DNA from: Patagioenas fasciata
Taxonomy: Eukaryota > Chordata > Aves > Columbiformes > Columbidae
Length of the DNA stretch: 64,000 bases
Assembly: GCF_037038585.1 (NCBI RefSeq)
Contig: NC_092520.1
Location: 7,828,501-7,892,500, forward strand
Direction of reading: 5' to 3'
The notes beneath the pieces were generated by a model. That model was not told where the DNA came from. It searched no databases and saw only the letters and a program-made list of their open reading frames with translations. Position 1 is the stretch's first letter; each line of letters begins with the position of its first letter. The translations under genes were made by a program, and so were the position numbers. Positions 1 through 64,000 of the stretch are shown here, piece by piece.

Positions 1-1061
1 CCTAAAGGGTCTCAGCTGCTCTGCTCAGGACTGGGGAAGCTTTAAATCACAACTTTGTGTGGGAGCAAAACCAACTAATACAGTACCATGTATGTCTGAT
101 TACAGGATGTGTGGAAATGGATCAGTAGAACAGAATTCATGTAGGATTCTACTCTGAAGAACTGGGAAGAGAATGTGCTGCAGTTAAGCCAGACATAGTA
201 AGTATGTTAAAATTAGCAAAACACAGCTTTGTGAACTGTGGAACTATATTGTGTGATACCTACCTGGGAAAAAAAAAAAGGTTAAGAGCCTGCTAGGATA
301 GGTGGTATCTTGCATAGAGTGAAAAGATAGTGGGAGTGCAACCTTAGTTGCAGAAAGTGCTCTGCAGAATGGTGGTACCTGGGAAGTTTAGTAGCAGCAC
401 AGCTTACTGTGAGCTCCCACAGCCTGTGTGGGTGTTCATCCCTTGCAAACTGTTGTTTGGGGAGGACTGAAGTTCTGCTTCCACTAGTTTTATTAATTTG
501 TATACTGTGAGACATCAGTGAAGCCTCCACCTTGTTTTGTAAATGCAGTCCAACTATTTCTCTTAGATTTTGAAGTTAATCTAATAGACAATATAACACT
601 TCTTCCCTCAGCCTTCTTTAAACACAAAGACATGGTAAGATGTCATTCTTGCAACACTTTAAGACTTGATTGACCTGAGGCAAGAAACTTGCCTGGTTTA
701 CATGAAGAAATCCTTGATAATTCCAGTTCAGAGCTGTCCAGATTTTGTGGTTGCAACATAAGCTTCTATGCACATGGTATTTAAAGCGGATATCCATACC
801 TGCTCATAAGCTGAAGGAGTGCTGTTGTAGATCCTCAACAAATGCAGGATTATTGTTTGTTGGTAGCTCTATAGTAAGCACTTTTTACTACTGTCTAATT
901 GTTAAACTGTCATTTCTCTAAATATAAAGGAAGTTACAGATGGCAGGTTGCTTGAGATACTGTTATATCAACCTCATGGAACAAAATCACAATGAGAATC
1001 ATGGAGTAAATAAATATGGCAGCCAAGCATCACCACATGCAGAAGGTGGTTGGGCTTTTTC

Positions 1062-1096
<35 letters not shown>

Positions 1097-4000
1097 TTCT
1101 TTAGCAGGGGGGATAATCATTAACCTCGCTGCAGCTACCTTCCACATCTGTAAGAAGTGCCATTATCTTTAGAGATGAAGTTTCCCTTTGAGTAGTGCCA
1201 ATGCCAATTATCTTGTTTTAATCTTCTAGTTGAACTCTGTGGCCAGGGGAGCAAGCGCAATGACTTGTTGCGTGATTTTTATGCTTGTTAGGTCAATGCG
1301 ATGGCAGCACCAGACTGCAAGGGCCTGAGGCAGACACACATGGACCTAAAGGGTTGTGATGGCAGCTGCCTAACAGAGACCTGTCCAATAACAATATCTG
1401 CTTCTCTTCTGTCTCTCAGCAGTTTGTCACCAGGGCTGCTTCTGAGGCTTACGTTATATTCAAGCTATTTATTTCTTTTTCTCTGACCTCATTACATCCA
1501 TGGTGCTGCAACCCTGAGGCACTAGAAGACTAGTCTAGATGTAGCTGGCTCCTCACCTGTGTCCTCCCCACCTCTTTTTTTTCCCTCTGAAGATTTTTTT
1601 TAATAAGAGGTTTTTGTCTTTGACAGTTGGCATTACCTTGTAAGTGAATAGTCCTCTAGAACCATGACTTATAACATGGAGACAGACCAGTATTTTAAAT
1701 TAGTGATTCTAAATACAGTTTGGTTTGGATATAAAGCAGTAAGGTTCGTGTTACCACATAGCTTCTAATTCTACATACTCAAGATGATTACATAGAAGTT
1801 ATTTCACATTTATTCCATATGTCCTGTAGGACAGTGATTTAGCCTACATGAGATCATATTCCTGACATAATTATACAGTATTGGTGGTAAAATGTTGTGA
1901 GTAAAAGTTACAGTTATATCTTGTAAATTAAATTGTTTTTCAGCCCACAGTGTCCGTAGATACCCTGACTTTCTTTCCCAAAGTGGGGGTTGGTACAAAG
2001 GAAAGGGAAATGACTCATATGGTTCCGTTCCTCTTGGCCTCAAGGTAACTAGTCAGAAAGGCATAGCAATTCTGACTCCATCCAGCAGCTTACAAAAGCT
2101 TCTAGAATGTTTAAAAGGTTTTCTGTAACGAACTTGACTTTGCAAACCTGGTATCTGACCCTGCAGTGAGGAATCATAGAAGAGTTTGGGTTGGAAGGGA
2201 CCTTCACAGCTCATCCAGTCCAACCCCTGCGATGAGCAGGGACATCTTCACCCAGATCAGGTTGCTCAGAGCCCTGTCCAGCCTGGCCTGGGATGTCTCC
2301 AGGGATGGGGGATCCACCACCTCTCTGGGTGACCTGGGACAGGGTTTCACCGCCCTCATTGTAAAAAATTTCTTCTTCATGTCTCACATGAATCTCCGCT
2401 CCTTTAGTTTAAAACCATCACTCCTTGTCCTGCGACAACACGCCTTATTAAAAAGCTGTTCCCATCTTTCTTATAGGCCCGTTTTAAGTACTGAAAGGCT
2501 GCAATAAGATCTCCCTGGAGCCTTCTCTTTTCCAGGCTGAACAACCCCAACACTTTCAGGAGTATTGTGTGGTTTTGGGGGAAGAGCATTTTGGTCAGAA
2601 GTCTGTTACAGAATTTCCATTTGGGGGGGATTCTGAGGAAATACACTCTTAAATCTGCTACTTTTAGTTCTGAATAGCATGTGAGAAGCTTTTATGAGTG
2701 ATACACATTTTTGTTAGAAACGGAAGGCTAAATCCTGCAGAAAGAATCATTGCATCAATTTGAGAACATGCTCCCCAAGTCTTGAACTGGAGCACATAAA
2801 TTCCTTTAGCACATTCCCAGACGCCTCCCATCTCACTGCTGCAACATGTTATGTTTGGTAGGGTTTTGACTGCTTCCTTGGGGCTTTTCCTCCAGGGCTT
2901 GTGGTGACTGCTGCCTTTCTGATCTCCTGGAAGGGGAAAGGAGCCTTTGAAGACTTGGAGTGGGAAGATAGTTGTGGAGGGCAAGGCATAGGTTGATAAG
3001 AATGGAGTAGGGTCCAAAAGTTCAATGGGCTGCCCTCATGAGATTATTCTTTTGCTCTGTGTGGTTGGTGACTTGCCCAAGATGCTGGCCTAGAAATGTG
3101 CTAATGAAAAGTAAACCAGAATGGCGAGCTCGTGACTTTTAGCCCAAGTGGTTGTGCTTTTCTTTTTTTTCTTTTTGTTTCTTTTTTCCTTCTGTTCGTG
3201 GAGTTTACGGAATCTTTCTTTAAATACACAAAACCCAGCTTCTAGCCCTTGTGAAGAGATTTCATGGATGTGATCCAAGCCTACACTGGCGGAAGGTGAA
3301 CACTGGAGATGCAGGTTGAGCTGCCTCACTCTGCAGCGTTGCTGTGAATCTGGGCCGCAGGCAGCAGTGAATCTTTCTTCAGAGATATCTTGCTCTTGTC
3401 TATCTGTATATGATAGTCATAGACACAGACTTCTTGTGTTCTCTCAAATAAAACGTCAATACTTGTGACTACACTTTTTTTTAAATGTTAAATGCATGAA
3501 TGTGCTACGTGTTCTTGATTTGCCCCTCCCCACTCCTCACCTTTCCCTCTCCTCCAAATTGTTCTGCTGACTTAAAGAAGAACTTAAAATGCACTTACTT
3601 TAAAATGTATCATTTGAATGACACTGGATTCTTTTTTTTAGGGGGTTAGTTGTCATATTCGAATGTATTATTTTCATGGCCAACTTGAACAAGAGGCCTG
3701 TAAAACAGGTCTGACTTGAAGTGACCATTTGAACTTCACAAAGCAGTTTAATTACACTGAAAGACTTGTTTCTTTTAATTAAAAATGCATACATAATCTA
3801 CTTCCCTGATCCCTCATATTACAGCTTATTCTTCCTTGTCTCTTTTTTAGGGGGTATTTTGTTTGTCCTTAAATGCTGGATATACTGGGTCAATCAACTG
3901 TTGTTGTAGGAAGCAGAGCTGAGAGAACAAGCTGAGAAGACATAACTGTGATGGCAAGCAGGAATGCAACACTTTCCCAAAAATCTTTCATCTAGGGAAG

Positions 4001-4137
4001 CATGCGCATACTCTACTGCAAGAAAGCAATATTGGGGCTCTTTAGACCACTGACTGTGACCTGGTCCATCTTGCTCAGTGCCCGCTGAAAAAATATTTCT
4101 ATACCTTTAAAGTAAACTACAAGACTATTCTCCTCAG
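1..4137. other. Non-coding DNA upstream of SYTL2 first coding exon
   Basis: I find no convincing exon here. The stretch holds one minus-strand CR1 copy (2171-2565) and a T-rich tract near 1058-1100. It is either intergenic DNA or the intron following an untranslated first exon of SYTL2. The sequence just before the first coding exon resembles a splice acceptor, so the SYTL2 promoter and 5' UTR exon(s) may lie here unrecognised or before the window. The short ORFs look random. Confidence 0.6.
2171..2565 (-). mobile_element. CR1 LINE fragment, 3' end, minus strand
   Basis: On the plus strand it begins GAATCATAGAAGAGTTTGGG, the reverse complement of a CR1 3' end. It continues with typical CR1 text (TTGGAAGGGACCTTCACAGC, then TCCAGTCCAACCCC) to CAGGCTGAACAACCCCAACA, after which similarity stops. 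It is a 5'-truncated, inactive copy. The 113-residue ORF across it is a by-product of the repeat. Confidence 0.9.
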
Positions 4138-4188
4138 CAGGATTTAAGATCTTCTGGACACTTTACCAACCACTCCACACACAACAAG

Positions 4189-4289
4189 ATGATCGACCTG
4201 AGCTTCCTAACAGAGGAGGAACAAGAGGCAATAATGAAGGTGCTGCAACGGGATGCAGAGCTCAAAAGAGCTGAAGAAGAGAGAGTCAG
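4189..4289 (+). CDS. SYTL2: SYTL2 coding exon 1 (SHD first half)
   Basis: Encodes residues 1-34, the first helix of the Slp homology domain that grips GTP-bound Rab27. The donor is CAG|GTAAGA at 4289/4290, phase 2. The exon probably starts at 4138 or 4141 after a tandem acceptor (CTCCTCAG CAG), giving about 50 bases of 5' UTR. That implies an upstream untranslated exon. Confidence 0.95.
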
Positions 4290-7200
4290 GTAAGAGATAC
4301 AGTGCCCTGGGCTGTCCTGGGAAGACCTACCCAGCTTGTATGCTGAATTACTCAGAGCACAGGAGTAGATAAAACCAGTCATTGCTGAGGGCCCCACATT
4401 CCACAGTATATATAGTTTAGAGTTTTTTTACTCTGGACTAGATTTAGCATAGTGTCTGGATGAAACGTATCTACCACACAAACAATTAATTACTAGCCAA
4501 CAGATTTAACTGTTGATTTGGATCCTCGCAATTCCCCGAGGGGCCAAGCACACTCGGTACGCACCTGGCTTGACATACATCTGGCTTGGTTTCCTCAGAA
4601 AATGATTCGGTCTGCAAGTATGAAAACCTCTGTGAAATGAACGAATGTGTAATAAGCGGGGGGATTTCTTTCAACAAGATCACTAGTGTCCCAAACAAAC
4701 AGAAGAGTCAGCATAGACACAGTCAGCAACATGTCTGAGTGATGAAATACGTGGAACATTGGAGATGTGGTCCAGAGGAGGTACCAACACTGCTCCGTTG
4801 CCAAGAGAAGTCCTTGTAATCTGTGGCTAAAGCAGAAAATTGCTCCCTCTTTTCTTTGTGGTCTCACAAATAGAGGGATTTTTTTTATTCTGGAGTGTTT
4901 TGCATGCTGGGAGATTTTCCTAGAGCAATTCCTGGGCTAAGTGCCATGAACAGAGGTGTATGTGTGGAAAGCAGTGTTGTTCAGATGACTTGACTTTGAC
5001 AGAGCCGTTTAAACAAGTACAAATAGCAGTGGAATAGTGATTTCAGCTAATACAGACAGTGACCTGCTCAAGAATGAGGATTTTAGTAGTCAGGCTTTTT
5101 TTTTTAAAGCAACTTGAAGAGTTGTTTTCACCATATAGTTTTGTCTCCTACTTCAAAAAGCAGAAAACTGACTTTGCTGTAACAAAACGGTCATTTTCTT
5201 TACTGTAGGTATGAAAACACTTGCTTTCATCTTTGAATGGGTACATCAGTGCCAGGTCTGAAAGAACTCAGGGGAAAGTAATTGTAGATGTGAGTTTGAA
5301 AACAGTATCTGGGGAAAGAAACCCTTCCTGGAACAGATAATCAAAAACCCACTCTCAGTAGTGGTCTGAAAGGGCTGTTGACAAGTATTTTTGTCTGTAT
5401 AACTTCACTGTTGCCATTCGTAATTCTAGTTCAAGAGGGTGTGGTGGAAAATGCAAGGGACTGCATGTTGTAGCAGCCTGTAATCAACATGTTTGTTTCT
5501 ACAATAAAATGTCTGTTCTGGTTTCTGAATATTATAACTTCTGAAAAGCTGGAAGCTTATGTATGGAACTGATTTTTCTGCATAGATGTGGCATATGGAG
5601 CTTGCTTTTTGTATATTATATATTACAACACTACCTTCAGCTAAGGAGATGCAACATTTTGGTTTGAATTCTGCAGCTTTGCACACCTGGAAGATTCCAA
5701 GAGCTGGGATTAAATGTCATCAGACAAACATCACACCCTGACAAGGTGTTACTTGTATGTGTATATAACAGAAGTCTTTTAATGTGATCTTTTTCCCTAT
5801 CAAAGAAATTCTGAGCTTTGAGAGGTGTCTGTGCCACGTTCCTGGGACAAACTGGTAACATGACAAAATCCTCTTTGAGCAACATCTTAGTGGAATTTTA
5901 CAAATCACCCAATAAAGTCCCTTCTCTGCTAGCAGCTCCTAATATTGATTATCTGTATTAAAACTCTGCTGATATTTTTGGGAACAGCATTGTTTTGGGA
6001 ACAACATGCCTGCTACTTCGTTGACCTCTGCTGAGCTCTGTCCCAAAGGAACAAGGATGTTGAAATTTTCTTCTTATGGATAAAAGGGTGATGAAGAAAT
6101 CTCAGATGACAAGAGGGTGTGATGCAAGAAAATCAAAAGCCATTGCATTCTTTTTTTATTCCTAGGGCAAGAAATACCTCTTTTTGCTTCATTACCCCAG
6201 GAGCTGCTGCCAGCCCCTGAATGGCAGTGTTACTGAGGAGAGGAAAAACAGCATAAAATGGAAGATCTGAGTGACAGCTTGTCAAGACTAGGAGTCATTT
6301 TTCAGCATATTGCTGACTTATTTATTTGGTTGTCCTCATTCCTGTCCAGGAATCTCACACATAGCTGAATTCCCTGGTAGCAGCTTCAGCGTAGCCCCGA
6401 ACTCTTTTTACAGTTGTGTAATTCAGAGTTAACACAGTTTTAGGCCCTTTCTGGAGACAGTAACACGGAGCAGAAATATATCTGAAGTCCTGGGTTGTGG
6501 CTGGGTGACTCTTGTGTGGTGGAGCAGCCTGCCCTTGGCACCAGCATGTCTGAGACACAGAACTGTTGTGGTCGCCTTTGCGCCAGGGTTCCATGCGGTG
6601 GCTCTCGGCCCTTTCCCGCAGAACCTCCTGGCATTGCTCTCGTGGGCTGTGCTGGGGATTGTTTGCTCATTGTGTAAAATGAAAGAGGGTAAGCGATAGG
6701 GAAATTCTGTGTTTGTGTGCTGGGTGGTGGCACTGCGTGCCAAACCCCTTGAATACATGCATTGCTGTTACATTGCAAAAACAGAGAAAGCTTCAGCGGG
6801 CTGGTTCTACTGGGTGCTACGTACACTTCACCTTCCTGATAACGTTCTGTGTGTGGCTGTTGAAACCCCAGCGTAGATGTTTTTTTGATTCCGGTCAGTT
6901 TTAATAGATATCCTCTTCAGTCACTTTTCAAGGCAGTTTTCCTTACATTGTAGACTGTTAGAAGGAAGGCTTTTTTGTTGCTTGTTTGATTGTTTCTTAG
7001 GATGGGATATACTTAATGTATTGGAGTGAGCTAAATATTGGGATTGGGGAAACTGGACTTACCATTGTAGTGTGAAAATGGCATTCAATGACAGTCTCCA
7101 GAATACATGCTTAAAATCTTCATAAAATACTTTTCTGTTAGATGTAACCATTTTGAAGGTTCACTTCAGGTTCTTGGTGGTCTTAGGGACATGGTTTAGT

Positions 7201-10200
7201 GCTAGAGTTAGGTTAGGTTATGGTTGGATTCTGTGATCCTAAGGGTCTCTTCCAACCAAAATTATTCTATGATTCTGTGGGTTTGAACACGGGTGCCAAT
7301 TCGAGTTTAAAGGGCTGATTGAAGACAGAAGAGTTTAAAGATGCCATCTTAGAGGTGCTGTCAAAGCTAACCTCCTTGTTTCTGAAAAGTTACCCATTTT
7401 TCCCTCTCTGCCTCCAGTGTATTTTTTCCAAAGGTTCTAGAAATTTTCCAGGTGTGTCCTCAGTATCCACTCAGATGACTGTGGCAGCTGGGTAGTGTCT
7501 GCATAGTTAGCTAAGTAGGCACCAATTAAAACTTCATAATTCTGAAATATCACTCTTTTTCATTGCCATACAAATACCTAGGGACTCTTCTTAAAGCTAA
7601 ATCTCTGCAAAAATGTTCATTTTACCAGTTCTCCACCCCTTTTTCTTATAAACCTCTTAATATATATTATTTGCACTATTTCATGATAAAAGTTTGGGCA
7701 TCTGTAAATGAATGGAAAAATAATGCGGAGGAGACGTGGTTTACAGGCAACGCAAGAGCATGGTATATCTGTGTGTGCTCTGCAGTCAGGGCTGGTCAGT
7801 AAACAGAATAGTGTTTGTGTGTCTGACTGAGGTCTCTTAGGTTGGTCATCGTCCCTTCTGAGCCACACTGAATTTTTATTCAAAGCTTGCTTGCGCAAGG
7901 GATGCCACAAATAACAATCGCTCCCTAAATGCAGAGGTAAGGATATGTTAAGATCCTGTCAGAGCATCCCCTCTAGTAACGTGATTCTAAGGTTCTTCTC
8001 AGGGTACTGATGTTATCCATAAGCCTTAGTGAATTCAAATTAGTCTAGTAATAAGCAAGTATGACTAAGAAGATAAAGCCTACATACAGTTCTTGTGAAG
8101 CTGACTTTGAAAACACATTAGAAAAAAAACCTCAACTTGCTTTGCAGCATATTTAATTGTATTTTTAGGTCATACATTTGTGTCAATGAGAAGTTTGCTT
8201 ACAATGTGAGCAAGGCTTTTAAATCTGAAATTAATTCTTCCCTTAGTGATTAAAAAAAACCTCTGCAGATGGATTAATTACAAGAGACTGAGAGTTACGT
8301 GACTTGCACTCTTTCACTGAAAATTCAGATGGTGAGATATTAGTATCTCCTCTTGTCAAACAGAGCATCTGTGCTCACACACTGCTCAGACATATTATAG
8401 GAGAAATGGAAATTAATTGCTAATTAAATGAAACTCATGCTATTTTTATAACTAGTTCTGAAATCATATATGTGTGTTTGGTGGTCGTACCAGGGACTTC
8501 TGATTAACTTTTAACAGGCTTAATTGTTAGTAAGTGTAACGTACTGATGGTCAAAGTGTATATGTGAGAGTGTGTGCTTAGAAGATTGTCTTCAGCCGGG
8601 TCAGGGACATCCCATAAACTCCTTGTGCCCTTAGCTGACTGATTTCTTTCTAGCTGAGCAGGTCTGTTGAAGGAGAAATAACTCCATCAAACTGGCAACA
8701 ACCTGGAGGACTCCCCCAAAGGAGCTGGAGGATAAGACAGTGCCTACCTGCTGCCCATTCCTTCCTTCCTTTACTTGGCTTTGGGTAGTGGTTGCATGAA
8801 ATGAAAGCAGCTCAGAGACATCTCCCGTTGCCAAAGACAGAGGAGGTCCAGCATGTCAATTCAGCAACAACCTCTTTTCAAATAAATGAAACTTGGTCTA
8901 AAAAAACCAATATATATATATTAGCTTTAGCAGTTTAAAAATGGCATTTTTTTCTCTCAAATGCTTGGTTTAATGTGCTAATAGGGCAGGATTTCCGAGG
9001 CATTTTGCAATAATCAAAGTATCAGGTGGCACTCACAGCTGCTGATTTCTCAGGTATGCAAGTATCCAAGTACCTTGAGATGAGACATTCCTGTTGGGGT
9101 GTAAGGTACACCTGTCTGGGTGGAAAAGATACACTCGTGTCTTCTGGAATAATTCCACCTTACAGACATTGCTTAGTGCCAAGTGTGATTTAACAAATAG
9201 AGTTATGTTCAGGAAACAGAGCAGTTTTATTCCCTTGCAAAACGTGTGTGCCAGTATTTATCCTTTTTAACAAAACCAACTGATCTAAGAATTACTGTGG
9301 GTTTGGTGGGGAATTTGTTTGTTGCGCTCCAGAGATTTATTTTAAAACAAACAAACACCAACCCTCCTTCCCAAAAATGACCACCCTATTCTGAGTGAAA
9401 TCCTTTTTTGCTTAAGTCTTTGTTTGTCACTGGACAGACAAAAAAATAAGTGGATATATATCCTTCAGAAAGCTTTTCTGCATCCTCTATGGTTTCTGCT
9501 GGGTTCACAATACCAAAGTAACAGCGAACGACGTTGGTCTCAGCCCACTCTGTGACGAGCCAGTAAGAAAAGCAGGACTGTTCTCATCTTAATCTGGTGA
9601 AATAACTGGGGTTAAGACCTTACTTACTGGCCTTGGTAATGAACATGGCGTTGGACTATACTGGGAACTGGGCTGACACCTTTTCTTCCCAGTATCGATT
9701 GCTAACTTCTCTACTAGTAGCAGGCAGATTTTTTGAGTGAATGATGCTTGTTTGGAAGAGCTAATACAGCAGAGTGTATGAAGCTCATTTTGTGTGGTAC
9801 AAGAATGCACTTAAGGGAAAAAGTGGATACTAATAAGACTTTTTTAACCTCTAAATTGGGTACTTCTCAGTAAGTGTGGTCTTCACTACAGCACAAAAAC
9901 TGTCTTTGCAAAATTTATCACATTTGTACCTGGGACTGCGCTGTGTTATTGAGTGCCAAACTGGAGCCTTTCTCTTCAGAGTAGATTAGTCTTGATTTGT
10001 AGCTCACCTGAAATCCTAAAATACAACTGATTTAGCACAGCATAAATTTATTAGATATGCCCTTGCTGACAGTTTGAGAAAAGCTATGATGCAGGCTCTT
10101 CTGCTCTCTTACAGTACGTGTCCTGTGGGTTGCTGTTTGATCAGGGCTGTTTTTAAGCTCTATATGCCTACTTTTAAAGCCTATAAAGTACGGGGAATGC

Positions 10201-13200
10201 TGTGTTTGAGCAGAACCTGTGAGCAAATGCACATGCATTCTAGCAACCTCTCCTCTCCAGGCTCAGGTTGTCCTCTACTGCTCTCCAGGCTGACTCTAAT
10301 ACCACCGATGTGTCGTCACAGGATAGCTGTTCCCTCCTTGTGGTGGATTTCTTTGTTTGGTGTTTTTTCTTTGTTTTCTTTCCATGGCAGGTTTACTTGG
10401 ATAGCGCATGAAAAGGGAGGGGAGGCCACTGGGGACCTTCTATGCAAATCCTTTAAGACTGGGAGACAAACTAAACAGTAGGAGGCTGTAATAGAAATGA
10501 AACAAGTGGAAGCTAATAAAAACTGAAGGCTGACAGACCTTGAAAGACTCCTCCATCCTGTACTCTGTAAGCTCAAAAGTCTTGCTACAGATTACCTGAA
10601 TGGAATAAAATTAAGCCTCCATATAGTAAGAAATGCTGAAATACATGTACGTATTCTGTGTGTCTGCATAGGGAGTATCTAATTACATGATTTATAATGG
10701 ATTACTTGTAAAATGAAGCTTATTTCAAACTTGACAGCGCAGTTACTAATAGGAGAATAAGTCTGAGTGTAACTGCAGGTCACGTAGCAGAAAAGCATAT
10801 AAAAATGAAGGACTCTGGCTTCAATGCAGAATGTATATATAGTTTAAATGAACTATGGGGACAACATGCCAGTCTGATGACACATATGTGGCCATCATAT
10901 AGGAGAGAAAGCATGTCTAGTAGCATTAAGCTGGTCAGTGTGTTTCACAGGCGCTTGCTCAGCACAGAAGCTGTGGTCATGGTTTTGACTCCAAATTCTG
11001 GTGGAGACCATGTTTCAATAGCAACAGAGCTGCCTGCTGTCACTTCTTCCTCTCCAAAATCAATTAACTTGCCTCACACCTATAAGCATGTAACTCATTC
11101 ATTTTAATGCTCTGGGCCTGGATGTGTCTGTTTTCCCTTCTGACTTCAGAATAAATGTCAGTTTGTCTTGATAGCCATCAAGACTTGTGCTGACTACAGC
11201 CCAGTTAGTTCTCTGAGGATCCAAAAGCAAGACTCTAGCTGAGATTAATTAATCAGAGTATTGTTAGTAGACCTAACACACCCAGACTTCTGAACAGGCA
11301 TAAAATGAAAGAATGTGCATGAAGACAAACAGAACTAGCCTGCCTGGTTCTCATGTCTCTACCTACTTCTACCTGCCCAAAACCTTGCTATCGAAAGAGA
11401 CCCCAAAGGCGAGAATTGAAGAGGTGTTGGTGATGAAGTATCATGATGACAAGGATGGAGAAAGGTTGCATAACCCCATTGGTTTCCTTTATTCTTCTAG
11501 TATGGCCCTCAACCAGTTGAAAAGCTTATTGCTTTATTGGTTAAACCAATCAAATATTAAATTATTTATTTTGAAAGTCATATGTGTGCATATTCTTAAC
11601 TGGGGACTGCCCATTACAAATATTTTGGGTGTAGTTGTCTAACAAATGCCAGAACAGATCCTTTTTTTCCCTACAGCTTACCTAGATATGTGCAGACCAA
11701 AGAGGCGCGCTTATGGAGAGTGGAATGGTTAAATAATTACTTCTTTTGCCTTGTAAACCTTTTATGGCTGTTTCCCATTCTCAAACAAGAAGAAAAAATC
11801 TAACTAGCAAGTCTGACACTTATAATGCCTGATCTAATATTTTTTTTACTCCTGTTCTTGCATGAGTGATATTACAAAAAGTTTTGGAAGGTGTTTGTGC
11901 TCAGAAAGTAACCTAGAACCTAAATCCTTTGTCATGTTTTGTTGGTTTAGGGTTTGTTGTTATGCTTACAGCAAATAGAATTAAGGATAAATTCCTCAAA
12001 AGCCTCTCTGCTTCCACCTTCTTCACTCGTTTGGTATTTCATTTGCAGCAGGGAGGTTTTAGAAGTGAATTTGTAGTGAAGGTGGTGGTATCAGGCTTTG
12101 GAAAGCATTTATTTTGCCACCAGTCACTGGGGTGTATTTTCCTATGTTCAGAATAGGGGGTGTGAGATGGTAATGAATCTCTTCAAGCCAAATATAGACC
12201 TGGATTTAAAAGCTGCTTAGTTTGTCACAAGAAGTCCCAGAATGAGCTGACGGCACACAGATTCTCCTGTCTGAAAAGCTCAGTTGGAGCTGTCAATTGA
12301 GGAATAAGGCAATAAAAGAAGTTATTAAGATTTCAGTTGTTACATCTTGCAAATTCCGTGGTGGTTTGTAATATGGGCTATGAATAAGGGGAGGGGCACA
12401 GGGGCAGGAATTAAGAGACACTGAGGAGGTGTAGTTGAACAGTTTTAGATACAGGTGTGTATTGCTAGATAGCTTTTCAAAAAAAAAAAAAAAAGAAACA
12501 GAAGTCATTATCACCTTGCCCTAAAATGCAATGCGCTATCACGCTGGCCTACAAAGCATAAGATAAAGCACTTTGGATTTGCTGACAGGCTCTGATTATA
12601 TCAGAGCTGATTTCCTGCCTTACAGTGGTACCTCATGGTTTAGCCCTCTATCAGATATTCTGGAGATGGGGAGAAACAGCTCGGTTAATACATGTGTAGA
12701 TTTTCTGTTTGCCTACAGAGTGCTTGACAATTGCTTTGTACGCTCGTTCAATGTAATTTCACGTATACTTAATGCCCTAGTGGGATGAAAAACTTCTCCT
12801 CTTGCCATCAAAAATGTTTCACCTAAGCATAGTGGAAAAATCATATTAAGTAATAGGGGAAGTCAGGCTTATTTAAAAAAAAAAGATTTGAGAGTGAATT
12901 CCTTGTAACAATGTGCCTTCATTTTCTTGAGTTTAATATTCCTATGGAAGAAACAGGCACTAGTTGTGTTATAACTAAAGGCTGTTTCACTCTGAAAGCT
13001 GCAACATAGACCAGCTGGCATTTCAACAGACCACTGAGGGACTCCAAAACACAGGCCTACATCATATGTAAAGCTGATATTGAATTTTCCACTAACTGCA
13101 AACCTGGGAACTGAGCCTGCAATCTGAATCTTAATCTGGATGCCTACTGGTTCTTTGGTCACCAAGAGGAAAATAATGTAATGACAACTTGGTTAGTCTC

Positions 13201-16200
13201 TTTCTGTTGACTGGGGAGCTGGCTTGGAATCAACTGTTGGCTTCTAACCCTGTTGTGCTGTGCTGGGAGGTGTACGTAGCAGTGGAAAACCATGGCTGCA
13301 GCCTGATTTCTTCACAATTCCTTTCAAGGTAAACTGCAATCTAAATCTAATGCCTAGCTGTGAAACAGGCCCATGGAGTGCAAACAGTTGGATGTTACTG
13401 CTAAGGGCTACTCACAGCAGAGCTTTAGAATTCAAGTTGCATTGCAAAGAATCCCAGCTGTAACCTCAGCAGCTGTTTTTGCAACAAGTCTATGATGTGT
13501 TGGTGAACACAGGCTTCTTAAAAGCTATTTTTCCCAGCCAAGACCTTGAACTGATTTTCTTTCTGATCATGGAAATCTGCTGCTTTATTTGTGGCTGGCG
13601 AATGTCTGGGAATTGCTTGAATATTTTTGTTGCTCTAAATTCCTCAAAAGATGGGACTGAGAGGCTTAATACTTTGCTTGAAGAGACTAGTAAACCAAGC
13701 TAAAAAAGATCAAGTGCTGTCAAAATGAGAAGGCAAAAGAATTAGTTTTTAAGTCAGCTGGTGTGAGCTTCTGTCACTTTTTGCCATACAAGCCCAATCG
13801 CTAAATGGATTATTTGTAAAGGAAATACTGGGGAAACAGAGAGCACGTTTATACCTTTTTTAGCAAGCGTAATTGTTTCCTGAAGTGTAGAAAGCCCATT
13901 GAGCTGGTGAAGTTGAGCTATACCAACTTCCATAGGCAGCAAGGCACGGGTGGGAGGGAGGTGCCCGACATTAACTTCCAGCCCAAATGACAGTGGCATT
14001 GGCCATGGGTGACATTTAATGGGAATCTAGAGCCACGACCAGTCCACGCCTCTGTCCTGCTTATGTTAATTAGTTGCAGATCTGAGAGCCCAACAAGCAG
14101 GTAATTAGGCTGACACGGCTGAGAGCCCTGGGATCCTGTCCACTTCTACGGCAATTTATCATCTGAGCTGACTGGTAAAGGTCTCCTACCGCAGCCCAGT
14201 TTCAGTGGTTGAGCACAAAAGGGGAAAGGTGTGAGCAGCGTCTGGGGTAAAAGGGTTGAAGCAAACAAGGCGAGGGCCTTGAATACTTGTCCTGTGACTC
14301 AGTGCCTTCCTGCTAGAGAACCTCCCTTGCCATGTGTTGTCATACTGCCCCAAAGCACCAGCTGAGGTCAGAGCTCTGTTGCCCTGCGGGCTGTGCAAAT
14401 AGCTGAAAAGCCAGTCCCTAGCCCTGAGGAGCATCTGTTCTGAGAAGACAAACAACACATGAGAAAAGAAGGTGAAAGGGAGAAGCAATCATCTGTGTTA
14501 AAAAGTTCTTACGTGCCATATTTCCACTATTCCTGCTGGCTGTGTTCATAAACTGGCTGAGCAATGAGGAGCTGGCGCAGACCTGAGTCATGTATTTGCT
14601 TGAGGACAGAGAGAAGTTACTGCTGTGTTCCTGTTCCAGCTAGGAAGACCTGCAGCACATAAGTGTCTATTTTGGCTCTTAGAGAAGCACAGTTATAAGC
14701 AAGAGAGAGGGCCAAATTGTAAATTGCCCAGTAACGCTATGGACTGTTGAATCTTGGCACTAAAAATGGCAGTGGTGACCTCAACTCCTGGCAGCCTCAA
14801 CTGCGCATAGCTCATTTGAGACAGAGAAGTTGTTCACACACCTGGGAGGGACTGAATGTTGACAGTACTTTCAAAAAGAATTTGAGGTATTCAAATTCTA
14901 ACATAGCTGATGCATTCAAATAAGCTTTTTCATTTCTGGCTGTATGAGGATGAAGGAGAAGTTGAGTGATGGGTGTAAATGACCCCTGTGGGAGTTGGGA
15001 CTGGCTCAGTGTCCTGTCTCTGCTGTAAAAGGTTGTCTGTTCTTGACAGCCAAATGTGCAGCTTATAATAAAAGGACTGTCATCGTAACTACTTGATTCC
15101 ACTAGAAGTTCCTTCTCTTAAAGTCATGAGCAATATAAAACTGGCATCAACCTCCTTGGGATTGGACTAGATGATCTTTAAAGGTGCCTTCCAACCCAAA
15201 CCATTCTATGATTTGCCATCAGGCCTGTGGCACCATCCCACGGCAACGTGGACTGTGTTTAGTCTAAAAGCCTCTGAGTAACTTTATTTGTTTTCATTTC
15301 TCATTTGAGTTCTGTTATTAGCTTCATTTGGTAAATGAAAGGGCATAAATGGAGAAGGTAAGTGAAGCCTGACTTGACTTTTTTGTTTAAATACTCTCTA
15401 AATCTGTGCAGTAACCTTCCTGGTCTGCAGGTGGGTTAGTCTCCAGGCCACGTAAAAGTTTATGCTGTATCTGTTCTATGTCTAATGAGGAGAGAAAACA
15501 ACCTCTCAAAATTCACATAGCAACTCTTCATTCTGTTAAAGTATGCTTCATAACATCAGGGTGACTCTAAAGCCTGAAATAAAATTATTAAGAATTTGCT
15601 TTATAGTATTTAAAATGGCTGCAGTTCATGTGATGGATACATGTAATTATTAAACTGCACAAACTTGTTTTATTGTTTCTTCCATGTGATGCTGTCTTCC
15701 TTTGTAACTCATTGCATTCATATAAGGATTTTTGTGTAACCTGTGGAAAAAAAATGGCACCATCTTTCCAGTGCAATTTTGGAACATGTGTGTAAAAGCA
15801 GTGCTGTATGAACAGCCTGAAAAGGTGCCTTCTCAGCCCCAAAACAGCCATGAACTTAATTTTAGCACAGACCTCTTATACTGCCCTGCTAGCTTATCTC
15901 GGTCTATAACCTTGGAAAACTGGAGGCAAGAAGTCAAGACCTGCAGATACTGGAGACTTCTCTAGGGCTGTGTCTGCTTGCAAGTTTATCAGAGCAAAGC
16001 ATATTGATTTTTTAAGGGTTACTTTGACTGGTGCTCTTAGAGTAGTGAAGCTGAGGCTCTTCCCTCTCCAGCTCATTGTCATCCTTCATAATTAAATAAG
16101 GAGAGTAGCAGGTCAGAAGACAGAAATAACATGCTGAAATGGTGTTTAAAAAAGAACAACAATATATATGTGTTTATATATGTGTATAAAGAACCAACCA

Positions 16201-19200
16201 ACAACAAACCCACCCACCACCCCAAAACCTAACAAAAATCCCCCAAACAAACACTCACACACCTTACCTCTGACTTTCATTCTGCTCACACAGGTAAGTA
16301 TGTGTATCTCTTTTTTTTTTAAATTTCTTTTTTTTTTTTCCCTCTCCACAGGCATTTACCAGAAAAAGTCAAAGATGATGTTCAGCTAAAGAATATGAGC
16401 GGGCAGTGGTTTTATGAAGCAAAGTCAAAGAGGCACAAAGATAAGATACACGGAGCAGATATAATTAGAGCCTCCATGCGACGGAAGCCTGCCACTCTTG
16501 GTAAGCGTTTAGTTTATATTTGATTTTGGAAAGGCTGGCTCTTACCTTGTGAACCTCAGACACTGTTGTCTGTGAAATACAAGAATATTGGTATCTCTGC
16601 TAGCAGAAAATGATGGAAAAGAGAGATTTCCAGTGTAGTTTGCAGCGTAAGCTTTCCTCTCCCCCAGTCTATTAAAGAGAAAATTCTGGGTGATGACTCC
16701 TAATGAGAGGGACTGGCTTATGTTTATGTGTAGGACTAAAAGCCTCTGCACTCCAGGATTGCCTTCGTATTTCCATTTTTGAGGGTTTGTGAGCTACCCT
16801 GGAACATGCAAAGAAGCAGATTGAGGAGAAATTGCTCCTTACTATGGATTTCCAAGATTTTGCATGCTCAGTTCGAGACCTCTGAGACTTAATTTATATA
16901 TTTTTTTTTTAGTTGTAAGGACACCAAAGGTGCTTCAAGTTGATTTGAAATGGTGGACACCATGAGCTAGAGGCTGTAACTACTGAAGTATCTGTGCTGG
17001 GAGCTCTGGCAGCTCTAACTGATATCCTGTGACCACATTATTTCTGAATGCACCCACCATCTCTCACATCGTGATGGGTGCACTCAAATCATCTGTTACA
17101 AACATTACTTAAAGCCAACCGTGTCCATGTGCTGGGTAACAGTTGCAGACTGTGATACTCCTACCTATTTGTACATCGTGTAAATTGAGTTGCGTTGAAA
17201 AGCTTGGTGCTCACTTGACAATATTATCTTCTGAAACTTGTTTAGAAAAATCAGAATGTGGGAAGATAATGCATTATGTTTAATATCAGAAGCAAATCCA
17301 CTGTTTTGTTTGGAGAGAAATAAAACAAAAGAACAGAACATAAGAGCCGATCGACTGAACCAGACTAAAAATCTCATCTCCCAGCACCCTGAGAGTGCCC
17401 AGACCAGCCTTCAGCCAGTTGCACCTCAGATGTTTTGAAACAGAGGAGGCATTTCTGGATTACTTTTTCTCACTTTAATTTGTTCAATAAGTTCTTTAAA
17501 ACCAGGCCTCTAACATCCACCTTGTTCTGCTTCGAGCCATTTTAAAATGAAGGTTTTTCACAAAAGAAGTGCCCTTTTCTAGTTTTGAACTGGTCGCCAT
17601 TAACGTCATCCCTGGGAGACAAGGTGAACAGTTGATCTATAATCACATAAGCATATAGGCTTTTATAGACTTCTACTATAAATTCTATGATAAATCACTC
17701 AGCACCTGACTTTTTAATCTGAAAAGTCCCAGCCTATTTTATTTTTCTTCATACAGAAAGTGATTTTTTTTTTTCCTTAGAGAAATTGACCCCCATCCCT
17801 TCTTAACCTCCTCTAGATCTACTAAATCCTTTTGACTTAGAAGGACAAGACATATTATTCTCACAGATTGTCTGAAATTTGCAATCCTTATGCTTTTAAA
17901 TTCTAATAAGGGATTTTACTGTGTGATAGTGAAGCAAGTAAGGTACTTCTGTCAATACTCTGAATGGGCTACAGCTTGCTACTTTCTGTAGGTTTTGTAT
18001 CTACACTTTAACCTTATTTTCTTGTGTCTAATCCTGCAACCTTCTCAATTCCTATATTCCCAGAGATGAGTTTGGACAATGGCAGTTTAGTCAGTTTGAG
18101 GTTACTGTGTGATGGTTTTGGGTTTTTAAGTTAACAAGAAAAGGCCTGAAACAGAAAAGAATGTGAAAATTCTCAGGTGTTTAGTGCAGTGTGGTTGTTG
18201 GTTTGGTTGGTTTCAGACTTGAAGGTTATGAAAATTAGTTGTAAAATTCTACCTAAATTTTACAGTAACATGTAGTTTAAAGGAAAGTACTTAAAGCCAT
18301 ATTATCTTAAAGGAAAGTTAATTATTCCCAGTCTTATTACTTGAACAAAGGGGTGTGATAGTGCATTCAGAACTATGTGCAATGGCTTGGTTTCAATGAC
18401 TCATTAGATATCAAGATAATTTTGCTTACAACCATGAATAGCAAAAGTGAGAATACAAATCTTGCAAATTTTTACACATTAAGGAATTCTTTCTTTCTAA
18501 ACAGTTGGAGAAGTACAAAAAGCAGTAGCTGAAGTAATGTTAACTAACATTGACTCTGAAAGGGGTTATCAGAATAGGATTCTGTCCCACCCTAAAAAGA
18601 AACGCAAATGTATTTGCATTTGCTGAATGAGTGGGGCTTGGTTTTGTGGTTGTATTTTTTTTTTATATGCACTTCTTAACTTGTGGTAATTCTACCCATA
18701 ACGGATGGGTCACCTGCCTAAATGACAGTTATGACCAACTTCCAATTTACTGCTGTAGGAAAAGAATAATTGACTTAATTAACTGAACTTCAACATGTCT
18801 TCAGTTTCCTATGGTTTAATTATGTTTCCTCAGGCCACAAAGATTGAATTTTCAATATTTATCCAGCTGCAAGAACTACAGGATCAGGCTTTACTAGGGC
18901 TGTTGTAGAATACTTCTCTATTTAGGATCACTTCAAGGTCTAGAGCAGAAGTACCTGGAGTAGAAGAGTGAAGGACTCAGAGCAGTATGTGACATTTCCA
19001 TTAGTATTGAAAAAACTTGTTCTTCAGAAGGCACCAGATCAGCTTCTGTACATAATTCAAGTATAGCGACTTCTGAAATAGCTGCAGGATTGAATGCAAA
19101 TACTTGTATTTGCTTCTTAAGAAATCTGGTTTGAACATATGGGACACAACAATATTCTTGTTTCATGTTTCAGCTGAAGTGAGTCAGAACAAATCAAACA

Positions 19201-22200
19201 AAGCAAAGAACAGCTGGGTGAGCAACGTTAACAGAGAAGTCTTTGTGCCACCAGAACTACATGGCATTAAGGAACATCAAGAAGAACAACTAAAGTCTAG
19301 TTCAAGGTAAGCTGTCTGTGTAATCACAGTTACTATTGGGACTGGTGAAACTTGTGAGCTCGAAGTTCCATCCAAAATTTTGTGCTTTCCTCTTATTTCA
19401 AAGATCATCAAATGTTTCCTCAGAATCGCCCAAGGAATCCATGCACGTGAAAAGTTGACAATTCATAGTCATGCATTGTTCATTGTTCTGCATTTGAATG
19501 CAGAACATCTTCAGCTCACCTCTACAAGGAGAAAGTTGGCAATGGTGTCTGGAATGGTCCCACACATGTTCTCATGTCACAACTTAGTCTGGCTCCCAGC
19601 AGTGAGACCAGGATTTCCTGGTTGGAATGGCTGGCCACAATCAGTCCTCCATAGTTGGTAACAGGGAGACAATAACCTCTGCATCTCTTCACGCAGTCAC
19701 TCAATGAGACCAGATCGTTGATTCAACCTGAATTTTAAACTTGGATCATATGAAGAATCAGAGCCTGATAAATTTCTCTTTAGAATTTTCCAGATCTTTG
19801 GGTCCATAGTTTAAGACCTCTGAGACATTTTAAGGAGACAAAATGTATTTCAGGTGGAAAGAACTGCAGTATCTTTGGATAATTGCAGAAAATAAGTCAG
19901 ATTCTATGGAGAAAAATACATGTCTTTCTGGCAAGCAGAAGCTTCCATTCAGAGTAAGGCAGGACAGTCAGCTTGGGTCTGCCTGAATGGCTGCAGTTGT
20001 TGCAGGAAAGCTGGATGATAAGTAGTTTCTGGACTCTTTTTGTATTAAATCACTCCATCTCAAGTCTGTAAACATCCCAAATATCTCCATTTTGCTTTGA
20101 AAAATACTGAGTTGAGAGAAAGAGACGTGTTTTCTCTTTAAAATACCTATGTGTAGTAGTTCATTGGCTATGTGAGGAGCTATCAAAAGCCTGTATTTGA
20201 GAAGGAAAGTGGTGATCTCTTAGCGAAGGTGACAGCAGGTGGACATGTCTTCAAACAGCCAGACTCCTCAACACCCCTGAGGAAACAAGAACCGGGGTGT
20301 AACACAGACAGCTATTGTTTGTGCTTTCAGTGGACAGAGTGAGCTGAGAGCCGGAGTTACTACTTGACTGTTTTACTTCTGGTTGTGCCATTGATCAACT
20401 CTCTAACCTTTCACTTTCTTGCCTGTCTTCTAAGTCCTCTGTACGTCCTCTGTTTTTCCTTTGCAGCAAGGCTTGTCTCCTACTGTGCATTTGTACGATA
20501 TGTAGTAGCAGCTGAATCTTTCTCTTTCATGGTCTGCAAACTGGGCACACAAGTTCATGATGAACGGCACTGAAGGTTGGTGTAAGTCTTAACAACTCTG
20601 GCTTGCATTACTGGTCTTTTTTATCTTTTATGTATAGTTATCAGTGAACTCAGAGGGGTGTTTGTCTTACCCACATCTGAAATTCTGCTGAAAAAGTCAA
20701 ACTACTTCGTTATAGACTTCCCAAAAAATGAAGTTGTACAATAAGGATGTTAAAGGTCACTTTTCACAAGAAAGAGCTTAGCTCCCCCTGCCCAATTTGG
20801 CTGATAATGCTGACAGAGTTTTTACTGAATGTAGTGTTTTCTTACAGGTGGCTTTTACCTTCAGGGGATTGTTATGGAGTTACTTCTTTATAAACAGCAC
20901 AAGACATGCTGCTGATTAGTATATCTTTTAGAATATTTTGCCTGTCCTCTTTCACATTAGGAAAAGAAGATGATAATTTAAAAGAAGTACAGCCTTATAA
21001 TGTTATTCTAACCATTACACAAATTGTGTGTGGTTGATTGATACATTTCATAAACTGTCAGGGCAACCTCTTTAAAAATATAGAACATAACAAGGGTTAA
21101 GAACATATAGGCAGTTGTTCAGAATATGGCCAGCGTGGCTGTGGTCTTTAACTTTAGGTGATTTATGACCGTGGCCAGGAAGGCCAATGGCATCCTGGGG
21201 TGTATTAGAAGGGGGGTGGTCAGTAGGTCAGAGAGGTTCTCCTGCCCCTCTACTCTGCCCTGGTGAGACCACATCTGGAATATTGTGTCCAGTTCTGGGC
21301 CCCTCAGTTCCAGACAGACAGGGAACTGCTGGAGAGAGTCCAGCGCAGGGCAACAAAGATGATGAAGGGAGTGGAGCATCTCCCGTGTCAGGAAAGGCTG
21401 AGGGAGCTGGGGCTCTGGAGCTTGGAGAAGAGAAGACTGAGGGGTGACCTCATTAATGTTTATAAATATATAAAGGGTGAGTGTCATGAGGTGGAGCCAG
21501 GCTCTTCTTGGTGACAACCAATAATAGGACAAGGGGTAATAGGTACAAACTGGAACACAAAAGGTTCCACTTAAATTTGAGAAGAAACTTCTTGTCAGTG
21601 AGGGTAACAAAGCCTGGCCCAGGCTGCCCAGGGGGGTTGTGGAGTCTCCTCTGCAGACTTTCAAACCCGCCTGGACACCTTCCTGTGTAACCTCAGCTGG
21701 GTGTTCCTGCTCCGGCAGGGGGATTGGACTGGATGAGCTTTTGAGGTCCCTTCCAATCCCTGACATTCTGTGATTCTGTGACATCCATGCGAAGTTTAGT
21801 GATTATTGTCCAGGACCCTATCCTACCATTTACTCCGAATTGTGCCAGATATTAATCAGCCTGTATGCCTTGTTTATGTGTGCTTATCCTCGCACCAATA
21901 GTGCACGGTCTTCCCCCTAAAGCAAGCGCACAGAGTCCAGGATTGCTGAGACAGTTGGAAGTGGGTTTTGGGAAGTGATCTATAATATGTGGGCTGGACA
22001 TTTGCATTTACTTTGCATAAATATTTGATTAGAAATCTCATATTATTGGCTTCTAAAATGTGAAAATCTGAAGCAAGCAAATGTGGCAGGACTGGGGGCA
22101 AATCATTGCTTATGATTTCAGTGTAGAATTATTTCACTGTGAGAGACTAGTTCTATACAGCATTGCATATGGGAATTACAGGGAGGTGCCATGTGTTTCT

Positions 22201-25200
22201 AAAATACTCCTTTCTGTACTCTTGATTCTGGGCTTTGAAAGACACTCATCTGACACAGCTGTGCCTGTCTCTGATGGTAGCAGCCGATCAGGAATTGACG
22301 GGAAACCCTGGGAAAGCAATAGCCCTACCAGTTGGTAGACACTACAAACATTTCATTTGGTTGGTAGGATAGCAGAGGTGCAAGGAATTGATCTCCATTG
22401 ACTCTTCCCCTTGCAGGTAGCAGTTTCAACATGGCTAGAACTAGGGGGATGAGAGCTCTGGAGTTTGGGCTTGTATAAAGTGAGTTTGCAGCTTCTGGTG
22501 TCCAAATGCTACATGTCGTTCAGGTACCTGGACTTTTAAAACACTTTAAAGTGCTACTTCAGGGGTAGGTTTGTAGGAGTTTTGAGGTTTCGGTGGTGGT
22601 TTGCTTGGTTTTTTTCTTCCTCTAAGAGTGGGCTTCAGGCCAGCACTGGCTTGCAGGCTTTGCATAAAAGGAACAACTACAAGATGGAGACCAGAAGATA
22701 TGCGATAACAAATTACCTGGACCTTTTTTGTTCTGGAGATCCTATTCTTAAACTCAAACAATTCTTACTGAATGGACAGAAAGTTCAGTTCTGGTTGATC
22801 TGTGTTTGTAAACTGCTGAGGGTCAAATCCAGCCCTGGGGCCACTTCAACTGCTGTTGAGTCAGGGTGCTGCTATATTAAATGGAACACAAATCAGCCCA
22901 CAACTATGTTCTTAAAATTAGCATAGTGGTCTTCATCCCCACACCCCAGATACCTAAATTCAGTAAAGAAGATATGAACGTTCTTTTTTTTCCTGGGTGT
23001 TATATCACCATGGTACTTTTCTTGCATTCCATAAGCTCTACAGTCCAGGTGTGCAAAGTGTTTTTAAAGGTGTAACTTTGCACAGAGTGAGTTTTCATAG
23101 GGTGACTCAGACTGTCAATATTACCTCTGTTCAGTGATACCATCTGTCTATATGCTGAGTCTCAAAAAAGGGGCAATGTTTAGGGGGTTTTCAGTTTCAA
23201 GTTGAGATTTTTAAGTTGTTTCCTTCCCTAGGCTAGAAAATACTCTTAACCTACCACCTTAACATGTGACAAGTGTGGGTCCCAGAGCTCTGCAAGGTGA
23301 AAATTTGCACAAAAGCTGTAATTCTTAAAATCCCTGTAACTTTTCTGGAATAACAGGGCTGCTGGGATGCCTAGAAAAGGATATCTTTATGGGGTGTCAT
23401 TACATCACACTGCCTTAACTCACACCAGATTTTCTACCCTCCAGAGTGAACCCAGGAAAGCTGCTTTTTTGGAATGGGAGGCCGTTTCTGTCTGTATTGA
23501 CACCGCCTGCAAATCTATCACCCCTTTCTCCAGCTTTGCTTCTGCCTTTGCTTTGTTGCCTCTTGGTTCCTGTCCAGTCTGGGTGGTGTTTGGGCCTTCA
23601 TTGTGATTCTCAGCACTTTGTTTTGCTGAATTGCAGTGCAGGAATTCTTTTTAACCTGTGTGTATTTATCAACTTGGCTTCACACACACTCTTAGATTAC
23701 TCTGGTGAATGCAGCGTATCTGGGAACTGTTCAGTTTTCCCATCTGTAAGGGTTGAGTGTCAACTCATATTTTCAGACCCTTTGTTGTAAAATGTAGTTA
23801 CAGAATCCGGGGTGTGTTTTTTTTGTTACCTCCCGACCTATAAACACTGCAGACTGAAGAATGTCTTATCAGTTTCTTGCAGCCCAGGGTATATACCAGT
23901 ATTTTCCTTGTTTAAAATGAGGGAAAGGTTGAAGAATTCTTGACCTAGACCTTTAAAAAAAAAATCACGTTTGCCTTGTTGGGTAGATAAGACACAAAGT
24001 GTAGGAGCATGCAGATGCTCATAAAATAAAACCCACAAACTCAAGAACTTATAAATGCAAGAACACAAACTCCAATTCAGTAGAACAAAGTTTCTCTAAG
24101 TATATGCATTTTCAAACTTAACCAACAAAAGAAACAAAGAAAAGAAACTTATGTGGAATGATATTTTTGAAAATAAATTAAAAGTTGGAATATTGAGCTC
24201 TTTGAGAACTAGAAAGTTATTTCTGCCTATTTAGCATCAGAGAAGAATCAAAACAATTATCTCTTACACCTGGTACGTACATATAAGAGGCTGCTGCAGT
24301 TAGTGTTAAAATAGAACAGATTATTTTTTCACCCATGAGATGGTTTCCATTACGAGCTCAGTTTGTGATGTTGTCGAGGGTTTTGATTGCGGGGTGATAA
24401 TAAAGCCCTCGCAGATATATTGTTAACCTCCTCTCCTCCCCTTCTTCACCCCTTTTGCCCCTTCCTCTTCCCCCTTCCCACTCAGGACAGGTGATAGGGA
24501 GGAAAAGGAGGACAGAGAGAAGAGAGTTGGAAAACTTAAAAATGTTTTACTAATGCTACTAATAAGAATAGAGAAAATAATACAAAATATACAAAACCAA
24601 TCTTGTAAGTCTCAGCAACTGCAGAGCCAGCACCCAAAGTCCTGGACTGGACTCTGCAGCCAACCGGAGCTGGATTCAGTCTGTCACTAGGCCTCTGTTC
24701 GCAGGGACGACCAGCAAGGTCCTCTCCTAATGTCAGCCATAAGCAAAAGGGAAAAAAGGGGGGACGAGATCCCCGTGATCTCCCACTTTTATGTGAAGTA
24801 TTCACGTGAATGGAATGTTATACACAGTTGGTCAGTTTCTTGGTCACCTGTTTCTCGCTGCCCCTCTCGGGAGATGTCCATCCATGCTTATCAAGAACCT
24901 CTCATTCCATTGCTATGTTTACCAAAACATGTATCTGGTTCTCCAGGAAAATGCAGCTAACATGAAGACTAAATTCACTAAATTCACTAAAAGAGAAACT
25001 TGTTTTTTAACAAAACCAGGACAGAAGTTTGTATCCCTGTGCATTTGGAAAGATCTTTGGGTAAGGAGGCAGCTCCTGTTTGAACCCGGCACTTGGTAAA
25101 GCTGGGAGCTGTTTTCTTGTCCTGAGGTACCTCAAACACATTGTCTCCTGGCTCTGCTACTTACCCATCAATACCTGAAAGTGTTTTCACCCACAGCAAA

Positions 25201-28200
25201 GATCATTGACCAAAGAAATATTCAGTTCTGGAGTCTCCTTGTACATCTATATGGGAAAAAAACACAGGGGTTGCTTTCCTTCCTAGCCTGAGGTCATATT
25301 TCCTACCTGGAGAATGTTCGTTTTCCCTGCCTTGTTCTGTTTCTCCCATCCCGATAATCCTAAGCATGTAAGTTGGTCAATGCCAGCTTTTTCTATATAA
25401 AGTTGAAATACTGAATGTGGTTGTTATATGAAGATCATATTTAAATCCACATCTAACTTCAGTCTTCAAAAAGCAAATTATTTTCATACCTAAGATATTT
25501 AGATGAACTTAAATGATAAAAATCTGTTTTGAGAAAAAACAGAAAAACAACAACTCTTGCATCATGCTGTAAATAGATGAAATATTTCTTGATGTAATGT
25601 AGGAGCTGTCTCTTCTAGCTGTTTTAATTTCTCCTTACTTGGGCTATACTTAGTCAGGATCACAAGTAATAACTTACTTATGCTATCAAACCACAGATTT
25701 TATAGATCTTAAATGAAAGAATAGCTAATAAGACGTATCTCTGTGGGGATGTGTTGTCATCTGTGGCGTGTCACATCTTTACTATAATGGTGATGGGACT
25801 CCTCTGATTTTTCTCACTTGGACACTTTGCAAAACTCTATTTTTAGCAGATTTTTGGCACTTTCCTCCACTTTGGTTTCAGTCCTAAAAGGATAAATGTA
25901 GGACAAGGATGGAGACAAAAACACTGATATTGTTTGGAGAGTGGGTACATTTATATAAAGCTTGCTCAAATATCTAAAAGATATTAAAAAAATATGGTTT
26001 CTGTTGTGCCAAGTAGAAGTTGTATTGAATTCTTCAACAGGCAAAGAAATTTTCCCCTATTAGACAGCAGTGTAGAGGAAAAGGACCTGAGGGTCCTGGT
26101 GGACAGCAGGATGAGCATGAGCCAGCACTGTGCCCTTGTGGCCAGGAAGGCCAATGGTGCCTGGGGTGGATTAGAAGGGGGGTGGTCAGTAGGTCGAGAG
26201 GGGTTTTCCTTCCCCTCTACTCTGCCCTGGTGAGACCACACCTGGAATATTGTGTCCAGTTCTGGGTCCCTCAGTTCCAGAAGGGCAGGGAACTGCTGGA
26301 GAGAGTCCAGTGCAGGGCAACAAAGATGATGAAGGGAGTGGAGCATCTCCTGTGTGAGGAAAGGCTGAGGGAGCTGAGGCTCTTGAGCTTGGAGGAGACT
26401 GAGGGGTGACCTCATTAATGTTTGTAAATATATAAAGGTTGAGTGTCATGAGGATGGAGCCAGGCTCTTCTTGGTGACAACCAATGATAGGACAAGGGAT
26501 AACAGGTTCAAACTGGAACACAGGAGGTTCCACTTAAATTTGAGAAGAAACTTCTTCTCAGTGAGTGTGCCAGAACACTGGCCCAGGCTGCCCAGGGGGG
26601 TTGTGGAGTCTCCTTCTCTGCAGACATTCAAACCCGCCTGGACACCTTCCTGTGGAACCTCAGCTGGGTGTTCCTGCTCCAGCAGTGGAACTGGACTGGA
26701 TGAGCTTTTGAGGTCCCTTCCAATCCCTAACATTCTGTGCTTCTGTGAGGCATATCCCATTGCTATGGAAAGAAGCTGATGAGAGCAGGCTGAATAGAAA
26801 ACTTTAGGTGCCAAGAGGTTACGTTTGAGTATGAATAAACACATCTTTGGCTTGCATTTTCAAAAAGGATTAAAGTAATGCCCTGTTTGCTGAAGTTGTT
26901 ACATGCTTTTTCTTTGCAGTTCTAAGCCAACAATCTCTGTGTTAGACAAACCCGGGGAAAGAGCGATGAAGGCAGCAGCCTCACCACTAAAGGTATGACT
27001 GCTTTTGAATGTAGCAGGATTTATCCTTTACGTTTTGTGCTTTGTGCTTCAGTGATAAAGATAATTAAAGATTCGATAAAGAAAGATAAGAAGCTGGGAA
27101 AAAATAGTATTTTTTTGTTTTGGAAAGAGATAATGGAAACCACTAAGGTTTGAGTGCTATAGTGCTGTTATGGCTATAACCAGTGGCTGTCTCTGCTTGA
27201 CATTGTTTCCACTGTCTTCAACCACTAAAAAAAATGGTCTTGCTGTGTTCCAATATCTCTAAAGTCATAGAAGTAGAGATAAAACTATTTAACTTGCAAT
27301 AACTTGGGATTTTTAAGTGTCTTTAAGTGGTGGCTTATCTGTCCTGTTGGTGACATCAAAAAGAAAAGGACGAGGCTTATCACTTGCACTTCTGATAGTT
27401 CCCTTGTTCTTATTACTTAGTTTTTTGTCTTGTATCCAATTTAAGGATTCTTTGCTGACTGAGTAGTGAGGCAGAGGAAATCGCTACACATTATCTTATT
27501 TTGTCAAGAATGTACTGATAGGAAAATTCAGCTGCAATTATTATGTTCATTCCTTTTTTAGCAAAGGAGAAATCCATTTAACTTCACTGCTTCAGGGGAT
27601 AACTTGAACAGTGGGGAAGCAGAAAACAGACCAGCCATTCTACCTCAGCTATCAAATAAGGGTAAATATACTTATTTAGCATAACCGTGAATTTCTTGGT
27701 GACTTATATTGAAATTATTTTTACTTTCATTGCTTCTTTTTGTAAGATATCGAAGCCTGTTTTATCTTAACTACTTCGAGTTATCAACTAGTTTGTTTCA
27801 AACCCCATATAAAACACGTGAATATAGTCAGGAAATGGCTGTTTATGTGACTAAATGGGTTTTGCTTCCTTTCTTTTACTCACAATTCTAGTCAGCACTC
27901 CTGAGAGGGCTGTTTGTCCTGAACGGCTGTTAAGAGAACAGAGAAATTTCCTTGATTTTGGCATAGATGTCTTTATGACCTTCCAGTCATTGCTGCAGTT
28001 GGCTCAACAGAAGAAGCTTAACTCTCTTCGATCTTGATTTGTTTCTTTTGTTCACCCAGTTCTGTTTATTTTCAAATCCTCCCTTTCCTGCAGTATTCTC
28101 TGCAGGCAAGTAGCTGAGTGGTGATATATCACAGTGCAGGCATTTGAAGTTGTAATTTACAGGCTCATATGTGCAGATTACTCTCCTGTCTCTGTTATGA

Positions 28201-31200
28201 AGCCTGCTAACAGGAAAAAGGAAGACTTGCACATTAGGAATAAAAAAACCAAACCAAAATGTTTTCCTAGTGGGACAACATTTCTGCATTTTACTTTGTA
28301 AAATATGAATGTGGAACTAGCAACTTGCAGAAAAGGAAAGAGGCTGTTCATGTTCTCAACCTGAAGAGGTGTTTGCATATTCAAAAGCTCCCTTCCCTGC
28401 AAAGTTTGTACTTTGCAGGAATAACACTGATCAAAAATTTGGTGTGCTTCCTATCTTTGAAATCATCAAATAGTTAATATTTGTAGAATAAGAAATAACT
28501 GCAGGATTTTCATCTGTTAAAATTTCCAGTTACATACAAGTGAGATAAATACCTATGTTGAATTTCCTCCTGTGTTTTACTGCAGGTGTTTTTAGTAAAC
28601 CAATATAATCACTGCGTTCTAGATCTGCACTGTCATGCCCTTCTGTTTATACAGATGAATGTCATGGAAACTCATGATTTGTTCTCTGTATGTGTCTTAC
28701 AGAAATTTTGTCACCCTCAAAAGAGAGCGAACCTAAACCAAACTCAGTAAATGATGAAACAGAGAAACACAAGAAGCCTTCTGCAGAGCCTGCTGCTGAA
28801 TCACAGAAGGGACTACTTAAGCGTCCTGTCCCAAAAGCTAGAAAATTAATTCACAAAGCAACAGATCCTGTGTCACAAAGAGAAGATCATGTTCCAAAAC
28901 CAGCCGAACGGACCGAGAGAATTAATGGTGTTGGAACACCGCCCAGGGGCATTCTGAAGCGCAGTTCAAGTTCAAGTTCCACTGACTCGGAAGTTCGTGT
29001 TAGCCAGATGTTAGATGTTCAGAAGAAGAATGGTCTTCCTACTGCAACTATATTTGAAGGAGAGGCTGAGAAGAACTCTCTTACAGAAGAAGCAGAAGAC
29101 TCCACACAAATTTCACTGGAAAAACTAAAACAAGTGAGGTTCTCGTCTAGCACAGGCAAAGGAGAACCTCTGCAAAGCCCACAGCCACATCGCGGCAGAG
29201 AAAAAGGAGAGTTTGATTTGTTAGAATCTGACGAAATAAAGAGTAGTAGAAATGGAGCTATTAGAACAGATTCATTGGGGAATAAGCAAATTTCTGCTGT
29301 AAAGCCTTTGGGAACCCATTCATCAGCTTTACAAGTGAAACCGATAGATGGCTTACCAGGTGATACATCAGTGTCCAGACCTCGTGATGCTAACAGGACA
29401 GTCTCCCTGGCAGATGAAACCTTGCAGACGGAGACAGTTACTCCTAAGAAACTTGCAACTCCACGAAAGGCCTCCAGCAATATCCTGCCAAATAGCAATA
29501 ATGAACTGAGTGTTGATGAGACACGTGAAAATAAAGCCAACAAGTTATTGAGCCAGGAATCAAAGTCACACAAAAACTTTACTGGTAAGAGGCTAATAGG
29601 AGTGAAGAACAGAATGCAATATCAGGTAGCATGTCTTCATTAATGTTCAAATCACTTGTATCTAAGAATTAACAGCAAGGAAAAAGAGATAATAGGAATG
29701 TGCCACATACTGCAGAATTAAATTCAAAATCACTTTTTTGTACTTTAATGCTCAAATGTAGTCAATATTTTTTAGATGATCTTTTGTTGGTATTCTCAAG
29801 AATTAACAATCAGATCAGAGCCTGGATAGGCACCTTTCTTGTGGATGGTGAAGGTGAAGTGGTGCCATTTGGATAAAAATTCCTGTCAGGAGGCCTGGTA
29901 GATCTTTCTGCATGGGAACAGAAGAATGTGTACAGCTGTTGGCTGTCATTGGTAGTAACACAATTGTGACTTGGGGATTTGCTCTGAGACTATACACAAC
30001 TATGCTGGTTGTCCTTCCCACGTGTCCCCTTTCAATTTAGCCATTTCCTTTAGAATGAGAATAACCAATCTTATCTATTGGCACCCTAAAAGTAATGAAG
30101 TAATATGTGTAATCTTCCAGGAGGATATCTCAGTGCAGGAATTTATTTTTCAGTTCATTGCCTGCAGTGTGGTTCTTTTCAAAAACACGAGGGCAGAGCA
30201 ATCTTTTCCATGCTAACAGTTAAAAAACCTCTGTTTTGTTTTGTTTTGTTTTTTGAGATAGGTCGAACATTTGTAGAGTTGTGTGTCTGATTCCTAACTC
30301 TGATAAGTTCGTTTATGTTGTAGATCAACATCAGCTTTCTGCTAAGACAGAAACACATGAGGTGTCAAATACCAATTCTACAAGTCTTCAACAAGGTAAG
30401 CCTGATCTTGTTGAGGAGCAAGATGCTAAAACCACTTTCAACCCTGACAAACATGCTGATGAACTCATGAAAGTGCCCGATGAATCTGTATCAAAAGTTT
30501 TAGATTGGTTTCAAAGAAGTTCTGGTACTGAAGATAGGAACCATGTACCAGCTAGATCCCAAGGCAGGGAACACATGGAAGAAGTGGGCTTCTCAACCAG
30601 AACAGGAGCTCTTCCTACAGAACATGGAGGGCCTGGCCTGGATGGAAAAACAGAAGTTAAGGAAGAGTTACTGTTTGGAAAGATTAAACAACAGAACAGC
30701 ATTTCATCTACATCATTTATTTCAGAAGATACGCAACTGATAAAACAGAGGATGAAACCTAAGAAAGAGGAAGAGAATGAGGAGAAACATGACAAATCAC
30801 TAACTGAATTTGACTGTATTAGAGTTGAAGAAAAAGAAAGTGGTCAAGAAATCAAGCAACAAAATAAAAAATCAAATCTTGTGGAATATCAGGGACACAA
30901 GCTACTAGCTCAGAAACACAAATCAGAGAAGGCAGTGCAAGAAAAAGGAAGACTAAGGGAGATCAGAGCATTTTGGGAAGGGGATAAAACTATCCCCGGT
31001 CATAGAGAGAAAGAAGTCAGTGTCAATACAAATGCACCAGGTAATGGTGTATTGAAGGGTCTCAGAGAAAGTGAGAAAATAAACCCAGCTGCCATATACC
31101 TACCTAATGGATCAGATGATCAAAGCAAGAATATGTTAAGAAGTGCTGAACTAAGTTGTGCAAGCCAGGCTTTAAGAAATGAACATCAAAACTCTTTTGA

Positions 31201-34200
31201 GTTTGGAGCAGGCCATGCAGTTGAAAGGCCAGAAAGAACACTTCCATCTGATGAGGAAGTTCATGAATATGCAGAATTGCCAAAAGCCAGTAACTTGCAG
31301 CCAAGTGTTGGTGCCACTTCAGCTTCTCCCAAAATCAAAGACAAAGATGAAAAGGAAACACCTAAAGGAAGACTTACCGCTTGTTCCCAGCAGAAGCCCA
31401 GCTTCCAGGTTTTGTCTTTAAAAGAAAAAATGAATGAGAAGTCCAAGAATCAAATTTCAGATCCTTCACAGTTCCAGAGTCTGAGAAACTTCTGGGATAC
31501 CAGAGTTAAATTACAGAGTAGCATTGATAGGGGAGGTGTTTCTTTGCCAAATAATACTAGTTCAAGAACCTATGAAAGAAAATCAAAGGAAGATAAAAAA
31601 AGCAGAGATAATGTGAACAAGCAAGAGTTAATTGAACAACAAACCCCAACATCAGAGACAGAAAAAAACCAGAAACTAGATTCTGGGGTATGTGAACTGC
31701 CTCTAGGATCTCCTACCCTGAAAGGCCTCGATGTGAAACGCATAAAGAATCCAGACTCTGTCCTGCAGGACAGAAAACCAGTTATCTCAAACCCCCAGGA
31801 AAAGATGGGTCCTCCAGAGCAAGAAGTTAAAGAATGTGCAGAAAAAGGTATTGTTTTATCAAAAGAACAACATGTTTCCTTGCAGTTACTCCAGTCACCT
31901 GGTGATAAAGATGCTTTAAAGGAGACAGCAGTAGATGATTGGGTATGTTTAGCTACAAAAAAAGTGGAGAACAAAGCTGCTCCATTAGATATCAGTCTTC
32001 CTAAAGAGGAAGTTGCTGAAACTGTGGGTAAGGTGGTTCTACCTAAAGCTGAGCTTGATGTATTTAAATTGGGCCTAAAGAAGTTAAAAGAGGAAGCCTT
32101 TGAGATGCCATCTAGCTTGAGCCTACAAGAAAACATTTTGAAAGGGACAGTTTCTCACTCAAATCCATGCAACATCTCTGAAAAAACAGGAGAACAGAGC
32201 CATGACGCTTCTGCTGTTGATCAAGAAGAAGAAATAAGCAAAAGCACAGGGAAAGTGAATGTGCCATCAAAAGATGAGCATGAAAACAGAAAAAGCCTCA
32301 GGGAACTGATTAGGGAATTTGAACCTTTCCGTCTACGACATCGTATAGTAGACAAGGATGATACACTTGAGGGTTCTCAGAGGCCTCAAAATGGTTTGCA
32401 GAACCTGCTCAGAGAGAACTTTGCATCTCAACCTTCTGAATATAGAAGGGTGGGAATGAAAACATCCAATGACAAAAATAGCATATCACAAAGTAATTGT
32501 GTAGAATCAACACACCAAGAAGATATCGGTCATCCTGAAGAGGTCAGAGAGACCACAGAAAGGTCTGTTGCCTCACCCAAGTTCAGTGGCTTGAATTCTG
32601 CTTTAGAGAAGCTGCTCAAGGAGACCTCTGAAATGCCACCTCCTAAACCAAAGCGTGCTTTTAACACAGTACAGACAGCTCCTGAGATGGAAATTAAAGG
32701 CATGACCTATGAGAATGATGGAGAGTTTCTGCAGGAAATTGGTGAGATCATAGAAAAGTCTGTTGCCCCATCCAGGGTCAGTGGCTTGAGTTCTGCTTTG
32801 GAGAAACTGCTGAAGGAGGCCTCTGAAACACCACCTCCAAAACCAAAACGTGCCTTTAACACAGTACAGAGAACTGCTGAGATGGAAATTAAAAGCATGA
32901 CCTATGAGCACGGTGGAGACTTGCCACAGGAAATTGATGAGACCATAGAAAAATCTGTTGCCCCATCCAAGGTCAGTGGCTTGAGTTCTGCTTTGGAGAA
33001 GCTGCTGAAGGAGGTCTCTGAAGTGCCACCTCGTAAGCCAAAACAGGCTGACAGCACAGTACAGAGAGCTGCTGAGATGGAAATTAAAGGTATGACCTAT
33101 GGGCATGATGAAGAGTTGCTGCAGGAAATCACAGAGACCATAGAAAAGTCTGTTGCCCCATCCAAGGTCAGTGGCTTGAGTTCTGCTTTGGAGAAGCTGC
33201 TGAAGGAGGTCTCTGAAACATCACCACCTAAACCAAAACATGCTATTAACACGGTACAGAGAGCTGCTGAGATGGAAATTAAAAGCATGACCTATGAACA
33301 CGATGGAGACTTGCCCCAGGTAGTTGGTGAGACCATAGAAAAGTCTGTTGCCCCATCCAAGGTCAGTGGCTTGAGTTCTGCTTTAGAGAAGCTGCTGAAG
33401 GAGGCCTCTGAAACATCACCACCTAAACCAAAACATGCTATTAACACAATACAGAGAGCTGCTGAGATGGAAATTAAAAGCATGACCTATGAGCACGATG
33501 GAGACTCACCACAGGAAATCAGAGAGACCATAGGAAGATCTGCAGTGTCCAAGGCTGAATGTGGAGTGTTTGATGTTAATTTGCAGAAGCTCCTGAAAGA
33601 GGTCTCTGAAACAACAGCTTCTATACTGAAAAATATGGATAAGAAAATGGAAGGTAAAATACAGACTAGTCAAAGTGTGCATGCTGCACACCAACAAGAG
33701 AGAGATCATCCTCAAGAAATACAAGAAACAGTAGAAAAAACTTCTGTTTCAAATATTGCAAAATTCGGTGAATTCAGGTGCTCTTTAGAAAATCTTACTC
33801 GAGAAGCATCTGAAATTTCATCTCCAATACCCAAAGAGTCACATAAACAAGAAAGGTTTGGGGATCTTAAAGTGTTTCCATCACAAAAAGAGACTCTACT
33901 TATGGCAATGTCACAGCCATATAACGCTTTCAGTAGCTACCATACGGAGATGAAGACAACTATCAAAGGGGGAGTTCCAGAACAAAATATCGAAACTTCA
34001 ATACATGATCCTGCAGTAACTGAAACTGAAGATTCTGATTTTCCTAAAAGAAACGGGGCTAATAATAAAGTAGAAAAGAGAAACACAGCTCCAGTCAATC
34101 TCTCTCTCTTGGAAGGAGATAACAATATGATTGTGATCAAGCCATTCAAGATAAATGAAAAAGGAAGAAGAGATGAAAGCCCATCCTTGGATGACTCTGA

Positions 34201-37200
34201 AAATAATTCAGAATTTAAAGCACTGTTGAAATTCAGAAGAGCGAGCACACCACTTGCAGATGGGAACAACTCCCCCCAGCCAGAAGCAGCTCAACTCTCC
34301 CTAATGTTTCAGTGTGAGGATAATGATGAAGAGGAAGGGGACGGCTCCAATTTGGGATCCAGGTTTTCAGATGAAAACTCTGATTCCCTCTCTGGAACAC
34401 GAAGTTCAATCTGTGAGCTGTTTGATTTCTAAAATTCATGGGGCTGGGTTGTTAAATATGGCTGCAATTTTTTGGTAGCCAACTTAAAATATGACAACCA
34501 AAAGTCTGTGTGGTACTTATTTTTTAATTGAATCCTTTGGATATTAGTTTGTGAAGGATGGCAAGAACCAATTAAGTCCTTTAATTGGAAAGTGTTTGAC
34601 AAACACGTGCTACACTTGGGTAAGCCTTTTTGGTAAGGGGAATTTAGCAGCATGAATGAATCGCATCAGTCTTTGTGGTTTAATCTTTTCTTCTTCCCCT
34701 GTGATATTACCTTCAAATTAATAACATTGTAACACCCCAAACTTGGTATTTATTTTAAATATCCTGGATTAAAAGAGGAAAAAAAATGGCTGACTGATTT
34801 CATTTTTTAGTTTGACCAGTTAGGCTTCAAAGTTAAATTCTTACAAGTGGAATGGCTGATTATAAAGACAATAACAGTATTCTGTGCTATTTAATTTAGC
34901 ATTGCTGCCCGTTGCACTAGGAAGTGGCCATATAAATGAAGTGGCCTGGTTACCAGGATTCTCATTATTTGCTTGAATGGCAGCTGTGGTCAATGTACCG
35001 TGTATGACTGTCACTGAAGAGCTTAAGGCAGAGGAGATAATGTAACCTTTTTAATTTGCTCCTGAGAGACTGAGAATGTTTTCTTCACCAGGAGATTCTG
35101 AAAAATGTCTGGAGTTTCCAGCACCTGTTAACTTAAGTTTTGAGCCTATTTTGAAAGTGAGATTCCAACAGAGGTCAGTGAAAACTCAAAACAAATGAGG
35201 AAAAATGAAACCTAATTTGTTTTTACCCCTAATGTTGCTGCCTATAAGGCCTGGTTGCTCTGCTGATGGTGATGAAAGTCTAAAGTGGTTGTTGCTGAAA
35301 TGTTGAAAGAAAGTGAATTTCACTGGGGAGAAAATACAGTGGACAAATTTACGCAGAAAGAAAAACCAAAGCTATTACCTGTTTCATGCTGGTTTATAAC
35401 AAGATGGTTACAAAATGGTCTGAATTTAACCCATGTTTTTCTTGGACAATTAAGACAATTAATACTTGCCCCAAGTCGCCTTATTAGTCAGTACAGATGG
35501 CAATACCTACACAGAGGAAATCAACCAACCTGCCTCTCTCTACTGATGGCTGAGAGAGTTAAAAAGAGTGAATGGATACTTAAAATTAGACGTTTATTTT
35601 GTATTTTTGTTGAATGTTCACTGTCATTGTTAAAGGTCAAAATAGATTCTCGTGAGAAATCAGTATTTGGTTTCTTAGTGACTTAAAATGGCATGTCTAT
35701 GTGTGCAGTGTTCATGTGTTTTGTCTTGTAACAGGTTCAGAAGAAGAATTAAACCCTGTTTTGATGGCTTTGAAAAGGAGTGCAGATAGGAAAATGCCTT
35801 CCAAAAGTCTAGAGGACATTCCATCAGCCACCTCAAGTGAGCACAAAGCTTGTGTGTGTCTCCCATGACCCCCAGTTTGGCCTAACACGCTGTTCTTCCA
35901 TACAGCTTTGCCAAATAGCTTTTTTGTCTTTGCTTCTTTATAAGCAGTATGGAGTTTGTACTGTCAAACTGAATTCTTTCCTCATACGGGTTAGTTTTCA
36001 GTTCTTTGTGTTGATTTTCAAACAACATGGGTCTGTGAAGCAGACATCTTCCAAAAATGCACTGTGGTGATCAGTGATGAACTGTTTCTTGGATAGTTTT
36101 TAATAGTGAAAGTACTGGCAACTACCCAAACCAGTAGTGAGCAACAACTGACAGTGGAAGTACAAAAAATTCCTATTAGTTTAATAGTGTTTCACCTGTG
36201 TACTCTAGCAGTTAATAGACCAAACCAACTGTAAGAGAATACAGTGAGACACCATTATGCTTGGAATTCATTTTTGACTTCCCTCTGTAGCCTCCTAGGA
36301 TGATGATTATTATTATTATTTTTAATGATTATTCCTGTCTCCACCCAGTCCCTCACTGTTTTCCTGCTTATCTCATGTCTAATGGGGAAGACATAAACTG
36401 ACCTTGTGTTTGTAGCAGTGTGGAGGTGTAGATTTTGAAATATGTTGGCTGTAGTTGGCATATTACTCTTCTAATACAACTGATGCTATTGCTTGCTTCA
36501 GACTAGTTCTAGGTTTTAGGCTTGCACTAACACCGCAACAGCGCAGCGATAGAAACTGTGTCAGTACCAGACTGCTGCTGGGATGTAAGCTTCAAGTAGT
36601 GTGTGAAGTACAAAGCAGCTCTTGAATTTAACCATTTCCGTGGCTCTGCTGGTTTGTTTGGGGTTTTTTGTCCTCGTTACTCTTAATTCTGTGATTACCC
36701 CGCCATCCGTTTTATTGTACCAAACAGCTACATTTCTAATTGTGTGTTACTTTTTTCCTGCACAGATAAAGGAAAAGTAAATAATCCAAAGGAAGAATTA
36801 GCTCTTAGTGCTGAAGATGGTAAATATCTTTTGTGTCTGCATGGAAGCTCATTGTTTTTTTCAATAGTCTCTGTCTGCTCACGAAGGAATATTGAAACCA
36901 AGAATTATATTGTGCTTTTAGACTTGATTAATTTCAGCATCACTGAAATGCTTTTGCAGAATTTTGTTGTGTTGTTTTATTCTTAAGGAATGTATTTATG
37001 TTATGATGTTATGTCCTGCCATTTCTGTGCCACCTACCAGTGTGTTATTTTGGCTTTTGGTCCTTCAGCCTGTGAAACAGTTACTGAAATAACTGAGAGC
37101 TTTGAACATTAGCTCAGTTGAAAGAGTTGGCCTAAGGAGATAGTGAATTTATTTGTTCATCTGTTTCATTATAAGATGCAAGATGACTTTTGCTCATGCA

Positions 37201-40200
37201 AAACACTGTTCAGAATACACCAGTTGAAAAGGGACAACTCTTACAAGCCCTGTCTCCACTCAGCAAAGCAGAATTGCTCCAAGCAACAGATGAACTGCTA
37301 GATCAGCTACTGCTGATATATCATCAATCCATTAGTGCATTACACGTGCCTTACTGTTAAATTTTTCTCTGCGTCTTTAGAAATCCCAAATCTAAGCAAA
37401 ATAAAAGCATACCTGCTCCAAGAATGCGTCAAGATGAACACAAGAGAAAACCATCAAATAACATTGAATATGGTGGAATATAACACAGAATTCTTTCTTC
37501 ACTGCATTGAGGCACTGCAGTTTTTAAAAATAACTGTCCACAGTTGCATTTATTGTCATGTTTTAGGTGCTTAAAAGCATTTTGCATGCTAGTGGCCTAT
37601 AGTATAAATAGGATGATCGTAGTGTAATAGGATGCACGCAGTGTCCTTTGCTTTCAAATGGAGACCTCTGAAAGCGTGATATATTTTAGATATGGAATGT
37701 GTAGACACTTAGCTGAAAAGGGTGGTGTTTTTTTGAGTTACATTTATTAACAGTGAAGTTCAGAGAAATGCCAAAGAGTCAAACTGATAGCTGTACAGAC
37801 ACAATAAGGCAAGTTCTCTTGAAAATACTATTCATGATTTTTGCTTTGCTTAGCTTGTATACTCATGTTACCTTTGTTATGATCCAGTTCCTCAAAGGAG
37901 GGCAGTGATGCAGAACATAAAAACATATGGGGCCTGGGGAAGTCAAAAACTTCCCACATATAACATATATTAGTGCTAATTATAACATTGCAAAGCTGTT
38001 TGTGCTACTGAATGACTCTTGTCAATACTGAGCAGGTCCGAAACCTGATCAGCATCAAGAGAGGAGTAAAAATGCAGCAGGAAGTGAGTAACAGGATTCT
38101 TCCAGCAGACCATGGAGAGTCTTCTCCACTGATACTTAAACTAATACATTAAAACCCCTTCTTTATTTAACAACTAACAAGTGATACATCTGGACTAGAT
38201 ATTTGCTCAGTGAGGAAACTGCATCTACCTGCATACTGACAATAACTGGTATGTTGAGAACTTTTTGAGCTTCAACAGCAAAAGCTGAACTCGCATCTTG
38301 TAAACAATCCCATCTTGTGCGCAGTGTTTCTTTTTATGCAGTAGATATGTGCCCCTCCGCCTGTTTGCTGCTAAACAATTCTCTGTCATACGATATTCAG
38401 CGTTGGTGTATTCCATGGTGTGTATCCAATCCAAAGATACAGAGCTTTAGTGCATTATTAAATATAAGTGGGGTTAGAGAATGGAAAATTCTGAGAACTG
38501 AGGGCTTACCACAAACTGGATTTTGCAAGGCTAGCTTGTGCAATTAAGTTTTGTGCGGTGAAAGAACATGGAAGTGAAGTTCAATGGAGCTTTACAGAAG
38601 TTAGAGATGTGCTGCAAAAAACTGCATCATTAATGAGATATGAATCTTAGAAATAACTAGGAATACTTGGAACTTCCTTGTTCATGTCTAAAAATTGCTT
38701 GATTTACACAAATGTTCTTATTGTCATTAATTTGAGTAAATAAAATAACAGAGCTTGGCTTCTTATCAAGAACTCAAATGACTTACTAAGAACTCTAATG
38801 TCAGTGACGATATGGTTAGTGCGTGGGTTGATTTATCCTTGTTCTAGGAAGAAAATCTGAATGGTAAACTGAAGATGTTTTCTTTATCACATTTGATCAG
38901 AATTTGCTTGCAGCACCCAGGCTTGTACATCTTGTCAAGCAATGTAAATGTTTCTGCTCTGGCCAGGCAAAGTTCTTTGGTTGGCATTATAGGAGATGTC
39001 AAAGTAGATCATGATGAAATGAAAACTTTTCTGAGCCCTTGAGGGGGAGAGAAAGGGGAATCTTGCATCCAAGTTGTAAACTGGTTGTGCATGTGCATGT
39101 GTTTCATCTGAAGCTATTTGTTTCTAACCACGTCCTCTATGGAATCTCATTGTTTCGATGTGCAAACTTATTTTTGAAACCTTTTGAATTGCTGCTCTTC
39201 AGTTTCCACAGTGCCTTCGCAGCCCAAGAAGCTGTTTTCCAACCCTGAAAAACTCAAAGGACTGAGCAAGTCGGTACCATCGTTCCTACAGGAAGAGGCA
39301 AGTCCCATCTCTGAAATATTGTAACTAAAACTTTTGATTACTTTTGATTTTGCATTTGTCCAGTAGTGTTTTCCATGGTCTGCCAAGTCAGTTCACTATC
39401 AGACCATGGCATAGAGCTGAGCTTGTGCTGTAGCAATCAGCAGATGATCCCAAACCTGTGGCTAATTAACCTTTCAAAAGCATTAGGCCAGTAACTAGAG
39501 GTTTATTCTTACTGTACAGCTCAACATACAGAACGTGTTTTATCTAGGAGATGGAAGCACGGTGAATGCTTGCCATTATTCCCAAAGGCAATCTCTGTCC
39601 TTAAACTAACAGGTCATTTTTTATCTTCAGCCAATTTAAAAGCTTATTCCTGGGGGTTCTGAATGAAACAGTCTGACAAACGCTTGAAAGCCAAAGGACT
39701 ATATGTGATCAGTCCGGTCACGGTAGAAAGTGTTTAGGGATGGTTCATATTTATGTTCTAAGAAATTGTCAGCACCTAAATCTGTTCATTCTCCCCCTAC
39801 AAATTTATATTTAAAATTATGGTTAGTTCAATACTGCCTTGAGTTATCAAGCTCACAGAATGTGTATCTATAAAACCAGTATGTATGTATATCATGTGCT
39901 GGTTCTGCCCTGGAGTTTTTCATCACTGACGTACCATCTGGCCAATACAAAGCACAAAATAAACAGACGGATAACATAAATCTGGTAGAAATAACAGGCT
40001 AGAAATAAGCATTGTAGACACTATGTAGTCATGGTGGTATTAACACTCGTTTCTATGTGTTAGCTCAGTGCTGGAATTGTTTTTAAAATAATGAATTCTG
40101 ATAATAACATACTTTATAATTAAAGAAGAAATACAAAGAAATCTATATCTTAGAGTATCTGTGTCTTTTCCTTCTGCTTAAAAGAGATAACAGGCTAAAA

Positions 40201-43200
40201 AATGTAGGGTTCTTTACTTGTGAATAGTAACAGTATTCTTATTTAACATTTGGAATTAACTTCAAAAAACAAACAAATGAAACCCCACAAAAACCAAACC
40301 AACACATGTAGTGTGTTCTGGAGGCACCTCTCTGCTTAATCCTTGTCTCTCAACTTCCAGACATTCCACAAACCTTCCCAAGAAGAGTTCTGACTGTTCT
40401 CCTTGAGTAGATTAAGGAGAGGGTTGAAAGCAGAACTGGATTCAATCCTATGTCTCTCCTGCTGACATGTTATGTGGAGAGCAGCAAAAATGGTCTTAGG
40501 GAGCTTTATCTCCTTCCTCTACAAGAGGACTGGGGATATTCCTGTCTTTCAAAGAGTCCATGTAGCAGAACTGATTATCACACTACTTAACGGCTACTTC
40601 ACTCCCTAGATTTATTTGTGCACAGTCCCAAATATCTCTCTCCCAAACCAGTTTTTCTTTCGAGGAGCCTTGCTCCAGGTAGGGTGGACGTTAGTCAGCC
40701 CCTGCCTTTGGCTTCTGAACTGGAGAACAATCCTGGTGGTGCAGACATGGCCAGAGAAGCTACAATCAATAGATCTCTATAAAGACTTCTTCAAAATGCT
40801 TATATGCTCAATATTTATTTCTATAAATATTTTCTAAATGTGTGTAGAAATTGCTGTTTACTGGTTTTGCGTCTGTTATAGCAGATCTCTGACAGCAGTT
40901 CAAAACTGTAGAAAGGAAGGGGGAAGCTGTGTGAATTGTTCGCGGTGGAACACACCAGGGAGGTGATGGTTTCTCTGACAGCTTTGCAGAAGATGCCAAA
41001 GCACATGTGGGAAATAAAGCATTGATTCTTTAGTACAGGGGGGACAGAATGGGGCTGTAAGCACATAACCTGATAATGACCAAGTAAACCAAAACTACTT
41101 TTGCTCTTGCAAGAAAGGCATTTTGCAAAAGTCATTTACCTCATCCAGTGCTGTTCTGCTGGGCATGTTACCATCCAGCTAATTGCCTTCAAGACAGAGG
41201 CTACAGAATTGATGGTATTTGCTATGTGACAGAAAGGGACTGGTAAAACACCTCACCACTATCACTTGTGTAAGCTTACGCAGGAGAGAGTGAAGTAGAG
41301 AAGTTGAGTTTAATTGCCCTAGTAAAGCTAACTTTGTACTTTTTTGTTGCTATCTGAGATTTAAAACCAAACAAAACCAAACTGCTTGCATTGCTGTTTT
41401 AAAAAAATTTCAGTCTAGGCTTTCTATCAGAAAAAATCCCTTACAACTTTTTTTTTTTTAAGTTCATGGCCTAATTTAAGAAATATTAATTACTCATATT
41501 GTACTACAAGGGGATTTAAATTCAGGTATTCACTGAGTCCAAATCTGCATTAAAATTCTGTTTGTTGTTTTTTAATGTTCCTTGTGACTGTAAAGAACCT
41601 ACGCAGACATTTTCTGTGATGTTTTTGTAGAGCGATGACAGAGAGACAGATACAGCATCAGAAAGCAGTTCTTCCCTCCGCAGGATCAAGAAGAGTCCCA
41701 GCTCTCTAACCAATCTTAGCGGCTCTTCTGGCATGGCCTCCTTGTCCTCTGTATGTAAACCAAAGCCTTGTTTTAATGGCACTTTGCTCTTGCTAATCTC
41801 TTCAGTATTGTTTCAATATACATCTTGTCTTTCCTCCCTTGGCATCTCTGTCTCCTCCTTTCCCTCTTCTGTTATGTGAACCTTTGCATGGAATTGCCTA
41901 ATAAAAAAAAAAAATCAAATAAAATTGGCTTTACTTTTCTCATTTTCTAAGAATATATTGGAGCCTGTTCAGGACTCCACTGCGCAGCATTCTCTACAAA
42001 CACTGAACAAAGAGATGTTTTTTTACCCTAGGAGCTCAGATTTGTAGCTGAAAGTAGGGATTGATTTATATAGAACAAATAGAAAAGGAGAAGGGGGGTA
42101 GGGGAGAAATAAGTGAAAGAAAGAGACAATATTTGTATTTGTATTCTTTGCAGAGAGAGTGGTCAGGCATTGGAATTGGCTGCCCAGGGAGGTGCTGGAC
42201 TTGCCGCTCGCCGTCCCTGGAGGTTTTTAAACTGAGATTGGACATGGCTCTCAGTGCCATGATCGAGTCAATGGACTGGAGTTGGACCAAGGGTTGGACT
42301 TGATGATCTCTGAGGTCTTTTCCAACCCAGTCGATTCTGTGATTCTGTATGTGAGGTGCATAATTAAGTCAGTTAACTAGCTAACCAAGAGTCATTAATT
42401 TATGCAGACTTATTGGGAAGAGGAGAATTTTTGGGAAAGGTATTGAGATTTAAAAAAACGTGTACATCCTTCTCTTTCTACCTGCAAAGGGTTTGATTTT
42501 CAAGTATGTTGTGTTTAGGCACCTAATTCAACCACAGGCTTTATCACTGATTTTTTGTTGGTATTTTCAGAAGGCCTGTTCTCCTGAACTCTTAGGCACT
42601 GCTTTCTTCAAGGAAGGTCAGCTGAAGAGATATAGAATTTCAAAGATCTGATTACAGGCAATATCCGGATCTACAGCATCCTGTCATTTCATTTCTTTCA
42701 CCTCAATGCAATAAAAACATTCCAGTTTTTTGTAGAAAACTTGGCCTAAGACCTTTGATTTATGAATAGCTTTATCTTGTTAATCTGCTTGCTGGGAACA
42801 TTGTTTAATAATAACGAAATGCAATGGACATTACATCTAAAAAGACACAGCTGATTTTAATTGTCTGAATTCTAAACAGAACTTTTAACCTAATCTGGTG
42901 AAATGCAAAAATCACACCAATTTTTCTCTTACTGTGTGATACAGGTGAGCGGAAGCCTAATGAGCATCTATAGCGCAGACTTTGGCAATGTCGATGTGAA
43001 GGGGAACATTCAGTTTGCTATTGATTATGTAGAACAGCTGAACGAGCTCCATGTTTTGATTTGCCAATGTAGAGACTTGGCAGTGGCAGATGTAAAGCGA
43101 CAGCGTTCAGACCCGTAAGTACAGAGAATATATTTATTTCCTAATGGAAGTTTTTCTTTTAATGTGAAAATGAAAACTGACGGTTTTTTCCAATCTCTAT

Positions 43201-46200
43201 AACCTGTTGGAGTAAACAACCCAATAAATAAATGAAGAGGCTATAACATGCTTTACGTGGTTTTCCACGCTGAACTGGATGTAGAATTGCCACTGTAAAT
43301 TGCTATGTATATTAACATGGGAGGCTCAAGCTTTTAAGAATATTAAATTCTCTTTTAAAATTCAACTTTCGAGATGATAAATCCTGCTTTGATAAGGTTT
43401 CAATAGGATTAGAGCCTATAAATATGATATCTAGGCATACTATAGTTAAATATTCTGTATTTGTATGTGTTGAGGAGACACTTTGACAGATTTCACCCCA
43501 GTAGGAGGTTCATGTTCCACTTTGGGAACTATTATTATACTTTACCATTACTGTTCTTAAATATAACGAGCTGAAAAACATAATGGCCAGTTAAGTGGAT
43601 TTCTTTTATTCTATAAGCAACTACTTGTGTATTTTGTAAGGGAAGGTGGAAGGAGTGTTTTCCTTGCTCTTCTCACCAGCCTGTTTAAATTTTAGGTATG
43701 TAAAGACCTACCTGCTTCCAGAGAAATACAAGCTGGGCAAACGGAAGACCTCTGTGAAAAAGAAAACTTTTAATCCAGTCTATAATGAAATACTGCGGGT
43801 ATTTATCAAACTATTTCCAGACGTGAAATACTGCATACATGAAGTATAAGGAACCATAACTTTTAGGGTTGTTTTAACTTTTTTTTTTTCACCTCATTTC
43901 TTCTTCCTGGCAGTATAAAATTGAGAAGAGTCTCCTAAAGAACCAAAGCCTTAATATCTCTGTCTGGCACAACGACACCTTTGGGAGGAACAGCTTCCTT
44001 GGTGAAGTGGAGCTGGATTTAGGAACCTGGGACTGGAGTGATAATTCCAACAAGCAGATCAACTGGTTTCCACTCAAGCCAAGGGTAAGTTGCCAAGGGT
44101 GGATTAGCTGGTTTGTATTTTCCGCTGTGTAAGTGTAAATGCAAGTCATTTACTTAGGCCTAGTCTTGTGCGTTCTGTGGTTTTTGTGTTGGTTATAATC
44201 ATAAATACCTCTTTAGTGGTAAATGGAACAAACAGTTCTGAGGCTTCCATTAGTCTAGTAAGTAGCTTGCTGTTGTAGTAGGGAAAACTTGCTCATAGTC
44301 CAAAGAGTAGGAGTTTCAAGGTATTTTTTCACTCACGTCATCTTGCTGCAGCAGATACCTGAAGGCAATTGTTCCCTCAATATGATGTAAACCTACTGAG
44401 AATATGGAGTAAGTGCAGCAACATTTTAATATCAGATGTAAAGATGACTTCGGTGTTTGGATGCCTCTTGTTAATGGGCTTCAACCAAAAATCTAGTTCA
44501 TTCCAAAATGAGCTCATTCCAAAGTTTTATAATTTCTAAAACAAAACCAGAACACCATGGCAGGATAATTCAACTGATTTAAAAACTGCTCTGCATAGAT
44601 AAATGCAACCAAATGTAAACAGGTGGCAGGTTCCATCTATAGATTGACCATGACTCTCTATGAAGAAGTGAAATATTCTTGTGCCTTTTTGCAAGACGAA
44701 ATCTTGTTGAGGCTGATTTTTGATCAAAACATTCCACCAGAAAAGAGTTTATTAGAGTTTATTATTTCTGTTGCGCAAAGAGTAAGTTTCTTGTTTGAAA
44801 GAGCCTGTGTTCTAGTTTTAAGTAAGTGGAAAAGATCCCCCCTCAAAGCATTTTAGCCTCTCCTGGGTCTTATTTTCTGCTTCTGGAAGAGCTTTATATC
44901 TGAGGTGCCGTCAAGTGGTTAAACTTGCCCTAAAATCTCTCATGCCCTGTAAAGTGAGGGAAGACTAATGGATAAGGAAACAAGAAAAGAAAGTTGCTTC
45001 ATGCAGAAGTGGAAAACTTTGCATTGTAAAACTCTGTGCATGAACTGCAAGGTTTGAGTTTGTTTTTTTTTTCCCTTCTTAAATTTTAGACTTCAACAAT
45101 GGCTCCTGAACTAGAAAACAGAGGGATAATGAAACTTGCTCTCCAGTATGTCCCACACCCTGTTGGAGGTATGCATTGCTGCTTTGCTTTGGTTTGCTTT
45201 TTTGTTTATTTTAGGATCTCTTGTTGTTTTTAATGTTACTGCAGAAGAAATGACCTCATTGTTATAATCTTGGATTTGTAATGCAGTCTGCATGTGTAAC
45301 AAAATTCTGTTTTCTCACTAACATTTTTAGGGATTATAAATCATCAGGGAGGTACTGTGATATGCTAAATAGACAATGTTAGCACACTAAATTCAAGCAG
45401 AGTAGAAAATAGCAATAAGTATTTTGAATGCATCAATTTATAGCAGTGTGATCTGTTGGTTTAATCTTGTCTGGCAACTGATAACTGGCTGCTCTGACGG
45501 TGAAGACAGGTCAGGTCTTCAATCCAGTCAGTCAATAAGAATCAAACATATTAAGAGGACAAAAGAGCTTATTTGAAGGTACAAGTGGCAATAAATGCAA
45601 ACATCACATAGACTGAGGAGAAGTTGATCTCTTTATCTAGGAGGCTTGGAAAGAGAAGACCAGTAGCACCTATTTGTTTAGTTATAGCAGAAACAAAGGT
45701 CACTGTAGGACTCCAGACATGATGTGATCTTGCGGTACTTTGATAGGATAAAAATTTCAGCATCAAGAGGGATGTCGACTCAAGATGTGAGATAATGAGA
45801 GTCTAGGCTGAGTATCACCTCTGGAAATGGGCAAGAACTGCTGCATCATAGAAATTACCTTTGGGAGAGATCTACAAGGCTCAATTAGAGGTATTGTTTC
45901 ATTTATTTTTACAGGAAAGAAGGCTCCATCTACTGGTGAGGTCCACATCTGGGTAAAGGAATGCCGTGACCTTCCCCTCCTGAGAGGCAACAGGCTCAAC
46001 TCTTTTGTTAAGTGGTAAGAACTGTGGTTGAAGTCATCACATGCAGTGGCCTTAAAATGCTACTGGCTGCAAGAGCTTGGTTTAGCTTAGCAAATCGTGG
46101 GAAGAGACAGAAGTGAGAAGAATAGTTGTATTTCTTCCTTCTTCCTTTCCACAAAAAGACTAAAAATGTAAAGAGACGAGAATAACAAGATGGTTGGGAA

Positions 46201-48045
46201 ATCTCTGGCAGCAACAAAAAGGTTTCAGCGTCATTAGTGACAATACAGCAAATAAACTCTTTTGTGTCTCGTCCCCACCTGACCTCCCCTTCCCTTCCAT
46301 CCTCTGAAGCACAAGGGTGGGTGCACGTTGCCAGTATTTCTTGGGACTGAGAATATGACGTTTGACTTCGTCTCTATGATGCTAAAGCATCTTCAGTCAT
46401 GTTCTAACATTGAAAAGATGGTGTAATCAGTAGTTTTTTTTCTATTCAGTATGTTTAATGCGGGTGACGCTGTGCTAGTGCAAACTGACACGGCTTTCTC
46501 TTTCCGAAGTACCATTCTTCCAGATACGAGCAGAAAAAGTCGCCAAAAAACAAGAACAGTGGCAAAAACCACAAACCCGGTATTCAACCACACCATGGTC
46601 TACGATGGCTTTAGACCAGAAGATCTGAGAGAAGCCTGCGTAGAACTCACAGTTTGGGACCACAACAAACTGGCCAACCACTTTCTGGGAGGTCTCAGGA
46701 TAGGCCTTGGAACAGGTACTGGACAATTAACACACTAATCCTTAATTTACAAAATACAGTCTTTCCTTTCCCTCCTCTCTCTTCCTTTTCATTTCTTCTC
46801 TTTCTGTAAAGATCACTGAACAGCCTTTCAGTTATTCATTTACTGAAGAGTTTTATTCAGTAACTTACCTATTCTTCAGCACAGATCCTGCCACATAAAT
46901 AACAGTAGTGTTATGTGTGTTAGGATCACTGACAAGGCGAAATATTGGAAATAAACCCTTGTCTACCCATACATTGTATCTGCTACCATTTCAAGTACAA
47001 GAATATGCTATTTCTGCACCCAAAATCTTGGTAACATCTTACAAACTCGCACATGCAAAAACTAGGTACGTGGTGTAAAAATGGTATTGGGTGGAGATAA
47101 AAGGATAGATCAGGAACACATGATAAGATTTGAAGGCATTGGATAGGAAAACTTAAAAACGCAAACAAGTTATTAGCGTAAAGGCAATATAAGATGTACA
47201 GATAGAACTGTATGTTTTCCTTATCATTATATTTGTCCCTTTCATTGTCCTTTCTGCTCTGAGGGGAATCATAGAATCATTTCAGTTGGTAGAGACCTTC
47301 AGGATCAAGTCCAACCATAACCTAAGCTAACTCCAGCACTAAACCATGTCCTTAAGAACCTCATCTAAACACCTCTTAAACACCTCCAGGGATGGTGACT
47401 CCAGGGATGGTGACTCCATCCCTGGAAGATGTGTTTGGAGTATTTTCAAGCAAATACAAGGAAAACATTACTTTTTCCAAATAACTTGTTGCACGGTTCA
47501 CCAAAATAATTTAAAATACAAATTAGGATAGTAAATATCAGTTTGAATTTTAGAGTACCCAAAGCTGTATTTCAGTACAAATTCAGTGTCCTGTTTTAGT
47601 CTTAAACCCTCTTGTATGTTAATCAGCTGTACATCTTTCTTCTTGGGACTGTGACAGAAAGGATAACAAGGGAAAAAGCGTGGAGAAAGATGACAAAGCT
47701 TCCATGTGAAACTGTCCATAACTGTATTTGACTGAATTGTTCAAGTGTAAAAATGTAGAACTGGATCTTCAAAGCATTAGGTCAGCCACCTGATGAGGAG
47801 GTGAAGCTGGTTTAAAAGACAGGCAAATGTGGTTGTCTGCTCTCAACTCTGCAGCATATCAAGTGATTGATGTTTCTCTTAAAACTGACATTTTTCTAGG
47901 TAAAAGCTATGGAACTACAGTAGACTGGATGGATTCTACTTCTGATGAAACTGGCCTTTGGGAGAAGATGATGAACTCACCAAACACATGGATAGAAGAC
48001 ACACTACCTCTCAGGATGCTAATGGTTGCAAAATTGACAAAATAA
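4189..48045 (+). CDS. SYTL2: Synaptotagmin-like protein 2 (Slp2-a), whole coding span
   Basis: Slp2-a is a Rab27A/B effector that links melanosomes, secretory granules and apical vesicles to the plasma membrane. Joining 18 exons whose phases all fit gives 943 residues, close to the roughly 934 of the usual human form. The Slp homology domain is at about 1-57 without the zinc fingers found in some other Slps, as known for Slp1 and Slp2. A long disordered linker follows, then C2A at about 639-765 and C2B at about 798-925. The start ATG has A at -3 and opens with the conserved [20 protein letters not shown]. The C terminus ([13 protein letters not shown]) also fits the family. Including the giant exon would add about 1,330-1,363 residues. 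Exons are listed separately; residue numbers refer to the 943-residue form. Confidence 0.96.
7180..7280 (+). mobile_element. CR1 LINE 3' tail
   Basis: Contains GGTTGGATTCTGTGATCC, then TCTTCCAACC, and ends ATTATTCTATGATTCTGTG, the terminal repeat of CR1. Only about 100 bp remains. Confidence 0.8.
15146..15214 (+). mobile_element. CR1 LINE 3' tail, very short
   Basis: Reads TTGGACTAGATGATCTTTAA, then GGTGCCTTCCAACCCAAACC and ATTCTATGATT, the canonical last 70 bp of CR1. Confidence 0.8.
16352..16500 (+). CDS. SYTL2: SYTL2 coding exon 2 (SHD second half)
   Basis: Residues 34-84. It follows a long T-rich acceptor ending CCACAG and is closed by GTAAGC. It carries [20 protein letters not shown]; the S/G-x-W-F core (residues 50-54) is the established Rab27-contact motif of the second SHD helix. 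A basic stretch follows. Exon 1 joins it directly with no zinc-finger exon between, as in Slp1 and Slp2. Phase 2 in, phase 1 out. Confidence 0.95.
16501..19173. other. SYTL2: SYTL2 intron 2
   Basis: I see no feature beyond T-rich tracts (near 16899 and 17767). Confidence 0.8.
19174..19306 (+). CDS. SYTL2: SYTL2 coding exon 3
   Basis: Residues 84-128 ([20 protein letters not shown] followed by [20 protein letters not shown]). It matches the human stretch with SWVNNVN and PPELAG. Acceptor TTTCAG, donor AAG|GTAAGC; phase 1 in, phase 2 out. This is the start of the low-complexity linker; no domain is visible. Confidence 0.93.
21160..21782 (+). mobile_element. CR1 LINE fragment, about 620 bp
   Basis: Contains GTGGCCAGGAAGGCCAATGG, then CTGCCCTGGTGAGACCACAT, then GAATATTGTGTCCAGTTCTG, and ends CATTCTGTGATTCTGTGAC. 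It covers the end of the reverse-transcriptase ORF and the 3' UTR. The encoded fragment ([15 protein letters not shown], then [13 protein letters not shown]) is the characteristic CR1 ORF2 C terminus. It is truncated at the 5' side and cannot move by itself. Confidence 0.93.
24440..25000 (-). mobile_element. Probable avian endogenous-retrovirus LTR fragment, minus strand
   Basis: Read on the minus strand, the block has a TATA-like CATAAAAG near 24785-24795. It then has GC-richer sequence, then an AT-rich part with TATTAGTAGCATTAGTAAAA, then a purine-rich tract (plus-strand pyrimidine run at 24430-24485). This order and wording resemble avian ERV LTRs as I remember them. Boundaries, TG/CA ends and target duplications were not established. 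The 89-residue minus ORF inside is not treated as a gene. Confidence 0.4.
26068..26748 (+). mobile_element. CR1 LINE fragment, about 680 bp
   Basis: Begins near AGGAAAAGGACCTGAGGGTC and contains GTGGCCAGGAAGGCCAATGG, CTGCCCTGGTGAGACCACAC and TGCCCAGGGGGGTTGTGGAG. It ends CATTCTGTGCTTCTGTGAGG. It is the same subfamily and orientation as the copy at 21160 and extends further 5'. It ends about 170 bp before SYTL2 exon 4. Confidence 0.93.
26920..26992 (+). CDS. SYTL2: SYTL2 coding exon 4
   Basis: Residues 128-152 ([20 protein letters not shown]). Acceptor TTTGCAG, donor AAG|GTATGA; phase 2 in, phase 0 out. A short linker exon, identified by exact phase fit and its place in the series; its sequence is weakly conserved. 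Confidence 0.85.
26993..27561. other. SYTL2: SYTL2 intron 4
   Basis: About 570 bp. I see nothing in it beyond the splice sites. Confidence 0.8.
27562..27661 (+). CDS. SYTL2: SYTL2 coding exon 5
   Basis: Residues 153-186 ([20 protein letters not shown]), matching the human KQRKNPFNSSKLPEG region. Acceptor TTTTTTAG, donor G|GTAAAT; phase 0 in, phase 1 out. The RNPFN core supports the placement. Confidence 0.88.
27662..28702. other. SYTL2: SYTL2 intron 5
   Basis: About 1 kb. I see no repeat or additional exon. Confidence 0.8.
28703..29584 (+). CDS. SYTL2: SYTL2 coding exon 6 (linker, PP1-docking-like motifs)
   Basis: Residues 186-480, 882 bases, Ser/Lys/Glu-rich and apparently disordered. It contains [20 protein letters not shown] (GILK at residues 268-271) and [12 protein letters not shown] (K-x-V-x-F at 328-332). 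Both are conserved in human Slp2-a and fit the SILK and RVxF docking motifs for protein phosphatase 1. Acceptor TCTTACAG, donor ACTG|GTAAGA, phase 1 on both sides. It can therefore join either the giant exon at 30324 or exon 8 at 35735. In the latter case it reads [11 protein letters not shown], matching human [11 protein letters not shown]. Reading past the donor meets a stop at 29641. Confidence 0.95.
28948..29142 (+). other. SYTL2: Paired SILK (GILK) and RVxF (KQVRF) motifs within SYTL2
   Basis: GGC ATT CTG AAG at 28948-28959 encodes GILK. AAA CAA GTG AGG TTC at 29128-29142 encodes KQVRF. The order (SILK-type N-terminal to RVxF-type) and the spacing of about 56 residues are the arrangement described for PP1-interacting proteins. 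PP1 binding is inferred. Confidence 0.6.
29585..30323. other. SYTL2: SYTL2 intron 6
   Basis: About 740 bp. Contains a TTTTG-type tract near 30235-30260. The acceptor (TTTATGTTGTAG) has a poor pyrimidine run, which would suit optional inclusion of the following exon. Confidence 0.8.
30324..34432 (+). CDS. SYTL2: SYTL2 giant alternative exon (long-isoform linker)
   Basis: The open frame runs from the acceptor at 30323/30324 to TAA at 34430-34432, 1,369 codons, in frame with exon 6. It encodes a Glu/Lys/Ser-rich disordered region with no folded domain. It contains [21 protein letters not shown] and [11 protein letters not shown], and then a tandem 65-residue repeat (32540-33514). Two in-frame GTGAG donors, after 34313 and after 34412, both leave phase 1 and fit exon 8, giving proteins of about 2,273 or 2,306 residues. 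Using the TAA instead ends the protein at about 1,848 residues without C2 domains; an ATTAAA at 34768-34773 could serve that form. Mammalian SYTL2 also has long isoforms with a large optional exon. Which 3' end is used is undecided. Confidence 0.88.
32540..33514 (+). repeat. SYTL2: Five tandem 195-bp units inside SYTL2 coding sequence
   Basis: Units begin at 32540, 32735, 32930, 33125 and 33320, each exactly 195 bp (65 codons). Each carries [14 protein letters not shown] or a close variant, then a proline/lysine run, then [14 protein letters not shown]. Units 2-5 are very similar at DNA level; unit 1 is more diverged. Two degenerate units follow (33515 to about 33800; cores [13 protein letters not shown] and [13 protein letters not shown]). 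A distant relative precedes (around 32010-32130; [13 protein letters not shown]). Each unit looks like one short amphipathic helix plus a disordered spacer. Confidence 0.95.
34433..35734. other. SYTL2: SYTL2 intron 7, possible alternative 3' UTR
   Basis: Starts after the giant-exon stop. ATTAAA at 34768-34773 is a candidate polyadenylation signal for a message ending in the giant exon. The 133-codon ORF at 35285-35686 has no family resemblance. Confidence 0.55.
35735..35836 (+). CDS. SYTL2: SYTL2 coding exon 8
   Basis: Residues 480-514. Begins [20 protein letters not shown] and continues [13 protein letters not shown], matching human [20 protein letters not shown] and [13 protein letters not shown]. 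Acceptor GTAACAG, donor TCAA|GTGAGC, phase 1 at both ends. It is the common exon onto which the short and long forms converge. Confidence 0.96.
35837..36765. other. SYTL2: SYTL2 intron 8
   Basis: About 930 bp. An ATT microsatellite lies near 36306-36320; nothing else is seen. Confidence 0.8.
36766..36819 (+). CDS. SYTL2: SYTL2 coding exon 9 (54 bp)
   Basis: Residues 514-532 ([19 protein letters not shown]), matching human NQAKVDNQPEELVRSAEDD. Acceptor CCTGCACAG, donor ATG|GTAAAT, phase 1 at both ends, so it could be skipped without frame change. Confidence 0.93.
36820..38035. other. SYTL2: SYTL2 intron 9
   Basis: About 1.2 kb. An acceptor-like TCTTTAG at about 37380 is followed by a short open stretch that I rejected as an exon. 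Nothing else is seen. Confidence 0.75.
38036..38083 (+). CDS. SYTL2: SYTL2 coding exon 10 (48 bp)
   Basis: Residues 532-548 ([15 protein letters not shown] plus split codons). The KPDQ core and the exact length to the next exon's STVPSQP match human EKPDQKPVTNECVPRISTVPTQP. Acceptor CTGAGCAG, donor GAA|GTGAGT, phase 1 at both ends. Too short to stand out as an ORF. Confidence 0.88.
38084..39202. other. SYTL2: SYTL2 intron 10
   Basis: About 1.1 kb. I see nothing in it. Confidence 0.8.
39203..39297 (+). CDS. SYTL2: SYTL2 coding exon 11 (GC donor)
   Basis: Residues 548-579 ([20 protein letters not shown] followed by [11 protein letters not shown]), matching human [20 protein letters not shown] and SKSVPAFLQDE. 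The acceptor is CTCTTCAG. The donor is GAG|GCAAGT at 39297/39298, a GC donor with otherwise perfect consensus. No GT donor nearby restores the frame to exon 12. Phase 1 in, phase 0 out. Confidence 0.94.
39298..41630. other. SYTL2: SYTL2 intron 11 (GC-AG type)
   Basis: About 2.3 kb, beginning GCAAGT and ending TTTTTGTAG. I see no repeat family in it, only A- or T-rich tracts. Confidence 0.8.
41631..41750 (+). CDS. SYTL2: SYTL2 coding exon 12 (Ser-rich linker before C2A)
   Basis: Residues 580-619 ([20 protein letters not shown] followed by [20 protein letters not shown]). It is almost the same as human Slp2-a; the acidic start and serine-rich end form the conserved segment just before C2A. Acceptor TTTTTGTAG, donor TCT|GTATGT, phase 0 at both ends. 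Confidence 0.97.
41751..42944. other. SYTL2: SYTL2 intron 12
   Basis: About 1.2 kb. Contains a 200-bp CR1 tail at 42152-42349. Confidence 0.85.
42152..42349 (+). mobile_element. CR1 LINE 3' fragment
   Basis: Reads AGAGTGGTCAGGCATTGGAA, then GGCTGCCCAGGGAGGTGCTG, then GTTGGACTTGATGATCTCTG, and ends GATTCTGTGATTCTGTA. A 5'-truncated CR1 in SYTL2 intron 12. Confidence 0.9.
42945..43114 (+). CDS. SYTL2: SYTL2 coding exon 13 (C2A start)
   Basis: Residues 620-676. It holds [10 protein letters not shown], the first C2A strand, and [16 protein letters not shown], the first calcium-loop region. The two aspartates equivalent to those of synaptotagmin-1 loop 1 (in AVAD and SDP) are present. Acceptor GATACAG, donor CC|GTAAGT; phase 0 in, phase 2 out. 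Confidence 0.97.
43115..43695. other. SYTL2: SYTL2 intron 13
   Basis: About 580 bp. I see nothing in it. Confidence 0.8.
43696..43798 (+). CDS. SYTL2: SYTL2 coding exon 14 (C2A middle)
   Basis: Residues 676-710 ([20 protein letters not shown] followed by [14 protein letters not shown]). This is the polybasic strand of C2A, which in Slp2-a binds acidic phospholipids without calcium. Acceptor AATTTTAG, donor CGG|GTATTT (non-ideal); phase 2 in, phase 0 out. Confidence 0.97.
43914..44084 (+). CDS. SYTL2: SYTL2 coding exon 15 (C2A end)
   Basis: Residues 711-767 ([20 protein letters not shown] followed by [20 protein letters not shown]). The loop-3 segment [15 protein letters not shown] has lost two of the three aspartates that bind calcium in synaptotagmin-1 (replaced by His and Ser), consistent with a calcium-independent C2A. 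Acceptor CTGGCAG, donor AGG|GTAAGT, phase 0 at both ends. Confidence 0.97.
44085..45089. other. SYTL2: SYTL2 intron 15
   Basis: About 1 kb. I see nothing apart from the T-rich acceptor tract. Confidence 0.8.
45090..45168 (+). CDS. SYTL2: SYTL2 coding exon 16 (C2A-C2B linker)
   Basis: Residues 768-794 ([20 protein letters not shown] followed by VPHPVG), matching human [20 protein letters not shown]. Acceptor AATTTTAG, donor GAG|GTATGC; phase 0 in, phase 1 out. MKLALQYVP leads into the first strand of C2B. Confidence 0.95.
45169..45914. other. SYTL2: SYTL2 intron 16
   Basis: About 750 bp. I see nothing in it. Confidence 0.8.
45915..46014 (+). CDS. SYTL2: SYTL2 coding exon 17 (C2B start)
   Basis: Residues 794-827 ([20 protein letters not shown] followed by [12 protein letters not shown]). 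Loop 1 lacks both calcium-binding aspartates (NSF in place of SDP), as in mammalian Slp2-a. Acceptor TTTTACAG, donor GTG|GTAAGA; phase 1 in, phase 2 out. Confidence 0.97.
46450..46715 (+). CDS. SYTL2: SYTL2 coding exon 18 (C2B core, two possible starts)
   Basis: Two acceptors lie 60 bp apart in the same phase. CTATTCAG|T opens the exon at 46450; CTTTCCGAAG|T opens it at 46510. The proximal one gives [18 protein letters not shown], as in human. The distal one inserts 20 residues ([10 protein letters not shown] to TAFSFRS) after the cysteine, within C2B. The rest encodes [20 protein letters not shown] and [14 protein letters not shown]. Loop 3 keeps only one of the canonical aspartates. Donor ACAG|GTACTG, phase 1. 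Residues 827-896 in the short version. Confidence 0.95.
46716..47899. other. SYTL2: SYTL2 intron 18
   Basis: About 1.2 kb. Contains a minus-strand CR1 3' fragment (47267 to about 47430). Confidence 0.85.
47267..47430 (-). mobile_element. CR1 LINE 3' fragment, minus strand
   Basis: On the plus strand it begins AATCATAGAATCATTTCAGT, then AGTCCAACCATAACCTAAGC and AACACCTCCAGGGATGGTGA, all CR1 in reverse. The inner end carries a 15-bp tandem duplication (47386-47400 and 47401-47415) and a short hairpin. Confidence 0.88.
47900..48045 (+). CDS. SYTL2: SYTL2 coding exon 19, C terminus
   Basis: Residues 896-943 ([20 protein letters not shown] followed by [20 protein letters not shown]), then stop TAA at 48043-48045. 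It matches the Slp2-a C terminus almost residue for residue. Acceptor TTTTCTAG, phase 1. Confidence 0.97.
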
Positions 48046-49080
48046 GGTGGCTTTTTAATTGCTAGTGTCAAAAAGAAACCTTGGGAATGAAATTAAAGGT
48101 GTGGGGGTGAAACTTGGAAGAGGAACACAGTAGCTTTTTGTATGTTCTGCTCCATTGCTGTTCTGGTTTTGTGCTGTCAAGTGTCACTTTGTATTTCACT
48201 TTGTATTTCAAATTAGACTTCTGCCTGCAGATTATTATGTAAATTTAAGGATTAGTTTATTCTTATTCACTTGAAAGAGACTTCAAGAAAGGAGGCACTG
48301 ACAGAACTCAGTGGCAGAGGTAGCTGTGACACCTGGATGCTTGTGTTGCTGAAGTCTTGCTGATGCCTTAAAGAATCTAAGTTACCAGGAAAAAAATAAA
48401 ATCAGCTCTTTCTGTATGCTTCTAGGATTGCACATGAAGTGTTCTTAATAAGGTTGCATTTTGTTCATGTTCATTGATACATGTCTGTATCCTCGTTAGG
48501 CCACATCAGATCTCTCCAGTGAGGAAGATGAATATGAAGATTATTTTTTGAAAGTTCCTTTATCTGTAGTTCTACATTTCTAGGATATGAAAGTCACTTC
48601 TATGATGAACGCAGCATTCAAGAAGCGGTACAGTTGGTGTTGTATTCTGTGAGGGGCAGAGGACCGTTAGTTCCAATGTACTATAAAGAATCAGGGTTAT
48701 CAAAAGTTTACTTATAAGCATTAATAGTCTTGCTCGTACATAAACCTTACTTTTAAATGCTGGAGGCCTAGAGGTCAAACTTTTAACTTTTTTTAATTCA
48801 AATGCTACTCTAAAGGATCTAAACCTGCCAATTTTAGTGATGGAAAATATGTTTGTTGGGTATTTATTCTGTAAAGTGTACTCACCTGTATCTATTAGCT
48901 TGGTTTATCTGCAAAAAGTAATTTATCTGTGATTCAGCGCCACCATTAGGAGAACGCTGGGATTCTGGCCTTGGTTTAGCTTTGCAGCACAGGAAACAGG
49001 ACTGGAATGTGGCACTTGCAGAAATGCACGCTACTACAGGAAGATATATGCATAAAATACAAAATGTATTACTTTTTTTT

Positions 49081-49086
49081 AATAAA
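49081..49086 (+). terminator. SYTL2: Candidate SYTL2 polyadenylation signal
   Basis: AATAAA about 1.04 kb after the stop, preceded by a T run. An earlier hexamer at 48395 and a later one at 50332 are alternatives. Confidence 0.4.
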
Positions 49087-51244
49087 AGCAGTCTATTAAA
49101 GCTAAATAGGAATTCGGTGTTTATGTCATCAATATAACAAAATGCAGACAGAAAACATTTCTGAAAATCAATGCACATGTATTTGCTCTGACTGTGTAGG
49201 TCTAAAAGCTGGTGAAATCTTGCACCTCAGGCAGAATGAAGAGGAGAAGGGGGCTCTTCACAGCTCCAACTCAGTTGCTTCATTTAAGTACAGAAATTTA
49301 AATACTACTTGATATCTATTACACACTATGAATGGAAAAAAGAACGGATGGTGCTATTCAACCTGCCGGGGAACCCGCTTTTTCTCTCACCACCCAGGCA
49401 GTCTGTGGAGTTTACAAAAGCCAAAAGGAGTTGTCAGTCAGGGTATCTTATTGCTTTGGGTGTTCTGGATGAGACTGGCAGCTGGTACAGATTCCGCTTT
49501 GCCAGATACATACAGAACGTTGTTCTTGTATGACTAGGGAACAACATGCGTAGTACGCTTCAGAAAAGGGATTTGTAGTTAAATGGCAGAGTATTCTTAA
49601 ATAGCCACTCCTAAAAGGGTTTGCAGGCAAGTGTCATCTAATCTGCTGTGTTCTATACTGTATCAAATGTTGGTAGTTAAACTTACCTACCATCAAAACG
49701 TTTGGTTTGTGGCAATATCGATCTCCTTGTCTTTAGGTCAAGTAAAACATCTTGTGTCTCACTGCTCTTGAACCACCCTACAGCCAGACACAGCATTTTG
49801 TCATTATCTCAAGAGACACTGCTTAATGCTACGGTAAACAGATCAAAACACAGTTTTGATTTCAAAAAGCTACCTGAACATGAGCATTTACTTGTGCACT
49901 GCGCTTGTAAGTAATTAGTGTGATTAATATGACACAGCAGTATTATGTACTCATCTAGATTAACCAAGAAACTGAGCCAAGTAACAAAAGGGGCCCTTTA
50001 GCACAAAAATTCAGTGCTCCTTCCTAATTTTTATACCTTTTTAATACCTGGAGACTAATATAGGTAAACCATAATAAACTATAAGGACAGTTGCCACCAC
50101 AGACAAAAGGAGTCATGCTTGTGCATCCACATTTATAGGCCAGCAGAGGCACTCACAGCACTGCCTTTGAGAAGTATAGTAGCACTTAACACCAGATATT
50201 TTAAAGTTATTTTTCTCATTGTTAGTCTGCCATGCAGTCTGCATCAAGCTATAGATCTTCAACTTAAAGTTTTTTCAGCTGAGCTCTAGCAGCTGTGCTG
50301 ATCTTTTTACTGTTTTACAGTTGTCATACCCAATAAAAGTCAAGGCTGTCCTGGTGGGATGGACTTCAGAGGGGAAGATGACAAACCAACCTGCTTTATT
50401 AAAGGAAAAAATACTTTGATTACCCCATGCATGCTGTAGGATTTAATTATAGAGTAGAAACAGTGCAATTTCAGCTCCTGCTAAAGGATATTGTGTTGAT
50501 TTATTAAAAGGTGCTTGAAAGGTAATGGCTACATCTAATCATGTAAACCAGCAGGAATTCTGAATTGAAAATATCTAACTGAAGTAATGCAAAATTTACT
50601 TTTTAAAAAAGTTATTGGTATTTGATATTCCTTTGAATGTGGTTCACATAATAAATACAGCTTTCCAGAAAATTCATAGTCATTCCTCTCTACAGTAGTA
50701 TGTTCCAGATTGATTATATGTTGATAGAGAAATGCAAGTGTATGAACCTGATTAGGGCAAAAAGTTTCAAGAAAAGTAGTTTCTTTGCTCCACAGTCAAA
50801 AGGAAAGGTTTTAGTCATCTATAACCATCTTAGTAACTAAGTTAACCATCTATAACCAAACATAGTTAGTTACTAAGGGGCAGTTTGATAAATTAATAGC
50901 TGTGCTTTGGTTCTTAATTCTGGTTCACTGTTACGACGAAGCAGCCATGCTCCTAGAATGTCTTTATGTATAAAGAGAAATGAAGGGGAGAAACACAAGG
51001 CTTCCCCGCTTCTTTTTTTTCTCTTTCACTTTACCTGCTCATCTTTGGCTTTAGCCCAGATTGGGTTTTTTTGGGGGTACATGTAAGTGTATACGTGCCT
51101 GTATGTGTTCCAAATAACACCATTTTCAATTCCAATAAACCAGGTGTTCTGAAATTCCAGCTCTCATGTTCTGTGTTCTGCAACTTCTCATTCCTGTTTC
51201 TGCCTCCTATTTCTACAAGGAAGGCTGCAAACCTGAGCCGCTGT

Positions 51245-51290
51245 GGCAACTATTCTATGAAATCCTTTTCCATTCTATGATTCTATGAAC
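51245..51290 (+). mobile_element. Possible CR1 3' tail remnant
   Basis: Only the CR1 terminal words (CCATTCTATGATTCTATGA, preceded by a degenerate copy) can be seen. It is short enough to be fortuitous. Confidence 0.4.
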
Positions 51291-52934
51291 TCACATCCCT
51301 CTCATTTTACCCATTTCGAAAGATCCGGTACTTGCCTTGTTTGCTTTGTATCCTTCACCCACATCACTTGCTCTACTTTGCTTTGTATCCCTTTCCAGTG
51401 GAGTCAAAAAACATGCACCAACTTTTTCCTCCCAGCTGCATTCATTTTTTCCTTTTCAATCCTATTTTCATTAACTGCCCTTGCCCTAAACAACCGGCAA
51501 CTTTATCCAGCAAGAATAAATACCCAGATTTGGTAAGTGGACCTTCAGCATGTTCTGAGAAGGTCAGAGCCTGCTCTTGGGATCTCCTCTGGCACAAGCC
51601 AAAACAGAGGCATTCTTCAGACTTGTGGAAATCCTCTTTCCTTTCCCAAATCTGGGCACTTTTGGAGTGTCAGCAGTGTGTATTTGTTAAAAAAGCCTCC
51701 CAGCTCTTTCAGCCACACTGCCAGATGAAGACATGAGCCCTGGGCTGACTGGATTCAGCTTCTTATCTCCATGAGACAGTAAACCCTGCAGCAAGAGTGA
51801 CAACAAAGGGTCAGGGGAAAGAAAACACCTGGTAAGAAAACACTTTCCTCCTATTAAACCCTGCTCTTCACTGTGTTTGCACTGAACAGCCTCAACCTTT
51901 CAGTCCATCCCCCTCTCCTCCGTTTTTCCAAATGTTCTGGCAGGATCCAAGGTGCAGCAGCAGGAACTGCAAAATGGCAGTAGTGTCCCAACTAATGGTC
52001 ACCGCTGCACAACTCTGAAATGTTCCATGCTTCACAGGCACAAATTTCTTTTGGCGACACATTACTTTTCATCCTTCCTTTAAGCTGGCTCCTTCCCACA
52101 TCTTATCTTCATCTCCAGTCAAAGCCCAGGAATTCACAAAACACTGTTATCAACACGCTGTTTAATGTGCTGCGTAGTTCCAGATCTGTGTCTAAATCAA
52201 GAACTCATAGATCAGTTTTAGGCTGTTCATGTGTCTTGGTGGCACATTGCATTACTAAGCACCAACAACCATTCTGGAGCCAATGTAATCCAAATATTTC
52301 CCTTATTTTCTCATGAGGAACCAGACTTTTAAAACTACATACCTAAAATAATGCAGCAAATCAGTGTCAAAACTTAAATGATGAACCACTTCTCCAGGCA
52401 CAAAGTCTTTGCATCCCAGGGTATTCAGTAATTATTAGCATTGTATAGATCTTTTATTCATAAATCTCTAAGCAAGGGATAAAGCTATTCAGTTATTTTT
52501 ATGGAACAATATACTATTAAAATTTTATAAGTCAATTAGAAGTTGATGTAACCCTCCATGTTTTAATTTCATTTATAATACCAAATCTGTAGGAGAAAAT
52601 AAAGGCAGAGGAAAACGATTGCTTAAGGAATTATTTACAGCTTTATCACTTGCAAGCTTTTTACCTAAATATAATAGTACTTCTTGTAGCTACAACAACA
52701 GTGCTTTGAGAAGAATAATTAGCAAAGCTACTAATCAGCAAATGAATAGGCTTGCATAAATACTAAGCCACAATTCTTTGCGTTTGCATTCTCTGGACTT
52801 CCAGAAGAACTCCTGCAGCTTCTGGCAGTGGTGGTGGCCACGTAACCATTGGGTACTGTTTAATTATGCTGAATGTCACTAAAAAAGCAATCACTGTAAA
52901 ATTTTGTCTCATCTTTGCGTGAGACAGGGGCTCC

Positions 52935-54002
52935 GTGGCTCAGGATGAGAGAGAGGTGGGGATGGCCAACCCCAGAAGTGACTCAGAGATGGGCCAAGAC
53001 ATGGAAGATCTGACAAAAGGCCTGAAGGAACTCTCTGAGAGCCCCAAAGAGAAGAGCGAGAGGGCTCTGCTGCATTCACACCTGGAACAGCAGCATTATC
53101 TCATCTGTATACCAAAGAAAAAAGCAGACAACACATGCAAATGCTGCAGAGGCCTGGAGCAGCTCAACGTGGAGCTGCACAACCCGAGGACAGAAGATGC
53201 TGTGAAAATGAAAAGCCAGACGCAATGGATTCAGTATTTGGAGAAGCGCTTCATGGATCTGGCCAAAAACCAAGAACAAATGATCCAGTTGAAGACTGAA
53301 CACAGAAAACCGTATATGCAGCTGTGAGAGGAGAATAAGCGCCTGCGGCAGGAGAATGAAATGCTTTTCAGCCACGCTGGGAGGGAGAAGGAAGCCAAAG
53401 TGCTCCAGCTTGCTGCTCAGCCCAGAAAGCTCTTGCAGCAGGTTGAGTCCTTACAGAAAAAAATGTGCTTACGAGAGTCGCAGAGCCCAGGAGTGAGAAA
53501 AGGAGCTGCTGGAAGCTCAGAGCCAGAAAGCAAGTGCCTAATGGCTGGGACGTCGATTTCCTAAAAAAACAGGTGCAAAACCTACAAGAGAAGCACCAAC
53601 AAACTCTTGCATGGGTTGAACAGACATAAAGTCAGCAGAGGGCTTGGGGCAGCAAGCTGCAGGCCAAGCTGGAGAGGGCGAACAAGAGCGACTCTTAAGC
53701 CTGGCCATGGAGAGGGGCAAGGCTCTGCAAGATAAGCACTGGGAAATTCGGCAGCTGTGGAAGAAGCTGGAGACGGCAGAAAGCCGGCAGAAAGCCAGCA
53801 GAAAGCAGGAAAGCGCCTCGTGACAGAGGCAGCAGCAGCGGACAATGATCCGAAGGTCCAAGAGCTCCAACAATAGCTGGAAAGCAGTAAGCGGGCTCAC
53901 CATGAGCTCTCGCTGCAGTTTGATGCTTACAGCAAGCACAGCACAGGTTTACTGACTAAAGAAAAAGCGCTGAACGTCAAACTCTGTCATTTTATTGCAT
54001 AA
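52935..54002 (+). pseudogene. CCDC89: CCDC89 (coiled-coil domain protein 89) pseudogene
   Basis: CCDC89 is a single-exon, mainly testis-expressed coiled-coil gene that lies between SYTL2 and CREBZF in mammals. Recognisable family blocks occur here in order: ERALLHSHLEQQHYLICIPK, LEKRFMDLAKNQEQMIQLKT, EENKRLRQENEMLF with EAKVLQLAAQP, then in other frames EKELLEAQSQ, MERGKALQDKHWEIRQLWKK, KVQELQQ and LTKEKALNVKLCHF. The frame is broken by TGA at 53325, TGA at 53494, TAA at 53627 and TAG at 53874, with frameshifts between about 53475 and 53850. The longest intact piece begins with GTG, not ATG (52935-53327, 130 codons). No intron or poly-A tail is seen, and the position is syntenic. It is therefore a decayed original gene, not a processed copy. 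A truncated functional product cannot be fully excluded. Confidence 0.8.
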
Positions 54003-56501
54003 CTGCAGCTTTCTCTTCTGTTCTCGGCTCGGCAGGTGCCCCTATCACAACACACCACTGTGTTTTGTTCCTCTCCATGAGACCGTGTCACGGAGGCACC
54101 CCGAATTTAGTTTCAACAGACAACAGGGTCCAAAACAAACTTTTATTCAGTAAAGAAAGTGCAGCAGATTAACTGGTCGGAAGACGGGATTTTAGCTCTC
54201 CAATAGTGACATAAATAGAGGTTTGAGTATCAGTCGAGTTAATTATTAAAGGTGCAGCAAATGATAACAATGGAGATCCACGGTGTGCATACACATGACT
54301 CACCGAAAACAACGCCAGAGCCGTCCCTGACTCTGGGAAAAGTATACACTTGCCTGAATCTGGCAAGGAATTATTAAAGAAAATACACGTGCTTATATTT
54401 AAGCACGGAATAAGCACCCGCAATCCTGCGAGGAATTATTAAAGAAAATTTTATCACTCACCCACATGGCTCGATGGGGGGAATCCCGGTCCCAGGAGAT
54501 TACCTTAGGCAGCCATCCTGCCTAAGGGGGAGGGCTCTCGGCTGCAGACTTTGGCCCGCGCTCCAAGAGGTCTGCGCAACTGGCGGCTGGCCTCATCGGG
54601 GGTCCCGTTTATATAGCTTTGTCATATCTGATGTAGGCATTCCAGAAGGTTCTCTGCACCCCCACTCTGGCTCTGGGGTGTCCTGAAGCTTCTAAGCACC
54701 CCCACTCTGGCTGTGGGCGCTCAGTGGCTCCTTGGCACCTCTATGCGCCAACCCCCTCTCTCTCTTTACGGCCCTGATCAGCGGGTTCTGGGGTTAAAAC
54801 AAAAGAAGCTGTTACCAGCTAACATCCTCCTCCAAGGACTGTTCTGTAGCCTCTTTCTTTCTCAGACTTTTATGTAAGACCTACACTGCTAAATTTGAAC
54901 AGGGATTGTTGCACTAGTCAAACCTGCAATACGAAAGATTAGGGTGGGAAATCATAAAATTTCAATTTATTTGGTCCTAACCTCTGCTGTAACAAAGATT
55001 TTAATTTTTTAAAGTTAAAACCACATTATTTTCCAAGATGGACAAATGCTCAAACCCTGAGTCTTTTGTGTTTGATTCTCTCTTGAAGTTCAACAGAGGT
55101 TGGCCATTTAAGAGGTAACATCAAAGCTCCAAGAAAGAAATCCCACCTTGCAGTGTCTGTATCAGGAACAGTCATGATTCAGCAGCTTAACAGGTCAAAA
55201 CTAATATCACACAAGAGCTGGTGTTCAAACAAATTATTGTGTATAGTTGTCCAGTAGTCTTGTGGGTTTCTACAGTTGTTTCAGTCTTATTTAATGTTAT
55301 GTCCCTGTCCAGCTCAAATAAATTGACAGATCTTTTGAGTGATTTCAATAATCTCTGAAACAGGTTGAGGTTCTAGATGTTCCACCAGTTTGTTTTCTGG
55401 CTTTTAGGTGCTTCCTGTAAATAGCAGTGATGCACAAAACAAAAGGGTGTATGTCTGGCAGTTTTTGACAAAAATCTTCCCCTTACCTGTCAGCACTGTG
55501 GGAGAGAGGCATCCCCCTCTCTCTTGCCTTTCTCCCAGCAAAGGAGATTTTTGGCTGCTGAATTACAGCTCCTGCTCTTTAAGTCTCCAACAAAATACCC
55601 CCTGATTGGCCAAACGGCATCATCCCCCACCTGGGCTGTAGGCAGCTGCCTCGAGAGCTCTCCAGGTTCTTTCCCATGTGTATATATCATGGGGTGACTC
55701 AATGCTGTGCCCAGTTGTTCAGGCAGCTCTCAGTTCTGAGCGTCTACGAAGCAGCAGCACCATCTCAAACTTCGTAACTCAAACCCCGTGCTCAGAAATG
55801 GTCAGAAGATCCTGCAGCTTGCAACAAGTTCATTTGAAGGACTTAACGAAGCTGACATGGTTTCTAAGGAAGTAGTAACTATCAATAGACTTGTCTTCTG
55901 AACTACTCCGGACTCTTCTTGAACCCCAACAGCGCCAGATGAGTAGTTCTGCTCCACTCCATCCTGCATGACAAACCACAGCCTTTCCTTTGACCTGGCT
56001 CCTGTAAGTGTTGTTCCACACCAGTTTTATGGAGCACAGCCTCCTGTTTTTCGGCTGCCTTTTTTCCCCTGACGGGCCCACCCTGCATGCATGTTGAATT
56101 AATCTAAATGCAGGCATCTGCAGTGTCAACAGCAACTGACCCAGGCTATGTACTAGGCCCGTGTTCTGAGAGGAAGGAACACAGTAGGACTCGAGTTGGC
56201 TGCTCTAATTGTTAATAGTTCATAGGAAGTGAGGAGTGCCCATTTTCCTCTGGTGACTACACCACCGTCTAAAACCAGGTACCCAAACAGTCTAAATCTG
56301 GGCTGGGGTCACCCAGTCACTGGGACAGAACAGCCCCACGCATTTCCAGCCCAGCCCCTGCTGCCCTCAGGCGGGAAAATCCCCAGCCAGCCTCATGGGG
56401 CATCCCTGTTCCCTGGCTGCATCTGTGGGTGAGAGACCCCAACACCTCATCTCCCGCTCACACACCTCCCCACATACACTCCTCACCCCCCACACCCTCA
56501 C
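54003..56501. other. Intergenic DNA between CCDC89 remnant and CREBZF
   Basis: Holds the probable LTR (about 54086-54834). The rest, 54835-56501, shows no exon or repeat I can name. It becomes C-rich toward 56400. Confidence 0.75.
54086..54834 (-). mobile_element. Probable solo LTR of an endogenous retrovirus, minus strand
   Basis: Read on the minus strand, the block starts TGTTAGC and ends GTGACA (TG...CA). It has a TATATAA box at about 54608-54616 and an AATAAA at 54142-54147 close to the far end, the order expected of U3-R-U5. It contains two internal direct repeats: GCACCCCCACTCTGGCT at 54656 and 54696, and GGAATTATTAAAGAAAAT at 54367 and 54432. No retroviral coding sequence adjoins it, hence solo. 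I did not find a clear target-site duplication, so the boundaries are provisional. Confidence 0.55.
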
Positions 56502-56920
56502 AAAATCACACAATGTCCTGAGCTGGATCCCACAAGGATCATTAAGTCCAACTCCTGTCCCTACACAGGACAACCCCACATTTCACACCATGTGTCTCAG
56601 GGTGTTGTCTTGAACACTGTCAGGCTTGGGGCCGTGACACCTCCCTGGGGAGCCTGTTCCAGTGCCCAGCACCCTCTAGGTGAAGAACCTTTTCATCATG
56701 TTCAGCCTAAACCTCCCCTGGCACATCTTCCTGCCATTCCCTCGGGTTCTGTCACTGGTCACCAGAGCGAAGAGCTCAGCCCTGCCCCTCCTCCTCCCCT
56801 TGTGAGGAAGCTGTAGCCGCCATGAGCTCTCCCCTCAGTCTCTTCTTTGCCAGGCTGAACAAACCCAGTGACTTCAGCCACTCCTCAAACGGCTTCCTCT
56901 CCAAACCCTTCACCAACTTT
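56502..56920 (-). mobile_element. CR1 LINE fragment, minus strand, next to CREBZF promoter
   Basis: On the plus strand it contains ATCACACAATGTCCTGAGCT, then CTGGGGAGCCTGTTCCAGTG, then GAACCTTTTCATCATGTTCA, then GCCAGGCTGAACAAACCCAG and TCCTCAAACGGCTTCCTCTC. These are typical reverse-strand CR1 phrases. It ends about 40 bp before the CpG-rich region of CREBZF. Confidence 0.85.
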
Positions 56921-56949
56921 TAGCCCCCGTTACATCCCCGCACATCCCC

Positions 56950-58080
56950 CTTGCCCACCCCCACAATCTCCCCTCAGCCGCCGCCGCCGTTTTCCCGCGC
57001 GCGGGCGCAGTCGCGCGGCGCCCCCTCCCCTGCCGCTCCCCCCGCTCTGAGGGCGCCGCTTCCCGACAGGCACCGCGGCGGGAGCGCCGGGCCGCAGCCT
57101 CGCGCGGCTCTCCTCAGGCTCGGTCCGGTCCCGGCCCGCCCGGTGCCGCCGCCATGCGCCACAGCCTCACCCAGCTGCTGGCGGCCTCCTCCGGCGGAGC
57201 CAGCCCCTCGGGCGCCGTCTGGCCGCTGGCCGGCGCGGGGCAGGCCCCGAGAGGGCGGGATGGCTGCGGGGAAGGGGATCCGGGCCTCGCGCGGCCCAAA
57301 CAACAGCAGCCGCCGCGGCGGGAGGCGGGCGCCCTGGAGCCGCGGCGGCAGGAGAAGGAGCCGGAGACGCCCGGGGTCCCGCTGGAGGTGTGGGAGCAAG
57401 AGGACTGGTTCCCGGGGCTGGAGCTGGGAGACCTGCTGGAGGCGGCCCGGCCGGACTGGGACCTGGACGCGGAACTGAGCGGCTGTTTCTGTGGGGAACC
57501 GGAGCCGCTGCCCCCGCCGGGCCAGAGCCAGAGGCCGGCGGCGCCCGGGCGGCGGAGCGGCGGGACCGGCAGCCGGCTGAAAGCGGCGGCGGCGGCGCGG
57601 CTGAACCGGCTGAAGAAGAAGCAGTACGTGCTGGGGCTGGAGAGCCGCCTCCAGGGCCTGGCTGCCGAGAACCGCCAGCTCCGGGACCGCAACCGCGGCC
57701 TGAGCCGCCGCTTGCGAGAGCTGGAGCGGGAGAGCAGTTACCTGCGGGCCGTGCTGGCGAACCAGAGCGCCCTGGGCCAGCTCCTCAGCCGCCTGGCCGG
57801 GATCCGCGCCGGCGGGCTGCAGCTCAGCACCAGCCTCTTCAGGGACACGGGCGGCCCCCGCCTCCAGCGGCACCTCCAGCAGCACCTCCAGCCCGCCGGC
57901 GAGAGCAGCGACCACGACTACGCCTTGCCCAGCGCCCGGCCCGCCGGCCCGGAGGAGGCGGCGGAGCCGGAGGAAGAGTGGGTGTCCCCCGGCGGGATCT
58001 GCCTCCACGTGGACCGGGATCAGGTGTCGGTGGAGTTCTGCTCCATCTGTGCTCGGCGAGCGGCGGCCTCCTTCAAAATG
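56950..58080 (+). promoter_or_regulatory. CREBZF: CpG island covering CREBZF promoter and coding exon
   Basis: G+C and CpG density rise sharply from about 56960 (CCGCCGCCGTTTTCCCGCGC) and stay high to the end of the CREBZF coding exon, in contrast to the AT-rich surroundings. No TATA box is seen upstream of the start codon. This is typical of a broadly expressed gene with an unmethylated promoter. The transcription start is probably between 57000 and 57130. Confidence 0.8.
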
Positions 58081-58083
58081 TAG
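57154..58083 (+). CDS. CREBZF: CREBZF (Zhangfei/SMILE) bZIP transcription co-regulator
   Basis: Single-exon CDS of 309 residues; the human protein is about 354. The start sits in a strong Kozak context (GCCGCCGCCATGC) and gives [12 protein letters not shown], as in mammals. An acidic region (80-110) precedes a basic region (about 142-159, [19 protein letters not shown]). A perfect heptad zipper follows with Leu at 162, 169, 176, 183, 190 and 197. As in mammalian CREBZF, the asparagine normal for bZIP DNA contact is replaced by alanine, fitting a protein that acts through partners. DHDY at 253-256 is the HCF-1 binding motif (D/E-H-x-Y). LxxLL motifs at 5-9, 91-95 and 207-211 fit its known role with nuclear receptors. 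The C terminus [20 protein letters not shown] is conserved; the human tail after KI is absent. The glycine/serine-rich segment before the bZIP is shorter than in human. Confidence 0.96.
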
Positions 58084-61000
58084 GGTCAAGTACCTGCTGC
58101 AAGTACTCGTGGGGTTCTCATCCCTATAGGGGGGGCCTCGCGTCGTGGTGGAGGAAGCAGGCGATGGTGCGGAGGAAAGAAAAAAATAATAATTAAAAAA
58201 AAATACAGTGGTGATGGGGTGGTATTGGGGGAGATGCAGAGGAGGGGAACCTGGCGCTTAAGTGGCCAGGGTGACAAAAAATATCTGTCGAACGGCACAT
58301 TGGGAGCCAGGTGGTGGCCTTGGTTAAAGGTCATGTACACCTGGCGTGTGGATTGTAGCGGTCTGAGCCTGTTTGGTGTGAGAGTCGTGCGGAGCCGCGT
58401 ACAGCAGTGCGATAATTGTCGTGCAAACTGACACGCGCGTGTACACGCAGAGGTGCCGCCAGAGCCCGTTTGCAGCGCTTGGGTGGAAAGATCATGCCGA
58501 CCTGATGCATGAAGGTGTGCTCGGTTCCGCTTTGCAGTTGCCAGTAAAAGATAACGCTGACTACCCGGTCTTGAGTCAGATAATGTCTAGCCTGCTTATC
58601 CTGAGGAGCTGAAAAATGCTTGCTTAGAAAACCAAATCAAAAACTTCATTAAGACATCGTCACTGGACAGACTTAAGAAAAAAAAATAGTAATGATCGGC
58701 AAAAGAAAGCATGCATATGAAATTGTACTGCATCTCAGTTATACATTACTATTAAAACCTCTCTGACAGTTTCTCTTTTAGGTGCTTGCCCTGCCAGGCT
58801 CCGTTGTGTAGGGGTTAAAGAACAGTCGTTTTCCACCTCGCAACCTGGTAAGGATCAATATATTCCCATAATGCGGTATCAGACAGTTTGCTTTGCTTAT
58901 GCCAGTCTCTTGTGATGACTGGTTCAGGAAATGATTTCTCTGGTCCTTGGCCTACTCTGCCAAAATGTTTCTAGCTCTGGATGATAACTAACAGTGAAAA
59001 TTACAATCATGTCATTCTAATTAGCTGTTTTCCCCTTTTCCTTTTTTTAAATTAATATGCTCATAGTAGCAAATACATGAGCTATGTTTTAAGTTAAAAA
59101 AATAATGCTTATGCCATTTGAAATAGGAATTTTCCATTGAACTAAATATCTGATGAGCTGAAAAGGGAAAATACGCTAATATGTGGAATGTGACATTTAC
59201 AGACTTTTATCATAGGGCACTGTCCCAAAAGTGTAAGTAAATTTCTTTTTAAATGGGAAAAAAAAATAGAATTTGTGACCTGTTGGTTTAAAATACTGTC
59301 TAGTGTTAGGGATGCACGGTACCTTTAAAAAGTCTTTCTCTAGCTTGCTCTAATTCATGGCGCAGGGTTTTGCCTGATTAAATGAAACCTGAACAGTGGT
59401 TATATCTGTACAGTGGAATCCTAATGCAGAGGAGTCACTTTTTTTTGCATGGACCTCTAACGAGAATTGCGGTTTGAAGAATGCAGTGCATCGAAGTAAC
59501 TTGTTACTTTAGCTTTCCATAAGTAATCACTATGCCCATGCACACTGAAATTCCTGTTACTTCAAAGTAGCTTTAAATTCTAAAGATACTGCATGTAAAT
59601 GCATGTGCTTAATTTTACTGTAGAGTTCTTATTTTAGCCTCTTACAGTATCCAGAAATCTATGAGTTTATATAATTAGGCACAGTTTGGAGACAAGCAAA
59701 TACATATCTTGAGGCTAATGATTTGAAGAATGCTCCATAATTAACTGAGATAGGAGGAAAAATAGTTTGACAAACAATAGCGTGTGTTTTCTTGTACTAG
59801 GCAGTGTTTCTCCCTATCACAAAAATGAGTGGGTTGTTTTTTCAGTTGTATTATAACGTTTAGGTTGTTTATATGTATGTCAGTTGGGGGAAGAAGGATT
59901 GTGAAAATGATAACATGTAAAGTGAGGTTTCACAAAGAATAGATTTTCCTAAAACAGTTTCTTTTAGTAACTTTAGAAAAAGATTCTATTTAGTGTTTTT
60001 TGAAGTCTTGTTTCTTAAAGCCTTAAATTTTGGGTTTAAGGCTAAACAGAAGGTGAAAGCGTTTTCTTCCAGTCATTTGTTTTGTTGGTGCTAGACCCAA
60101 TTAAGTGTTCATCAATGTAAGACGAGTTTGATTCTTTGTGAAACATCACTGTGTGAAAAAGTATATGTGTATTTAGCATCCTTGTTTTTCTTTATGCTAA
60201 AGTGGATTCAGCTGTGTTGGGGCAGAAGAGACGGGACCAGCTGCTGGCCACATTTCCTGCTTTATTTTAAAAGGTAGTATCAGAAATGAGAATAAAGAGG
60301 TAACAGGGCTTTTACTGTCTTTGGTTAAAAAAAAAAAAAAGTTGAATGCTGGTATCATTTACTGTCATCCAAGATGATGTTTTTAAAAGACAATGTCTTA
60401 TCAAACAGGTTTTACTCCACTGTATGCAGAATTCCAGCTGTTCAGGGTATATTGCCAGCACAGAAGAGACTCAGTGGGGTCTGTGTTACCTTACACCTCT
60501 GTGGTGGCATCAACAGGACTGTTCAGAGTTTCAGTCTTGGGTTGGGTAACCCTGCGTTAACCGACGGGTTATACCAGTGCCCCACGGGTCAGAGTTAACC
60601 ATCCCGACCTGTACTGACTGATACGCAAAATGGAAATAATTGAGTTAAATTCAACCCAGGCTCAGTCTACCTAGCACAGACTTCGTGAACATCCTTTATT
60701 TTGAAGTTTAACATGCTTGATGAAAAGCTAACCACTAATGTAGCATGTACGGGATGTTACGATGGCATTTTTACAGTTACTTCAGTGTAGAAGTGTTTAA
60801 GTTAACTTAAATATGCATTCTTTCCTTTTGCATCACTGCTAAATGGTAGGGGTCAGGGACCTAGTTCTGGTCTCTGTTGTGAACCTGCACATCGCTCCAG
60901 TCATGAAACTACCTGTGAGCTGTGTCTGAGAGTAGCTGATTTTCTGACATGCAAAATGATTTATGCTGGTACAAGAACAGAGTTGAGTCCCAAGAAAGCA

Positions 61001-61245
61001 AGTGGCTGCAGGCATTTCTAGTGCCTACTGAATCATATTTAAACCAAATAGAGGAGAGGAAGTTATTTGAAACTCTAACCAACTGTACTATCTGTATGGT
61101 GTATTATTAATGTAGCTTTTTGAAGTGGAAGCCTTGAAATGACATAACTTAATACTTGAAAATATATTGTAAATGTTTCTTTGTAAGTATGTGCCATCCA
61201 GATAAGAATACAATATCATAATAAAATCAGACTTGTTGATCTTTC
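58084..61245 (+). other. CREBZF: Probable CREBZF 3' UTR
   Basis: Non-coding and AT-rich after the first 300 bp. Candidate polyadenylation signals: ATTAAA at 58192-58197, AATAAA at 60291-60296 and AATAAA at 61220-61225. A long 3' UTR would match mammalian CREBZF, but the end point is a guess. No repeats are recognised. Confidence 0.45.
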
Positions 61246-64000
61246 AATTTATGGGCTCAAACTTTTTTTCATCTTTTTCTTCTTGCTTTAATTGAGTGGT
61301 TCATTACAGTAAATGGGAAAACAGAAAGGGGAAAATGCTGTTGCTGCTGTCTGGGGGGGGTTTCATCTGTTGGAAAACAAGATAAAATGGATCAGGGTAT
61401 GCAGGAGAAATGTTCTTACTAGCTGTCTTTCAAGTTAATTTTGTGATGAGGACAAAACAAAGGTGTTATTCCTTGAACTGAAGATAGAGTTGTACTCTCA
61501 GAATCACCACTCCTTGTATTTTACAGTTGTTTTTCTTTCTTAATATTTTATTGATGTGGATGTCTTTGATCAATAATCCATGGAGGCGTAGAATACTTAG
61601 ATAAATGCTTCTGTGGTCTACTGGCATCTTCCTCCTTTCTGTCCCATTTTTAGTTTCTGAGGTTTGATGGCTGGTTAATAATGTGCTGTTAAACCATAAT
61701 CTTTCATCAGATTGTTACTTCCACGCTCAACACTGGAGTGAGTGTAACAAAAGGTTTGTGGATGCCGCAAGGACAGGACCTATTTAAAACTCCAGTGAGC
61801 CATGAGCAGTAGCCTTTGATTTCTGTTAATCTTAAATGTTTTATCTGTAGAGACCAGTTGAAATAGCATGCTGGCTTTCTAGCACCCAGGCATTCCAGTG
61901 AAAGCAGTCTGCAACATTGCTTAAAAGTGTAAAAACATGCTCGTGTGCTCTGCCTTTTTGTCCTCCAGTTGTAGAAAATACAGCTCAGCATTTAAATTTG
62001 GTTTGTTGAACTGTATGTACCACAGAACCAAGTGCCGTCAGGGTTAAACTGCATGGCTGCGCTACCTTCATTTAATAGTATTTCTCCACCTGACAGCCAC
62101 TTGAAGAATATTTAGCATTTAAATAAGAAACAATTTCACGCACGGTTCTCTGTTAGTCCTTTACAGTTCAACTCCAGTGCTGTGACTCTTAGTACCCTGT
62201 AAATTAAAGTCTTTCTCTTTCTTCTGAATAGTGGAGCAGCACCAGGGAGGGAAAAACAAATTGGTGTTTCTGCATCTCTAGATGCCTGGAGAGAGGATCT
62301 CAAAGGAAATGTAGGGAACCATCTTCCAACACTTGGCACCTCTTGGTACTCCCAGATTAACAGATTTCTTATGTCACTTATCAAAACTGCAATCAGTTTT
62401 CCCTGTGAAACCCAGAGATCTTTTGGAAATCACAAAGCCTTTTGTAAATTTACTGATTTTTTTTTTTTAAATGATCTTCTCTAGAGCTTGTAGTTAAGAG
62501 ATTTTCTGTTAGAATCAACAATATTGTTGATAGTGTTGTGTTTGCTATTAAGCTGTAGATGTCTCAGGGATATATTAGGTATGAGGGTTCAGATGGGCTC
62601 TGTGTTTAAAGAATGTCTAAAATTGTATGTTGACGAGTAGCTGATTCTACATTTTTTCACTCAGTCTAATGGGATATGCAGATTTAGAGAAATAATTCTG
62701 CCTTTGTTCATTAGCAGGAGGATGCCAGGAGCAGGAGTGGGGCGGGCACAGGGAGATGAGGGTGTCATTTGCTGGGGGCTGTGGAATACATTGTAATGTT
62801 GAGATTCAGCATAAAAAGTGATACATATAGATGATACAATTAGTGCTTTTTTGATTCTTGTCTACAGCTGGTCCCTTGGTATTCTTTTGGCAGTAGTTCA
62901 AACCTGGAGCAGTCAGAAGTCCATCAGTTGAGGTTGTACATTAGACACATGCCATTCTTCAAAAAAAATGCAACAAAAATTGTGATGCGTAATCTGCGAC
63001 TGGCTGGTTTTCACTAAAACGGTGAAGGATGCAACTGAAACCTGTTCTAACTCAGATTTTCCAACAGGGAGGCAGCATTTGTGAGCAGTTTGGTACAGCT
63101 GGTAGGAGGCCAACAACTTGTAAAACCTCACCCTTTCACTTGTTGAGCTGTACAAGGTGCATTGTGCCCAGCCTAGGAAATGGGGAACGGAAGGAGCGTT
63201 TCCACATTTCCGTGAGGGCACTGCTTCATGTGCCAGCGTGCTAGAATTTACTGACAGCATCTTGGTGTCCTGCAGAATTTTGAAGCAGTTTCAGTCTTTA
63301 ACTTACTTTTGAAAACTTTTTTTTTTGTTTTCCTCCTAGTTATTTAAGGAGAATTAGACAGTGTACAACTGAAAAGTTCCCTTTTTTATGAAGACACCAC
63401 CTTTCTTGCCTGAGGAGTCTATAGCTGACCTTTGACATAACCAATGCTGAATACTTAAAATACCTATTTGCACTTTGTGTCTTCATCAGTTATGATAGAA
63501 ACAAATATTGGTCTTTGCAACTTACTAAAATCTTAGTGAAAATACTGTGATAACAGCCTTCTCTCCAATGCACAGAGTGACCTTTGGAAGAGCCTGAATG
63601 GGGTCATCTCATGCCAGAACTTCTGTGCTAGCAGAATAGAGGAAAGTTCAGGGAGAAAAATACTCAGATTTTGACAAATCTCTAGAAAAACCTTGCCTTG
63701 AGCCCTCGCCCCCCCTTTTTTTTTAATCACTGTGATTTGCATTATGAAGCAAAGACCCTTTTTCATTTATACTCATTTATACAGCTCCCAAAAGATGTAG
63801 CATCACCTTAGAGCCAAACACTAAGCATGCAATATAAATGCTTTTTCTTCCTCTCATTTCCAAAGAAATCACCTGTCCTTACAAAGCTGCTATTCGTGTG
63901 TATACTCTAAACTGGACAAAATGAAACACTTCACTTGCATTTAAGTTCAGAACTGAGAAGAATGACAATGCAGAGTCTTTAGCTTTTGTTTTTCTATTAA
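61246..64000. other. Intergenic DNA, nothing recognised
   Basis: In mammals TMEM126A lies beyond CREBZF in the opposite orientation. I looked for its hydrophobic exons on the minus strand and found none. The minus ORFs of 94, 82, 115 and 77 residues have no family resemblance. Only T- or A-rich tracts are seen. Confidence 0.6.

Follow-up and report, generated by a model that had tools for sequence, protein, structure and literature searches.

A tandem repeat with a period of 195 bp lies inside one very large coding exon of the pigeon Patagioenas fasciata, within the window analyzed here (64,000 nucleotides of contig NC_092520.1; positions below are those of the window). This raises the question of whether the repeat units arose by recent duplication or gene conversion, as the first-pass annotation had suspected, and of what many copies of one short helix could contribute to the protein that carries them. 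In this study, we characterized the array and its host gene, compared the repeat with related units of birds and other amniotes, and weighed several explanations for its evolution and function.

The array and its host exon

The product of the exon was 100% identical, over 98% of the exon, to P0001 (synaptotagmin-like protein 2 isoform X2 of Patagioenas fasciata), which agreed with the earlier assignment of this exon to SYTL2. The exons of P0001 mapped in order across positions 4189-48042, and the form that includes the giant exon has 2290 aa. The protein carries both PF02318 (N-terminal Slp homology domain) and PF00168 (C2), the pair of domains by which SYTL2 / Slp2-a was recognized. At its 3' end the exon is delimited by a GT donor at 34413, shortly ahead of the stop of the frame. 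Coordinates of the exon and the repeat units are shown in Table 1.

Table 1. Coordinates of the host exon and repeat units in the window
Feature	Position	Strand	Basis and remarks
SYTL2 giant exon	about 30324..34412	+	open frame 30257-34432; P0001 mapped on the window, ends from splice sites; belongs to the linker that joins the N-terminal Rab27-binding domain to the C2 domains
Internal GT splice donor	31848..31849	+	implied by predicted isoform X7 (P0097); annotation-based
Upstream ancestral-type repeat unit	32009..32161	+	34.2 bits, turtle-only profile
Array unit 1, 65 aa	32540..32734	+	TRF, translation, turtle-only profile; groups with Columba unit 1
Array unit 2, 65 aa	32735..32929	+	TRF, translation, turtle-only profile; 92% to Columba unit 2
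Array unit 3, 65 aa	32930..33124	+	TRF, translation, profile; groups with unit 3 of C. guinea and C. livia X1
Array unit 4, 65 aa	33125..33319	+	TRF, translation, profile; groups with unit 5 and last Columba unit
Array unit 5, 65 aa	33320..33514	+	TRF, translation, profile; groups with unit 4 and last Columba unit
Degenerate unit 6	33515..33682	+	49.1 bits, top score of the exon (turtle-only profile); core spacing 10, longer, ancestral-type
Degenerate unit 7	33716..33847	+	25.6 bits (turtle-only profile); ancestral core spacing 11

TRF analysis revealed an array at 32549-33533 with a period of 195, 5.1 copies, 86% matches and 0% indels, and all five array units were read in the same open frame. 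Thus, the previous description of five in-frame units, starting every 195 bp from 32540, was reproduced. Self-comparison across the array at a lag of 195 gave an identity of 0.868 versus a mean of 0.257 over lags 20-399, and pairwise identity among the five units was 83-93% for DNA and 68-91% for protein. When unit 2 was searched against the source genome (1.45 Gb), with only the best candidates scored, five places were found, all of them units 1-5.

A turtle-only profile gave 40.0-45.5 bits for units 1-5, and the best score in 1000 shuffles of the exon was 8.5 bits. The two degenerate units that had been noted after the array and the one before it were well above the shuffles with this profile; they should thus be considered real and part of an older family. 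Two further candidates in the exon, at 31823 (6.0 bits) and 32390 (1.8 bits), fell below the shuffle control. The start of unit 7 was closer to 33716 than to 33710.

The array lies in a region that is absent from some predicted products. The pigeon isoform X7 (P0097) is predicted to lack residues 989-1843 of P0001, which comprise the entire array, and array units were present in none of the 14 short bird isoform records examined (P0097 and 13 others).

Some other features of the window were also observed. An open frame of 403 aa (56872-58083, forward strand) showed a weak match to bZIP_1 (21.4 bits, under the cut-off of 27.6); CREBZF is the neighbor of SYTL2 in vertebrates. Two copies of a dispersed repeat (21171-21733 and 26138-26700) were 91% identical over 569 bases, the second ending at the edge of the compared stretch; their frames matched no Pfam family, and the repeat may be an interspersed element.

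A repeat family of amniotes and its shortened core in birds

The core of the unit, about 35 residues long (ExxETxEKxVAPSK...), was found to recur in turtles, squamates, alligator and mammals. An iterated profile, which took in bird sequence, identified 9-10 units per record in four turtles, 6-7 in three squamates, 6 in one alligator isoform and 2-6 in mammals (n=15), the mammal and alligator records being possibly incomplete isoforms. Because the core recurs in these groups, the pigeon repeat is, as judged from sequence comparison, part of an older amniote family within the SYTL2 exon and no recent pigeon invention.

Database searches gave little to compare it with. The best Pfam-A match of the exon was PspAA (19.2 bits, under the cut-off of 27), and among 21 units scanned the best E was 0.029, with none at a curated cut-off. 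The exon had no PDB match at E up to 1. With the unit profile, 4wsl_A (E 1.1e-5 for the whole chain) was rejected, since that value added up eight weak stretches (1.5-2.3 bits) that individually did not pass; the next matches were 8etq_A (0.017) and 4r3q_A (0.091). We found no account of the array in the titles, abstract openings and passages (including PMC3995336) that we covered on SYTL2 / Slp2-a, tandem repeats, AKAP and LD motifs.

Conservation was analyzed in 233 units, with frequencies weighted over seven groups. Seven core positions stood out: E1 (1.00), E4 (0.97), L24 (0.84), K26 (0.87), L27 (0.95), L28 (0.81) and E30 (0.94). In columns 38-63 the frequency never exceeded 0.48, the last column (64) being E at 0.78, although conservation of the core relative to the tail is somewhat inflated, since the units were detected by a core-driven profile. 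Tails of the pigeon type occurred in the pigeon array and in its relatives among birds; those of emu and ostrich differed, and those of turtles differed again. Thus, the conserved 14-residue tail of the first-pass annotation had no support beyond birds, and it is the core and helix that are conserved across amniotes.

These observations bear on the idea of a pure spacer, according to which selection acts only on the length of the tether and the helix is kept by homogenization, not by binding. Similarity of tails is confined to related arrays, and turnover occurs mainly in whole 65-aa steps (see below), both of which would suit a spacer. However, divergent turtle and mammal units retain the core as well, which recent homogenization cannot explain, and we regard this explanation as quite unlikely.

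The core itself differs in length between birds and other amniotes. Core spacing was measured from the K of APSK up to the leading L of LxKLL. Of 427 avian array units, 421 had a spacing of 9 and six had 7 or 8, one each in the galliforms Pavo, Phasianus, Tympanuchus, Lagopus and Cyrtonyx and a sixth that resembled the Lagopus unit; the 428th avian unit, the last one of emu, had a spacing of 11 and was an ancestral-type flanking unit. Turtle matches had a spacing of 11 or 10 in all 138 cases, and other non-avian matches had 11, 10, 12 or 8 (one unscored), so that a spacing of 9 occurred in 0/138 and 0/260, respectively (counts redundant across isoforms). Bird units with a spacing of at least 10 were flanking units in the subset checked. 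Relative to the ancestral core, that of avian array units is therefore two residues shorter, with rare exceptions that are shorter still.

The distribution of spacing 9 points to a single founder on the bird stem. The simplest reading would be that a loss of two residues in one unit preceded the divergence of living birds and that this unit gave rise to the avian arrays, the core being shortened further within galliforms. The presence of a spacing of 8 in four non-avian matches suggests that core shortening can arise more than once.

Unit number and turnover among birds

Array units were found in 101 of the 108 bird records counted, which include several records per species. Five records had 1 unit, seven had 2, 21 had 3, 30 had 4, 23 had 5, eight had 6, two had 7 and four had 8; emu had a total of 17, that is, 16 array units and one ancestral-type unit. 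The previous suggestion that unit number varies among species was thus borne out (1-16 across bird records). The 108 records were taken from P0001-P0125, leaving out 17 further isoforms (P0078-P0082, P0104, P0108 and P0111-P0120). The searches behind the comparison covered the best 120 of 237 matches, the best 120 of 132, and all 113; candidates had at most 2432 aa in the first two, so larger arrays may be missing. Five SYTL2 records with this repeat (P0036, P0060, P0063, P0014 and P0128) bear precomputed PF11178 and PF19760 labels and the name 'fibrosin-1-like protein', which are probably spurious.

Unit number also differed between congeners: Ciconia (8 vs 5), Aptenodytes (3 vs 4), Grus (4 vs 3), Falco (4 vs 1), Passer (5 vs 3), Calidris (6 vs 4) and Anas (8 vs 6). 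Columba guinea and C. livia X1 both had 4 units, and differences were found in seven of the eight genera with two named species, gene-model and assembly errors included. The start-to-start distance was exactly 65 residues in 267 of 327 cases.

A nearest-neighbor test of the units gave 115.3/423 at first and was uninformative because the set held related genera; it was replaced by a test between orders with duplicate records removed. In the latter, 191 of 372 units had their best match in their own species rather than in another order. The proportion was very high in ostrich (8/8), storks (18/18), ducks and geese (27/27) and emu (16/17), and low in pigeons (4/14) and passerines (21.5/134). In a set of twelve passerines with five units, identity was higher for units at the same position in different species (0.78-0.84) than for units at different positions in one species (0.61-0.75). 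A tree of 72 units, built on 65 columns only and with many unresolved forks, grouped units 2 (98/92), 4 (100/99) and 5 (100/98) of three passerines by position, unit 1 less firmly (91/97) and unit 3 not at all. Ostrich units and penguin units clustered by species, and the units of two storks clustered jointly, with the last units of each stork outside the rest. Homogenization of the arrays appears from these patterns to be uneven among bird lineages.

Two palaeognath arrays had a peculiar composition. Ostrich SYTL2 (P0086, residues 838-1292) contains seven identical 65-aa units in a row, which may point to very recent amplification or to an effect of the assembly. The emu array (P0014, residues 535-1573) mixes two tail types, RTAEMPVESTTYQRDAESP and SHFQLASQQSYQRDAESP, which suggests amplification of multi-unit blocks.

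For the pigeon units, recent duplication had been proposed on the basis of their DNA similarity. By identity, Patagioenas units 1, 2, 3 and 4/5 paired with Columba guinea units 1, 2, 3 and 4, respectively. The tree grouped unit 1 of Patagioenas and Columba (100/99) and, with moderate support, their units 3 (85/88); Patagioenas units 4 and 5 clustered with the Columba unit that ends the array (99/96), and unit 2 was left unplaced among the forks. Patagioenas unit 2 was 92% identical to the second unit of both C. guinea and C. livia X1 and at most 86% identical to its own array mates. dS between pigeon units was 0.15-0.33 (0.18 for 4 vs 5), single values being noisy with about 44 synonymous sites per comparison. 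A recent pigeon-specific expansion was therefore rejected for units 1-3, and only the 4/5 pair could be young.

Pooled pN/pS of the pigeon units was 0.54, which indicates mild constraint only. It was 0.45 for helix codons, 0.42 for the tail and 0.66 for core positions 1-35; thus, the tail was no freer than the helix, which weakens the claim of selection on the helix alone. This raises the alternative of a neutral coding minisatellite, in which any in-frame length of the linker is tolerated, the helix is a leftover and unit number drifts with no effect on function. The similar values for helix and tail, the differing unit numbers in the genera mentioned above (gene-model errors included), the lack of array units in all short isoform records and the mostly disordered state of the region in structural models would all fit such drift. 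On the other hand, the seven core positions have frequencies of at least 0.81 across amniote groups, passerine positions have remained distinct in 12 five-unit species, and most start-to-start distances are exactly 65 residues. We consider neutrality a credible but rather unlikely explanation.

Variation within species was suggested by comparison of assemblies. The gene model of P. f. monilis has 4 units, the last of which combines a unit 4-like start with a unit 5-like end, as expected from a single unequal crossover or from collapse during assembly. Among C. livia models, unit number was 4 or 5, and three distinct unit orders and hybrid units occurred. The earlier proposal that unit number varies between individuals is thus only suggestive, since the differences (5 vs 4 in P. 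fasciata, 4 vs 5 in C. livia) come from differing assemblies. The same disagreement could mean that the unit number itself was made by mis-assembly. However, the five units differ mutually by 7-17% of bases, units 1 and 3 group with their Columba counterparts, and nearly all bird records counted have array units, which makes an artifact hardly credible.

Helices, docking motifs and the proposed tether

An AlphaFold model of two units showed helices at 15-31 and 81-96, with 10-residue blocks at pLDDT 62-78, and a loose remainder (mean pLDDT 60.4, pTM 0.23; only 24 of 100 residues at pLDDT 70-90). It agreed with the one helix per unit predicted in the first-pass annotation. A model of the 495-residue stretch with all seven units, based on 39 sequences, was unusable (mean pLDDT 42.6), probably due to repeat misalignment. 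In units 1-5, the best 14-residue window near the helix was in percentile 94.8-99.9 of the exon for hydrophobic moment. Each unit is thus modeled as one helix in a loose chain.

We also asked whether the helix resembles a known docking motif, such as AKAP (PKA-anchoring) or paxillin-type LD motifs. Counts were made on profile columns (233 units) and repeated on raw units with the same result. LxxLL was retained in only 315/428 avian units, against 41/47 turtle and 34/43 mammal units. The hydrophobic pattern of AKAP RII anchoring fitted the pigeon core and, in total, 261/428 avian array units, but it was found in 0/47 turtle, 0/33 palaeognath, 0/18 squamate, 0/6 alligator and 4/43 mammal units. 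A relaxed LD pattern, L[DE].LL..[LIVM], matched 9/233 units over all groups and 8/428 avian array units. Both readings were rejected as a general function, because the patterns are rare or absent outside neognath birds or across groups. A repeated motif of either kind is thus very improbable, although an AKAP role limited to neognath birds is conceivable. A class II SH3 site, PxxPx[KR], was likewise not general (avian array 203/428, turtle 1/47, mammal 1/43).

Taken together, the array is real, in frame and functionally plausible, and represents a familiar type of coding repeat, placed in a disordered linker and turning over differently among lineages. The explanation that we favor, with a confidence somewhat better than even, is an in-frame coding minisatellite in a mostly disordered linker, which would derive from an older amniote family, have been amplified on the bird stem and serve as a tether with helical docking. 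One shortened unit would have been amplified on the bird stem, and its descendants would later have gained, lost and exchanged units in frame, at a pace that seems fast in ostrich, emu, storks, penguins and ducks and slow in passerines and, largely, in pigeons. Each unit would form one amphipathic helix on a flexible spacer of roughly 50 residues. Situated in the linker, with the N-terminal domain on one side and the C2 domains on the other, the array would lengthen the Rab27-to-phospholipid tether, and it may offer repeated, weak docking sites to a putative helix-binding partner. Predicted isoforms without the array would be devoid of this function. A disordered tether seems the most likely role, and the repeated helix may add docking motifs to it; the multivalent binding proposed earlier is likewise hypothetical. 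A bolder proposal is that the amniote SYTL2 motif family sets the valency of the Rab27 vesicle tether and that the bird array number (1-16), able to evolve and perhaps polymorphic, tunes secretion or melanosome anchoring; we consider this speculative and fairly unlikely.

Our results point to an amniote-wide repeat family that is new, is matched by no Pfam model and lies within a splicing-variable linker, together with a founder event, the loss of two residues, assignable to the stem of birds. Orthologous bird proteins with 1-16 helices could serve as a natural series for tether length or valency.

The closest known system is the gene product of the window itself: SYTL2 / Slp2-a (exophilin 4) is a Rab27 effector, and both its N-terminal and C2 domains are present here. 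According to passages of previous reports, Slp2-a binds Rab27 through the N-terminal domain and phospholipid through the C2 domains, with a splicing-variable linker between them (PMC2329822, PMC12188314), and the function of the splicing-variable part was given as unknown in 2008 (PMC2329822). Full-length mouse Slp2-a has 950 aa in the same source (PMC2329822), far below the 2290 aa of the pigeon giant-exon form; thus, the known cell biology may not involve the array region. The paxillin LD-motif region is similar in having several short amphipathic helices with leucine-rich faces, whereas its consensus, LDxLLxxL as given in a passage of PMC7703752, is approached by few SYTL2 units even in relaxed form. 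Drosophila Bitesize, the single fly Slp, is comparable as a synaptotagmin-like protein with an isoform-specific interaction: certain Bitesize isoforms interact with Moesin, as stated in part of PMC10153138. Finally, PRDM9 zinc fingers and spider silk share with the SYTL2 array long in-frame units that are homogenized in some lineages and vary in number among species; unlike them, the SYTL2 array lies in a disordered linker, apparently derives from one shortened unit and is positionally stable in passerines.
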